Below are positions 1 through 64,000 of a DNA stretch of 64,000 nt, piece after piece. The notes under the pieces were generated by a model, which was not told where the DNA came from, searched no databases, and saw nothing but the letters and a program-made list of their open reading frames with translations. Origin of the DNA: Palleronia sp. THAF1 (GTDB lineage Bacteria; Pseudomonadota; Alphaproteobacteria; Rhodobacterales; Rhodobacteraceae); contig NZ_CP045420.1 of assembly GCF_009363795.1 (NCBI RefSeq), positions 539,001 through 603,000 of the forward strand, read 5' to 3'. The position numbers and the translations under genes were made by a program. Each line of letters begins with the position of its first letter. Within the stretch, counting starts at the first letter, position 1.

Positions 1-609
1 GGTGGCCTTGTCGGTGCCGCGCAGGCCGAGGTGACGGTGGCCGCGCTGGGCGACTCGCTGACGCAAGGATATGGCTTGGTGCAGTCCGAAGGCTTCGTGC
101 CGCAGCTGCAGGCGTGGCTGCGCGATCAGGGGGCCGATGTGACGGTCGTGAACGCAGGCGTGTCGGGAGACACGACGGCGGGCGGCTTGTCTCGGGTCGA
201 CTGGACTTTGACGCCCGATGTGGACGCGATGATCGTGGCGCTGGGCGGCAACGATCTGCTGCGGGGGATCGATCCGGCGAACTCCAAGGCGAACTTGAAC
301 GGTATCCTGGCGGCAGCGGATGAGGCGGGCGTGCCTGTGCTGATGATCGGGATGGAGGCGCCGGGGAACTACGGTGCCGACTACAAGGAGGCGTTCGACG
401 GGATGTATGGCGAATTGGCCGCGGAATGGGACGTGGCGTTGGCGGAAGCGTCGTTCCTGGGCACCTTGATGGAAATCGAGGACCGCGCAGCGGCGTCGGC
501 CCGCTACATGCAGTCCGACGGCATTCATCCGAACGCAGAAGGCGTGGCGTTGATCGTCGAGGCACTGGGGCCGGAGGTTCTGGAACTGGTCGAACGCGCG
601 GCGGAGTGA
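1..609 (+). CDS. GDSL-family arylesterase/lysophospholipase (TesA-like), 5' truncated
   Basis: The reading frame is open from base 1, so the true start lies outside the window. The first codons read GGLVGAAQAEV, which looks like the end of a signal peptide with an AQA-E cleavage site, implying a periplasmic enzyme. All SGNH-hydrolase blocks are visible: GDSL with the nucleophilic Ser at bases 55-57, GGND at 244-255, and the Asp-x-x-His pair (DGIHP) at 517-528. Family members hydrolyse short acyl or aryl esters, thioesters or lysophospholipids; the substrate cannot be read from the sequence. The next gene starts 50 bases downstream on the same strand. Confidence 0.88.
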   Translation, partial: GGLVGAAQAEVTVAALGDSLTQGYGLVQSEGFVPQLQAWLRDQGADVTVVNAGVSGDTTAGGLSRVDWTLTPDVDAMIVALGGNDLLRGIDPANSKANLNGILAAADEAGVPVLMIGMEAPGNYGADYKEAFDGMYGELAAEWDVALAEASFLGTLMEIEDRAAASARYMQSDGIHPNAEGVALIVEALGPEVLELVERAAE

Positions 610-659
610 CTGGTGGTCCGAGCCGTGCCGTGGGATGAACGGCACGGGAGGATCGTGGC

Positions 660-2069
660 ATGGCTATTCTAAAGACGCTGCGCATGGTCGTGGGCGACGC
701 GCATGTTCTGACGGGCGCGGATGCGGCGTCCTTCGCAAAGGATTGGACCGGACAGTACGAGGGTGAGCCGCTTTGCGCCGTGCGGCCCGCGAATGTACAG
801 GAGGTCGCTGGCGTCGTTCGGGCCGCTGCGGAGGCTGGCGTTGCTGTCGTGCCCGTGGCGGGGAACACCGGATTGATGGGCGGCACGCACGCGCCGGGTC
901 GCATCGCGCTTTCGCTGGAGCGGATGAACGCCGTGCGCGAGGTGCGGACAGAGTCGCGGCTGGCGATCGTCGAGGCGGGCGTTGTGCTCAGCCAGTTGCA
1001 CGACGCGGTGGACCAGCATGGGCTGGTCTTTCCGCTGACCTTCGGCGCGAAGGGATCGGCACGGATCGGCGGTGTGCTAGGAACGAACGCGGGTGGCTCT
1101 AACGTCCTGCGCTATGGGAGCACTCGGGCGCTGTGTCTGGGCTTGGAAGTCGTGATGGCCGACGGGCGGGTGCTGGATACCATGTCCGAACTGGTGAAGG
1201 ACAACTCCGGCTATGATCTGCGCGACCTGTTCATCGGTGCGGAGGGCACCTTGGGGATCGTAACGGCGGCGGTGTTGCGCTTGTTTCCGAAGCCCGCCGC
1301 CTATGCCACCGCGATGGTCGCGGTGCCGTCGGTCAGCGATGCGCTGGGGTTGCTGAACCAGTTGCAAACCGCGACGGGCGGCGCGGTAGAGGCGTTCGAA
1401 TATATGCCGCGCAGCTATTTCGATGCGTGGGGCAAACGCGAGCCGGGCAAGCGCCCGCCGTTCGCGCAGACCTACGATCACGCCGTGATGGTCGAGGTCG
1501 GTGCGACCGCACCGCGCGATGCAGAGCCGGGACCGGATGGAGCGGTGCCGGTCCAGGCTTACCTGGAAGAGGTGCTGGGCGAGATGATCGAGGACGGTCG
1601 CGCGCTGGATGCCGTCGTTGCGCGGTCAGAGGCGCAGCGGCGCGAGATCTGGGAGCGGCGCGAGATCGCGGGCGAACTGTCCTTGGGGCAGGGTCCGTTC
1701 GCGCTGACGGATGTGAGCGTGCCGCTGGACAAGGTCGAGACGTTCCTTAACCGTGCCTACGCGGCGTTGGAGGCCGACGACCCGGACGTGCGGCATCTGG
1801 TGGTCAGTCATCTGGGCGACGGGAACGTGCATCTGACCGTGTGGCCGTCGGACGGGGATGCGGGCTATGAGCGCGTGATGGAGATCGTCGAGGATATCAC
1901 GCAGGACTTGCGTGGATCGTTCTCTGCCGAGCACGGGATCGGGCTGGGCAAGAAGGGCGCGATGGGCCGACGCAAAAATCCGGTGGCTCTGGATGTGATG
2001 CGGGCCGTGAAGGCGGCGCTAGATCCGCAGGGGATCATGAATCCCGGGAAGGTGGTGCCAGAAGCTTAG
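660..2069 (+). CDS. FAD-linked 2-hydroxyacid dehydrogenase (D-2-hydroxyglutarate / D-lactate dehydrogenase-like)
   Basis: The 469-residue product has the two-domain layout of the GlcD/D2HGDH/D-LDH family. An N-terminal PCMH-type FAD-binding domain carries PVAGNTGLMGG near residues 65-75 and the FAD-binding GSARIGGVLGTNAGG near 130-145. The C-terminal FAD-oxidase domain contains VVSHLGDGNVH and ends with SAEHGIGLGKKG and DPQGIMNPGK, all family signatures. The expected reaction is oxidation of a D-2-hydroxyacid to the 2-oxoacid with electrons passed to an acceptor. The ATG at 660 follows GGGAGG by about a dozen bases. The exact substrate (2-hydroxyglutarate, lactate or glycolate) is unresolved. 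Confidence 0.9.
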   Translation: MAILKTLRMVVGDAHVLTGADAASFAKDWTGQYEGEPLCAVRPANVQEVAGVVRAAAEAGVAVVPVAGNTGLMGGTHAPGRIALSLERMNAVREVRTESRLAIVEAGVVLSQLHDAVDQHGLVFPLTFGAKGSARIGGVLGTNAGGSNVLRYGSTRALCLGLEVVMADGRVLDTMSELVKDNSGYDLRDLFIGAEGTLGIVTAAVLRLFPKPAAYATAMVAVPSVSDALGLLNQLQTATGGAVEAFEYMPRSYFDAWGKREPGKRPPFAQTYDHAVMVEVGATAPRDAEPGPDGAVPVQAYLEEVLGEMIEDGRALDAVVARSEAQRREIWERREIAGELSLGQGPFALTDVSVPLDKVETFLNRAYAALEADDPDVRHLVVSHLGDGNVHLTVWPSDGDAGYERVMEIVEDITQDLRGSFSAEHGIGLGKKGAMGRRKNPVALDVMRAVKAALDPQGIMNPGKVVPEA

Positions 2070-2124
2070 GGGCGCTGCCCCCGCCGCTTTGCGGCTCACC
2101 CGAGGTATTTACGGAACGATGAAG
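2069..2124. repeat. Rhodobacterales-type intergenic repeat with two small hairpins
   Basis: Directly after the preceding stop are two short hairpins, GGGGC/GCCCC (2069-2081) and GCCGC/GCGGC (2083-2095), followed by CCCGAGGTATTTACGGAAC and ATGAAG. From memory this hairpin-plus-GTATTT-plus-GAANNATGAAG arrangement is a very common intergenic element in Rhodobacterales genomes. Only this copy is seen here, so the assignment rests on recognition, not on repetition within the window. It may act as a 3'-end or REP-like element. Confidence 0.5.
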
Positions 2125-2165
2125 TTGGGGTCGCGGGCTGCTGTGGGTGGTGATAGGCGCGCGGG

Positions 2166-3365
2166 ATGATTTCCTTGCGCACCATCCTGACCGACCCGGC
2201 CCTACGTTTGACCGCCATCGCCATGTTGACCTTCGGGGGCTTCGCGGCGGCGCTGGCGCCGTACCAGTCGCTTTTGGGTGTACGTTGGTTCGGCTTCTCG
2301 GACGCCGCATATTCAGCAATCTACGCGGGCGGGGCAGCTTTGTCCCTTGTCTGCGCGGTGGGCGTCGGGATCGTGACCGACCGTACGGGGCGGCGCCGGA
2401 ACGCCGCGCGATTGGCGGCTGCGGCCGGGTTGGTCGGTGCGGTTTTGGTGTTTCTGGCCGATGCGCGTTGGGCGTATCTGATCACGCATCTGGTGTTGTT
2501 CCCGCTATCCTCGACCCTGTTCGCGCAGCTGTTCACACTGGCGCGGCTGGGGGCATCGACGCACCCGCCCGAGGCGCGCGGCGGGTTGCAGGCGTCGATC
2601 CGGGCCTTTTTCGCGATCCCATTTGTAGCGCTGTTGCCGTTGCTGGCGCTGGCCTTCGCAGCGGGGCTGCCGCTGATCTACATCTATGCGATCTGCGGGG
2701 TTTCTGCCGGTATCACTCTGGCGATCTTTGCCTTCGCATGGCCGGCCGACGGGGCCACGCGCTGGCAAGACGCGGGATCGGGGTTGAGCTTGCGTGCTGC
2801 ATTGCAGGAACTGACGGCGCCGTCGGTCCTGATCCGCACCTTTGCGCTGGCCGTCGTGTTGGCCGGTATCCAGCTTTACATGGTGCTGACCGGCCTGATC
2901 CTGACCGGCACGGAAGGGCGGGACACCGGAGATGTGGCTTTGTTCTTCGGCATCGTTGCTGGGCTGGAGATTCCTTTCATGCTGATGCTGGGCGGCCCGC
3001 TTGCGCGGTTCGGTCCGGCGCGGATGATCGCGGGGGCCGCCGTTTTGCACGCGGTCTTCATCGCGGTGTTTCCGCTGTTGGGTGGAACGGTGGGGGTCTG
3101 GGCGCTGCCATTGGTGGCCGCGGCGGGGGCGGCGGTGATACTGACGGTGCCGATGCAGTACCTGCAGGACCTGCTGGGCAGCCGTCCGGGGGCGGGAGGA
3201 TCGCTGATCGCCCTGTGCAACTTAGGCGCGCAGATCATCGGGGCCGCACTGTTTGCGCTGGGCACATGGGTTGGGGACTATTCCACAGTCGCATGGATCG
3301 GCGCGCCGCTGGTGGCGCTTGCGGGGCTGTCGCTTTTGTGGCTCGACCGGCGCTTGGTGGTCTGA
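2166..3365 (+). CDS. MFS transporter (sugar-efflux-like)
   Basis: The 399-residue protein is almost entirely hydrophobic, with about 12 predicted membrane spans separated by short basic loops. The cytoplasmic loop DRTGRRRN near residue 75 matches the conserved D-R-x-G-R-R loop between TM2 and TM3 of the major facilitator superfamily. Overall it resembles Set-type efflux carriers, but the substrate is not evident. It is an inner-membrane protein. ATG 2166 is used; an overlapping open frame from 2147 is a shadow. It sits alone between a repeat element and tyrA, 70 bases apart. Confidence 0.8.
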   Translation: MISLRTILTDPALRLTAIAMLTFGGFAAALAPYQSLLGVRWFGFSDAAYSAIYAGGAALSLVCAVGVGIVTDRTGRRRNAARLAAAAGLVGAVLVFLADARWAYLITHLVLFPLSSTLFAQLFTLARLGASTHPPEARGGLQASIRAFFAIPFVALLPLLALAFAAGLPLIYIYAICGVSAGITLAIFAFAWPADGATRWQDAGSGLSLRAALQELTAPSVLIRTFALAVVLAGIQLYMVLTGLILTGTEGRDTGDVALFFGIVAGLEIPFMLMLGGPLARFGPARMIAGAAVLHAVFIAVFPLLGGTVGVWALPLVAAAGAAVILTVPMQYLQDLLGSRPGAGGSLIALCNLGAQIIGAALFALGTWVGDYSTVAWIGAPLVALAGLSLLWLDRRLVV

Positions 3366-3435
3366 CCGGCCGAACCCGGCATTGTCATCGCCCGCACGGC
3401 CTGTAAAGGATGACGCGGTTTTGCAGGAAGGCTTC

Positions 3436-4284
3436 ATGGACGCGCCATCGACAATCGGTATCGTCGGCACCGGACTGATCGGCGCGGGGTTCGCGGCGCT
3501 GGTGTCGCGGCGTGCGCCGGACGTGGTGATCCGCGCGGTCGAGCCGAACGGCAGCTACCGCGCCGCCGTGCAGGCCCAACTGCCGCCCGTGACCTTCGAT
3601 CACTGCGCCAAGGACCTGGCCGACGCGGATATCGTGTTCGTCTGCGCGCCTCCGGGTGCGGTCGTGGGATTGGCGCGTGAGGTGCTGGACGCGGGCGATG
3701 CATTGGTCGTGGACATGGCCTCGACCAAGGGGCGCATCGTGACTGCGCTGTCGGACGCGCCGCGTTTTATCGGTGGGCACCCGCTTGCGGGCGGCAACGC
3801 GGCGGGGCCCTTCACATCAGAGCCTGACGCTTTGGCCGCCGCGAGATTCGTCCTGACGCCCCACGCGGGGAACGGAGAGTCGGACATCGAGTGGATCGAG
3901 CACTTTCTTGCGCGGCTGGGATTTGCTGTGGTGCGTGCGGACGCCCACGCCCACGATCAGATATTGGCTCGCACGTCGCATCTGCCGCACCTGCTGGCCT
4001 ACGGATACGCCGGGTTGCTGGGCAGTATGGACGCGGACGAGCGCGCGATCTTCGCCTCTCGCTCGACCCGCAACACGGTCCATCACGCCGCTGCGAATAC
4101 GCGGATGTGGGCCGAGATACTGGATCAGAATACGGATGCGGTCTCTGCCGCGTTGGACGAGATGATCCTTGAATTGATGGAACTGCGCACCGCCTTCGCT
4201 GGCGGTCGCCGGTCCGACCTGACACAGCGGCTGGAAGCGGCCGCAACCACCGCACAGACTTTGACGAAAGGCGAGGATACATGA
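3436..4284 (+). CDS. tyrA: Prephenate dehydrogenase
   Basis: This is a 282-residue NAD(P)-dependent dehydrogenase for tyrosine synthesis, oxidatively decarboxylating prephenate (or arogenate). A Rossmann fingerprint GTGLIG lies at residues 11-16. The substrate-domain motifs GGHPLAGG and SHLPHLLA correspond to the GGHPMAG and SHLPH motifs of TyrA proteins; the second domain is alpha-helical. The frame is open further upstream (from 3253, inside the MFS gene), but only ATG 3436 places the Rossmann fold at the N-terminus. There is no fused chorismate mutase or ACT domain. The stop overlaps the start of pheA by four bases (ATGA), so the two branch enzymes are translationally coupled. Confidence 0.92.
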   Translation: MDAPSTIGIVGTGLIGAGFAALVSRRAPDVVIRAVEPNGSYRAAVQAQLPPVTFDHCAKDLADADIVFVCAPPGAVVGLAREVLDAGDALVVDMASTKGRIVTALSDAPRFIGGHPLAGGNAAGPFTSEPDALAAARFVLTPHAGNGESDIEWIEHFLARLGFAVVRADAHAHDQILARTSHLPHLLAYGYAGLLGSMDADERAIFASRSTRNTVHHAAANTRMWAEILDQNTDAVSAALDEMILELMELRTAFAGGRRSDLTQRLEAAATTAQTLTKGEDT

Positions 4285-5132
4285 CCAAGATCGGCTATCT
4301 CGGCCACCCCGGCAGCTATTCCCATCAGGCAGCGGCGCAACTGCGCCCCGACGCTGAGCATGTGAACCTTCCGTCTTTCGATGAGCTGGTCGCCGCCTGC
4401 GAGGCCGGCGACGTGGACGAGGCGGTTCTGCCGCTGGAGAACAGCGAGTCGGGTCGTATTCCAGATGTGCATCGCCTTGTCGTGTCTATGGAGCTGTTCA
4501 TTGTCGGAGAGATGTTGCTGGACGTGTCGCATTGTCTTGTGACCTGCGGACCGGCGGTCGAGGCAGAGATCCATTCGATCTTCAGTCATCCGCAGGGGTT
4601 CCTGCAGTCGTCGAAGTTCCTGAAGGACCGCTTCCCCGACGCACAGCGCCGCACCCGGTCTGATACCGCAACGGCGGTGCGCGAAGTCGTGGCGGGCGGT
4701 GACAGGCATCTGGCCGCCATCGGGTCGGAATTCGCGGCCAAGCACTACGGTGGCACAGTCCTGCATCGCGGGATTTCCAACCGCGAGGACAACATCACGC
4801 GCTTCGTCGTGGTGGCCAGGGAAACGCGGTTCGAGGACAGCGACGACATGTCTTCGATGATCATTCAGGTCAGTCACAAGCCCGGCAGTCTGGTGCAGGC
4901 GTTGGCGGTTTTCGGGCAACACGGTGTGAACATCACCAAGCTGGAAACCTACATGATTTCCGAGCGGACAGAGCTGCCGACCTTCTATCTGGACGTTGGC
5001 TGCGGCGGGCAGGCCGAAAAGCTGATCGCCGCCATGCGCGATATCGAGCCGCATATCAGCTATTCAAAATTCCTGGGCTCTTACCGCGCCGACAGCCGCC
5101 GGACGGGGCGCAACGGGTTCCTTAAGCCGTAG
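4281..5132 (+). CDS. pheA: Prephenate dehydratase
   Basis: The 283-residue enzyme converts prephenate to phenylpyruvate, the phenylalanine branch after chorismate. The catalytic domain (about 1-180) has GHPGSYSHQAA at the N-terminus and the TRF motif (residues 173-175, within NITRFVVVAR) needed for catalysis. A C-terminal ACT domain (about 190-270) begins SSMIIQVSHKPGSLVQAL, matching the GALV region that binds phenylalanine for feedback inhibition. The classic ESRP motif appears as LETYM, which I recall as common in alphaproteobacterial forms. It is monofunctional, with no chorismate mutase domain, and is coupled to tyrA by an ATGA overlap. Confidence 0.95.
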   Translation: MTKIGYLGHPGSYSHQAAAQLRPDAEHVNLPSFDELVAACEAGDVDEAVLPLENSESGRIPDVHRLVVSMELFIVGEMLLDVSHCLVTCGPAVEAEIHSIFSHPQGFLQSSKFLKDRFPDAQRRTRSDTATAVREVVAGGDRHLAAIGSEFAAKHYGGTVLHRGISNREDNITRFVVVARETRFEDSDDMSSMIIQVSHKPGSLVQALAVFGQHGVNITKLETYMISERTELPTFYLDVGCGGQAEKLIAAMRDIEPHISYSKFLGSYRADSRRTGRNGFLKP

Positions 5133-5134
5133 CC

Positions 5135-5755
5135 ATGGCGTCCCGCGCACGCATACAGGCCGTGGCCGCCGCGACACTGGCAACGGCATCTTCGGTGGCG
5201 GCCATCGTGGTGGACCGCCTGAGGCCGGAGATGTCGGTGGCAGAGCAGATCATCGCCGTTCTGGGAGTCTCGATAGTTCTCTATCTCGCCTATAGCGCGA
5301 CCGAAAGCGTGCTGCGTCGCGTCTATTATCGCCATGTGCGCGGGCGCTGGCACTACGTTACGGTCGCACCCTCGGGAGGGAATCAGAACTACGCCGTTAT
5401 GGATATTGGGTTCACCGAAGAGGGTACGCTGAAATACGAGGTTCAGCTTCACCGCAACCCAGCAGAATTGAAGACGCACGAAAATGCCATTGGAAGCGCG
5501 ATCAGCGAGGCGATGGACTACGATCCGAAACGGCGTGAGCTGCATATCCTTTACGATGTCGACCTGAAAGAGGACAAGGACCGCAGACGGGGCCGGTTGC
5601 GGATGACACGCAATCTGGACGGCACGATGACGGGCATGTGGACGAGTGTCCGAAACGAAAAGGAAATTTCGCGCGGAGAAGTGTTTGCCGCGCGTCCGGC
5701 GCAGTTCGATGCAAAGTCAACGCGCTGGTTGAAGCTGAGGGAAATAGAACGATGA
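5135..5755 (+). CDS. Two-TM protein with beta-strand-rich C-terminal domain (Cap15-like architecture), function unknown
   Basis: The product has 206 residues. Two hydrophobic segments at about 7-26 and 36-54 form an N-terminal membrane hairpin. The rest is soluble and alternates short beta-like strands, beginning GRWHYVTV (a lipocalin-like G-x-W) and continuing DIGFTEEGTLKYEVQLHR. This 2TM plus beta-barrel layout resembles the SMODS-associated 2TM beta-rich (Cap15-type) effectors of CBASS, but I see no cyclase gene nearby and the resemblance is architectural only. The start is two bases after the pheA stop, and the stop overlaps the next gene (ATGA), so it sits in the tyrA-pheA transcription unit and is coupled to the next unknown gene. 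Confidence 0.72.
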   Translation: MASRARIQAVAAATLATASSVAAIVVDRLRPEMSVAEQIIAVLGVSIVLYLAYSATESVLRRVYYRHVRGRWHYVTVAPSGGNQNYAVMDIGFTEEGTLKYEVQLHRNPAELKTHENAIGSAISEAMDYDPKRRELHILYDVDLKEDKDRRRGRLRMTRNLDGTMTGMWTSVRNEKEISRGEVFAARPAQFDAKSTRWLKLREIER

Positions 5756-6498
5756 CTGCGACCGCCGGAAAATACGACGACATCTCTTTCTTCGTGGCAG
5801 AAGAGCGCACCAAGTTCGCGCAATTCGCGCGGGGCAAATCGATCACCGAGCTGGGCAAGCTGGTGCTGGCCGTGCGCAACGCCGAACGCCTTGGTGCTGC
5901 ATCCGAACAGATGGCGGCCGCTTATCTGGTGACCAACCTGCTGCTGATGAGCCGTGCGCAAAGACGTATCGCCAAGCTGGTGATCCTTGATATGGCCGAA
6001 AGCGACCGCGCGGCGCTGTTCCCGGTGACCAACGCGCTGCGTTACTTCCTGATGGAGGACTACACGCAGCTCGACAACTTCGAGGACTGGGTGACGTCCT
6101 TGAAAGGTCTCGCGAATGTGTCGGATCGCCTGCGCGACGAGTTGACAGACATTTCAGATTTCATGACTTCGTCCGAGTTGGGCGATCAGGGCACCACTGA
6201 CCGCAAGGCGCAGACGATGCTGGCCGTGCGCGCGCCCGGCTTCGCCGAGGATCAGGGGCTGACGGCGGATGTGTCGAACCCATTCATCGTGACCTTCACA
6301 GCGGGTGGTGAGACAAGCCAGGACGTGGTGGGCCAGTCGGTCTACGGCGATGCGTTCTCCATGCGGGTCGCAAACTCACGCGATGTGATCGTCATCGAGA
6401 TCGACGGCGCGCAGGCGGACGCGGCGATTGCGCAGTGGATCGCGCGGTTGGACGACGTGCTGGACAACGCGTTGCTGGGGCTGAGTTCCGGAGCCTAG
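5752..6498 (+). CDS. Hypothetical protein, helical N-terminal half, coupled to upstream membrane protein
   Basis: I do not recognise this 248-residue protein. It has no signal peptide. Residues 1-140 are predicted mostly helical and rich in charged and hydrophobic residues (FFVAEERTKFAQFARGKS, LRYFLMEDYTQLDNFEDW). Residues 170-240 look alpha/beta (NPFIVTFTAGGET, DVIVIEIDG) and could form a small separate domain. ATG 5752 overlaps the preceding stop; a longer frame from 5638 lies inside the upstream gene and is rejected. It ends just before a perfect palindrome that likely terminates transcription. Coupling suggests it works with the 2TM beta-rich protein. Confidence 0.7.
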   Translation: MTATAGKYDDISFFVAEERTKFAQFARGKSITELGKLVLAVRNAERLGAASEQMAAAYLVTNLLLMSRAQRRIAKLVILDMAESDRAALFPVTNALRYFLMEDYTQLDNFEDWVTSLKGLANVSDRLRDELTDISDFMTSSELGDQGTTDRKAQTMLAVRAPGFAEDQGLTADVSNPFIVTFTAGGETSQDVVGQSVYGDAFSMRVANSRDVIVIEIDGAQADAAIAQWIARLDDVLDNALLGLSSGA

Positions 6499-6563
6499 GC
6501 GATTTGGGTCGAGGGGACCGTGCCGAAGCGAGACGACGACCTTGCAGAGCGGTTCGTTAACAT

Positions 6564-6602
6564 CTTTTTTTCGTAGCTGAGAAAGTCAGCTACGAAAAAA
6601 AG
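6564..6602. terminator. 17-bp perfect palindrome, likely bidirectional terminator (copy 1 of a dispersed repeat)
   Basis: Left arm 6564-6580 (CTTTTTTTCGTAGCTGA) pairs perfectly with 6586-6602 around a GAAAG loop. Each strand carries seven A before the stem and seven T after it, which is ideal for a Rho-independent terminator in both directions. It lies between the convergent ends of the hypothetical gene (stop 6498) and hemC (stop 6621). The core is shared with the longer palindrome at 15795-15869. Confidence 0.8.
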
Positions 6603-6620
6603 TCGTAACTGGCCCGCAAG

Positions 6621-7562
6621 CTACTGTTTCCAGTCGAAGAATCCGTTGCCTGCTTGCGCAAGCAATTCCTTGGCCAGATCGCGTCCCATATCGGCGCCGT
6701 CGGCCACCGGGCCAGTACGCTCACCGGCCAGACATTCCGAGCCGTCGGTGCGCAGGATTTCTCCACGCAGGCGCAGGGTGTTGCCGTCCAGCTCGGCCAG
6801 TCCGGCGATGGGCGTCTCGCACGAACCATCCAGCGCGGCCAGGAACGCTCGCTCGGCGGCCAGGCGTTGCCCGGTGGGGCCGTCGTGGATGGCTGCCAGC
6901 ATCTGTGCCACGCGCTGATCGTCCGCACGCCGTTCGATGCCGATTGCGCCTTGGGCCACGGCGGGCAGCATGTCGTCTTCCGGGACGGGGTTGCGGGGCA
7001 CGTCGTCCGCGCGCAGGCGGTTCAGACCGGCGAGAGCAAGGAACGTCGCATCCGCCACGCCGTCGCCCAGCTTCTTCAGCCGAGTCTGCACGTTGCCGCG
7101 AAACTCCACGATTTGCAGATCAGGGCGGCGGTACAGAAGTTGTGACTTGCGGCGCAGGGAGGATGTGCCGACGATGCTCCCCTCGGCCAGTTCCGCCAGC
7201 GTGCCGCCATTCAGCGCCACGAAGGCGTCGCGCGGGTCCTCGCGGGGCAGATAGGTATCAAGCGACAGGCCGACGGGCTGGTCGACGGGCATGTCCTTCA
7301 TGGAATGCACCGCGATGTCGATGTCGCCCGCCAGAAGCTGTTCCTCGATCTCTCGTGTGAACAGGCCCTTGCCGCCGATTTCTTTCAGCGGGCGGTCGAT
7401 GATGCGGTCGCCGGTGGTCTTGATGACCACGATGGTGAACGCCTCGAATGGCAGATTGAAAGCGGCGGACAGCCGCTCGCGCGTCTCATGGGCTTGGGCG
7501 AGCGCCAGAGGCGAGCCACGGGTGCCGATCTTCAGCGGGTCTTGGGGCGTGGGCATGTTCAT
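6621..7562 (-). CDS. hemC: Hydroxymethylbilane synthase (porphobilinogen deaminase)
   Basis: This cytoplasmic enzyme joins four porphobilinogen molecules into hydroxymethylbilane in haem and chlorophyll synthesis. The 313-residue protein starts MNMPTPQDPLKIGTRGSPLA. It has the substrate and catalytic region AVHSMKDMP (Asp at about 90) and the dipyrromethane-cofactor cysteine in LDGSCETPIAG (Cys about 248). The open frame extends 50 codons upstream, but KIGTRGSPLA is normally within a few residues of the N-terminus, so the ATG at 7562 (or 7556) is preferred. It is divergent from hemE across about 100 bases, which probably hold both promoters. Confidence 0.95.
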   Translation of the reverse strand: MNMPTPQDPLKIGTRGSPLALAQAHETRERLSAAFNLPFEAFTIVVIKTTGDRIIDRPLKEIGGKGLFTREIEEQLLAGDIDIAVHSMKDMPVDQPVGLSLDTYLPREDPRDAFVALNGGTLAELAEGSIVGTSSLRRKSQLLYRRPDLQIVEFRGNVQTRLKKLGDGVADATFLALAGLNRLRADDVPRNPVPEDDMLPAVAQGAIGIERRADDQRVAQMLAAIHDGPTGQRLAAERAFLAALDGSCETPIAGLAELDGNTLRLRGEILRTDGSECLAGERTGPVADGADMGRDLAKELLAQAGNGFFDWKQ

Positions 7563-7662
7563 GGGCAGATGCGTAGCCTTGGTGTGCGGGCAGGGCAACC
7601 GAAAGGGTTGACACTTTGACCTGTCAATCAGACCAAGCAGTGCATCAGCGCCGGAGGGAAAG

Positions 7663-8691
7663 ATGGCCGAAAAGACGATACTGAGGGCGCTGGCCGGGGA
7701 AACGCTTCCCACGCCACCGATCTGGATGATGCGACAGGCCGGGCGTTACCTGCCCGAATACAAGGCGACGCGCGCGCAAGCGGGCGACTTCCTGTCACTG
7801 TGCTACAATCCCGATTTGGCGGCCGAGGTCACGTTGCAGCCGATCCGCCGCTTCGGCTTCGACGCCGCGATCCTTTTCGCCGACATCCTGCTGGTGCCGC
7901 AGGCGCTGGGGGCAGACCTGTGGTTCGTGACCGGAGAGGGGCCTCGGCTTTCGACGATCACCGCGCGCGATCAGGTCGATGCGCTGCGCAGCACGGATGC
8001 GATCCACGACACGCTGAACCCGGTCTATGAAACCGTGCGCATCTTGGCGCGAGAGCTGCCGTCCGAGACGACGCTGATCGGCTTCGCGGGCGCGCCCTGG
8101 ACCGTAGCGACCTACATGATTGCCGGGCGCGGGACACCGGATCAGGGGCCGGCCCACGCGCTGAAGGACGAGGATCGCGAGACGTTCGAAGCGCTGCTGG
8201 CGCGGATCACGGATGCGACGATCGAATATCTGTCTGCGCAGATCGAGGCCGGGGCGGAGGTGGTCAAGCTGTTCGACAGTTGGGCCGGGTCGCTGAGTGG
8301 CGAGGACTTCCGCAATTACGCGTTGGAACCCGCCAAGCAAATCATCGCGGCGCTGAAAGCACGCCACCCGAACGTCCCAATCATCGCTTTCCCGCGTGGA
8401 GCCAAAGAGGCCTACATCGGCTTCGCGAACGAGACCAACGCCGATTGCGTGGCTCTGGACCAGTTCACCGATGCGGATTGGGCAGCCGAGCATGTGCAGA
8501 AAGATGGCTGCGTTCAGGGCAACCTGTCGCCCGAACACATGGTGACGGGCGGTCAGGCGCTGATCGACGAGGTGCGGCGCATAAAGGCTGCGTTCTCGGG
8601 CGGGCCGCATATCTTCAACCTCGGCCACGGAATTACGCCCGACGCAGACCCCGACAACGTTGCCCTGATGATCGAAACGCTGCGCAGGTAG
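7663..8691 (+). CDS. hemE: Uroporphyrinogen decarboxylase
   Basis: This enzyme converts uroporphyrinogen III to coproporphyrinogen III by four decarboxylations. The 342-residue length is typical. The N-terminal signature [16 protein letters not shown] (about residues 18-33) contains the conserved substrate-binding Arg residues. [27 protein letters not shown] and the late [13 protein letters not shown] are further family signatures. The gene diverges from hemC. The intergenic region contains TTGACA and TGTCAA as an inverted repeat (about 7608-7626), a possible shared promoter or regulator site, but no clear -10 box was found. Confidence 0.96.
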
Positions 8692-8733
8692 CCTGCCTTA
8701 GCCCTGCCCGATTTCACTGGTAGGGTTCCGGGC

Positions 8734-9189
8734 ATGAGATGGCTCTTTCGCATCGTTTTCGCCTTGATCCGCGGTGGTTCTGCCTTCGCTTGGCTGACCG
8801 TGGCGGGGTGGTTGTTTCTTGTGACGCCAGACGCCGAAGAACGACATGCGTTGGGTAGCGCCTTCCAAGACACACGGCAGGGCAGCGAACAGGTCGCGAC
8901 CATGCGCCTTGCGCGCATGGTGCTGGCCGTTGCGCCGGATGCGACGATTGCGACGATGACGCGACTTGCGCCGGGGGGAATTTCGGCAGATCAGCTGCGC
9001 ACGGCGCTGGAGGTCGTGGCACAGGGGCCGGGGGCTGCATCGATGAAGAGGTTTCCTGTTACCGGCTATGCCAAGGATGCCCCCCAGGGGCTCGCGCGCT
9101 TCGACCTTGCTGATCAGATGCCGCAATCACCAGCGCCACCGCAAATCAGGCGCGTCGGCGGTGCGAAATTCATGCGGCCGCCCGAGTAG
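8734..9189 (+). CDS. Hypothetical protein with one N-terminal membrane segment
   Basis: The product has 151 residues. It begins MRWLFRIVFALIRGGSAFAW followed by a hydrophobic stretch to about residue 30, which is a single membrane anchor or uncleaved signal. The remainder is soluble, with a proline-rich tail (QSPAPPQ). I recognise no domain. It follows hemE by 42 bases on the same strand, so co-transcription is possible, but no link to haem synthesis can be inferred from the sequence. Confidence 0.6.
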   Translation: MRWLFRIVFALIRGGSAFAWLTVAGWLFLVTPDAEERHALGSAFQDTRQGSEQVATMRLARMVLAVAPDATIATMTRLAPGGISADQLRTALEVVAQGPGAASMKRFPVTGYAKDAPQGLARFDLADQMPQSPAPPQIRRVGGAKFMRPPE

Positions 9190-9201
9190 AGCCAGATTGG
9201 A

Positions 9202-9624
9202 TCAGCCGCTGACACCCGGCGTGTTGAAGGCATCCGCCCAGTCGCCCTTCGGCAGTCGCTGCATCGGATCGACTTCGTACAGGTAGATGTAGGCCCAAGC
9301 CTCTATCCGGCCCTGCGCCGTTTCGACCATGCGGCGGGCGCGCTGGTATTCGGGAGGGCCATCGTCGAACAGGCCCTCGTAATCATCTAGAATGTGCATG
9401 ATGCCGGGTTGGGTGATCTTCCAGACCTCGCCATGAACGCGGCCCTCTTCGCCTTCGATCAAAGCTGGATACCAGCCGACGGAGTATAGTCCGCCCGGCA
9501 AGGTGCCCTCTGCGATGAAGGACGCGCCTTCCCGGAAGGCGAGTGTTGCGTCGTTGTTGATGAAGCCGCGGCGCAACGTGCCATAGACAAACACGCGGTC
9601 ACCGATGAAGGGGTCTGTTTTCAT
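9202..9624 (-). CDS. Gamma-glutamylcyclotransferase-like (AIG2/GGCT fold) protein
   Basis: The 140-residue protein starts MKTDPFIGDRVFVYGTLRRG. The VFVYGTLR motif near the N-terminus is the substrate-binding YGxLR loop of the GGCT/AIG2 fold. The glutamate in ALIEGEEGRVHGEVW fits the conserved region that follows, and YEGLFDDGPPEYQR the hydrophobic and Glu region. Such proteins act on gamma-glutamyl-amine or peptide compounds; the exact substrate is unknown. The long upstream extension of the frame runs into the outer-membrane protein gene, so ATG 9624 is chosen. Confidence 0.85.
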   Translation of the reverse strand: MKTDPFIGDRVFVYGTLRRGFINNDATLAFREGASFIAEGTLPGGLYSVGWYPALIEGEEGRVHGEVWKITQPGIMHILDDYEGLFDDGPPEYQRARRMVETAQGRIEAWAYIYLYEVDPMQRLPKGDWADAFNTPGVSG

Positions 9625-9637
9625 GTCCCAACAGATA

Positions 9638-9672
9638 TCGGTGCGCGCCAAGATGTCCACGGCGCGCACCGA
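9638..9672. terminator. 12-bp perfect hairpin downstream of the outer-membrane protein gene
   Basis: TCGGTGCGCGCC (9638-9649) pairs perfectly with GGCGCGCACCGA (9661-9672) around an 11-base loop. On the minus strand it sits just after the beta-barrel gene stop and before the GGCT gene start. No T-run follows, so it may be a Rho-assisted or stability hairpin rather than a classical terminator. Confidence 0.45.
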
Positions 9673-9679
9673 CAGAGTT

Positions 9680-10252
9680 TTAGAAGCGGTAGTTGACCGA
9701 CAGGGACGCCGTGGTGGCGTCGGCCTCAAGACCGCCGTCGAAGTCGTCGAACTCGTGGTACAGGACTTCGGCACCCAGAGTGACGTTCTGCGTTGCGAAG
9801 ACTTCGTAGCCAAGGCCGACGAAGTAACCGTCAGAGCTGTCGTTCTCGGTGTCCGCATAAGCGTATCCACCGGTTGCGTAGTAGTAGTTACGACCGCTGT
9901 CGAAACCGGCGCGCAGGCCGACGCGGGTGATGCTGTCTACCTCATCCACGTTGTCACCCAGTTCAATGGAGGTGGCGTCGTACTGAACGCCGCCACCCAG
10001 AACGAAGCGACCGAAGTCGTAGTCGTAGTACGCGCGCAGACCGTAGACGACATCGTCGCCGTCAAGGCTGTCGACGTTCGTATCCACATCCCCGTAGCCA
10101 AGCTGGGCACCGACCGAGAAGCCGGTCCAGTTGTACTCGGGCGAGAAGGCGAGCGGGGGCGCCATGGGCGCGGGGGCGGTGGTCATGCCGCCGGCAAGGG
10201 CGGGCGCGGCAAGAAGGCTCATGGCGGCGAGTGCGGAGGCGAAGGTTTTCAT
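9680..10252 (-). CDS. Small outer-membrane beta-barrel protein
   Basis: The 190-residue precursor has a clear signal peptide (MKTFASALAAMSLLAAPALA, cleavage after ALA). The mature part has repeated amphipathic strands with alternating aromatic and polar residues (YNWTGFSVGAQLGYG, YGLRAYYDYDFGRFVLGGG, YYYATGGYAYAD) and ends in ...SVNYRF; the terminal Phe is the usual BAM-recognition residue. This resembles 8-stranded OmpA/OmpW-like or opacity-type porin-family proteins. No peptidoglycan-binding domain is present. Function beyond being an outer-membrane barrel cannot be stated. A hairpin at 9638-9672 follows the gene. Confidence 0.87.
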   Translation of the reverse strand: MKTFASALAAMSLLAAPALAGGMTTAPAPMAPPLAFSPEYNWTGFSVGAQLGYGDVDTNVDSLDGDDVVYGLRAYYDYDFGRFVLGGGVQYDATSIELGDNVDEVDSITRVGLRAGFDSGRNYYYATGGYAYADTENDSSDGYFVGLGYEVFATQNVTLGAEVLYHEFDDFDGGLEADATTASLSVNYRF

Positions 10253-10352
10253 GTCGTAAAATCCTGTTCACGAGTTACTGGGTCTGACCGACTAACCCCA
10301 TTCAGGGGGTGGGGTTCAGCCCGGTCGAAAATGTTGCTTACTCTGTTGCAAA

Positions 10353-11255
10353 TCAGACCCACTTTGCCAGCGGCGGCAGTGACATCAGCACCGCATTGGC
10401 GTCGTGGCCCGTTTCCAGCCCGAACTTCGTGCCGCGATCGTAGACCAGGTTGTATTCCGCATAGAGACCCCGGTGGACCAGCTGCGCGTCCTTGTCGGCC
10501 TCGTCGAAGTCCTGAACACGACGCTTTTCGACCAGCGGCAGGTAGGCGGGCAGGAAGGCGCGCCCGATGTCTTGGGTCAGCGCGAAATCGGCCTGCCAGT
10601 CACCGGTGCAGCGGTCGTCCATGAACACGCCGCCGACGCCACGGGCACGCTTGCGGTGCGGGATGTAGAAGTATTCGTCCGCCCATTCCTTCAGCCACGG
10701 ATAGATATCGTCGCCGTGCGGGTTCAAGTGGTTGCGCAGGGTGTCGTGGAAGTGGGCAGTGTCTTCTTCATATTCGATGCAAGGGTTGAGATCCTCGCCG
10801 CCGCCGAACCACCAGGCGTGGGGGGTCCAGAACATGCGGGTGTTCATGTGAACGGCAGGTGCGTGCGGGTTCTGCATGTGCGCGACAAGGCTGATGCCGC
10901 TCGCCCAGAAGCGCGGATCGTCGGCCATACCGGGAATGCCCTTCCGCGCGGCCATGGCCATCTGCGCCTTGGCGCCCAGCTTGCCGTAGACTTCAGAGAC
11001 GTTGACGCCGACCTTTTCGAACACGCGACCACCGCGCATGACGCTCATCAGTCCACCGCCCGCGTCGCTGCCGTCTTCTGCCGTGCGCGAGGTTTCTGTT
11101 ATCTCGAAGCGGCAGGGGGCTGAGTCTGCGAAGGGGCCGGTCGCGTGGCTGTCTTCCAGCGCTTCGAACGCGGCGACGATTTGGTCGCGCAGTTCCTTGA
11201 ACCATGCGGCGGCTTGGGCGCGCTCGGGCGCGAAATCTTGGGTTTGATCGGTCAT
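10353..11255 (-). CDS. hemF: Oxygen-dependent coproporphyrinogen III oxidase
   Basis: This enzyme carries out oxygen-dependent decarboxylation of coproporphyrinogen III to protoporphyrinogen IX. The protein has 300 residues, normal for HemF. Family hallmarks include GGRVFEKVGVNVSEVYG (about 75-91), PAVHMNTRMFWTP (about 133-145), WWFGGGEDLNPC (about 148-159) and the late FGLETGHDANAVLMSLPP near the C-terminus. It is on the minus strand, 97 bases before the end of the SDR gene and separate from hemC and hemE, though all three steps of the pathway are within 5 kb. No FNR-like box was confidently identified. Confidence 0.96.
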   Translation of the reverse strand: MTDQTQDFAPERAQAAAWFKELRDQIVAAFEALEDSHATGPFADSAPCRFEITETSRTAEDGSDAGGGLMSVMRGGRVFEKVGVNVSEVYGKLGAKAQMAMAARKGIPGMADDPRFWASGISLVAHMQNPHAPAVHMNTRMFWTPHAWWFGGGEDLNPCIEYEEDTAHFHDTLRNHLNPHGDDIYPWLKEWADEYFYIPHRKRARGVGGVFMDDRCTGDWQADFALTQDIGRAFLPAYLPLVEKRRVQDFDEADKDAQLVHRGLYAEYNLVYDRGTKFGLETGHDANAVLMSLPPLAKWV

Positions 11256-11295
11256 GCGTCCTGTCTAGCGGGGCGCGGGACCAAGGAAAAGTGGA

Positions 11296-12102
11296 TCAAT
11301 GCGCGCCGGCGTCGCAGTTATCCAGAAGCGAGCGCCCGCCATCGACGGTCAGGATCTCTCCGGTCACGAAGCCCGCCCCGTCCGAGGCCAGGAACTGCAC
11401 AGCTTCGGCCACTTCGGACGCGCTGGCGATGCGGTGCAGGGGGGTGGCGTCGATGATCTCGTCCCGCAGGTCGCTGTCTTCCTTGATCGCGCCTTTCAGG
11501 GTCGCAGACATGACGGACCCGAAGGCGATGGCATTCACGCGGATACGGTGGGGCGCAAGGGCGACGGCAAGGTTGCGCGTCGCCTGATCGAGCGCGGCGG
11601 TGGACACGGAATAGGCCATCAGATCAGGCTGAGTGCGGCGCGCGGCGATGGACGAGAGATTGATGATTGCGCCCAGCGGGCCTTCGGTGCCGGACTCTTC
11701 GCCCTGTTTTATCATCCGCTTCGCCACATGACGGGACATGCGCAAAGAGACCATCAGGTTCTGATCCAGCAGCGTCTGCAGCATCTTGTCTTCGGGGTCC
11801 AATGGGTCGGACTGTTCCATCTGGCGCGCGGCGTTTACCAGGATGTCCACCCGGTCGAAAGCCGCGATGGTGGCGGACATCAGGTTCGCGACGGTCAGTT
11901 TCTCACGCAGGTCGCCTGCGAAATAGCGCGCGGTGCCGCCCTCGTCGTCCATCTCGCCGATTTCGTCTTGCAAGGCCTTCTCGTCGAGGTCCGTCATCAT
12001 CACGTTCGCGCCCTTGTCGATGAAATGACGCGCGACGGCGAGGCCGACACCATTCGCGGCGCCAGTGACGATGGCGGTCTTGCCTTGGATCGAAAGCGAC
12101 AT
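11296..12102 (-). CDS. Short-chain dehydrogenase/reductase-like protein with Thr in place of the catalytic Lys
   Basis: The product is a 268-residue classical-SDR-sized protein. The cofactor motif TGAANGVG is at 13-20, an NAA (usual NAG) motif at 90-92, the catalytic-type Ser in NLSS at 150-151 and Tyr at 164. The YxxxK motif reads YSVST, so the Lys that lowers the Tyr pKa is replaced by Thr168; I checked this on the reverse complement of 11590-11630. The C-terminal GxxLTVDGG signature (TGEILTVDGGRS) is present. The protein may bind NAD(P) but be catalytically impaired, or use another residue. Substrate unknown. Confidence 0.88.
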   Translation of the reverse strand: MSLSIQGKTAIVTGAANGVGLAVARHFIDKGANVMMTDLDEKALQDEIGEMDDEGGTARYFAGDLREKLTVANLMSATIAAFDRVDILVNAARQMEQSDPLDPEDKMLQTLLDQNLMVSLRMSRHVAKRMIKQGEESGTEGPLGAIINLSSIAARRTQPDLMAYSVSTAALDQATRNLAVALAPHRIRVNAIAFGSVMSATLKGAIKEDSDLRDEIIDATPLHRIASASEVAEAVQFLASDGAGFVTGEILTVDGGRSLLDNCDAGAH

Positions 12103-12111
12103 GGGGTGTCC

Positions 12112-13014
12112 TTAGCGGATTTTGCGCGGACGCGCGGCGCGGAAGAGCTTGAAGGCGCCCGGTGCAGGCAGTTCGGTGACTTCGGCGAACAGGTCAGTCA
12201 GGGCGGCCTCATAGGGCAGGTGTCGGTTCGCGACCAGCCACAGGACCCCGCGCGGAGCCAAAGACCGGGCCGCCGTGGCGATGAAGGCACGGCCCAGCCC
12301 CGGATCACCCGCGCGGCCCCGGTGGAACGGCGGGTTTGTAACAACGTGGTCGGCCTTGGCCCGCAGCGTCCAACCGGTCGCGTCGGCCCAGTGAAATGCG
12401 GCGCGGGGGTCGAAGACGTTCGTGCGCGCACAGTCGAGTGAAGGGCGATGCGCTTCCACCAGATCGCAAGCGGTGACGGTGGGCGATTGCAGAACGTGGC
12501 GCGCAATGGGGCCCCACCCTGCGCCAAGGTCGATAACGTGGCCTTTCAGCGGGGGTAGGGCATTCAGCAGGGCGGCGGTGCCGGGGTCGATTCCGTCGGT
12601 CGAGAAGCCAGCGACCGGGACGGTGAAGCCGTCGCCATTGGTCGCGGGCTCTGCGATCCAGTCGGAGAAGTCCCCGCCCGTGACAGTGAACAGCTTGCCG
12701 TGCGCCTTCGAGATCACCGCGTCCACAGTCGCGCGCTTGCGACATTCCTTCAGCAGCGATTCGGCGCCATCGGTCTTCACGCCGTCCACGACCACCGGGC
12801 ACCCCGTGGCCATGGCACGCGCGATCCAGTCCTTCGCGGCAGCCCGCTCTCGCGGTAGGAAGACCACAACGGTTTCACCGCTCGCTTCGATCCGGTCGCG
12901 CATTTCGTGCTGTTTGGCAAACTGATCGCGTTCGGGCTGGCGGTCATGCATCACCGCGACGGCACCGGGCAACACGGACAGGTCCGCATCAAGCGGTGGG
13001 TTCACCGCCAGCAC
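12112..13014 (-). CDS. Class I SAM-dependent methyltransferase, RsmC-like (16S rRNA guanine-N2)
   Basis: The C-terminal half is a methyltransferase domain with the SAM motif VIDLGAGWGPIA and the nucleic-acid-guanine motif NPPFH, as in RsmC/RlmG enzymes. The N-terminal half resembles the degenerate duplicated domain of RsmC. The given start is the GTG at 13014 (300 residues). However, the frame stays open to the clpS stop, and the 17 upstream codons read LSARLSLGVADGLIDGP, which looks like genuine N-terminal sequence of this family. A CTG at 13065 lies just after the clpS stop with GGAG about nine bases upstream. True initiation may therefore be at that CTG. Confidence 0.85.
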   Translation of the reverse strand: MLAVNPPLDADLSVLPGAVAVMHDRQPERDQFAKQHEMRDRIEASGETVVVFLPRERAAAKDWIARAMATGCPVVVDGVKTDGAESLLKECRKRATVDAVISKAHGKLFTVTGGDFSDWIAEPATNGDGFTVPVAGFSTDGIDPGTAALLNALPPLKGHVIDLGAGWGPIARHVLQSPTVTACDLVEAHRPSLDCARTNVFDPRAAFHWADATGWTLRAKADHVVTNPPFHRGRAGDPGLGRAFIATAARSLAPRGVLWLVANRHLPYEAALTDLFAEVTELPAPGAFKLFRAARPRKIR

Positions 13015-13065
13015 CGGCCCGTCGATCAGGCCATCGGCTACGCCAAGGGACAGGCGGGCGGACAG

Positions 13066-13410
13066 TTACTCTTTCTCCATGGTGCATTGCAGCGGATGCT
13101 GGTGGCGGCGGGCGAAATCCATCACCTGCGTTACCTTCGTCTCCGCCACCTCGAAGGAGAAGACACCGACGACCGCGAGGCCCTTCTTGTGGACGGTCAG
13201 CATGATCTCGAACGCCTGCGCGTGGTTCAGGCCGAAGAAGCGTTCCAGCACGTGCACCACGAACTCCATCGGGGTGTAGTCGTCGTTCAGGATCATCACC
13301 TTGTACAACGGCGGGCGCTTGGTCACCGGTTTGGTGTCCAGCGCGACTCCGGTATCCCCGTCATCGTCCTTGGGCTTGTCGGCCATCATGTTCAGCTGCT
13401 TGGTGGTCAC
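13066..13410 (-). CDS. clpS: ATP-dependent Clp protease adaptor ClpS
   Basis: ClpS delivers N-degron substrates to ClpAP. The 114-residue frame contains the family core [20 protein letters not shown], with the NDDxTPM motif that lines the N-degron pocket, and [15 protein letters not shown] and [11 protein letters not shown] further on. The N-terminal extension is flexible and acidic. The given GTG start at 13410 could be replaced by the ATG pair near 13389 ([12 protein letters not shown]). The stop is followed without a gap by the RsmC-like frame on the same strand, suggesting coupling. Confidence 0.94.
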
Positions 13411-13485
13411 ATTGCCCCTGCGCGGTTACCTGTCGACGTGGCCTAGCAATATAAGAACGATGGCCCAATGGAAAAGAGGGGCGGT

Positions 13486-14190
13486 ATGCGACCGATCACG
13501 ACCATTGGCTTCGATGCCGACGATACGCTTTGGCATAACGAGCGATTCTTCAAGCTGACAGAGGCCCGCTTTGCCGATTTGCTGCGCGACCATGCCGCGC
13601 CCGGCGATCTGGCAGAGCGGCTGCTGAACGCGGAGCGGCGAAACCTTGGACGCTACGGCTTCGGCATCAAGGGGTTCATGCTGTCGATGATTGAAACCGC
13701 GCTGGACGTCACGAACGACCGTGTGCCCAGCACGGTGATTCGCGGTATAGTAGAAGCCGGGCAGGAGATGCTGGCCCATCCCATAGAACTGCTCCCCCAT
13801 GCCGCAGATGCGGTGACGGCGTTGCAGGCGGACTTCTATCTGGTTTTGATCACCAAAGGCGACCTTCTGGATCAAGAGCGCAAGCTGGCGCAGTCTGGGC
13901 TGGGCGATGCTTTCGACGCGGTCGAGTTCGTGTCGGACAAGCAGGCCGGCACCTATGCGGCGATCTTCGATCGGCACGGTGACGGTGCCGCGCAAGGCCT
14001 GATGGCAGGCAATTCGATGAAGTCCGATGTGCTGCCTATGATTGCGGCGGGCGGGCACGGCGTTTTTGTGCCCCATGGCGACGTCTGGGCGTTGGAGCAC
14101 GCCCATCCGCCCCAGAGCGAGCCACGTTTCCATGAGCTGTCCCACTTGGGAGAGTTGCCTGACCTCGTGCGAAGGTTGTGTGGTGAATGA
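13486..14190 (+). CDS. HAD-superfamily hydrolase (phosphatase)
   Basis: The 234-residue protein begins MRPITTIGFDADDTLWHNE, in which DADDT is HAD motif I (DxDxT, Asp nucleophile at residue 10). Motif II (LITKGD) and a motif IV-like acidic region (MAGNSMKSDVLP) follow. ATG 13486 is preferred over 13468 because GAGGGG lies about seven bases ahead of it. It is a cytoplasmic phosphatase-type enzyme of unknown substrate. It diverges from clpS. Confidence 0.85.
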   Translation: MRPITTIGFDADDTLWHNERFFKLTEARFADLLRDHAAPGDLAERLLNAERRNLGRYGFGIKGFMLSMIETALDVTNDRVPSTVIRGIVEAGQEMLAHPIELLPHAADAVTALQADFYLVLITKGDLLDQERKLAQSGLGDAFDAVEFVSDKQAGTYAAIFDRHGDGAAQGLMAGNSMKSDVLPMIAAGGHGVFVPHGDVWALEHAHPPQSEPRFHELSHLGELPDLVRRLCGE

Positions 14191-14430
14191 GGCACAAATC
14201 GCGCCGAATCGTCGATCAATTCGGGCATGATTGTGTCTATCGGATGGCAGCGGCTTGCATGTAGCGCTCTCTCAGATCGCGCGTCCCATATGTTGTATAC
14301 ATCGATTCGCTGGGCTTAAGCGTCTGATTTCAGGCTGTTCCGGGAAACCGAAACGCGTGCTATGGTCTGGTTCAGACGCGGATCGGCCACCAAAGAGCCG
14401 GCCGCGAGAGGCAGAGAAGGCAGTGTACCC

Positions 14431-15774
14431 GTGGTCATCCATCGGCTTTTCGTCCTTTTCGGGACGCTCTTTACGGTTTTGTTCTTAGTCGCCACAGCCC
14501 CGGCCAAGGCGGCACCCTACGCGGCGATGGTAATCGACGCGCGGACCGGAGAGGTTTTGCATTCGCGCAATGCCGATACCCGGCTCCATCCCGCATCGCT
14601 GACCAAGATGATGACGCTTTACGTCGTGTTCGACGCGATCAAACGCGGCGAGATCGGCTTGGACACGCAGGTGCGAATTTCCCGCCACGCCGCGTCCGAG
14701 CCGCCGTCGAAGCTGGGACTGCGGGTGGGCCAGCGCATTTCCATGCGGCACCTGATTCGCGCCTCTGCGGTGAAATCGGCCAATGACGCCGCCACTGCTT
14801 TGGGAGAGGCGATCTCTGGTTCCGAAGCAGCATTTGCCCGTCGGATGACCGCGACGGCGAAGGCGTTGGGCATGAGTCGCACGACCTTCCTAAATGCCCA
14901 CGGCCTGACCGAAGCGGGCCATCTGTCGACTGCGCGCGACATGACAACGCTGGGCCGTCGCCTGTTCTACGACCACCCGGAGTATTACAATCTGTTCTCC
15001 CGCCAGTCAGCCGACGCGGGCGTGCTGACGGTGCGCAACACGAACCGCCGCCTGTTGTCGGATTATGCTGGCGCGGACGGCATCAAGACCGGCTACACGA
15101 ACGCCGCCGGTTTCAACCTTGTCGCTTCCGCCGAGCGGAACGGAGAGCGCATCATCGCCACGGTGTTCGGGGGCCGATCCTCTGCCACGCGCAACGCGAA
15201 GGTGGCCGAACTGCTGGACCTTGGTTTTCAGCGCGCCCCGTCCCACGCACGGGTGAAAAAGCCCGCTCCGGTGAACCTGGAAGGCGTTGGAAGCGCGATC
15301 GTCGCGCGATCCTTGCGCCCCCGGTTGCGTCCTGTTCGCCCCGTCGCCGGGGATATCCTGATCGGCAAGGTCGGCGAAGTGCCTGCTGCACCGCCGCTAC
15401 CTGCCGCCGTTGCGCCCAGCGTCGTGCCGGAACCGCCCGCGCGGGCGGCGGCGCTTGCCGCGCCACAGATCGCACAGGTTGCCCCCACGCCCGCACCGGA
15501 ACAGGGGCGCGTTGTTTCACGGCTGTCCAGCTCTGGCGGGCGGCATTGGGGGATCAACGTCGGTCGCTACGGCAGCCGCTATCAGGCAGAGCAGGTCCTT
15601 CTGGTGACGGCGCTGTCCGAGATCGGTACGCTGGATCAGGCGCTGCGTAAGGTGGTGCAATCGCCGCAAGGCTGGGAAGCCAACTTCGTCGGCATGACAG
15701 CCGAACGCGCCGAAATGGCCTGCCGCCGGTTGGCCGCGCGCGACATGAACTGCAACACGCTGGGGCCGAGCTGA
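14431..15774 (+). CDS. D-alanyl-D-alanine carboxypeptidase (peptidase S11) with C-terminal SPOR domain
   Basis: This periplasmic penicillin-binding-protein family enzyme trims the peptidoglycan stem peptide. From GTG 14431 the product is 447 residues with a signal peptide ending near APAKA (residue 27). The active-site triad is complete: SLTK at 56-59, SAN at 116-118, KTG at 219-221. A Pro/Ala-rich linker (about 300-375) leads to a C-terminal SPOR-like domain (HWGINVGRYGSRYQAEQVL to the end), which binds denuded glycan at division sites. ATG 14362 is in frame but would add a non-signal N-terminus; GTG 14431 has GAGAAGG about ten bases ahead. A long palindrome follows. Confidence 0.92.
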   Translation: MVIHRLFVLFGTLFTVLFLVATAPAKAAPYAAMVIDARTGEVLHSRNADTRLHPASLTKMMTLYVVFDAIKRGEIGLDTQVRISRHAASEPPSKLGLRVGQRISMRHLIRASAVKSANDAATALGEAISGSEAAFARRMTATAKALGMSRTTFLNAHGLTEAGHLSTARDMTTLGRRLFYDHPEYYNLFSRQSADAGVLTVRNTNRRLLSDYAGADGIKTGYTNAAGFNLVASAERNGERIIATVFGGRSSATRNAKVAELLDLGFQRAPSHARVKKPAPVNLEGVGSAIVARSLRPRLRPVRPVAGDILIGKVGEVPAAPPLPAAVAPSVVPEPPARAAALAAPQIAQVAPTPAPEQGRVVSRLSSSGGRHWGINVGRYGSRYQAEQVLLVTALSEIGTLDQALRKVVQSPQGWEANFVGMTAERAEMACRRLAARDMNCNTLGPS

Positions 15775-15794
15775 AGGCGCGTGTTGTAAGCATC

Positions 15795-15869
15795 TGAAAG
15801 CAACGTTTACGACTTTTTTTCGTAGTTGAAAAAACCAGCTACGAAAAAAAGTCGTAAACGTTGCTTTCA
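15795..15869. terminator. 34-bp-arm palindrome, bidirectional terminator (copy 2 of a dispersed repeat)
   Basis: The left arm 15795-15828 pairs with 15836-15869 over 34 positions with a single G-T wobble, around a 7-base A-rich loop. The inner part (CTTTTTTTCGTAG, and CTACGAAAAAAAGTCGTAA on the right) is the same as in the palindrome at 6564-6602. It separates the convergent D,D-carboxypeptidase and phosphoesterase genes and provides T-runs in both directions. Confidence 0.82.
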
Positions 15870-15901
15870 AATGCCGCGTCTGCGGTCGGCCTTAAGCCCG
15901 T

Positions 15902-16690
15902 CTACGCAACGACCCACGCGCCGTCCGGACCCCGCTTGAACGCGGCGGTCTCGCCCGCTGCGAACGTCGGCTCATCCCCAGCGCGCCAAGACTGCACCGA
16001 GACGCGATTGGGGCTGGCGTCTATCAGGTTGAACATGTTGTCTTCTCCGCGCAGCCGGTTCGACAATCCCGTTCCCGCCTGCACGAACAAGCACCCCGGC
16101 GCGATGGCGAAGGGCCGTGTGACCGTCTGGTGCAAGTGCCCCGACAGGACCATGTCCGCACCGGCTTCTCGCATCGCGACGAGGGTGTCATGCGCCCCAC
16201 GCATCAACCGTTTCTCCACGTGCGGTCCATGTTCCAGCGGATGATGCAGCACCGCGATCCGAAGGCGGTCGCCCGCGCCTCGGAACGCGTTGGTCATCTT
16301 GCGGATCGTGCGCTTCGAAAGCCGACCGCGCTGCCATGAAAAGCGGTTTACCGTGTTCACCCCGGCAACGACCATCGCACCCGTTTCCAGCACAGGCTCC
16401 AGATTGCGGTCGATGTTGCGTTTGTAGCGGCCGAAGGGCCGGAAGAAACGCAGGAACAGATTGTCGAGAGGGGTATCGTGGTTGCCGGGCACCGACAGCG
16501 TGGGCGGTTCGATCCGATCCATGAAGGCGGCGGCTTGCTCGAACTGACTGCGGCGGGCGCGCTGTGTGAAATCACCCGAAACGACGACAAGATCGGGAGC
16601 AAGGTCGTTCACTACCTTGATCAGTGGTGTTTCCAGCTCCGGACGGTCGCGGCCGAAATGCAGGTCGGACAGGTGGATCAGTCGGGTCAT
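15902..16690 (-). CDS. Calcineurin-like metallophosphoesterase
   Basis: The 262-residue protein carries the full metallophosphoesterase motif set: LSDLHFG (residues 7-13), VVSGDFTQ, VPGNHDTP, LHHPLEH and SGHLHQT, which supply the Asp/His/Asn ligands of a two-metal centre. It is close in type to the Icc/CpdA cyclic-nucleotide phosphodiesterase group, though the substrate is not certain. The frame is open for 140 codons upstream within the lipid-kinase gene; ATG 16690 puts LSDLHFG at the N-terminus. It overlaps the kinase stop by four bases (ATGA), so the two are coupled. Confidence 0.9.
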   Translation of the reverse strand: MTRLIHLSDLHFGRDRPELETPLIKVVNDLAPDLVVVSGDFTQRARRSQFEQAAAFMDRIEPPTLSVPGNHDTPLDNLFLRFFRPFGRYKRNIDRNLEPVLETGAMVVAGVNTVNRFSWQRGRLSKRTIRKMTNAFRGAGDRLRIAVLHHPLEHGPHVEKRLMRGAHDTLVAMREAGADMVLSGHLHQTVTRPFAIAPGCLFVQAGTGLSNRLRGEDNMFNLIDASPNRVSVQSWRAGDEPTFAAGETAAFKRGPDGAWVVA

Positions 16691-17589
16691 GCGTCCTCGT
16701 GCGACGGGGGAAGCTGGATCGTCAGGTACTGCTCGCTCATCTCGAAGGTAAACGGGCCGTCCATGCGGCCCTTCTCTCCATCGAAGGCCAGTAGGTTCCG
16801 GCGTTTGCGTGTTTCGATCACGGCCTTCGGGGTTGAGATCAGGGCGTAATCCTTGCCGCGCAGGGGTTTTCCACGCACCAAACGTGCCGTCATCTTGAAT
16901 AGGGCCAACCGGGTTTCGGCTAGCGTGACCAGTACGGCGAAGTTGTCCTTGTCGATCGCCTCTGCCCCGTCGATTCCGAAGGAGTCCAGCTGGTAGGCAG
17001 AGCGCGCCACGAAGACGAGCGCGGTGCGGTATTCCTTTGTCTCGCCATTCGCGGTGATCGTGACTTTCATCGCCTTGCGGAACCGCAGGAACGTCTTGAC
17101 CACCGACCAATGCGCGGCGAGTCGGAAGCGGCCCCAGCGGGAATAGACGGTCTCTCGCTCGCGCAGGATGGCGGGATAGATGCCAAGCGAGGCGTTGTTC
17201 AGGAACGCCTTGCCGTTGACGGTGCCGATCCGGATATCGTGGGGCGTGCCCTGGTCGATCTGGCGGGCGGCTTCCTCTGGGTTTTCGGACAGGCCCAGCC
17301 CGCGCGCGAAGAAGTTGAACGTGCCCAGCGGCAGCACACCCATGGCGACACCCTTGCCCAGCATCGCCTCTGCAACTGCCATGACGGTGCCATCGCCACC
17401 CGCCGCCACAACGATATCGGGCGACTTCGCCAAGGCACGGTCCACCGCGTCAGAGATCGGGTTGTCGGGGTTCCAGTCAACTTTCTCGGCAATCTCGCCG
17501 AAAGCCGCCATAGCGCGGTCGACCGCTTCGGCGTCACGGCTGTTCTGGCCGGATTTTCTGTTGGCGATAAGGACGATACTGGGCGACAT
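16687..17589 (-). CDS. Diacylglycerol/lipid kinase family protein (YegS-like)
   Basis: The 300-residue protein has the DAGK catalytic domain: SIVLIANRKSGQNS at the start, the nucleotide-binding GGDGT at 64-68, LPLGTFNFFARGLG, and SLGIYPAILRER. Such enzymes phosphorylate diacylglycerol or related lipids at the membrane using ATP. The start ATG 17589 places the NRKSG motif at residue 10, as usual. It is coupled to the downstream phosphoesterase gene by an ATGA overlap. The frame extends upstream without motifs. Confidence 0.9.
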   Translation of the reverse strand: MSPSIVLIANRKSGQNSRDAEAVDRAMAAFGEIAEKVDWNPDNPISDAVDRALAKSPDIVVAAGGDGTVMAVAEAMLGKGVAMGVLPLGTFNFFARGLGLSENPEEAARQIDQGTPHDIRIGTVNGKAFLNNASLGIYPAILRERETVYSRWGRFRLAAHWSVVKTFLRFRKAMKVTITANGETKEYRTALVFVARSAYQLDSFGIDGAEAIDKDNFAVLVTLAETRLALFKMTARLVRGKPLRGKDYALISTPKAVIETRKRRNLLAFDGEKGRMDGPFTFEMSEQYLTIQLPPSHEDA

Positions 17590-17644
17590 GGCGCGGCTCC
17601 TGCGATGCGCTGACACAACGCCGCAGGGTTCTGGTTTGTTGCGC

Positions 17645-19245
<1,601 letters not shown>

Positions 19246-19249
<4 letters not shown>

Positions 19250-20457
19250 TGGAACGTCTTTCTCGGGTCGAACGCGTCGCGGATGCCCTCGAAGATGAAG
19301 ACCAGCAGCGACAGCATGATCGCGAAGGTGAAGAAGGCGGTGAAGCCGAGCCACGGGGCCTGCAGGTTCTGCTTGGCTTGGAGTGTCAGTTCCCCCAGCG
19401 ACGGGGCGGACGACGGCAGGCCGAAGCCCAGGAAGTCGAGCGAGGCCAACGTGCTGATCGTGCCGGTGATGATGAAGGGCAGCATCGTGACGGTCGCGAC
19501 CATGGCGTTGGGCAGCATGTGGCGGAACATGATCGTCCAGTTTGACACGCCAAGCGCACGGGCGGCGCGGACATATTCGAAATTGCGGGCGCGCAGGAAT
19601 TCGGCGCGGACAACGCCCACGAGCGCGGGCCAGCCAAACAGGACTGTCACGAAGACCAGCAACCAGAATCCGCGCCCTAAAATCGCGAAGAGGATGATGA
19701 TGACGTAGAGTGACGGGGTAGAGACCCAGATCTCGATGAACCGCTGAAAGATCAGATCGGTCCAGCCGCCGAAGAAACCCTGCACGGCCCCTGCAAGGAT
19801 GCCGATGATCGAGGTCAGGACCGTCACGATCAGCGTGAACAGGATCGACAGGCGGAAGCCGTAGATCACCCGTGCGGCCACATCCCGCGCCGTGTCGTCG
19901 GTGCCAAGGATATGCGCGCTGTCGGGGGCCGAAGGGGCCGCGCCACCGATGTCGTTGATGGTGTCGTAGCTGTAGGGGATCGGCGGCCACAGAAGCCAAC
20001 CGGCCTGCGCGCCTTCGGCCACGGTGCCTTCGTCGATGATGCCTTCGGGGTCGTCGAAGCAATCCTCCAGCCCGCCGGACTTGATCAGGCACTGCACCTC
20101 GATATCGGCGTAGACGGCCTCTGACCGGAAATCCCCGCCGAACGCCGTTTCGGGGTAGAAGCTGAAGATCGGCGCGCGCAGCTCCCCGTCGTAGCTGACG
20201 AGGATGGGTTTGTCGTTGGCGATGAACTCGGCAAATAGCGACAGGCCGAAGATGATCGCGAACAGGATCAACGACCAGAACGCCCGCCCGTTGCGCCGGA
20301 AATTACGCCAGCGGCGTTCGTTGAGCGGCGACAGGTAGCGACGACGGCGCTTTGGGCTGACCGGCGGCGGGGCGTCGTGGCCGGGCGATGGCGTCGGCGG
20401 CGGGCCTTCCAGATCGGGCGCGGTCGCACCGTGAGAGAGTTGGTCGTAGTTCGTCAT
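19246..20457 (-). CDS. yejE: Peptide ABC transporter permease (YejE-type)
   Basis: The 403-residue inner-membrane permease starts MTNYDQLSHGATAPD with a Pro-rich cytoplasmic leader, a first TM at about 60-80, and then a roughly 100-residue periplasmic insertion with IPYSYDTIND, as in YejE/OppC proteins. The BPD-transport domain follows, including the EAA-like loop RNFEYVRAARALGVSNW before MFRHMLPNA. ATG 20457 is chosen over the in-frame upstream start at 20505 because GAAGGGTGAG directly precedes it. It is two bases from the yejB stop. Confidence 0.93.
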
Positions 20458-20458
20458 C

Positions 20459-21556
20459 TCACCCTTCCCGCGATTCGAAGTCGATGCGGGGGTCGACGAA
20501 GACATACATCAGGTCGGACAGGATGCCGACGATCAGGCCGATCAGGCCGAAGAAGAACAGCGTGCCGAAGATCACCGGGTAGTCGCGTGCGACAGCCGCT
20601 TCGAACCCCAATCGGCCCAGACCGTCGAGCGAGAAGATCGTTTCGATGATCAGGCTGCCGCCGAAGAATACGCCGATGAACACCGCCGGGAAGCCCGCGA
20701 TGATGATGAGCATCGCGTTGCGGAAGACGTGGCCATAGAGGACCGTCGACTCCTTCAGACCCTTGGCGCGCGCGGTCACGACGTATTGCTTCTTGATCTC
20801 GTCCAGAAAGCTGTTCTTGGTCAGCAGCGTCAGCGTTGCGAAGGCGCTGATGGTGGAAGCGGCGACCGGCAAGGCGATGTGCCATAGATAGTCACCTACC
20901 TTGCCGAGAAGGGACAGCTGGTCGAAGTTGTCTGACGTTAGGCCCCTAAGCGGGAAGATCTGGAAGTAGGACCCGCCCGCGAACAGAACCAACAGCAGAA
21001 TCGCGAACAGGAAGCCGGGGATCGCGTAGGCGACGATGATCAGCGCGCTGGTCCATGTGTCGAAGCTGGACCCGTCGCGCACCGCCTTGCTGATGCCCAG
21101 GGGGATCGACACGAGGTAGGCGATCACTGTCGACCAAAGACCCAGCGTGATAGACACTGGCAGCTTTTCGACCACGAGTTCCAACACGCCGATGGACCTG
21201 AAGTAACTCTCACCGAAATCGAAGCGGATGTAGTTCCACATCATACCGACGAAGCGCTCCAACGGTGGTTTGTCGAAGCCGAACTCGCGTTCCAACTCTG
21301 CGATGAACTCTGGCGGCAGGCCGCGTGCGCCTGCGTATTCGCTGTCCGACGATCCGGCGGCAGAGAAGTCCTCTCCGGGACTCGTCGCACCACCGCCAGA
21401 GAAATTCGAGAAGACGTCGCCGCCGCCTTCCATGCGGGCGATGACCTGCTCGATCGGGCCGCCGGGCACGAATTGGGTCAGCACGAAGTTGACCACCATG
21501 ATGCCGAACAGCGTCGGGATGATCAGCAGCAGACGGCGTAGGATATAAGCGCCCAT
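20459..21556 (-). CDS. yejB: Peptide ABC transporter permease (YejB-type)
   Basis: The 365-residue permease begins [20 protein letters not shown], the standard N-terminus of DppB/YejB proteins, with TM1 at about 8-28. A periplasmic region of about 110 residues includes a Gly/Ser-rich part, then five more TMs. The EAA loop reads [20 protein letters not shown]. It forms the translocation channel with YejE. The gene is 6 bases downstream of the yejA stop in one operon. Confidence 0.93.
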
Positions 21557-21562
21557 GGGGGG

Positions 21563-23479
21563 TTACAGTACGCCCGCGTCGCGCAACTCTGCCGCCGCGT
21601 CTTCGTCGTACCACCAGAAGTCCAAGACGCCGGTGCCCAAGGGCGGCAGCGTTTCGGGGTGCTTGTAGACGTTGAAATAGGCCAGCCAGTTGTCGGGATT
21701 ATAGTAGACCGGGATGTCGAAGTTGATGCTGCGCAGGACGCGGTCCAGCGCGTTGGTGGCGTCAGTCAGGGGCTGCAGTTCGTTCGTGGTCTCGATGACC
21801 TCGAGAAGTCGGTCCACAGCAGGATCCTTGAGCCGCATGATGTTGCGAGAGCTTTCGTCCGCCCCTTCCGATCCGAACCACTGGCCCAGCCCGGTCGACG
21901 GCTCAAAGCCCATCTGGAAGGCTTGGTTGGTCAGGTCGAACTCACCTGCTCGGCGGCGTTGGACATATTGAGCGGTGTCGATCCGCTCCAAGTTGCCCTG
22001 CACGCCGATCAGTTCAAGATTGCTTAGGAAGGGCGCGATGATCTTGTCGTAGCGCTGGTTGAACTGGATGATTGTCAGGTCCAATACCTGCCCGTCCTTG
22101 CGGCGGATGCCGTCGTTGCCCGCGATCCAGCCAGCCTCTTCCAGCAAGCCGGCCGCTTCGCGCAGGATACGGCGAGAGGGGCGGTTCGTCGACGCGTCAT
22201 GCTCGACGGGGCTGGAGACCTCATCGGTCAGGATCGACGCGTCCAGCAAGCCTTCGTCCACCAGCGGCTGAAGCACGGCGATTTCGCCTTCCGAGGGTGT
22301 GCCCGTTGCGGCCAGATCGGTGCCGGTCCAGAAACTTTCGGGCTGGCCGTAGTCGCCGTAATACAGCGTGTCATTGGACCAAGCGAAGTTCAGCATCATA
22401 CCGATGGCGCGCCGCACACGCTCGTCCTGCCACTTCGGCTCGTTCAGGTTGAAGTTCCACGAAAACCGCTGCGCCACTGTGCCATCGGGGATTTCCTCCA
22501 TCGTGGCGAAGCCGTTGCGCGTGGCGGGGAAGTCGTAGCCCGTGTTCCAGTCGGCGGGATCGGTTTCCGCACGGTAGAGGTATTCGCCAGCGGTGAACGC
22601 CTGCAACGCTGCAGAGGTGTCGGCGAAGTATTCGATGCGGATGCGGTCGAAGTTGTTACGGCCTTGGTTCAGCGGCAGATCGTTGCCCCAGTATTCAGGG
22701 TTCTTCGCGTAGACGACCTGTCGGTTGTAGTCGACGCTATCAAGGACATAGGGCCCGGTGACCATGAACGGCTCTGTCTGGCTTTCGTCCAGCCGGATCT
22801 CGTTTGCTTCAAACCACGCCTTCGAAAACACGGGCGATCCGCCAGCCTGCTGCACGCGCACCTTGGGGGGCATGAAGTCCGAGAAATTGAAGCGAACCGT
22901 ATGATCGTCGATCACCTCGATGCTGTCGTAAAACTGCGCGGCGGATACACGGTATTCGGGGATGCCCTGCTCGACGAACAGCTCGTGCGTGAACTTCACG
23001 TCTTCGGCGGTCATCGGGGTGCCGTCCTGAAATGTCACATCATCGCGCAGGTAGAACGTGGCATAGGTGCGGTCTTCGTCGTATTCGACTTCGGTGCAAA
23101 GGAAGCAGTAGGCGCCGTAGGGATCGTCGAGCACTTCGGTCATCAACCGTTCGGTGCCGATGGAGGCCAGCGAGGCGGGGACGCCGGCACGCGCGTAAGG
23201 ATTGAAGCTGTCGAAATTACCAAGCGACCAAGTGGACAACTCTCCGCCCTTTGGCGCGTCCACGTTCACGTAGTCCAGCACGTCGCCCGGTTCGTATTTC
23301 AGCTCGCCGAAGTTGGTGTAGCCGAAGGCGCGAATGACGCCGTTCTCGTCCGCTTCTTGTGCCGTGGCAGCCAGCGCGGTCAGGGCCAGCGCCGTCCCGG
23401 AGGCCAAGGCCAGCAAAAGGCGGGCGCGGGGATCGGCTTTGGTCTGGGACTTGGCGGCGGCGCGGGGTGCGGGCGTCAT
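21563..23479 (-). CDS. yejA: Extracellular oligopeptide-binding protein (YejA-like)
   Basis: This is the periplasmic solute-binding protein (SBP family 5) that delivers peptides to YejBEF. The product has 638 residues. A signal peptide follows a basic leader (about 1-40, hydrophobic core LLLALASGTALALTALA, cleavage near ATA-QE). SBP-5 signatures include YVNVDAPKGGELSTW, FNPYARAGVP and FYLRDDVTFQDGTPMTAEDV. The YejA subgroup is involved in microcin C and oligopeptide uptake in E. coli. The frame extends to 23758 without signal-like sequence; ATG 23479 with GGAGACGCCC just ahead is preferred. It is the first gene of yejABEF. Confidence 0.93.
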   Translation of the reverse strand: MTPAPRAAAKSQTKADPRARLLLALASGTALALTALAATAQEADENGVIRAFGYTNFGELKYEPGDVLDYVNVDAPKGGELSTWSLGNFDSFNPYARAGVPASLASIGTERLMTEVLDDPYGAYCFLCTEVEYDEDRTYATFYLRDDVTFQDGTPMTAEDVKFTHELFVEQGIPEYRVSAAQFYDSIEVIDDHTVRFNFSDFMPPKVRVQQAGGSPVFSKAWFEANEIRLDESQTEPFMVTGPYVLDSVDYNRQVVYAKNPEYWGNDLPLNQGRNNFDRIRIEYFADTSAALQAFTAGEYLYRAETDPADWNTGYDFPATRNGFATMEEIPDGTVAQRFSWNFNLNEPKWQDERVRRAIGMMLNFAWSNDTLYYGDYGQPESFWTGTDLAATGTPSEGEIAVLQPLVDEGLLDASILTDEVSSPVEHDASTNRPSRRILREAAGLLEEAGWIAGNDGIRRKDGQVLDLTIIQFNQRYDKIIAPFLSNLELIGVQGNLERIDTAQYVQRRRAGEFDLTNQAFQMGFEPSTGLGQWFGSEGADESSRNIMRLKDPAVDRLLEVIETTNELQPLTDATNALDRVLRSINFDIPVYYNPDNWLAYFNVYKHPETLPPLGTGVLDFWWYDEDAAAELRDAGVL

Positions 23480-23610
23480 GGGCGTCTCCTGCAACGAACG
23501 GGCGATGGGCGCTTTGGCGGCTTGGTGAACCGTAGATCGGGGGCCGGGGAGTTCCAAGTTGATTTCGCGTGAGGGGGTGTTTCTGCCTGCGGCGCATTCA
23601 CGACCGCCGA

Positions 23611-23641
23611 AACGAAAAACGCCGACCCGTTGGGGTCGGCG
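23611..23641 (-). terminator. Rho-independent terminator after cycM
   Basis: On the minus strand a 9-bp stem (CGCCGACCC/GGGTCGGCG, 23620-23641) is followed by a T-rich tail (GTTTTTCGTT, 23619-23610). It lies 24 bases past the cytochrome gene stop and 130 bases before yejA begins. Confidence 0.85.
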
Positions 23642-23664
23642 CAACGGTTGGTGAGCCAAAAGGC

Positions 23665-24189
23665 TTAGCCTTCCAATGAGTCCAGATAGGCGATCAAGTT
23701 GGCGCGGTCTTCGATATTGGGAAGACCGTTGAAGCTCATGGTGGTGCCCGGTGCCCAACCCTGCGGGTCGATCAGGAATGCGTTCAGAACTTCAGGGTCC
23801 CATGCTTCGGCTTGCTCGCCCAGTGCGCCGGAGTAGTTGAACCCACCGACAGAGGCGACTTCACGACCCACAACGCCGTTCAGGTGCGGACCGACGGCAT
23901 CGGTTCCGTTGATCTGGTGACAGGCGCGGCATTTGCCGAACACACGTTCGCCCGCGCCGGCATCGGCAGACGCGAATACTTCCTCGAACGGCACTTCCGG
24001 CTCGGCTTCCGCTTCGGCACCATCATCCTCGACCGGGATCGAGTAAGCTTGCGTGATCTCACCGTCGTGGCCATCGCCGTGACCGCCGACGTGGTAGATC
24101 TCTTCCGCCGCCCAGCTTCCCAGAAGGAAGATCAGAAGCGCGCCGCAGAAACTGCCGACGATCTTGGTCAGGGTCATGGTGTCGAACAT
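23665..24189 (-). CDS. cycM: Membrane-anchored cytochrome c (c552/CycM type)
   Basis: The 174-residue protein has one N-terminal membrane anchor (about residues 8-28, within [19 protein letters not shown]), an acidic and flexible linker ([10 protein letters not shown]), and a class I cytochrome c domain. The haem motif CRACH is at 87-91 and the likely Met axial ligand lies at about 151 (TTMSF). Layout and sequence closely resemble Paracoccus CycM, which carries electrons between the bc1 complex and the aa3 oxidase on the periplasmic face of the membrane. A strong terminator follows. Confidence 0.9.
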
Positions 24190-24314
24190 GAAGCGGCTCG
24201 CCTTGGATTAGGGCCTGTAATTGGCCTGAGTTTGTTTTGTCGGCCACTCTCTATCCGCAACCCATGCGCTTGTTCAAGCGTGTTGGGATGCGACATTGGG
24301 CCGAGGTGCGCGGG

Positions 24315-25229
24315 TTAGCCGCGCGGGTGCGCCTTTTCGTGGATGGCCAGCAAGCGGGCGGTATCGACGCCAGTGTAGGCTTGTGTCGTGGACAGCGAGG
24401 CGTGGCCCAGCAACTCTTGAATAGCGCGCAGATCACCGCCCGCGTCCAGAAGGTGAGTCGCGAAAGAGTGACGGAAGGCGTGGGGCGTGGCGCTGGCGGG
24501 CAGGCCCAGTTGCAGGCGCGCGCTCTCGACCCGGCGCGCGACGAGGCGCGGGTTCAGCGGGCCACCGAGCACGCCCCGAAAGAGCTTGGTGCCGGGCGGC
24601 AGGGGATGCGGGGCAAGTTCGCGGTAACGCTCGACCGCTGCACGGGCGGCGGGCAGGACAGGCACGATCCGTTCCTTGCCGCCCTTACCGATGATGCGCA
24701 GCGTATCGGGTAGGGGAGCGCTGGCGGCATCTAGGCCCAACGCTTCGGAGATTCGCAAACCGCAACCCCATAGAAGCGTCAGAACCGCAGTGTCGCGGGC
24801 GGCGACCCACGGCTCTGTCGCGTCGGTCTCTGCGATGCCGATCATTTCCGACGCGGCATCGACTGACAGGGGGCGCGGCAGCTTGCGGGTATACTTCGGG
24901 GATCGGGCGGCAAGAATGGCGGTGGGGTCCACGCCTTCGCGTTCGGCCAGCCATCCCGCGAAGCCTTTGACCGATGACAGCTTGCGCGCCAGCGACCGGG
25001 GCGACAGGCCGCCGCTACGCTCGGACGCCATCCAAGACCGCATGTCCGACAGGGTGATGCGGGCCAGCAACGCCGCGCCGGTCTCTTCCCCTAGATGTGC
25101 GGTCTGAAACGCCAGAAAGCTGGTCACATCGGTGCGGTAGGCGTCCAGCGTCGCGGTCGCGGCGCCGTCGACGCCGCGCAGATGGTCCAGCCACCGCGCG
25201 ACAAGATCGGCAAGACCCGCAGAGATCAC
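24315..25229 (-). CDS. xerC: Tyrosine recombinase XerC
   Basis: Site-specific recombinase that resolves chromosome dimers at dif with XerD. The product from GTG 25229 is 304 residues: an N-terminal core-binding SAM-like domain (about 5-95) and a catalytic domain. Catalytic residues are visible as Arg159 (GCGLRISEAL), the Lys region GKGGKER (181-187), His250 and Arg253 (HAFRHSFATHLL), His276 (LGHASLS) and Tyr285 (TTQAYTGV). The GTG overlaps the stop of the DUF484 gene (GTGA). The frame upstream of it is a shadow of that gene. The xerC-DUF484 pairing is common in proteobacteria. Confidence 0.93.
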   Translation of the reverse strand: MISAGLADLVARWLDHLRGVDGAATATLDAYRTDVTSFLAFQTAHLGEETGAALLARITLSDMRSWMASERSGGLSPRSLARKLSSVKGFAGWLAEREGVDPTAILAARSPKYTRKLPRPLSVDAASEMIGIAETDATEPWVAARDTAVLTLLWGCGLRISEALGLDAASAPLPDTLRIIGKGGKERIVPVLPAARAAVERYRELAPHPLPPGTKLFRGVLGGPLNPRLVARRVESARLQLGLPASATPHAFRHSFATHLLDAGGDLRAIQELLGHASLSTTQAYTGVDTARLLAIHEKAHPRG

Positions 25230-25936
25230 GCGAGGAAGCGGCGCAGCGTGCGTTCCAGCACTGCGGCGAAGAACGCCAGCAGGTCGGTGCCCTGACCGGG
25301 GCCGAACTGGTGGGGGTCTTCTGCGCCAAGGATCAACATGCCGGGCAGGCGGCCTTCGCCAAGATCCAGCGTCAGGCACGCTTCGGACCGGATCGCGCAG
25401 GCGGTGACATCGCCGTAGATGTCTGGGTTGCCGCAGGCGATCTGCCGCAGGGTCACTTTGCGCGGCTGCCCACCCTTGGCCAGACCGGCGAACAGGCTGA
25501 CATAGCCGGCTTCCGCTAGTCCCAGCACCTCTTTCAGTGTGCCCAAGTGAGCGGTCGAGCGGTCTCCGGCGGTTTCCAGCACCAGCTTGATGCCATCGAC
25601 GCGCAGCGTGTCGGCGACGGGGCCGCGCAGGGAATTGACGAAGCCTTCGAAGGTGTCGTGCTCCAACAGGCCCAGCACCGCGCGGTGGATCATGTTGGTG
25701 CCCGCAAGGTTCTCATATGCCGCCGCGATCACGTTGCGATGCGTGTCCTCCAGCCGGTCCAGCCGCGCTTCCAGTCGTTCCATGGCGATGCCGCGCATGT
25801 CCACGACGTTTTCGCCCCGCCCGCCATCGGCGGCCAAGGCGATGGCGTGCATCAGTTCGGTGTCGTCGAGGATACGATCGGGATCGGACAGCAGGCTGTC
25901 CCGGACGCGGGCGTCCGCCAGGGGATGTGTGCTCAT
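25226..25936 (-). CDS. DUF484 family protein (GAF-like)
   Basis: The 236-residue cytoplasmic protein has an N-terminal helical part containing VVDMRGIAMERLEARLDRLE (a coiled-coil-prone segment, about 44-63) and a C-terminal GAF-like domain with GMLILGAEDPHQFGPGQGTDLLAFF. This is the typical DUF484 pattern, and its partner xerC follows directly with a GTGA overlap. No enzymatic residues are evident; function is unknown, but the pairing with xerC is conserved in other proteobacteria. Confidence 0.88.
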   Translation of the reverse strand: MSTHPLADARVRDSLLSDPDRILDDTELMHAIALAADGGRGENVVDMRGIAMERLEARLDRLEDTHRNVIAAAYENLAGTNMIHRAVLGLLEHDTFEGFVNSLRGPVADTLRVDGIKLVLETAGDRSTAHLGTLKEVLGLAEAGYVSLFAGLAKGGQPRKVTLRQIACGNPDIYGDVTACAIRSEACLTLDLGEGRLPGMLILGAEDPHQFGPGQGTDLLAFFAAVLERTLRRFLA

Positions 25937-26068
25937 GAAACTGCTCTTTTATTGGTTTTGAAACACTGTAGCAGAGGCGAATCGTGTTCGCCTAGCGTTT
26001 TTCCACGGCATTGCCGGGCGATGCAGGTGGGTGACAGGTTCATCTGTCACGCAAGGGGCAGCCTACGG

Positions 26069-26554
26069 TCAGAGCGTTTCTTGCAGAGATCGAAGATCGG
26101 CTTCGCAACTTCTAATGACGTTGCGGCTGTTGTGCATGTCATCCAGCCGAAATTCGCTGTTCATCCGCTCGGATATTTCGATCATCGCTGTGTAGCGGGC
26201 GTCCAGATACTTACAGATCGTGGTGGCGGATATGATGATGGACAGGTCCCGCACACGAAGCGTGGCGATCTTGGGGTCGATCAGGCTGACCCAATCACGC
26301 GCGCTGTGATCTTGCAGACTGTCGCGATGGAAGGGCGCGTTATTCAAGCGCTGCACGACGCATGCCATCTTGTCGATCTCGGCGCGGCTTCGGTCGACGG
26401 ACGACAGCATCATCGACCGCAACGGGTCGCCGGAGGCATTCTGTGCCGCATGCAGGTAGAAGCGCATCGCGTATGAAGCCGTCAGCATCGTGTCGCGCAG
26501 CGCGTGATCGTAAAGGATGCTCAGGTCGTCAGAGTCGAGGTTTACAACAGTCAT
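26069..26554 (-). CDS. Hypothetical helical protein, 161 residues
   Basis: I do not recognise this protein. It starts MTVVNLDSDDLSILYDHALR and is predicted mainly helical, with no TM segment or signal, several Met residues and a C-terminal helix (CEADLRSLQETL). ATG 26554 is preceded by GGAG seven bases upstream, which favours it over in-frame starts at 26569 and 26668. It stands alone between DUF484 and tRNA-Met. A short hairpin (GTGACAG/CTGTCAC, 26031-26050) lies downstream without a T-run. Confidence 0.62.
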   Translation of the reverse strand: MTVVNLDSDDLSILYDHALRDTMLTASYAMRFYLHAAQNASGDPLRSMMLSSVDRSRAEIDKMACVVQRLNNAPFHRDSLQDHSARDWVSLIDPKIATLRVRDLSIIISATTICKYLDARYTAMIEISERMNSEFRLDDMHNSRNVIRSCEADLRSLQETL

Positions 26555-26730
26555 TGCGGTCTCCGGCATTCCGGAAAAGGGGGGCGACGTTGCCAACCAT
26601 GACTTCGGTCGCAACGAAGATATGAGACCTTCGTGTTGGGTTACGTAGCGTAAAATGTGTGAGGGCAAAGGCAGATGTGGTCGGGCGTTGCAGCGTGCAT
26701 GCCAGATAGGTGTTCGGGTAGTGGGGGTGG

Positions 26731-26807
26731 TGGTAGCGTGAGGCGGACTTGAACCGCCGACCCCAGCATTATGAGTGCTGTGCTCTAACCAACTGAGCTA
26801 TCACGCC
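26731..26807 (-). tRNA. tRNA-Met (CAU), elongator
   Basis: The minus strand folds as a complete 77-nt cloverleaf with the 3' CCA encoded. The acceptor is GGCGTGA/TCACGCT, the D-arm carries AGCTCAGTTGGTTAGAGC, the anticodon stem is CAGCA/TGCTG with loop CTCATAA (anticodon CAT), and the T-arm is GGCGG-TTCAAGT-CCGCC. The D-loop and variable region (TAGAGCACAGCAC, GGGGTC) closely match E. coli elongator tRNA-Met, not the initiator or the lysidine tRNA-Ile. The first acceptor pair is G-U (1-72). Confidence 0.95.
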
Positions 26808-26933
26808 ATGAAGCCGCGAGGTATCGCCGGTCTTGGCCCCTGTCAAGACGACCCGCGTCCGGATTGTTCTGGCTTTGCGATATGGCGTGGGATGTGGCGT
26901 GCGAAGGGGGCCAAGAAGCGTGTCGACGTGTGG

Positions 26934-27413
26934 TTAGCCGTCGGTGTCGCCATGGACGGCGAACTGGCTCAGGTCTGCTTCCGGCGCTGGGATCGAGCGG
27001 AAGGCTTCGCGCACGCCTGCTGGCGTCATCTCACGGCTGACGGCGAGAAGGGTGTTCTCTTCGTGGTCGGCACACAGGTCCACCATGTCTTCGATCTGCT
27101 CCAGCGCGACGGGCCGCGCGGCCTCGGCGTCTGGCGCGCCGTAGTCGGTGACGAAATGATGCGCGAGGCCATCGACCAGCCGCGCAAGCTCGCTTTCCGA
27201 TATGCGTGAGATCACCACCAGCGACACGCGCCCGAAGGTTTCCACGCCCAGCCATCCATTGGAAAACGCCTGCTTGCGCTTGCCTTCCAGCTGCGCCTCG
27301 GTCCAGTCGGCGAACTCGAACCCGCCGGGGATGCACCATTCGCCGGTGCGCGCGGGGCGCTCGAAGACCAAGGTGTCGCTCTCGTCCAGATGCACCGCGC
27401 GCGCCAGTCGCAT
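26934..27413 (-). CDS. Conserved hypothetical protein (DUF6505-like) in the Mrp operon
   Basis: The product is 159 residues, starting MRLARAVHLDESDTLVFERP. It contains GEWCIPGGFEFADW, SNGWLGVETFGRVSLVVI and a region ending ALEQIEDMVDLCADHEENTL, then FRSIPAPEADLSQF. No TM segment or signal. From memory it fits a short alphaproteobacterial family (DUF6505) of unknown function. Its ATG overlaps the mrp stop by one base (TGATG), so it is translated with the Fe-S carrier gene; the open frame extends upstream through mrp but is not coding there. Confidence 0.72.
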   Translation of the reverse strand: MRLARAVHLDESDTLVFERPARTGEWCIPGGFEFADWTEAQLEGKRKQAFSNGWLGVETFGRVSLVVISRISESELARLVDGLAHHFVTDYGAPDAEAARPVALEQIEDMVDLCADHEENTLLAVSREMTPAGVREAFRSIPAPEADLSQFAVHGDTDG

Positions 27414-28474
27414 CAGGCTTCCCCGCGTTCGATCATGCCCCGCGCGATGGTGCGGAAGGATTGCGCCTGCGGGCTGTCGGGCTTGGACACCACGATGGGC
27501 GCGCCCCCGTCGGCAGCGGTGCGGATGTCCAGGTGCAGCGGGATCTCCCCAAGCAAGGGCACGCCCAGTTTCTCGGCCTCCGCCGCGACGCCGCCATGGC
27601 CGAAGATGTGCTCTTCGTGGCCGCAGTTCGAGCATATGTGCGTGCTCATGTTCTCGATCATGCCATAGATCGGCGTCTTGAGTTGGGCGAACATGTCCAG
27701 ACCCTTGCGGGCGTCCAGCAAGGCGATGTCTTGCGGGGTCGACACAACGATGGCGCCGTCAAGCTGCGCCTTCTGCGCCAGCGTCAGTGTGACATCGCCG
27801 GTGCCGGGGGGCAGGTCCACGATCAGCACGTCCAGCGCGCCCCACTGCACCTGCAACAGCATCTGCTGCAGAGCGCCCATCAGCATCGGTCCGCGCCAGA
27901 CAACCGCCTGCCCTTCGCCGACCATAAGTCCGATCGACATCATCGTGACGCCGTGGTTGCGCATGGGGATAATGGTCTTGCCGTCGGGGCTGGCGGGGCG
28001 GCCGGTGACGCCCAGCATTCGGGGTTGCGAGGGGCCGTAGACGTCCGCATCCAGCAGGCCGACGCGGCGACCCTCGGCGGCCAGCGCACAGGCGAGGTTC
28101 GCAGACACGGTGGATTTGCCGACACCGCCCTTACCGGACGCAACTGCCACGATACGGTCGACGCCTGCGATCTTTTGCGCGGGCGCCGGGGCTGCCGCCT
28201 TCTTCTTACCGCCCAGATCGGGCGGGGCCTTTTCCGAATGCGCCGTCATCACGACCGAGACGGTCGCCGCGCCCAGCATCTTCACGCGGGATTCGGCCTC
28301 TGCCCGGATACGCTCGAAGGCCTTGGCCATCTCACCCGGCACTTCCAGCACGAAGCGCACGGCGTCACCCTCGATCGTCAGCGCTTTAACGCGTCCCGCC
28401 GAGACGATGTTGCCGCCCGCCGGATCGGAAATGCCCGCAAGCGTGGCTTCGATGTCCTGTTGCGTCAGGCTCAT
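27413..28474 (-). CDS. apbC: Mrp/ApbC-type P-loop ATPase, Fe-S cluster carrier
   Basis: This is a cytoplasmic scaffold or carrier that binds and delivers [4Fe-4S] clusters. The 353-residue protein has an N-terminal MIP18/DUF59-like domain (about 1-80), an Ala/Pro/Lys linker, and a deviant Walker P-loop SGKGGVGKS at 113-121. Further landmarks are LLDADVYGPSQPRMLG and LIVDLPPGTGD, the MinD/Mrp signatures, and the bridging-cluster cysteines CSNC at 281-284 within NMSTHICSNCGH. It is coupled upstream with the 67-residue protein (ATGA at 28471-28474) and downstream with the 159-residue protein. Confidence 0.94.
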   Translation of the reverse strand: MSLTQQDIEATLAGISDPAGGNIVSAGRVKALTIEGDAVRFVLEVPGEMAKAFERIRAEAESRVKMLGAATVSVVMTAHSEKAPPDLGGKKKAAAPAPAQKIAGVDRIVAVASGKGGVGKSTVSANLACALAAEGRRVGLLDADVYGPSQPRMLGVTGRPASPDGKTIIPMRNHGVTMMSIGLMVGEGQAVVWRGPMLMGALQQMLLQVQWGALDVLIVDLPPGTGDVTLTLAQKAQLDGAIVVSTPQDIALLDARKGLDMFAQLKTPIYGMIENMSTHICSNCGHEEHIFGHGGVAAEAEKLGVPLLGEIPLHLDIRTAADGGAPIVVSKPDSPQAQSFRTIARGMIERGEA

Positions 28475-28674
28475 TCCGTCCCCTGACCCTTGATGGTGCC
28501 GGTGATCTCATGCTCCAGGCCCAGTTCGGGGATCGTTAGCACGACCTTGGCCTCGTAGCTCTTGCCGGCGGTCTCGGGTCCGGCCTTGCGCATGGCCTCT
28601 TCGATCTGCTGCTGAGAGGTCACGCCGACCTGCTTCAGAAACTTGCGCATCGACATGTTGAAGTCGTCGCTCAT
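28471..28674 (-). CDS. Small conserved protein (DUF6494-like), first gene of the apbC operon
   Basis: The product is only 67 residues: a basic helical N-terminus (MSMRKFLKQVGVTSQQQIEE) and a C-terminal beta-like part (KVVLTIPELGLEHEITGTIK). I recall short alphaproteobacterial proteins with this RKFLKxVGVTSQ signature (DUF6494). Its stop overlaps the apbC start by four bases (ATGA), implying a role tied to the Fe-S carrier. No cysteines or metal motifs are present. Confidence 0.75.
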   Translation of the reverse strand: MSDDFNMSMRKFLKQVGVTSQQQIEEAMRKAGPETAGKSYEAKVVLTIPELGLEHEITGTIKGQGTE

Positions 28675-28691
28675 GGGCTTGTCCTTCGGGT

Positions 28692-29774
28692 TTATGACGC
28701 AGTCAGTTCCTGCGCGGTGATGGTGTAGGCGAAGTAATCGGGCTCCAGCGGATCGCGCCGTATCCCATCCACTTCGGCCTGCGGGTACATCAGGAACGGC
28801 AGAACCGGCCCATCCGATCCCGGCAGCGCCACGTCATGGGCAAAGTTGTAGGCAATCCAGTTGCCCTCCCAGCTTCCAAACAGCCCCTCGCGGGCGTCCT
28901 GCACCTTTGGGTGCGACAGCGGCAGGCCGTCAGGCGCGCCCTGCAGCATGACCTTGCGCACGTCTGCGGGGTCGACAGCCATCCAGCCCGCGCCGTCGAT
29001 GAAGACCTCGGCCCGGCAGTGCTGCGCGCCGGTGACGATCTCGGACCCGGCGCCAAGGCTTTTGTAGCCGAACCGCGAAGGCGCGACGCGCAAGCCGTAG
29101 ACATCGCGGGCGGGCAGGTCGGCGGCGCGCGCAAGACCGACATACAGGGCGTTCAGATCAGCGCATTTACCGGTCAGGTCGCCCATATGCAGCATCGAGG
29201 CGATATCGCCCAACCCGCAGCCCCGCGTTTCGGGATTGCGAGCAGAGTTCTCGACGACCCAATCGTAGACCAGCCGCGCCTTTGCCATCGGGTCTGTCTC
29301 ATCGCCGACGATAAAGGCGGCGGTCTCGGCCACGATACCGTCCGTCGGGATCAGATCGGTGGATGCAGTCCAGAACGCGCGATCCTCGGCGCTCAGGTCC
29401 GCAGGCGTCGGGCCATCGCGATCCTGTGCAGAGGCTTGGGCGGTCACGGTCAGGCGGGCCGGTTCGCTGCCGGCGGCCCATGTCGCTTGAAGGAAACGCG
29501 CGCCGTAGACAGGATCGGTGCGAATCTGTGTCGTGTCGGCGTTGCCGCCGATCTCGACCTCTCCGGCGCGCGACCAGTTGCCTGCATCCACGGATGGCAG
29601 CGGCACCCAGACCTGCGCCGTCTGATCTGCGTTGCGCGGCACGGTGATCTCTGTCGTCACGGCAAACTCGCGCCACCCCTGAGGGGAGGGCGAAAAGGCA
29701 GCCAGAGCCACGCGGGGCAGGGCGGTGGTGGCGGTCAGGGCAAGGGCGGCTTGCAGGACGTGTCTTCTGAGCAT
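28692..29774 (-). CDS. Exported transglutaminase-like domain protein
   Basis: The 360-residue precursor starts MLRRHVLQAALALTATTALP, a signal peptide with twin Arg near the start (possibly Tat) and cleavage near VALA-A. The C-terminal half is a transglutaminase/papain-fold domain with a complete Cys-His-Asp set: Cys204 (GKCADLNALYVGLARAA), His252 (QHCRAEVFIDGAGWM) and Asp268 (VDPAD). Bacterial members are usually proteases or amidases rather than cross-linkers. It is on the minus strand just downstream of the polyferredoxin gene, with 67 bases between. Confidence 0.88.
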   Translation of the reverse strand: MLRRHVLQAALALTATTALPRVALAAFSPSPQGWREFAVTTEITVPRNADQTAQVWVPLPSVDAGNWSRAGEVEIGGNADTTQIRTDPVYGARFLQATWAAGSEPARLTVTAQASAQDRDGPTPADLSAEDRAFWTASTDLIPTDGIVAETAAFIVGDETDPMAKARLVYDWVVENSARNPETRGCGLGDIASMLHMGDLTGKCADLNALYVGLARAADLPARDVYGLRVAPSRFGYKSLGAGSEIVTGAQHCRAEVFIDGAGWMAVDPADVRKVMLQGAPDGLPLSHPKVQDAREGLFGSWEGNWIAYNFAHDVALPGSDGPVLPFLMYPQAEVDGIRRDPLEPDYFAYTITAQELTAS

Positions 29775-29841
29775 CGGTAATCCAGTTATCTACAATTCAC
29801 GCATCGAATATGGGCCTGCCTGTGAAGTCGCAAGCCGACGC

Positions 29842-31821
29842 TCAGTCGCGGCGCTTCTTCTTCTTGCGCCGTTCGGGCAGCACCACGGCATCGGCGGGCT
29901 GGCCGTAGTCGGCAGATGTCTTGGCCACCGGCTTCGGCGCACCGGCGAACATGCCTTCGTGCATCTGGCTTTTGACGCGGCAATCGTCACACATCTGGAT
30001 CAGGCGCAGGGCGCGGGGGTTCTCGAACATCCGATTCTTGCCCGCGAGCTTTTCGGTGATCCGATCGATGGTGGACTTGGTGCCGAACAACTGCCCGCAT
30101 TCGACGCAGGCGAACGGCTCTTCTTCGTGCAGAACGCGGGGCGATAGGGCGGCGTCGGAGGTATCCATCCGAGGCTCCAGCGTGATCGCCGTTTCGGGGC
30201 ATATCGTCGCGCAGATGCCGCATTGCAGGCACGCATCCTCGGTGAACAGAAGCTGCGGACTATCGGGGTTGTCCGACAGCGCGCCGGACGGGCACAGCGG
30301 CACGCAGGCGAGACACAGCGTGCAGGCGCTGGGATCAAGGTGCAGCGTGCCATAGGGTGATCCTTCGGGCAGGGCGCGGGGGCCGTCGTCTGTCAGCGCC
30401 TTGGCCGCCAGCCGCGCGACCTGCCGCCGCGATCCCAACGTCAGCACAGGCTTGGGCGCGCTGTCGGGTGCTGCGCCAAGGGCTTCGGGCAGATCATCGG
30501 GATCCGCGATGTCGATCAGGCGCATCGCCTCTGGCCCGTCGATGGCGCAGGCCAGCGTGGCCTCGGATTCCAAAGTTGCGCGGTCGGACATGGGTGCCAG
30601 CAGCAACGATACGTCAGCGAAGCCTGCGGTTCGGGCGGCCAGTGCTTCGGCATGGCCGAAGGCGGCGAGCGAGGGGATCGCGAAGGGGATCACATCGGCG
30701 GGCAGGCCTGCGCCGTGGCGGGCGAGCAGCGAAATCAGTTCGGTTCCGTGCGCTTCGTCGTGGACCAGCAGGCGGGGCAGCGTGCCGCCGGCCTTGCGGT
30801 AGGTCGACGCCAAGGCGGCCACCCGCGCCATCGTATCGGCCACCGGCGGCGCGTCGAAGCTGATCGCGCCAGAGGGGCACAACGACGAACAGGCCCCGCA
30901 GCCCGCACAGATGTGCGGATCGACCGTCACGTGGTCGCCGTCGGGCACGATCGCGCCGGTCGGGCAGGCGTCTAGGCAGCGCGTGCAGCCGACCTGCATG
31001 GCGCGAGAGTGGGCGCAGAGGTGCTCGGTCACATCCACGAACACCGGCTGCTCGAAGGTGCCGGTCATGTGCGACGCGATGCGCACCACGTCGGCCACCG
31101 CTTGCGGACGGCCCGGATCGGCGCGGAAGTAGCCTTCGCGCTTGTTCGGCGCGGGCACCAGCGGTGTTTCGCCCGACAGGTCCACGATCACGTCGCATTC
31201 GCTAACGGCACCATCCACGGGTGCGCCCATCTCCAACGGTCCACGTCCGCCACGGATGACCTGACGCAGCCCGTCGATGCCGACGCGGAACTGGCCCAGC
31301 GCCCCGGTGACGGTGCGAATGTCGCCGTGGATCACGTCGAACGCACGGGTGTCGGGGGGCGGGGCGCCATCGGTCAGCAGACAAGTGACGGCCAATGTCT
31401 CGGACAGGGCGGCGGCGGCATCCAGCGCGACATCGCCCGCGCCGATCACCAGCGCGGTGCCGTGGCTGTCGACCTCCAGCACGCGGGGCAGGGGTCTGGG
31501 GCGCGCCGCATCGGCCAGAAGTGCTGCCTGCTTCGGCGTCGGATCGCGGGGATCGTCGCTCCACCCCGCGCGGTCGCGCAGATCGACGCAAGCCACGGGA
31601 TCAAGGCCCAGATCCTCGGCCAGCGTCTGAAACGTCTCGGCCTCTTGCCCGCAGGCGATGGTGACTGGCCCCGCACGCATGGCGTCGGCCGCAATGCCCA
31701 ACTCGCGCCCGCACAGGTTGGTGTGGACCTTGGAACAAGCGCGCCCCGATCCGTCGGCGATCCCGTCGCGGTTCAACCGCTGGGAGCCAAGGCAATCGCA
31801 CAGAAGGACGGTATCGGACAT
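29842..31821 (-). CDS. Multi-cluster 4Fe-4S ferredoxin-type protein, formate dehydrogenase accessory cluster
   Basis: The 659-residue cytoplasmic protein has four ferredoxin-like cysteine motifs in two pairs. Pair 1 is CTRCLDACP (279-286) and CAGCGACSSLCP (305-315). Pair 2 is CTLCLACVPLC (500-510) and CLQCGICATICP (531-541). Two further CxxC pairs at 572-575 and 611-614 suggest a separate metal site. The N-terminal part has a short Cys-rich start (LLCDCLGSQ) and a possible nucleotide-fold segment (GTALVIGAGDVALDAAAAL, 121-139). It is divergent from DUF3306 and TorD, the usual formate-dehydrogenase accessory set in roseobacters. Role: probably electron transfer or maturation. Confidence 0.82.
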   Translation of the reverse strand: MSDTVLLCDCLGSQRLNRDGIADGSGRACSKVHTNLCGRELGIAADAMRAGPVTIACGQEAETFQTLAEDLGLDPVACVDLRDRAGWSDDPRDPTPKQAALLADAARPRPLPRVLEVDSHGTALVIGAGDVALDAAAALSETLAVTCLLTDGAPPPDTRAFDVIHGDIRTVTGALGQFRVGIDGLRQVIRGGRGPLEMGAPVDGAVSECDVIVDLSGETPLVPAPNKREGYFRADPGRPQAVADVVRIASHMTGTFEQPVFVDVTEHLCAHSRAMQVGCTRCLDACPTGAIVPDGDHVTVDPHICAGCGACSSLCPSGAISFDAPPVADTMARVAALASTYRKAGGTLPRLLVHDEAHGTELISLLARHGAGLPADVIPFAIPSLAAFGHAEALAARTAGFADVSLLLAPMSDRATLESEATLACAIDGPEAMRLIDIADPDDLPEALGAAPDSAPKPVLTLGSRRQVARLAAKALTDDGPRALPEGSPYGTLHLDPSACTLCLACVPLCPSGALSDNPDSPQLLFTEDACLQCGICATICPETAITLEPRMDTSDAALSPRVLHEEEPFACVECGQLFGTKSTIDRITEKLAGKNRMFENPRALRLIQMCDDCRVKSQMHEGMFAGAPKPVAKTSADYGQPADAVVLPERRKKKKRRD

Positions 31822-31943
31822 GGAAGCACTCTTACTGGGACGGCACAGGATAGGGCTGCAGCGCCCTATCTTCCAGTCGCGATTCCGTGCGCGCCCTTTC
31901 CTTTGCGGTTTCGCCCGCCAAGATAAGCTGGGAAGGAGGCCCC

Positions 31944-32474
31944 ATGCCCGAGCGTTCCGATTTCTGGTCCCGTCGCCGTGCCCGTGTGGCGCAAGAAGAT
32001 GAAGCCGCCGAAAAGGCGCGTGAGAAGGATGCTATTGCTCAGGAGCAAGCCGCGTTCGAAGCGCAGGAGGATGAGACGATCCTGCAAGCGCTGGGCCTGC
32101 CCGATCCGGAAACGCTGACCCCGAAGGATGCCGCCGCCTTCATGGCGCGCGCGGTGCCCGCAAGGCTGCGCCGCCGTGCGATGCGGGCGCTGTTCAAGGC
32201 CCACCCGTCGCTGTCGATGCCCGACGGGTTGCAGGACTATGACGACGACTACACCGTCGCCCCGCCGGACCTGCGGCCCATGATCGCGAAGTGGGAGCCG
32301 GTGATCCGCAACGTGTCGCGGCGGGCAGAGGCAATGTTGCAGGACGAAGCGCTGGAACCAGAGGTGCCCGTGGTCGAGAAACCTGTGTCTGAATCTGAGC
32401 CAGAGGTGGAAGAGCCGGAAGATATGCCCCGCCCCCGCCGCATGGTGTTCCATACCGAAAGCGATGACGCATGA
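31944..32474 (+). CDS. DUF3306 family protein (formate dehydrogenase accessory cluster)
   Basis: The 176-residue acidic, soluble protein has the DUF3306 signature start FWSRRRARV and the core LRRRAMRALFKAHPSLSMPD-GLQDYDDDY. The C-terminal third is Glu/Pro-rich. ATG 31944 has a very strong GGAAGGAGG six to fourteen bases upstream. Genes of this family accompany molybdenum formate dehydrogenases; its biochemical role is unknown. The stop overlaps the TorD gene by four bases. Confidence 0.85.
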   Translation: MPERSDFWSRRRARVAQEDEAAEKAREKDAIAQEQAAFEAQEDETILQALGLPDPETLTPKDAAAFMARAVPARLRRRAMRALFKAHPSLSMPDGLQDYDDDYTVAPPDLRPMIAKWEPVIRNVSRRAEAMLQDEALEPEVPVVEKPVSESEPEVEEPEDMPRPRRMVFHTESDDA

Positions 32475-33058
32475 CCGATCTGGCAGACGAAGACCGCGCA
32501 CGGGCAGAGCTTTATGGACTGCTCTCGACCCTGCTGGCCGCGCCGCCAAGCACGCAGACGTTGGACGCCTGCGCCGGGATCACTGGAGATCCGGCCACGC
32601 CCATTGGGGCGGGGCTGACGGCACTGGCTGCCGCGGCGGTGCGGACGGACGCCAAGGCGGCTGAGCGTGAGTTCAACGCTCTGTTCATCGGATTGGGACG
32701 AGGCGAGTTGCTGCCCTACGCCAGCCACTACCTGACCGGCAACCTGAACGACCGGCCCCTTGCGGCTCTGCGTAAGGATATGAACCGTTTGCGTATCAGC
32801 CGCGCCAAGGATGTGTTCGAGCCAGAGGATAACATCGCATCGGTGCTGGAAATGATGCGCGGGCAGATCGTCGGTGCCTATGGCGTGCCTGCGACGCTAG
32901 AGGGTCAGGCGGCGTTCTTCGATGCGCATCTGGCCCCGTGGGGGCAGCGTTTCTTCGCCGACTTGGAAAAGGCTGATGCGGCGGCGTTCTACGTGCCCGT
33001 CGGCACGCTGGGTCTGGCGTTTCTGGAAATCGAGACTCGCGCCTTCGCGATGGGCTAG
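32471..33058 (+). CDS. TorD/DmsD-family molecular chaperone
   Basis: The 195-residue helical protein contains the family motifs YASHYLTG (83-90, Y-x-S-x-Y) and PEDNIASVLEMM (118-129, E-P/x-D-N type). TorD-family chaperones bind Tat signal peptides of molybdoenzymes and help cofactor insertion. No molybdoenzyme gene follows, since the next gene is convergent and encodes an endonuclease/phosphatase family protein. It is coupled to DUF3306 by an ATGA overlap. The stop overlaps the last codon of the minus-strand gene. Confidence 0.88.
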   Translation: MTDLADEDRARAELYGLLSTLLAAPPSTQTLDACAGITGDPATPIGAGLTALAAAAVRTDAKAAEREFNALFIGLGRGELLPYASHYLTGNLNDRPLAALRKDMNRLRISRAKDVFEPEDNIASVLEMMRGQIVGAYGVPATLEGQAAFFDAHLAPWGQRFFADLEKADAAAFYVPVGTLGLAFLEIETRAFAMG

Positions 33059-33741
33059 GCGGGCCGCAGGTCGGCCCAGATCGGCAGATGATCCGACGCC
33101 CGGTTGGCGGGCGCGTCCGCGTGGACGCCGGATGCAGCCGCCGACCAAGCCGCACCGTGGGCGATCCGGTCCAGACAGGCAATCGGGCGCGATGCGTGAA
33201 AGCTGTTGCCGGGGCGCAGAAGGGTCATCTGGTGTTCAAGGACCTCGAAGCCGGTGCGTGCGGACCATTCGTTCATGTCCCCGGCGACCACGGCACGGTC
33301 CATGCGCTCCGCCCCTATTCGATCGATGATCACCCGCAACTGCTGCCCACGACTGACGCGCATCAGGCCCAGATGCGTGGCGCACAGCGTCATCGGCCCG
33401 TCGGGCGTGATCAACTCGGCGATCAGCGCACCGCGCGGCTCGAACCCTGGCAGGTGGACGCGCTCAATGTCACGCACCCTTATCCCGTCGCGCACGAGGA
33501 TGGCGTTGCCATGCCAGCCGATGCCGGGTCCGTCGTCGCCGGTCTCGGCGATGTGAAGTCCCGTCGCCTCCAACGCGTCCGTGGGCAGGGCCGTGGGCCG
33601 GGCGCCAAGCCGCTTGTCGGCCTCTTGCAAGGCGACCACATCCGCACCCAGCGCCGCGATCACGCGCGCCACGCGCATCGGATCGCGCCGCCAGTCCAAA
33701 CCCACCGCCTTGCGGATGTTGTAGGACACGACGCGGATCAT
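33055..33741 (-). CDS. Endonuclease/exonuclease/phosphatase (EEP) family protein
   Basis: The 228-residue protein has the EEP active-site series: SYNIRKAVG with Asn8, VALQEADKR with the metal-ligand Glu40, VVAGDMNEW and the late RASDHLPI (Asp-His pair). The family contains DNases, phospholipid phosphodiesterases and inositol phosphatases; which applies is not clear. ATG 33741 overlaps the stop of the phospholipase-D-type gene by four bases, so both are one unit and the EEP protein could act on lipids. Confidence 0.88.
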   Translation of the reverse strand: MIRVVSYNIRKAVGLDWRRDPMRVARVIAALGADVVALQEADKRLGARPTALPTDALEATGLHIAETGDDGPGIGWHGNAILVRDGIRVRDIERVHLPGFEPRGALIAELITPDGPMTLCATHLGLMRVSRGQQLRVIIDRIGAERMDRAVVAGDMNEWSARTGFEVLEHQMTLLRPGNSFHASRPIACLDRIAHGAAWSAAASGVHADAPANRASDHLPIWADLRPA

Positions 33742-35168
33742 AGCTGCGGGGCCAAAAGCCGGGAAAATCGGGCGAGCACGCGCCAATAGAGCGGCTGATC
33801 GTCCAACGCAGTCGTCATTATCTGGCTGTTCTGCAGATCGGTCTTCAGCATTTCTTCCACCTGCGCGGCGGTCGCGCGGTCTTCCCCCATCACGGTCAAC
33901 TCAAAGTTCAACAACCCCGACCGGATATCCAGGTTCACCGATCCGACCGAGAAAAGGTCGTCGTCCACCAATGCGATCTTTTGGTGCGTGAACGCGGGAG
34001 CGTAGCGCCAGACCTCTCCGCCCGCTTCGCGGATCGCGTCGAAATAGGAATATGCGGCCCAGTAGGGCAGATAGTGGTCGATCACGTTGGGCACGATGAT
34101 CTTCAGATCGACACCTCGAAGGGCCGCCAGTTGCAGCGCTGCCAGAACATCGCTGTCAGGCACGAAATAGGGCGTCGCGATCCACAGTCGCTTCCGGGCG
34201 CGCTGGGCGAGGGCCACGAAATACAGGTTGCCGGTGTTCAGCCGGTCCGTCGGCCCCATCGGCAAAGCGACCGCGCGCATCCCGCCCGCGTCGGTGGGGG
34301 CCGGGCGCAGGAGATCGCGCATGTCGTTGCCCGTCGCCCACAGCCAATCGGCGGCAAAGCTGTTCTCCAGCTGATCCACCACGGGGCCCTGAAACGCGGC
34401 GAAGGTATCGCGCCAGGCGCCGATCTTCGACTTGCCGATATAGGTTTTCGAGCAATTCAGCCCGCCCGTGTAGGCATGTGTGCCGTCCACGATGATCAGC
34501 TTGCGGTGGTTGCGGTAGTTCCACTGGAACGGTCCCAGCGCGCGCTTCGGCCCTTTGGGGCGGGCGTTGTGGACACCGGCGTCATCCAGTGCGCGCCAGT
34601 AGCGGCGGGGCAGGCCGATAAACGGCAGTTCGTCGTGCAGAACGTAGCACGGCACGCCTTGCTGCGCTTTCGCCACCAGAACATCGCGTAGGCGACCGCC
34701 GATCTCGTCGTCCTGGATCGTGTAGAACTGCACCAAGACGTAATGCTCTGCCCGTTCGATCGCGGCGAACAGCGCGTCGAAGGTTTGTGTGCCGTCGATC
34801 AGCAGGTGCATGGCGTTGCCGTCCGTCACCGGGTTGTTCGATAAGCGCGAGAAAACAGCCAGCCTGTCGTCGGGCGTTGCGGGGGCGGGCTGATCCGCGT
34901 CCTGCTCTCCGACGCGGCGGTCGGACGCGCGGCGGCGTTCGGCGAATTTCGCGTAGTTGGCGAAGCCGAACAGCAGATAGGCCGGGACGCCAAGGAACGG
35001 GTAGGCAATCATGAAGACGATCCAGCCCACGGCACCCTGCGGCGTCCGAGAGGTCTTGATCGCGAAGAACGCCAGTGCGATCGCCGGGATCGTGAGGATG
35101 GCGCGCAGGATAAGCTCTTCGATCTCGAAAAAGCCCTGTAGCAAGTCCATACCGATCCACTCGGGCAT
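33738..35168 (-). CDS. cls: Cardiolipin synthase (phospholipase D superfamily)
   Basis: The 476-residue membrane-bound enzyme condenses two phosphatidylglycerol molecules to cardiolipin. Two N-terminal TMs (about 20-38 and 46-70, the latter with GWIVFMIAYPFLGVPAYLLF) match bacterial Cls. Two HKD motifs are intact: NHRKLIIVD (His221, Lys223, Asp228) and THQKIALVD (His395, Lys397, Asp402), each followed by a Gly/Ser-Asn segment. The frame is open upstream to 35510, but ATG 35168 gives the standard N-terminus, with AGGAGATCG just ahead. It diverges from secE. Confidence 0.93.
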   Translation of the reverse strand: MPEWIGMDLLQGFFEIEELILRAILTIPAIALAFFAIKTSRTPQGAVGWIVFMIAYPFLGVPAYLLFGFANYAKFAERRRASDRRVGEQDADQPAPATPDDRLAVFSRLSNNPVTDGNAMHLLIDGTQTFDALFAAIERAEHYVLVQFYTIQDDEIGGRLRDVLVAKAQQGVPCYVLHDELPFIGLPRRYWRALDDAGVHNARPKGPKRALGPFQWNYRNHRKLIIVDGTHAYTGGLNCSKTYIGKSKIGAWRDTFAAFQGPVVDQLENSFAADWLWATGNDMRDLLRPAPTDAGGMRAVALPMGPTDRLNTGNLYFVALAQRARKRLWIATPYFVPDSDVLAALQLAALRGVDLKIIVPNVIDHYLPYWAAYSYFDAIREAGGEVWRYAPAFTHQKIALVDDDLFSVGSVNLDIRSGLLNFELTVMGEDRATAAQVEEMLKTDLQNSQIMTTALDDQPLYWRVLARFSRLLAPQL

Positions 35169-35192
35169 CGCGATCTCCTGTCGTTGTGGCGG

Positions 35193-35221
35193 TTGAATAC
35201 CGCACGCGGTTTCCGTATGTG
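35193..35221 (+). promoter_or_regulatory. Candidate promoter of secE-nusG
   Basis: TTGAAT (35193-35198) and TATGTG (35216-35221) are separated by 17 bases, the optimum for a sigma-70 promoter, and lie 26 bases ahead of the secE start, in the divergent gap to cls. Confidence 0.45.
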
Positions 35222-35246
35222 CGATCCGACAGTCGAAGGACAGACC

Positions 35247-35447
35247 ATGGCCGCCAAGACCAACCCATTCCAGTTCATCCAGCAGACCCGCGCGGAAATC
35301 GCGAAGGTGGTCTGGCCGTCGCGCCGTGAAGTGGTGCTGACGACGGTTATGGTCTTCATCATGGCGTCGCTGTTCGCCGTGTTCTTCTTCTTCGTGGACT
35401 TCCTCATCCGCATGGGTCTTGAGTTCGTCCTCGGCCTCGTTGGCTAG
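35247..35447 (+). CDS. secE: Preprotein translocase subunit SecE
   Basis: The 66-residue single-span form is typical of alphaproteobacteria. An amphipathic helix (NPFQFIQQTRAEIAKVVWPS) precedes the signature VVWPSRREV and one TM (about 30-52, VLTTVMVFIMASLFAVFFFF). SecE clamps SecY in the SecYEG channel. ATG 35247 has AAGGAC seven bases upstream. As in most bacteria, it precedes nusG; 141 bases separate them, with no tRNA-Trp gene here. Confidence 0.94.
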   Translation: MAAKTNPFQFIQQTRAEIAKVVWPSRREVVLTTVMVFIMASLFAVFFFFVDFLIRMGLEFVLGLVG

Positions 35448-35588
35448 ACCGCCTGTAGGCGGCGCTTGCAAAGCAGGGCGTCCGTCTGTATCAGGCGCGC
35501 AATTCCCCACATTGGCGTGCTACGGATCGGTTGCACGCCGCTTTTGTGTCCGGGACTCTGAAACGTTAGATTAAAGAAGGCGGGCCCT

Positions 35589-36122
35589 ATGGCGAAGCGG
35601 TGGTATTCGGTCAGCGTGCTGTCCAACTTCGAGAAGAAGATCGCCGAGCAGATTCGCTCCGAGGTCGCCGAGAAGGGCCTCGAAGAGCAGATCGACGAGG
35701 TTCTGGTCCCCACCGAAGAGGTGATCGAGGTTCGGCGCGGCAAGAAGGTCACGACCGAGCGGCGCTTCATGCCCGGCTACGTGCTGGTTCACATGGAGAT
35801 GTCGGACGAAGGTTATCACCTTGTCAGCCAGATCAATCGCGTGACCGGTTTCCTTGGTCCGCAGGGGCGTCCGATGCCGATGCGCGACGCCGAAGTCGAA
35901 GCGATCCTGGGCCGCGTCCAGGAAGGCGAGGACAGCCCGCGCATCGAGATCAGCTTCGAGACGGGCGAGAAGGTGAAGGTCACCGACGGTCCGTTCGAAG
36001 GTTTCGAAGGATCGGTCGAGGACGTGGACGAGGGCAGCCAGACCCTGAAGGTCTCTGTCTCTATCTTCGGTCGCGCGACACCGGTCGAGTTAAATTACAC
36101 TCAGGTCTCGAAAGAGTTCTGA
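35589..36122 (+). CDS. nusG: Transcription termination/antitermination factor NusG
   Basis: The 177-residue protein has an N-terminal NGN domain starting [20 protein letters not shown] and containing [21 protein letters not shown]-terminal KOW domain contains [20 protein letters not shown]. NusG binds RNA polymerase clamp helices and couples to Rho or S10. It is followed by a structured leader and rplK. Confidence 0.97.
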
Positions 36123-36226
36123 GCGTTCGACGTGGGAGGCCCCGCTTGCGGGGTCGAACCACGGCATGCCCTTCGGGGCGATTGTAGGGTGGGGACGATC
36201 CCCGCCGCGAACCAAAGGAGGCCACC
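36123..36226 (+). promoter_or_regulatory. Structured leader of rplKA (possible L1 autoregulatory site)
   Basis: Between nusG and rplK, GTTCGAC (36125-36131) pairs with GTCGAAC (36153-36159) around an inner CCCGC/GCGGG stem, and a second small hairpin with CCCTTCGGGG follows near 36168-36178. In E. coli, L1 represses this operon by binding the rplK leader. The fold here could serve the same role, but I only see stems, not a proven site. Confidence 0.35.
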
Positions 36227-36652
36227 ATGGCCAAGAAGAAGGTCGGCAGCATGAAGCTGCAAGTGCCGGCAGGGCAGGCGAACCCGTCTCCCCCCGTCGG
36301 TCCTGCGCTGGGTCAGCGCGGCATCAACATCATGGAATTCTGCAAGGCGTTCAATGCCAAGACGCAGGAGATGGAGCAGGGCGCCCCGTGCCCGACCGTC
36401 ATCACCTACTATCAGGACAAGTCCTTCACGATGGAAATCAAGACGCCGCCCGCGTCTTATTACCTGAAGAAGGCCGCCAAGGTGAAATCCGGTGCGAAGA
36501 CGCCCTCGAAAGAGACCGTCGGCACCGTCACCGTCAAGCAGGTGCGCGAGATCGCCGAAGCCAAGATGAAGGACCTCAACGCGACGTCCATCGAAGGCGC
36601 GATGAAGATCATCGTCGGATCTGCCACGTCCATGGGAATCGAGGTGAAGTAA
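36227..36652 (+). CDS. rplK: 50S ribosomal protein L11
   Basis: The 141-residue protein starts [20 protein letters not shown], with the conserved [22 protein letters not shown] and the C-terminal rRNA-binding [13 protein letters not shown] region. It forms the stalk base on 23S rRNA at the GTPase centre and is the target of thiostrepton. AAAGGAGG precedes the ATG. Its stop shares one base with the rplA start (TAATG). Confidence 0.98.
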
Positions 36653-37353
36653 TGGCCAAGCTGACCAAGAAGCAAAAGGCGCAGGCCGAAGCCGTCGAAG
36701 GCAAGGACAACCTGACCGTCGAAGAAGCCATTTCGATCATTAAGTCGAACGCGACCGCCAAGTTCGACGAGACCATCGAGATCGCGATGAATCTGGGCGT
36801 CGATCCGCGCCACGCCGACCAGATGGTCCGTGGCACGGTTTCCCTGCCCGCAGGCACCGGCAAGACGGTGCGCGTGGGTGTTTTCGCACGCGGTGCGAAG
36901 GCCGAAGAGGCGCAAGCCGCTGGTGCCGACGTCGTCGGTGCGGAAGATCTGATGGAACAGGTTCAGGCCGGCAACATCAACTTCGACCGCTGCATCGCCA
37001 CGCCGGACATGATGCCCATCGTGGGTCGCTTGGGTAAGATCCTGGGCCCCCGCAACCTGATGCCGAACCCCAAGGTCGGCACGGTGACGATGGACGTCAA
37101 GGAAGCTGTCGAGGCCGCCAAGGGTGGTCAGGTTCAGTTCCGCGCCGAAAAGGCCGGTGTGGTTCACGCCGGTGTCGGCAAGGCGTCCTTCTCCGAGGCC
37201 GATCTGGCCAAAAACATCCGCGCCTTCGTGGATGCGGTGTCCAAGGCGAAGCCTGCCGGTGCCAAGGGCACCTACATGAAGCAGGTCGCGGTCTCCTCGA
37301 CCATGGGTCGCGGTGTGACTGTCGATATCGTGTCGGCCACCGGCAACGGCTGA
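36652..37353 (+). CDS. rplA: 50S ribosomal protein L1
   Basis: The 233-residue protein forms the mobile L1 stalk near the E site. It has the signature [20 protein letters not shown] and the end [17 protein letters not shown]. The start shares one base with the rplK stop. A terminator hairpin follows at 37371-37404, so the L11-L1 operon ends here instead of reading into rplJ. Confidence 0.98.
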
Positions 37354-37370
37354 TCATACATCTACTGAAT

Positions 37371-37404
37371 GCAAAGGGCGCGCCGTTTCGGTGCGCCCTT
37401 TTGC
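37371..37404 (+). terminator. Rho-independent terminator after rplA
   Basis: GCAAAGGGCGC (37371-37381) pairs with GCGCCCTTTTGC (37392-37403) around a loop containing GTTTCG, followed by GTTTTG. It lies 18 bases after the rplA stop. Confidence 0.75.
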
Positions 37405-37618
37405 GTTTTGCGGCCTAAGAAGAGTCGCGGCCGAAAAGCCGGGGTGAGAATAGTCTTGGGCTCTTTGCCCGCGTCCGATTGCCGTCTTTCCCGGCAGGCT
37501 ACCAAATCGCATCTTTGCGCAAATCTCCATCATCGCGCCTATCGCAACGCGCCTGCGTGTCCTTTGACGTGGACAAGCAGAGCCAACCGTTGCCGGTGCG
37601 TATGATCGGCATCTTCAA

Positions 37619-38173
37619 ATGGAAAACGCTTCAGGCTATAGTATAAAAATGAAAAATCTTTCTGAAGCGAACATTGACCTGAATTCGGACATTTTCATGC
37701 GCCGGATGCTGCGGGATTTGACCGGCCTTTTGCAGGATGTGGTCGGCCTTGAACAGGCCGAGGGGTATATCCACAGCGTGGGTGCCAGCGTCGGTGAATG
37801 GATCGAGGCAAAGTATCGCTCGGAACTGGGTGGGGTCGATCTTGATCCGCGTCAGGTCGCCGAGGTCTTCGTTGATCTCAAGCGACGAATTGGCGGCGAT
37901 TTCCACATAATCTCAGTCGACAGCGACAAGATCGTCGTGGGCAACCGAAAGTGTCCGTTCGGTAAGATGGCCATGGGACGCGATGCCTTGTGCATGATGA
38001 CCTCTAACGTCTTCGGGCGGATCGCATCGGATCATCTTGGTTACGCTCGGGTCGAACTGGAAGAGACGATCGCACGGGGCGACGAGGGCTGCCTAATCAC
38101 GGTACACCTGACGTCATCGGGTACGGGCGATGCGAATGCACGTGAATACTGGCGCGTGAACGCTGCGGAATAA
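37619..38173 (+). CDS. Methanogen-output-domain-like (MetOD1) sensory protein
   Basis: The 184-residue protein has a helical N-terminus (residues 20-70, RRMLRDLTGLLQDVVGLEQA) and a compact domain with the NRKCPFGK motif (Cys112). Other cysteines are at 125 and 158. It resembles proteins annotated as methanogen output domain 1, which are often placed beside histidine kinases. The next gene is such a kinase. The start (37619, or 37649 MKNLSEA) is uncertain, with no clear ribosome site. It probably senses a ligand or redox state through CPFG and passes the signal to the kinase; inference only. Confidence 0.7.
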   Translation: MENASGYSIKMKNLSEANIDLNSDIFMRRMLRDLTGLLQDVVGLEQAEGYIHSVGASVGEWIEAKYRSELGGVDLDPRQVAEVFVDLKRRIGGDFHIISVDSDKIVVGNRKCPFGKMAMGRDALCMMTSNVFGRIASDHLGYARVELEETIARGDEGCLITVHLTSSGTGDANAREYWRVNAAE

Positions 38174-38210
38174 TAGCTGCCGCGGCAATGCCGTTGCATT
38201 GGATTGGTCG

Positions 38211-39248
38211 ATGTACGAAGAGATTTTTCAGATCGTCCCCGAGCCGTGTCTGGTCGTTAAGCCGGGAGGCGATATCGTTGCCAGCAATGCAGCCGCGGCG
38301 ACAATTCTGAATAAAGCTGGCGTCGACACCTCCGGCTCGGTCTTCGCCCTCTTCGATAGAGCGGACATGGCAGATGCCCTTCGCCGCGCTGCAGGATCGT
38401 CCATCTGGGTGCCCGCTGCCGCAACCATGACTGCTGGATCGCTTACCGGTCTTCGACAGCACGTCAGGATGCGTGGGCTGCGCGTTGCGAACGGTCAGCC
38501 GCAGGTGCTGATGGTGATTCGCAAGGATGCACCAAACGCGTTCAAGGAACACACCGATCTGATCTCGAAATTGAACGCGCAACTGGCCGAGCAGACGCGC
38601 CTGCGGTCCGATCTGCAAAAATCAGTGGATAAGGAACGCTACTTGCACGGTGAACTGATCCACCGGGTGAAGAATAACCTAGCGCTGTTGTCATCGCTGA
38701 TCCGCCACCAATCCCGCACCGAAGATAGCGACGCGGCGCGCAGGGCGCTCGACTCTATCGGGCTGCGCGTGCGGTCCATCGCTTTGGTCCATCAGTTGCT
38801 CGACAAGAACCAATCGCTGGAGGTTCTGAACGCGGGCGAGCTGATCAAAGAGCTGTGCGAACTGATGAATGACTCTGTCTTGCCGGAGAAGGTAACGCTC
38901 GACGCGGATGTCGCGGCGCTGGACCTGCACAACGAAGACGCGACATCGCTGTGCCTGTTGATCAACGAGTTGATGACCAACGCGATCAAGCACGCCTTCA
39001 AGGGACGCGACAGTGGGCGGATCGAGTTGCGGTTCGCCAAGAACGGTGTCGAGAAGATGGAGTTGCGCATTCGCGACGACGGCGGCGGGATCGTCGAGTC
39101 GGAGACCAGCGAAACCGCCCGTGGCATGACGATCATCAACGCGCTGGCATCGAACCTGAACGGCGAGTTGAAGCAGCACTCCGGTAATGGCACTGAATGG
39201 ACGCTGATCTTCCATCCGCGTGAGTTCGGCCAGTTGGCCGCTGAGTAG
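38211..39248 (+). CDS. Sensor histidine kinase (PAS, HisKA_2, HATPase)
   Basis: The protein is 345 residues from ATG 38211 (TTG 38199 is in frame). An N-terminal PAS-like domain (about 1-105) is followed by a helix, then the HisKA_2 dimerisation domain with the phospho-His at about 151 (HRVKNNLALLSSLIRHQ). The HATPase domain has the N-box NELMTNAIKHAF (about 252-263) and G1-box RDDGGGI. There are no TM segments, so it is a cytosolic kinase. It follows the MetOD1-like protein by 37 bases, and no response regulator is nearby, so the partner lies elsewhere. Confidence 0.88.
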   Translation: MYEEIFQIVPEPCLVVKPGGDIVASNAAAATILNKAGVDTSGSVFALFDRADMADALRRAAGSSIWVPAAATMTAGSLTGLRQHVRMRGLRVANGQPQVLMVIRKDAPNAFKEHTDLISKLNAQLAEQTRLRSDLQKSVDKERYLHGELIHRVKNNLALLSSLIRHQSRTEDSDAARRALDSIGLRVRSIALVHQLLDKNQSLEVLNAGELIKELCELMNDSVLPEKVTLDADVAALDLHNEDATSLCLLINELMTNAIKHAFKGRDSGRIELRFAKNGVEKMELRIRDDGGGIVESETSETARGMTIINALASNLNGELKQHSGNGTEWTLIFHPREFGQLAAE

Positions 39249-39251
39249 ACG

Positions 39252-39974
39252 TTAGCCGCGCGCCGCCGCGACGCTGGACAATCCGCGCCGCGCGTCGTCC
39301 AGCGTGCGGGGCTTGTGACGCGCGCTCTGCAAAGCGGTCTCCACGTCTTGGCCGCGTACTGCTGAAGCTGCAATTTTCGCCAGGGCGTAGGTCTGCACCG
39401 GTGCGATGCCCGTCATCGCCGCGCGCGACAGGGTCAGGACCGACAGGTAATCCAGATGAAACCCCATCAATCCCGCACCCGGCGCGGACCCGCCTGCAGC
39501 ATTGGTTTCGCAGGCCCCGGCGTCGGTCGAGACATAGGCGCGGCAAAGAGTTGGGCGCGCGTCGTAAGCGCGGCAGGTGCGCGTCGCCGGGTCCAAGGCG
39601 GGGCAGGCTTTCGGATGCCAGTTCCGGCCATCGGGCGTTCCGGCAAGGGGGGACAGGGCGGCATGCAATCGAGACGCCTCATCCGCCGTGATCGTGCCGC
39701 CATCGGGGCCATCCAGGATGCAGCAGAACGCGCAGCCCTTGGCGCAGGCGGCATTGGACGGCTGCGCCGCATCCGACCGCAGCGCCTCGGCGATCTGGAC
39801 CGCGGCGGTGCCGTCGCGCAGGGCACGGGCCAGGGGTTTCGCCCCCACGCCCCTGGCGGCCGTGTCGAACCACGCCAGCAGAAGCCGACGGGCCCTTTCG
39901 TCCACCGAACCCTTTGCTTCCCCGATCCGGCGCCGCAGATCGGCAACCGTCAGCGATGTGTCCGCGCGTGCCAT
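39252..39974 (-). CDS. YkgJ-family cysteine cluster protein
   Basis: The 240-residue soluble protein has a YkgJ-type metal-binding pattern: CAKGCAFCC (77-85), then Cys124 (ACPALD), Cys134 (RTCRAYD), Cys144 (TLCRAY) and Cys155. Such proteins are thought to bind zinc or iron-sulfur centres; function unknown. The frame runs upstream to 40247 without family sequence. ATG 39974 is used. It converges with the histidine kinase with only three bases between stops. Confidence 0.83.
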   Translation of the reverse strand: MARADTSLTVADLRRRIGEAKGSVDERARRLLLAWFDTAARGVGAKPLARALRDGTAAVQIAEALRSDAAQPSNAACAKGCAFCCILDGPDGGTITADEASRLHAALSPLAGTPDGRNWHPKACPALDPATRTCRAYDARPTLCRAYVSTDAGACETNAAGGSAPGAGLMGFHLDYLSVLTLSRAAMTGIAPVQTYALAKIAASAVRGQDVETALQSARHKPRTLDDARRGLSSVAAARG

Positions 39975-40146
39975 TGCGTTGCCTCCTTGCCTGCCCAAGC
40001 GGGATGCCACGCGGGCGCATCGAACACAAACGTAGGCTGGATCACGCGAAACTGATCCAGCGGGACTTTTCCTAGACACCGCGCACCCCAAATACGGATC
40101 ACAGCCGCCTTGACCGGCACCCCTTCCCACAAATTTTGGAGTTTCC

Positions 40147-40344
40147 ATGCTTCGTATTGCAGCGATTGCGTTTGTTTCCGCCTTTACTTTGACAGCCTGC
40201 GACAACGTCGCGAATGGCACCGCGGACGCGACGGGCTTCGTCGCCAAGACGGCTGTGAAAGGCGTCTATGGCGCGGGCAAGCTGGTCTACCGTGGTGGGC
40301 GCTATATCGTTGTCGGCCCGGACGGAGAGCCCGTCGAGGAATGA
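40147..40344 (+). CDS. Small putative lipoprotein, 65 residues
   Basis: The protein starts [20 protein letters not shown], a signal-II peptide with lipobox LTAC (Cys at 18), so it should be acylated. The mature 48-residue part is Gly- and Val-rich with [17 protein letters not shown] recognise no family. A short spacing motif precedes the ATG (TTTTGGAGTTTCC, GGAG seven bases ahead). It lies between YkgJ and rplJ. Confidence 0.75.
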
Positions 40345-40612
40345 TCCCGCGATCGGGGGTTGGCATCCGCCCCCCGACCCTCTAATCACCCGCATCGTGA
40401 GCCCCGTGCGATTCGTGCGGGGTTTCGCGTTCGTCCGAGACGGTGGGTGGGGCCAAGTGTCCGCTAAATCCTGCCCGAGACGGGAAGAGACATTCTCTCG
40501 AAGCCGTTTGCGCGGTCACAGGGATGCGATCACCCGTTCGGACTGCGGTACGTCATTCTGGCGTGTCGTGACTGAGCCGGAGGGGATCGCCCTCCAAACT
40601 TGGAGTGAAACT
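40345..40612 (+). promoter_or_regulatory. Leader of rplJ-rplL with candidate terminator and hairpins
   Basis: This 268-base gap holds three stems. TCGGGGG/CCCCCGA lies at 40353-40377. A hairpin CCCCGTGC/GTGCGGGG at 40402-40422 is followed by TTTCGCGTT and may end the lipoprotein transcript. GGAGGG/CCCTCC (40579-40595) sits seven bases before the GGAG of rplJ. The last could regulate rplJ translation, as L10-L7/L12 does in E. coli; that is inference. Confidence 0.4.
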
Positions 40613-41131
40613 GTGGATAGAGCCCAAAAAGAGAAAGTGGTCGAGGAACTCGGCCAGATCTTCGAAAGCTCTGGCGTCGTCGTGGTAGCCCACTACGCCG
40701 GTCTCACGGTTGCCGAGATGCAGGATCTGCGCGCGCGCATGCGTGACGCGGGTGGATCCGTTCGGGTTGCCAAGAACAAGCTCGCCAAGATCGCCCTGCA
40801 GGACGTCGAGATGGCTGACATCTCTGACCTGCTGCTGGGCCAGACCGTCCTGACCTATTCGGAAGACCCCGTGGCTGCGGCCAAGGTGGCGAACGAATAC
40901 GCCAAGGAGAATCAGAAGTTCGTGATTCTCGGTGGCGCTATGGGTCAGACGAAGCTGGACACCAACGGTGTTTCCGACGTCGCCAAGCTGCCGTCGCGCG
41001 AAGAGCTCATCGCTCAGATCGCGTCGTGCATCGGGGCACCCGGATCGAACATCGCCGGTGCGATCGGTGCGCCTGCGTCTAACATCGCGAGCATCCTTTC
41101 GACCATCGAGGAGAAGGCGGAAGCCGCCTGA
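40613..41131 (+). CDS. rplJ: 50S ribosomal protein L10
   Basis: The 172-residue protein forms the base of the L7/L12 stalk. The core [20 protein letters not shown] and [13 protein letters not shown] matches the family, and the C-terminal helix [16 protein letters not shown] binds L7/L12 dimers. The start is GTG 40613, with TTGGAG eight bases upstream; longer in-frame starts lack homology. It forms an operon with rplL. Confidence 0.96.
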
Positions 41132-41201
41132 TCTTTGGCTAGACCGGTCGCGGGCGTCGCCCGTGACGTTGGAACACATCTGAACAAACGGAAACGAGAC
41201 A

Positions 41202-41579
41202 ATGGCTGATCTTAAAGCACTTGCAGAACAAATCGTGGGCCTGACGCTTCTTGAAGCGCAGGAACTCAAGACGATCCTGAAGGACGAGTACGGCATCGAG
41301 CCCGCCGCTGGCGGCGCAGTGATGATGGCTGGTCCGGCCGACGCCGGTGGCGCCGCCGCCGAGGAGCAGACCGAATTCGACGTGATCCTGAAGAGCGCCG
41401 GCGCTCAGAAGATCAACGTCATCAAGGAAGTCCGCGCCATCACCGGCCTGGGCCTGAAAGAAGCCAAGGAATTGGTCGAAGCCGGCGGCAAGGCCGTCAA
41501 GGAAGGCGTCGACAAAGCCGAAGCCGAAGACATCAAGGGCAAGCTCGAAGCAGCTGGCGCCGAGATCGAACTGAAGTAA
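41202..41579 (+). CDS. rplL: 50S ribosomal protein L7/L12
   Basis: The 125-residue stalk protein has an N-terminal dimerisation helix region ([20 protein letters not shown]), an Ala/Gly hinge ([15 protein letters not shown]) and the C-terminal factor-binding domain with [20 protein letters not shown] and [14 protein letters not shown]. It recruits GTPase factors such as EF-G and EF-Tu. A terminator follows 24 bases after the stop. Confidence 0.98.
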
Positions 41580-41602
41580 TTTCGCCCACCGCGAGATTGC
41601 AG

Positions 41603-41632
41603 AAGGCGCCCTGTGTTCAGGGCGCCTTTTTG
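41603..41632 (+). terminator. Terminator or attenuator after rplL
   Basis: AAGGCGCCCTG (41603-41613) pairs with CAGGGCGCCTT (41618-41628) around TGTT, followed by TTTT. This is a strong Rho-independent hairpin upstream of rpoB. In E. coli an attenuator in this position passes only part of transcription into rpoBC; the same may apply here. Confidence 0.85.
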
Positions 41633-42170
41633 GTGCACAGGCTTGCGGTCAGCTTTGAACCGTTGTGCCTACGGCAGTGCCCTTGCTGCGCCACAAGTCA
41701 GAGTTTGATGGGCGTGCGATGCCGCTGGCGCGCAACACCCGTATTTGCGTTGTCATTGCGATGCGGTTCCTGATTGCCAAACGGTGGAGAGAGGCGGTAA
41801 CGTTATCGTACTTTCAGCGCGGCGATGGTCTCTGAACTTTTTCAAGGTTCGGCCGTCTCGACTGGTTGCGATCTCTTTCATGTTGACCTACTTGATGACT
41901 TCCGCTGGGTACGAGTGATTCGCGCCCGGCTCATGGCGTTTTGCAAAAGAGGCAAACGAACAGGCGAAACTTTTACCATCCTTTCAAAGCAAGCCGCCGC
42001 CAAGCCACTGATTGCAGCAGGCACGGGCGTTTTTCTTGGAAAGGAAGTAGGTCGGGCGCGCATCTTGGGCCGGTGTGCAGGAATAGACCTATCCTTTTCG
42101 ATCTTTGATGGTTCGCGGCGGCTCGCCCTGCCCGTACGCAAACGAGACAAAGATGGAGTGCGTTATTCGC
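41633..42170 (+). other. 538-base non-coding region upstream of rpoB
   Basis: Between the rplL terminator and the rpoB start I see no gene I can support. An open frame at 41825-42208 (127 codons) overlaps the rpoB start, lacks a ribosome site and has no recognisable motif. The region is less GC-rich than its neighbours in places (near 41890-42000). It probably carries an rpoBC promoter and leader, but I could not assign -35/-10 elements with confidence. Confidence 0.5.
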
Positions 42171-46328
<4,158 letters not shown>

Positions 46329-46398
46329 TCCAGCCCGGGGCGGGCCTGCAACGGCTCGCCCCCACCCTCTCCAGCATACCTTTTTCTAAGGACGACAG

Positions 46399-50649
<4,251 letters not shown>

Positions 50650-50671
50650 GTTTTCGCCACTACGATCTAGG

Positions 50672-50700
50672 AAAGGCCCCGCGTCATGCGGGGCCTTTTT
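50672..50700 (+). terminator. Rho-independent terminator after rpoC
   Basis: AAAGGCCCCGC (50672-50682) pairs with GCGGGGCCTTT (50688-50698) around GTCAT, followed by TTTTTCG. Positioned 22 bases after the stop, it ends the rpoBC unit. Confidence 0.88.
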
Positions 50701-50760
50701 CGTTTGACGGGGCGTGACGGTGGGCGCACCTGACGGTGAAGCCCAAGCGCGGAACGCCCC

Positions 50761-51657
50761 ATGCCCCTATCAGACAATATGCGCGGCGCGCTGTTCATGA
50801 TCGCCGTCACGCTGTGCTTCACGGTGGGCGACACCATCGTGAAAGCGGCGGCGGAAGATCTGCCGGTGTTCCAGTTCATCGCTCTGCGCGGTCTGGTCGC
50901 AACCCCGATCCTGATCGCACTGGCGTGGCGCAGCGGCGCACGGATCGCCGACGTAAGCGGACGGGATCGACGCTTAATCGTCCTGCGCTCCGTGGCAGAG
51001 GTCGGCGCGATGCTGTGCTTTTTCATCGCGCTCGTGCGGATGCCGATCGCCAACGTCACCGCCATCTTGCAGGCCATTCCCCTGACATTGACTCTGGCGG
51101 GCGCATTGATCCTGAAAGAGCCCGTGGGTTGGCGACGGATGGGCGCAATCGTGCTGGGTTTCGTCGGCGTGCTGTTGATCGTCCGACCCGGTGCCGCCGA
51201 CTTCGATCCCAACGCGGGCTTCGCCCTACTGTCTGTCCTGTTCGTCACGATCCGGGACCTGACCGTGCGCCGAATCACGCGCTCCGTTCCTGCGTTCCTT
51301 GTCGCTGCTGCCATGTCCGGGATCGTGACCGTGGGCGCGGGAATCGCGTCGCTGTTCACGCCGTGGCAGAGTGTCGGGGCAGGGCAGAGCTTCGCTGTCA
51401 CTGCCGCCGCCATCGCGATCGTCGGCGGCTACCTTTTTCTGGTCTATGCCATGCGATGGGGCGCGCTCGCCGTAGTCACGCCGTTCCGCTACACCGCGCT
51501 GATCTGGGCACTGATCGCGGGATGGCTTGTGTTCGGTGACTGGCCCGCATGGCCCACATGGATCGGAGCGGGGCTGATCGTGGCCACGGGTCTGTTCACC
51601 TTCTGGAGAGAGCGCGCCTTGGAGTTGCGTCTCCAACGCAAAGCGTCCCGCTTCTGA
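50761..51657 (+). CDS. DMT-superfamily transporter (EamA domains)
   Basis: The 298-residue protein has about ten TMs in two EamA repeats. The first repeat begins DNMRGALFMIAVTLCFTVGD and contains FIALRGLVATPILIAL; the second covers about 150-290 (YAMRWGALAVVTPFRYTALI, WPTWIGAGLIVATGLFTFW). Members export amino acids, nucleotides or drugs; the substrate is not evident. It lies between rpoC and rpsL as an insertion in an otherwise ribosomal cluster. The terminator before it suggests its own promoter. Confidence 0.88.
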   Translation: MPLSDNMRGALFMIAVTLCFTVGDTIVKAAAEDLPVFQFIALRGLVATPILIALAWRSGARIADVSGRDRRLIVLRSVAEVGAMLCFFIALVRMPIANVTAILQAIPLTLTLAGALILKEPVGWRRMGAIVLGFVGVLLIVRPGAADFDPNAGFALLSVLFVTIRDLTVRRITRSVPAFLVAAAMSGIVTVGAGIASLFTPWQSVGAGQSFAVTAAAIAIVGGYLFLVYAMRWGALAVVTPFRYTALIWALIAGWLVFGDWPAWPTWIGAGLIVATGLFTFWRERALELRLQRKASRF

Positions 51658-51816
51658 TCTGCAAACAACATCGGCCAAAGCCAAGAATTGTTGCCCCGAA
51701 TCGCAGATGCCGCATTTCCGCCTCAATCCTGCCCCGACAAGACCACGACTCGAAGGCAGAACAGGGGCATAGGCGGCACAAGATCGCTGATTGAGCAGGA
51801 TGCATACAGGCATCGA

Positions 51817-51860
51817 GTGACCGGGTCGGAAGGGGACACACGCTTCCGACCCGAAGTCAC
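51817..51860. repeat. 16-bp inverted repeat hairpin
   Basis: GTGACCGGGTCGGAAG (51817-51832) pairs with CTTCCGACCCG-AA-GTCAC (51843-51860), with only a 2-base bulge in the right arm and a 10-base loop. No T-run follows on either strand, so it is not a standard terminator. Confidence 0.6.
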
Positions 51861-51915
51861 CGTCCCCCCCCGAAAGCCCCAGAAAAACAGCCTTGCACAG
51901 CGCCCCGGCTGGCTG

Positions 51916-51944
51916 TTGACACCCACCGAAGCCCCCTCTATACG
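51916..51944 (+). promoter_or_regulatory. Sigma-70 promoter for rpsL-rpsG-fusA-tuf
   Basis: A perfect -35 TTGACA (51916-51921) and a -10 TATACG (51939-51944) are separated by exactly 17 bases. Transcription would start near 51951, giving a roughly 215-base leader before rpsL. Confidence 0.75.
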
Positions 51945-52164
51945 ACGCCAACCGCGCGACCGGAGACCGTCCGGGCCGGTGTTAAATTGATGGAAGTGGT
52001 CACGATCCGGGCCCAGTTGCCCCGATCCTCTGGATACCAACCGCAAGGGCCCGCTGGCCCGCTGCGGTGTTTGCGTTTGGCGGACGCGCCAGATGCACGA
52101 AGACGTTAGCGGGGTGCGCGCGCCCCAGAAATTGAAGTGTTGCAACACGGGGATTGATACCGGA

Positions 52165-52536
52165 ATGCCAACGATCCAACAGCTGATCCGCAAGCCGCGG
52201 CAGCCGAAAGTAAAACGCTCTAAGTCGCTCCACCTGGAGGGTTGCCCCCAGAAGCGTGGCGTCTGCACGCGTGTCTATACCACCACGCCGAAGAAGCCGA
52301 ACTCGGCCATGCGTAAGGTTGCCAAGGTGCGCCTGACGAATGGTTTCGAGGTCATCAGCTATATTCCCGGTGAGTCGCACAACCTTCAGGAGCACTCTGT
52401 TGTCCTGATCCGCGGCGGCCGCGTGAAGGACCTTCCCGGCGTGCGTTACCACATTTTGCGCGGCGTGCTCGACACCCAGGGTGTCAAAGACCGCAAGCAG
52501 CGCCGTTCGAAATATGGCGCCAAGCGTCCGAAGTAA
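52165..52536 (+). CDS. rpsL: 30S ribosomal protein S12
   Basis: The 123-residue decoding-centre protein begins [15 protein letters not shown]. It contains [19 protein letters not shown] with the streptomycin-linked Lys at position 43 (TPKKPNSA region) and [13 protein letters not shown] with Lys88-equivalent. Both positions are wild type (Lys). It is the first gene of the str operon. Confidence 0.98.
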
Positions 52537-53019
<483 letters not shown>

Positions 53020-53046
53020 TTCAATTCTAGGCTGAGGACCGTTCCC

Positions 53047-55188
<2,142 letters not shown>

Positions 55189-55195
55189 GCGATAT

Positions 55196-55217
55196 GCCCC
55201 GGCAGAGATGCCGGGGC
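55196..55217 (+). other. GNRA-capped hairpin between fusA and tuf
   Basis: GCCCCGGCA (55196-55204) pairs with TGCCGGGGC (55209-55217) around a GAGA tetraloop. No T-run follows, so it is more likely an RNA stability or processing element within the fusA-tuf transcript than a terminator. Confidence 0.5.
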
Positions 55218-55279
55218 TCCGAAATTCGGCAAACCCTATCGGGCGATGCCAGACCCAAGACAACTAAGGAGCCAAGACC

Positions 55280-56455
<1,176 letters not shown>

Positions 56456-56507
56456 TCTTGGACGCGAGTGGCGAAAGGGTGTCGGCCTAGCCGAGGCCCG
56501 TGCCACA

Positions 56508-56548
56508 TCAAACCAATCTGGGTGCCTCTGACGGGGCACCCTGTTTGA
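56508..56548 (+). terminator. Two-part hairpin after tuf
   Basis: TCAAAC (56508-56513) pairs with GTTTGA (56543-56548), and inside it GGGTGCC (56520-56526) pairs with GGCACCC (56535-56541). The T content after it is weak (TTAATA), so it may be a leaky terminator or the leader of the S10 operon. It lies 53 bases after the tuf stop. Confidence 0.45.
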
Positions 56549-56625
56549 TTAATACGGCCCGACGTGGCGCATGGAATGAGCCTTGCTCCACCTCTCGACC
56601 GATCCCCCTTAAGGGAATAAGACCA

Positions 56626-56946
56626 ATGGCAGCCAGCCAAAATATTCGTATCCGCCTGAAGGCGTTCGATTACCGGGTGCTCGACAGTTCCACCCAGGAA
56701 ATCGTGTCGACCGCGAAGCGCACTGGAGCGTCGGTCCGCGGACCGATCCCGATGCCGAACAAGATCGAGAAGTTCACCGTCTTGCGTGGTCCCCACGTGG
56801 ACAAGAAGTCTCGCGAGCAATTCGAAATCCGTACTCACAAGCGGATGCTCGACATCGTCGATCCGACCCCGCAGACCGTGGACGCGCTGATGAAGCTCGA
56901 CCTCGCTGCCGGTGTGGCCGTCGACATCAAAGTGATGGGGAGCTGA
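56626..56946 (+). CDS. rpsJ: 30S ribosomal protein S10 (NusE)
   Basis: The 106-residue protein has the usual [16 protein letters not shown] start and the long-loop sequence [16 protein letters not shown]. Besides its ribosome role it acts with NusB and NusG in antitermination. ATG 56626 gives a slightly longer N-terminus (MAASQN). It is the first gene of the S10 operon and is two bases from rplC. Confidence 0.97.
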
Positions 56947-56948
56947 TC

Positions 56949-57830
56949 ATGTTGCGTTCTGGTGTTATCGCCAAGAAGGTCGGCATGACGCGGATCTTCC
57001 AGGACGACGGCCGGCAAGTGCCCGTCACCGTCCTTCAACTGGACAAGCTTCAGGTCGTGGCAACGCGCACCGCTGACGAGCACGGTTATACCGCCGTTCA
57101 GCTCGGCGCGGGCAATGCCAAGGCGAAGAATGTCTCGAAAGCCATGCGCGGCCACTTCGCCGTTGCCAAGGTCGAACCGAAGCGCAAGATCGCCGAGTTC
57201 CGGGTTCATCCCGAGAACCTGATCGCTGTCGGTGAAGAGATCACTGCGAACCACTACTTCGCGGGTCAATTCGTTGACGTGGCTGGTACGTCCATCGGTA
57301 AGGGCTTCCAGGGTGCCATGAAGCGGCACAACTTCGGCGGCCTGCGTGCGACGCACGGTGTCTCGATCAGCCACCGTTCGCACGGCTCCACCGGCCAGTG
57401 TCAGGACCCCGGCAAGGTGTTCAAGGGCAAGAAGATGGCCGGTCACATGGGTGCTGCCCGCGTGACCACGCAGAACCTGCAGGTCGTCAAGACCGACGCC
57501 GACCGTGGCCTGATCATGGTCAAGGGCGCCGTTCCCGGCTCCAAAGGTGGCTGGGTCACGATCAAGGACGCGGTGAAGAAGCCGATGCCCGATGGCGTGA
57601 TCTACCCCGCCGCGCTGAAGTCCGCTGCCGAGGAAGCCGAGCGTATGGCTGCCGAAGCTGCCGAAGCTGCCGAGAAGGAGCGTCTGGAGGCGGAAGCCGC
57701 AGAGGCCGAGCGTCAGGCTGCCGAGCAGGCCGAAGCGCTGAAGGAAGCCGAGGCTGAAATCTCCGAGGAATCCGCTGAGGCCGATAATTCGGACAGTGAT
57801 CCCCGATCGACCGAGGAGGGTGACCAATGA
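56949..57830 (+). CDS. rplC: 50S ribosomal protein L3 with long acidic C-terminal extension
   Basis: The product has 293 residues. The L3 core (1-224) is standard: [20 protein letters not shown], the [20 protein letters not shown] loop reaching the peptidyl-transferase centre, and [20 protein letters not shown] around Gln150, the residue N5-methylated by PrmB in E. coli L3. Residues 225-293 are a tail of Ala/Glu/Lys-rich helix ([20 protein letters not shown]) ending acidic and Ser-rich. Most bacterial L3 proteins are about 205-240 residues. The gene overlaps rplD by four bases. Confidence 0.97.
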
Positions 57831-58447
57831 AAACCGACGTCTTGACTCTCGACGGTGGCAAGAACGGTTCCGTGGATCTCAACGAAGAGATCTTCGGGCT
57901 GGAGCCGCGCGCCGATATCCTGCACCGTGTGGTCCGCTGGCAGCGTAACAACGCGCAGCAGGGCACCCACAAGGTGAAGACCCGTTCGGAAACGAGCTAC
58001 TCCACCAAGAAGATCTATCGCCAGAAGGGCACCGGCGGCGCACGCCACGGTGACCGGAACGCGCCGATCTTCCGGGGTGGTGGTGTCTACAAGGGCCCGA
58101 CCCCGCGTAGCCACGGCCATGAGCTGACCAAGAAGTTCCGCAAGCTGGGCCTGCGCCATGCGCTGTCCGCGAAGGCACGTGAGGGCAACTTGGTCATCAT
58201 CGACGTGGCAGAGCTGGCCGAAGCCAAGACCAAGACGCTTGCGTCGAAGGTCAAGGAGCTGGGCTGGAAGCGCACGCTGGTGATCGACGGCTCTGAGCTG
58301 AACGAGAACTTCGCCACCGCCGCGCGCAACCTCGACAGCTTCGATGTGCTGCCGAGCATGGGCGCCAACGTCTACGACATCCTCAAGCGTGACACCCTGG
58401 TGATCACGAAAGCGGGGATCGAAGCACTGGAGGCTCGTCTGAAATGA
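57827..58447 (+). CDS. rplD: 50S ribosomal protein L4
   Basis: The 206-residue protein contains the tunnel-loop sequence [20 protein letters not shown] and [14 protein letters not shown], and ends [17 protein letters not shown]4 lines the exit tunnel and autoregulates the S10 operon in enterobacteria. It is coupled to rplC and rplW by four-base overlaps. Confidence 0.97.
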
Positions 58448-58740
58448 GCACCAAGACCGAACATTACGATGTGATCCGCAAACCGGTCATCACCGAGAAG
58501 GCCACGATGGCGTCCGAAAACGGCGCCGTGGTTTTCGAGGTGGCGAACGACGCGAACAAGCCCATGATCAAAGAGGCTGTCGAAAGCCTGTTTGGCGTGA
58601 AGGTGAAGGCCGTGAACACGGTCGTCACCAAGGGCAAGGTCAAGCGCTTCCGTGGCATCATGGGCCAGCGCAAGACGATCAAGAAAGCCTACGTGACGCT
58701 CGAAGAGGGCAACACGATCGACGTGACGACGGGGCTGTAA
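58444..58740 (+). CDS. rplW: 50S ribosomal protein L23
   Basis: The 98-residue protein sits at the exit tunnel as docking site for trigger factor and SRP. The motifs [22 protein letters not shown] and [15 protein letters not shown] are typical. The end ([15 protein letters not shown]) is standard. A strong terminator follows 29 bases later. Confidence 0.97.
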
Positions 58741-58768
58741 GCTTCGTCTCAGGCTGAGAACGATAAAG

Positions 58769-58796
58769 AACTCCGCTCGAAAGAGCGGAGTTTTTT
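58769..58796 (+). terminator. Rho-independent terminator inside the S10 cluster, after rplW
   Basis: AACTCCGCTC (58769-58778) pairs with GAGCGGAGTT (58783-58792) around a GAAA tetraloop, followed by TTTT. It is a near-ideal terminator, 28 bases after the rplW stop, and splits what is usually a single operon. Confidence 0.88.
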
Positions 58797-59102
58797 CGTT
58801 CACAGGGAGCCGTGTCGCCTGCGCTTTGGTCCCGATCCGCGCTGGGTTTTGTAATCTGAAAGGGATTGACCACCGTTAGAACCGGCCACTTCTGGCACGT
58901 TCTAGCATACCGTGCTTGACCCTCACTCCGAGCCCTCCTAGAAGCCCCCATCGGCCCAGCCCCGGATTCGTCCGGGGCTTGGCTTTTGGTCGCTAGGGGT
59001 ATCCCTGACGGCATCGCTACTGGGACCTTCGGGGCCCTTCACCAAACCGCGGTCCAGTGCCCATCCGGGGCAGGGCCGCCCACAAAACGGAAGACAGAAA
59101 GC
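58797..59102 (+). other. 306-base spacer before rplB with UUCG hairpin
   Basis: No protein gene is supported (two open frames lack ribosome sites and motifs). A 9-bp stem AGCCCCGGA/TCCGGGGCT (58959-58980) is capped by a TTCG tetraloop and followed by TGGCTTTTGG, a second terminator-like element or leader. Promoter-like sequence is weak (TTGACC at 58865-58870 without a good -10). The downstream unit rplB onward must start in this spacer or receive read-through. Confidence 0.55.
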
Positions 59103-59945
59103 ATGGCACTCAAGTCGTACAAGCCGACGACGCCGGGCCAGCGCGGGCTGGTGCTGATCGACCGTTCGGAGCTGTGGAAAGGTCGCCCGGTCAAATCCCT
59201 TACTGAGGGTTTGTCCAAGCATGGCGGTCGGAACAACACCGGACGGATCACGATGCGTCGCCGCGGTGGTGGCGCTAAGCGTCTCTATCGTATCGTCGAT
59301 TTCAAACGCACCAAGCACGACATGGAAGCTGTCGTCGTTCGGATCGAATATGACCCGAACCGCACCGCCTTCATCGCGCTGATCCAGTACACCGATGGCG
59401 AGCAACGCTACATCCTCGCCCCCCAGCGCCTAGGCGTTGGCGACAAGATCGTCTCAGGCACCCGTGTCGACGTGAAGCCCGGCAACGCGATGCCGTTCCA
59501 GGGCATGCCCATCGGTACGATCATCCACAACATCGAGCTGAAGCCCGGCAAGGGCGGCCAGATCGCACGTGCGGCGGGCACCTATGCCCAGTTCGTCGGT
59601 CGCGATGGCGGCTACGCCCAGATCCGCCTGAGCTCGGGCGAGCTGCGCATGGTCCGTCAGGAATGCATGGCCACCGTCGGTGCTGTGTCGAACCCCGACA
59701 ACTCGAACCAGAACATCGGTAAAGCGGGCCGCAACCGTCACAAGGGCATCCGCCCGTCTGTGCGTGGTGTCGTGATGAACCCGGTCGACCACCCGCACGG
59801 TGGTGGTGAAGGCCGGACCTCGGGTGGTCGTCACCCGGTCACGCCCTGGGGCAAGCCCACGAAGGGCGCGCGCACCCGCAACAAGAAGAAGGCGTCGCAA
59901 GCTCTTATCATCCGCTCGCGTCACGCCAAGAAGAAGGGCCGCTAA
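59103..59945 (+). CDS. rplB: 50S ribosomal protein L2
   Basis: The 280-residue protein starts [20 protein letters not shown], with [19 protein letters not shown] and the catalytic-site-adjacent [20 protein letters not shown]. It is among the most conserved proteins at the peptidyl-transferase centre. It starts after the 361-base gap from rplW. Confidence 0.98.
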
Positions 59946-59948
59946 CTT

Positions 59949-60227
59949 ATGTCTCGTTCCGTATGGAAAGGCCCCTTTGTGGACGCGTACGTCCTCAAGA
60001 AGGCCGAGAAAACCCGCGAGAGCGGCCGCAACGAGGTCATCAAGATCTGGTCGCGCCGTTCCACCATCCTGCCGCAATTCGTTGGTCTGACCTTCGGCGT
60101 CTACAACGGGAAGAAGCACATCCCGGTGAATGTCTCCGAAGAGATGATCGGCCAGAAGTTCGGCGAATTCAGCCCGACGCGGACCTACTACGGTCACGCC
60201 GCCGACAAGAAGGCGAAGCGCAAATGA
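59949..60227 (+). CDS. rpsS: 30S ribosomal protein S19
   Basis: The 92-residue protein has the signature [20 protein letters not shown] and [20 protein letters not shown]. It binds the 30S head near the A site. It overlaps rplV by four bases (ATGA). Confidence 0.98.
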
Positions 60228-60610
60228 GCAAGGAAAAGAATCCCCGCCGCGTGGCCGATAATGAGGCTATGGCGAAGACGCGCATGCTGCGCACGTCTCC
60301 GCAGAAGCTGAACCTCGTCGCCGGTCTGATCCGTGGCAAGAAGGTGGAAAAGGCACTTGTCGATCTCACCTTCTCGAAGAAGCGTATCGCCGCTGACGTG
60401 AAGAAGTGCCTTCAGTCCGCCATCGCGAACGCCGAAAACAACCACAACCTGGACGTGGACGAGCTGATCGTCGCCGAGGCCTATGTGGGCAAGAACCTGA
60501 CGCTCAAGCGCGGGCGTCCCCGTGCGCGGGGCCGGTTCGGCCGCATCATCAAGCCGTTCTCGGAGATCACCATCAAGGTCCGCCAGGTCGAGGAGCAAGC
60601 GAATGGGTAA
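60224..60610 (+). CDS. rplV: 50S ribosomal protein L22
   Basis: The 128-residue protein begins [40 protein letters not shown] and the beta-hairpin region [15 protein letters not shown] that reaches the exit tunnel are conserved. It overlaps rpsC by eight bases. Confidence 0.97.
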
Positions 60611-61310
60611 TAAAGTAAACCCGATCGGCATGCGGCTTCAGGTCAACCGGACCTGGGACAGCCGCTGGTACGCCGACACGAAGGACTACGGCGATCTTCT
60701 GATGGAAGACATCCGCATGCGGGAGTTCATCAAGGAAGAGTGCAAGGCCGCCGGCATCAGCCGCGTCATCATCGAGCGTCCGCACAAGAAGTGCCGTGTG
60801 ACCATCCACACCGCGCGTCCGGGCGTCATCATCGGCAAGAAAGGCGCGGACATCGAGACGCTGCGCAAGAAGCTGGCTTCGATGACGGATAGCGAGCTGC
60901 ACCTGAACGTGGTCGAAGTCCGCAAGCCGGAACTCGACGCCGCTCTGGTCGGTGAGTCCATCGCGCAGCAGCTGGAGCGCCGGGTGTCTTTCCGTCGCGC
61001 CATGAAGCGTGCGGTGCAGAACGCCATGCGTATGGGTGCCTTGGGTATCCGTGTGAACCTCGCAGGCCGCCTTGGCGGTGCCGAGATTGCCCGGACCGAA
61101 TGGTACCGCGAGGGCCGCGTGCCCCTGCACACCCTGCGTGCCGATATCGACCACGCGACGATCGAGGCCAAGACGGCCTACGGGATCATCGGGATCAAGG
61201 TCTGGATCTTCAAAGGTGAGATCATGGAACATGACCCGCAGGCCCGCGATCGCCGTGCCCAGGAAATCCAAGACGGCCCGACGCCCCGTGGCGCCGGCGG
61301 CCGTCGTTAA
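60603..61310 (+). CDS. rpsC: 30S ribosomal protein S3
   Basis: The 235-residue protein starts [20 protein letters not shown]. It has the KH domain [18 protein letters not shown] and the mRNA-entry/helicase region [23 protein letters not shown] 60603 overlaps the end of rplV. It ends in a Gly/Arg-rich tail (RGAGGRR). Confidence 0.97.
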
Positions 61311-61322
61311 GGAGGAATTGCC

Positions 61323-61736
61323 ATGCTTCAGCCGAAGCGCACGAAATTCCGCAAGATGTTCAAGGGCCGTATCAGCGGCGAAGCGAAGGGCGGGTCTGAC
61401 CTGAACTTCGGATCGTTCGGTCTGAAAGCCGTCGAGCCCGAGCGCATCACAGCGCGTCAGATCGAAGCTGCCCGCCGGGCCATGACGCGCCAGATGAAGC
61501 GTCAGGGTCGCGTGTGGATCCGCATCTTCCCCGACGTGCCCGTCACCGCCAAGCCCATCGAAGTGCGTATGGGTAAAGGCAAGGGCTCGGTCGACCGCTG
61601 GACCGCCAAGGTCAAGCCCGGCCGCGTGATGTTCGAACTGGACGGTGTGCCGGAAGACATCGCCCGCGAGGCCCTGCGCCTTGCCGCGATGAAGCTACCG
61701 ATCAAAACGCGCGTCGTCGCGCGCGAAGACTGGTAG
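61323..61736 (+). CDS. rplP: 50S ribosomal protein L16
   Basis: The 137-residue protein starts [20 protein letters not shown]. It holds the loop [15 protein letters not shown] with Arg82, equivalent to E. coli L16 Arg81, which is beta-hydroxylated by the ribosomal oxygenase RoxA (YcfD). L16 positions tRNA in the A/P sites. AAGGAGG precedes the ATG. It is the last gene before an inserted oxygenase gene. Confidence 0.98.
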
Positions 61737-61807
61737 AACCAGTCTCGCGCGTAGTGCGGCATAGCATGTTGCGCAGCAAGATGCGGGCCGACACCCGGTA
61801 GAAATTG

Positions 61808-61837
61808 AATAGGGCAGGGGGAAACCTCTGCCCTATT
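61808..61837 (+). terminator. Hairpin between rplP and the oxygenase gene
   Basis: AATAGGGCAG (61808-61817) pairs with CTGCCCTATT (61828-61837) around a ten-base loop, followed by CTTATTCTC. The T content is modest, so it may be a partial terminator 71 bases after rplP. Confidence 0.55.
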
Positions 61838-61875
61838 CTTATTCTCAAAACCCAACCGATTTCCGGACCTCTTCC

Positions 61876-62490
61876 ATGCCCCTCACCAACCTCTTCGCTT
61901 CCCCCCTCTACCGCGCCACCCTGTCGGACCATGGCGCCCTCGACATTTCCGAGTTGGAAGCGACCGCCATCGCGATCGCCGAGGATGACGAGGCCGGGCA
62001 GGAGTGGTGCGAAGAACAGGGCTATCCCGGCTACACTTCTTACGCCTCGCTGACCGACCTGCCGTGGCGCGCGCCGATCTTCGCCGATCTGGTGAAAGTG
62101 CTCGACGCCCACGTCGCCGCTTTCGCCGAAGACCTGCATCTGGATCTGGGAGAGGGGAAGCTGGTGCTGGAGGATATCTGGATCAATATCCTGCCCGAGG
62201 GTGGCAGCCACTCTGGCCACCTGCATCCCCATTCGGTGATCTCGGGCACAACCTATGTCGCCATGCCCGAAGGCACCTCCGCCATCCGTTTTGAGGACCC
62301 CCGCCACCCCATGATGATGGCCCACCCCCCGCGCAAAAAGGACGCGCCCGAAGCGCTGAAGCCCTTCGTCTACGTGCGACCAGAGGTCGGTGACGTCCTG
62401 CTGTGGGAGAGTTTCATCCGCCACGAAGTCCCGCTGAACATGAGCGAGGAAGAGCGGATTTCGGTGAGCTTCAATTATAAGTGGGTGTAA
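61876..62490 (+). CDS. 2-oxoglutarate/Fe(II) oxygenase-like protein (TIGR02466 type) inserted between rplP and rpmC
   Basis: The 204-residue soluble protein has a double-stranded beta-helix oxygenase signature: WINILPEGGSHSGHLHPHS (102-120) with HLH (115-117) as likely iron ligands, SGTTYVAMPEG, then GDVLLWESFIRHEVPLN with His183, and ERISVSFNYKW, where Arg194 would bind 2-oxoglutarate. This matches the TIGR02466 family pattern from memory. The usual Asp of the HxD triad is His here. It is not part of the standard S10 operon and sits directly after rplP. Its substrate is unknown; a ribosomal protein is a reasonable guess. A hairpin precedes it and a branched structure follows. Confidence 0.85.
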   Translation: MPLTNLFASPLYRATLSDHGALDISELEATAIAIAEDDEAGQEWCEEQGYPGYTSYASLTDLPWRAPIFADLVKVLDAHVAAFAEDLHLDLGEGKLVLEDIWINILPEGGSHSGHLHPHSVISGTTYVAMPEGTSAIRFEDPRHPMMMAHPPRKKDAPEALKPFVYVRPEVGDVLLWESFIRHEVPLNMSEEERISVSFNYKWV

Positions 62491-62551
62491 GGCCCGGTTC
62501 GCACGTTAGTGCGGCAAACGCTCCTGTGGAGCGTTTGAGGGCCGAACGGGC
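62491..62551. repeat. Branched inverted-repeat element
   Basis: An outer stem (GCCCGGTTCG, 62492-62501, with CGAACGGGC, 62543-62551, one bulged G) encloses two hairpins: CGCAC-GTTA-GTGCG (about 62500-62513) and CAAACGCTCC-TGT-GGAGCGTTTG (62515-62537, 10 bp perfect). The region between the oxygenase stop and rpmC (62491-62699) holds no gene. The element could be a dispersed repeat or a structured RNA; no T-run follows. Confidence 0.55.
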
Positions 62552-62699
62552 GGAGCCCTTTGCAGCAGTAAGCCGCTTCTCCGACAATGGGTGTTGCGTC
62601 CTGAGTGGATGCAAACTAAAGAGCGCCTTCATCCACCTCCACCGGGAATCAGGGTGACGTGTTCGCACGGCCCTCCGGTGATGTTGAAAGGCTAGAACA

Positions 62700-62915
62700 A
62701 TGGCGCTTGAAGCGACCGATCTGCGGGGCAAGACCCCGGACGAGCTGCGCGATCAGCTTGCCCAGCTGAAGAAAGAGCAGTTCAACCTGCGTTTCCAGGC
62801 TGCGACGAACCAGATGGAAAACACCTCGCGTATGCGCATCGTCCGTCGTGACGTCGCCCGCGTGAAGACGATCCTGAACGAAAAGGCGCGTGACGCCGCC
62901 AAGACGGAGGCCTGA
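62700..62915 (+). CDS. rpmC: 50S ribosomal protein L29
   Basis: The 71-residue helical-hairpin protein has [20 protein letters not shown] and [17 protein letters not shown], characteristic of L29, at the exit tunnel. It resumes the S10 operon order after the oxygenase insertion, four bases before rpsQ. Confidence 0.97.
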
Positions 62916-62919
62916 GTCC

Positions 62920-63246
62920 ATGCCCAAGCGTATTCTCCAAGGCGTTGTCACGTCGAACCAGAACGAACAGACCATCACCGTCTCGGTCGAGCGTCGCTTC
63001 ACGCACCCGCTGATGAAGAAGACCATCCGTAAGTCGAAGAAGTATCGCGCCCACGACGAGAACAATCAGTTCAACGTCGGCGACCTGGTCCGCATTCAGG
63101 AATGCGCGCCCAAGTCCAAGACGAAGGTCTGGGAAGTGATGACGCAAGAGATGATCGAAGCCTACGAGGCTGCTCGCGAAGAAGCAGCCAAGCAGCAGCA
63201 GATCGAAGATGCTCAGCGTCACGAAGAGAAAGAGGCCGCCCACTAA
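62920..63246 (+). CDS. rpsQ: 30S ribosomal protein S17 with charged C-terminal extension
   Basis: The 108-residue protein starts [20 protein letters not shown]. The OB-fold core (1-76) includes [20 protein letters not shown] and [20 protein letters not shown]. Residues 77-108 are an extra Glu/Ala/Lys/Gln-rich helix ([20 protein letters not shown]) not seen in most S17 proteins (about 80-85 residues). ATG 62920 is preferred over the longer frame from 62890. Confidence 0.96.
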
Positions 63247-63329
63247 GGGAGGCCTGACCGCCCCGGCGTCGTCGGGGCGGGATACATACGAAACCCCAGG
63301 GGTGGTCCCTGAAGGTCGGGAGATAACTT

Positions 63330-63698
63330 ATGATCCAGATGCAGACCAATCTGGATGTTGCTGACAACTCCGGCGCACGCCGAGTTCAGTGCATCAAGGT
63401 TCTGGGCGGGTCGAAGCGGAAGTATGCCTCGGTGGGCGACGTTATCGTCGTCTCCGTGAAAGAGGCCATTCCGCGCGGCCGCGTCAAGAAGGGCGACGTG
63501 CGCAAAGCCGTCGTCGTGCGTACCGCCAAAGAAGTGCGCCGCGAAGACGGCACCGCGATCCGTTTCGATCGCAACGCCGCCGTGATCCTCAACAACAACA
63601 ACGAGCCGATCGGCACCCGTATCTTCGGGCCGGTTGTCCGTGAGCTTCGTGCCAAGAACTACATGAAGATCATCTCGCTCGCTCCGGAGGTGCTGTAA
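63330..63698 (+). CDS. rplN: 50S ribosomal protein L14
   Basis: The 122-residue protein starts [20 protein letters not shown], with [20 protein letters not shown] and the end [18 protein letters not shown], the standard length. It contacts the 30S subunit at a bridge. Its stop shares one base with the rplX start (TAATG). An 83-base leader with no T-run hairpin separates it from rpsQ. Confidence 0.98.
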
Positions 63699-64000
63699 TG
63701 GCTGCCAAACTCCGCAAAGGTGACAAGGTCATCGTCCTTGCCGGCAAGGACAAGGGGCAAGAGGGCGAGATCGCCCAGGTCATGCCCGCAAAGGGCAAGG
63801 CCGTCGTCGAGGGCGTGAACATGGCGATCCGCCACACGCGCCAGTCCCAGACCGACCAGGGCGGCCGCAAGCCGAAGGCCATGCCGATCGACCTGTCGAA
63901 CCTGGCCCTGCTGGACGCCAACGGCAAAGCGACCCGCGTCGGCTTCCGCGAGGAAGACGGCAAGAAGGTCCGCTTCGCCAAGACCACGGGAGACGCGATC
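63698..64000 (+). CDS. rplX: 50S ribosomal protein L24, 3' end cut by window
   Basis: The first 101 codons are present: [20 protein letters not shown] (KOW motif), [15 protein letters not shown] and the later [11 protein letters not shown]. Normal length is about 101-105 residues, so only the last few codons are missing. L24 starts assembly of the 50S subunit and lies at the exit tunnel. Confidence 0.95.

Follow-up and report, generated by a model that had tools for sequence, protein, structure and literature searches.

Why does a complete oxygenase gene stand between rplP and rpmC in Palleronia sp. THAF1, and does this place in the S10 ribosomal-protein cluster say anything about the substrate of the enzyme? 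In Escherichia coli, ribosomal protein L16 is hydroxylated at Arg81 by the JmjC oxygenase RoxA (YcfD), and a sequence-only reading of the window (the whole stretch of 64,000 nucleotides analysed here) had proposed the inserted gene as a candidate ribosomal oxygenase of another type. The local facts behind this proposal were recovered. The open reading frame at 61876-62490 is intact and encodes 204 amino acids, the segment of L16 with Arg82 is present in the rplP of the window, and the gene order, rpsC-rplP-[oxygenase gene]-rpmC-rpsQ-rplN-rplX, is normal save for the extra gene. The rplP-rpmC gap amounts to 963 bp, rplP ending at 61736 and rpmC starting at 62700. The features of the locus are as follows.

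61323..61736, + strand: rplP (uL16), 5' neighbour, Arg82 intact (ORF reading)
61807..61838, + strand: intrinsic-terminator-like hairpin of 14 pairs with a T-rich tail, between rplP and the oxygenase gene (sequence fold)
61876..62490, + strand: TIGR02466 / 2OG-FeII_Oxy_5 gene, ATG start, complete, 204 aa (ORF, profile matches, predicted model)
62218..62226, + strand: codons of His115-x-His117, proposed first two metal ligands, HxH (invariant in alignment A1; putative ligand role)
62422..62424, + strand: His183 codon, proposed third metal ligand (invariant in A1; putative role)
62455..62457, + strand: Arg194 codon, proposed anchor of the 2-oxoglutarate (2OG) carboxylate (invariant in A1; putative role)
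62515..62537, no strand assigned: perfect inverted repeat with 10-bp arms, between the oxygenase gene and rpmC (read from the sequence; paired in the spacer fold)
62700..62915, + strand: rpmC (uL29), 3' neighbour (ORF reading)

The inverted repeat at 62515-62537 lies in a strongly folding spacer of 209 nt and could be a second terminator or an inversion site.

The protein belongs to a type already known as a family, TIGR02466, which is uncharacterised. The TIGR02466 profile matched with 266.7 bits against a cut-off of 62.5, aligning residues 5-204 with positions 2-201 of 201, and PF13759 (2OG-FeII_Oxy_5) with 116.8 bits against a gathering cut-off of 27. PF13640, which we take to be the P4H family model, stayed under its cut-off of 27 (13.6 bits, E 0.14), and PF08007 (JmjC_2) was absent from the profile matches of the protein up to E 1, in agreement with the view that the inserted protein is not JmjC-type. 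The phage family PHROG 81 matched at 2.3e-32 over residues 2-201; the protein of cyanophage S-CAM3 differs in that it shares 32% identity and adjoins psbA/psbD.

The HxH motif in place of HxD, which had been regarded as an oddity of this protein, turned out to be the normal motif of its family. Alignment A1 comprises 20 orthologues, 18 from Rhodobacteraceae and two from other families, with a mean column identity of 77%. HxH is present in all 20 rows, and the invariant columns include H112, H115, H117, H119, H183, R194 and the block GYTSYASL (52-59). Outside Rhodobacteraceae, HxH was found in 84 of 84 TIGR02466 loci (82 distinct, as L134/L196 and L136/L198 are duplicate pairs). The pattern for the distal His...Arg was matched in 40 of the 84, and inspection of the other 44 tails by eye showed a His and an Arg retained in this region; nothing was readable by the motif patterns in L028, L253, L254, L255, L257 and the phage stretch L258. 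HxH is also shared by the more distant relatives L025-L027, L029, L030 and L256. Since L027, L029, L030 and L256 are without the third His (H119), H115 and H117 are the likelier ligands. As judged from the alignments, HxH is the hallmark of TIGR02466, and with it the family departs from the textbook metal triad of 2OG oxygenases, HxD/E...H (PMC4295552, excerpt), which the window protein does not have. This absence does not exclude activity, because two histidines suffice in AspH, which has no carboxylate ligand (PMC10947486, excerpt). One orthologue, L022 (G035:C329), has an internal TAG; its genome is fragmented and 85% complete, and either decay or sequencing error may be involved.

An AlphaFold2 model of the protein (mean pLDDT 87.7, pTM 0.85) is predicted to contain the double-stranded beta-helix of the 2OG/Fe(II) superfamily, with Z about 15 to PHD2 and P4H. 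The nearest structures are two solved homologues within TIGR02466, 3bvc (Roseovarius nubinhibens Ism_01780) and 2rg4 (Oceanicola granulosus), both recorded as uncharacterized, which align at Z about 28 and 67% identity in the structural alignment; they share the full-length match, HxH and the distal His/Arg region, and no essential difference from the window protein was seen. In both, a small avidin-type beta-sheet motif with less ligand room has been matched (PMC3532365, excerpt). Outside the family, the best matches are PHD2/EGLN1 (Z up to 15.2), together with the Pseudomonas putida prolyl hydroxylase PPHD (4j25: Z 15.0, rmsd 3.2, 163 aligned; 4iw3: Z 14.5) and the epimerase SnoN (Z 14.8); PHD2 entries occupy most rows of the fold search, and other oxygenase groups may match as well. 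The Foldseek list is similar to the Z-ranked one. Compared with PPHD and animal PHD2, the fold is shared over window residues 7-204, whereas identity is 10-18% and their canonical HxD is replaced by HxH. RoxA/YcfD is placed in the same broad 2OG oxygenase superfamily, but the window protein is without a JmjC_2 match, has 204 aa and HxH, and is devoid of the dimerisation and winged-helix domains of YcfD (described in an excerpt of PMC4295552), the model having no helical domain after the beta-helix. Family and predicted fold make an Fe(II)/2OG-type hydroxylase likely, in line with the original assignment as a 2OG/Fe(II)-type oxygenase, metal and 2OG use being presumed. They do not give the substrate, as small-molecule enzymes, namely SnoN and OkaE (both VIA) and HygX (Foldseek), appear among the structural rows and share the fold.

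The gene is intact and strongly conserved, and in nearly all Rhodobacteraceae carriers sampled it occupies a single slot, which offers a clear place for a functional test. Three samples were compared, which overlap with each other: the window itself occurs as both L001 and L172, and the contigs of L006 and L035 are equal in length. Among the 60 relatives of the first sample, all 22 strong orthologues (L001-L022) lie in the rplP-rpmC gap as far as could be seen, 16 with both flanks and six with one. The second consisted of named records, restricted to the best 80 of 591 confirmed stretches and hence to the closest ones; 77 of the 80 are in the gap (69 with both flanks, eight with one), the exceptions being L053 and L109, which lie at the ends of contigs without a visible S10 gene, and L082, with none within 5 kb. 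In the phylum-wide sample, the gene is carried by 21 of the 27 same-family genomes shown, and 20 of the 21 have it in the gap: 12 with both flanks, five with one and three after wider stretches had been fetched, these last with rplP-rpmC gaps of 5.5-7.2 kb. The remaining carrier, G524, shows no S10 gene within about 9.6 kb. A wider sample of the family contained the gene in 87 of 149 genomes. Across 85 loci with both flanks, the oxygenase gene is the only recurrent gene of the gap; four other large clusters are, by eye, alternative frames over it, and the rest occur in five loci or fewer. A location at unrelated loci in close relatives, which had been named as evidence against a ribosomal role, was thus not encountered within Rhodobacteraceae, with the exceptions of L082 and G524, whereas it is what the other alphaproteobacterial orders sampled display.

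The slot coincides with a break in the cluster. Gap sizes, measured between match ends, are 5-72 bp in eight genomes that belong to the class but to other families. Of the 12 Rhodobacteraceae non-carriers in which rplP was found (G032 and G034 gave no rplP match and are outside the 12), 10 have gaps of 40-308 bp. The other two non-carriers hold other DNA in the slot: by eye, a methyltransferase-like ORF in G005 (locus L114), with a gap of 1,211 bp, and a transposase-like ORF in G023 (locus L116), where rpmC was not reached. A hairpin scan covering 150 nt 3' of the rplP stop, with its own scoring and a threshold score of 16, revealed a terminator-like hairpin in 107 of 108 carrier loci (106 distinct rplP sequences), versus 0.6% of composition shuffles (three per locus). 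In the window, this hairpin (61807-61838) separates the oxygenase gene from rplP. The same scan reached 16 in nine of the 12 non-carriers (not in G014, G021 and G027), a count that stands without a shuffle control, and found none in the eight genomes of other families, whose spacers measure at most 48 nt. The hairpin accompanies the widened gap rather than the oxygenase gene alone, and since hairpins are also present in nine of 12 non-carriers, the split of the cluster need not be due to the oxygenase gene. Such a break after rplP, with its hairpin and a gap that can reach 7 kb, bears on the assumption of S10 operon continuity in this group.

Orientation was considered next to position. Among 124 loci, 116 have S10 genes in view, and the oxygenase gene is sense to the operon in 73 and antisense in 43. 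A quick tree built from the concatenated ribosomal proteins of 121 loci, among them 109 carriers, requires at least 21 orientation changes, and the gene's own quick tree 18, counts in which some flips may be tree error, as several printed supports of flipped pairs are low; 200 label shuffles per tree never gave fewer than 26. Orientation is partly inherited, yet it has flipped many times, and co-transcription with rplP does not hold the gene in its slot. Presence of the gene changes at least seven times on the ribosomal-protein tree.

The relation with RoxA and L16 was examined directly. In the window's own genome, the search for a RoxA homologue proposed along with the original reading gave no JmjC_2 (RoxA-type) match that passed the cut-off, the one candidate having 13.2 bits and E 0.12. 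On a broader scale, JmjC_2, a profile broader than RoxA, matched in seven of 149 family genomes at E 0.001 or better, four of them over the cut-off; three of these four carry the oxygenase gene and one (G649) is without it. In the order of G039, JmjC_2 matches were found in 34 of 80 genomes. Of these, 32 passed the cut-off and 20 had E 1e-15 or better, this strongest class comprising 16 of 50 carriers versus four of 30 non-carriers. RoxA-type JmjC genes are rare in Rhodobacteraceae and do not alternate with the oxygenase gene. A replacement of RoxA, sought as mutual exclusion, was rejected, as no exclusion is visible in the 149 family genomes and the 80 of G039's order. The target arginine of L16 is present in all 128 rplP genes, 108 from carriers and 20 for comparison, and because it is found in every one of them it tells nothing on the substrate; coevolution of L16 with the oxygenase was likewise set aside as uninformative (128/128). 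MGSGKG instead of MGKGKG occurs in four rplP genes, those of G039, G042, G047 and G049, all of other families, among which G039 and G047 carry the oxygenase gene at other loci.

Outside Rhodobacteraceae, orthologues at E 1e-30 or better were recovered in 50 of 80 genomes of G039's order and in nine of 80 of G047's order, and among 14 named control genomes TIGR02466 matched in Caulobacter vibrioides and Synechococcus elongatus. Neighbours in other orders are mostly unrelated to translation, including HlyIII and MAPEG proteins (the latter by Pfam) and, by eye, glyoxalase II, aldehyde dehydrogenase, aminotransferase and pyrophosphatase. Some are translation genes. In Sphingomonas parapaucimobilis (L205, 4429-7162), pth, the TIGR02466 gene and ychF lie on one strand, with a 4-nt overlap between the gene and pth and a small hypothetical gene before ychF; this arrangement is an independent place in which a link with translation can be tested. 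Four of the eight carrier genomes of the f13 group (G047, G094, G098 and G118) have pth and/or ychF near the gene, with a 361-aa ORF between pth and the TIGR02466 gene in G118. In a fifth of the eight, G103, proS overlaps the gene by 4 nt, and in G490 arfB starts 9 nt 3' of it.

These pth-ychF, proS and arfB neighbours favour a role in translation. A partner test on 82 loci yielded 20 tight same-strand partner clusters, the pth-ychF arrangement being counted once; genes were called by a crude GC-by-codon-position rule, and several of the clusters consist of short ORFs that may not be genes. The 82 loci do not include two duplicates, four loci whose identity is below 45% and L255, where no match was found. 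Three of the 20 clusters are translation genes, pth and arfB over the NCBIfam cut-off and proS at 431.3 bits against 437; a small-domain methyltransferase, under every NCBIfam cut-off shown, was left out of this count. The enrichment of translation partners among the 20 clusters did not reach significance; with base rates assumed to be 5-6%, P was 0.08-0.12, in a test devised after seeing the data.

The adjacency which had been taken as a hint at L16 or another ribosomal substrate does not carry that weight, given the hairpin in 107 of 108 loci, the antisense copies in 43 of 116 and the mostly unrelated loci of other orders; as a proof of function, it was ruled out by the terminator, orientation and other-order tests. 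A conserved place in the ribosomal-protein cluster of many Rhodobacteraceae does not show ribosome modification, and the observations speak for a gene that lodges independently where the cluster is naturally broken.

The explanation which we consider probable, with room for error, is an Fe(II)/2OG-type hydroxylase, probably with a protein as its substrate, whose gene is lodged at the break of the S10 operon and transcribed independently. The enzyme, a TIGR02466 / 2OG-FeII_Oxy_5 oxygenase for which a prolyl-hydroxylase-like double-stranded beta-helix is predicted, would hold Fe(II) by His115, His117 and His183 (HxH...H for HxD/E...H), would anchor 2-oxoglutarate by Arg194, and may use O2 to hydroxylate its substrate on a side chain, a protein or peptide being the most likely substrate. 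Its gene would form a transcription unit of its own. We infer that the gene reached the rplP/rpmC boundary, where the putative post-rplP terminator splits the cluster, early in the history of Rhodobacteraceae, and it appears to have stayed in the slot, inverting repeatedly, while other genes came and went around it; the presence changes, at least seven, agree with losses or reacquisition no less than with a single early settlement. A translation substrate is possible and stays a fair hypothesis, by analogy, because EF-Tu is hydroxylated by PPHD, a member of the structural group closest to this protein (PMC4543633, excerpt); genomic position is no demonstration of it.

Among the alternatives, a metabolic oxygenase acting on small molecules, for which the S10 slot would merely be a safe place, is conceivable and rather unlikely. 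The varied neighbours in other orders, including the MAPEG protein and, by eye, aldehyde dehydrogenase and glyoxalase II, are consistent with it, as is the occurrence of the same fold in small-molecule enzymes, but the loci examined show no metabolic partner that returns from one order to another, and the nearest structural rows outside the family are mostly protein hydroxylases. Between the two, a protein substrate is somewhat more likely than a small molecule.

The original proposal, a non-JmjC ribosomal oxygenase acting on Arg82 of L16, on another ribosomal protein or on a translation factor, for example EF-Tu, with its location kept for that purpose, is in our judgement unlikely. It draws on the conserved slot, on the RoxA-type search of the window's own genome, on the known activities of OGFOD1 on uS12 and PPHD on EF-Tu (both in an excerpt of PMC4543633), and on the pth-ychF, proS (G103) and arfB (G490) neighbours, the first of them in Sphingomonas-like genomes. 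Against it stand the hairpin that follows rplP in almost every carrier, the antisense loci, an L16 arginine common to all genes compared, JmjC_2 genes that are few in the family (4/149) and mostly in carriers, strong JmjC_2 matches that are more frequent among carriers in G039's order, and the non-significant 3/20 of the partner test. Its boldest form is doubtful: TIGR02466 would be a new class of non-JmjC hydroxylases of the translation apparatus, with a three-histidine iron centre and a ribosomal protein or translation factor as substrate, holding a dedicated, inversion-prone S10 slot in Rhodobacteraceae and elsewhere recruited independently beside pth-ychF, proS and arfB. Mobile cargo, i.e. 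a phage- or plasmid-borne passenger inserted by chance, is highly improbable: distant cyanophage relatives (PHROG 81 and S-CAM3), TIGR02466 in S-CREM1 (PMC9964418, excerpt) and two plasmid copies speak for it, but the conserved position, one slot in nearly all Rhodobacteraceae carriers, together with the 77% mean column identity, makes it unlikely, and the only phage and plasmid records matched were four, all S-CAM3 (32% identity), and two, respectively.

For the gene at the S10 break, the open-licence literature offered, among the matches listed, no paper on the function of the gene or on an insertion between rplP and rpmC, and the excerpts of PMC9964418, PMC10598087, PMC10436341, PMC3532365 and PMC4508852 give no function beyond 2OG oxygenase. 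Two crystal structures of the family were released in 2007-2008, and no substrate assignment was found in the literature searched.

Two further observations concern the S10 cluster of the window. The rplC (L3) ORF at 56949-57830 encodes 293 aa and has a long C-terminal tail, acidic and rich in alanine and glutamate; this L3 is longer than the usual one. A second wide gap of the cluster lies at 58741-59102, from rplW to the likely start of rplB (the ATG of MALKSYKP, read from the ORF).
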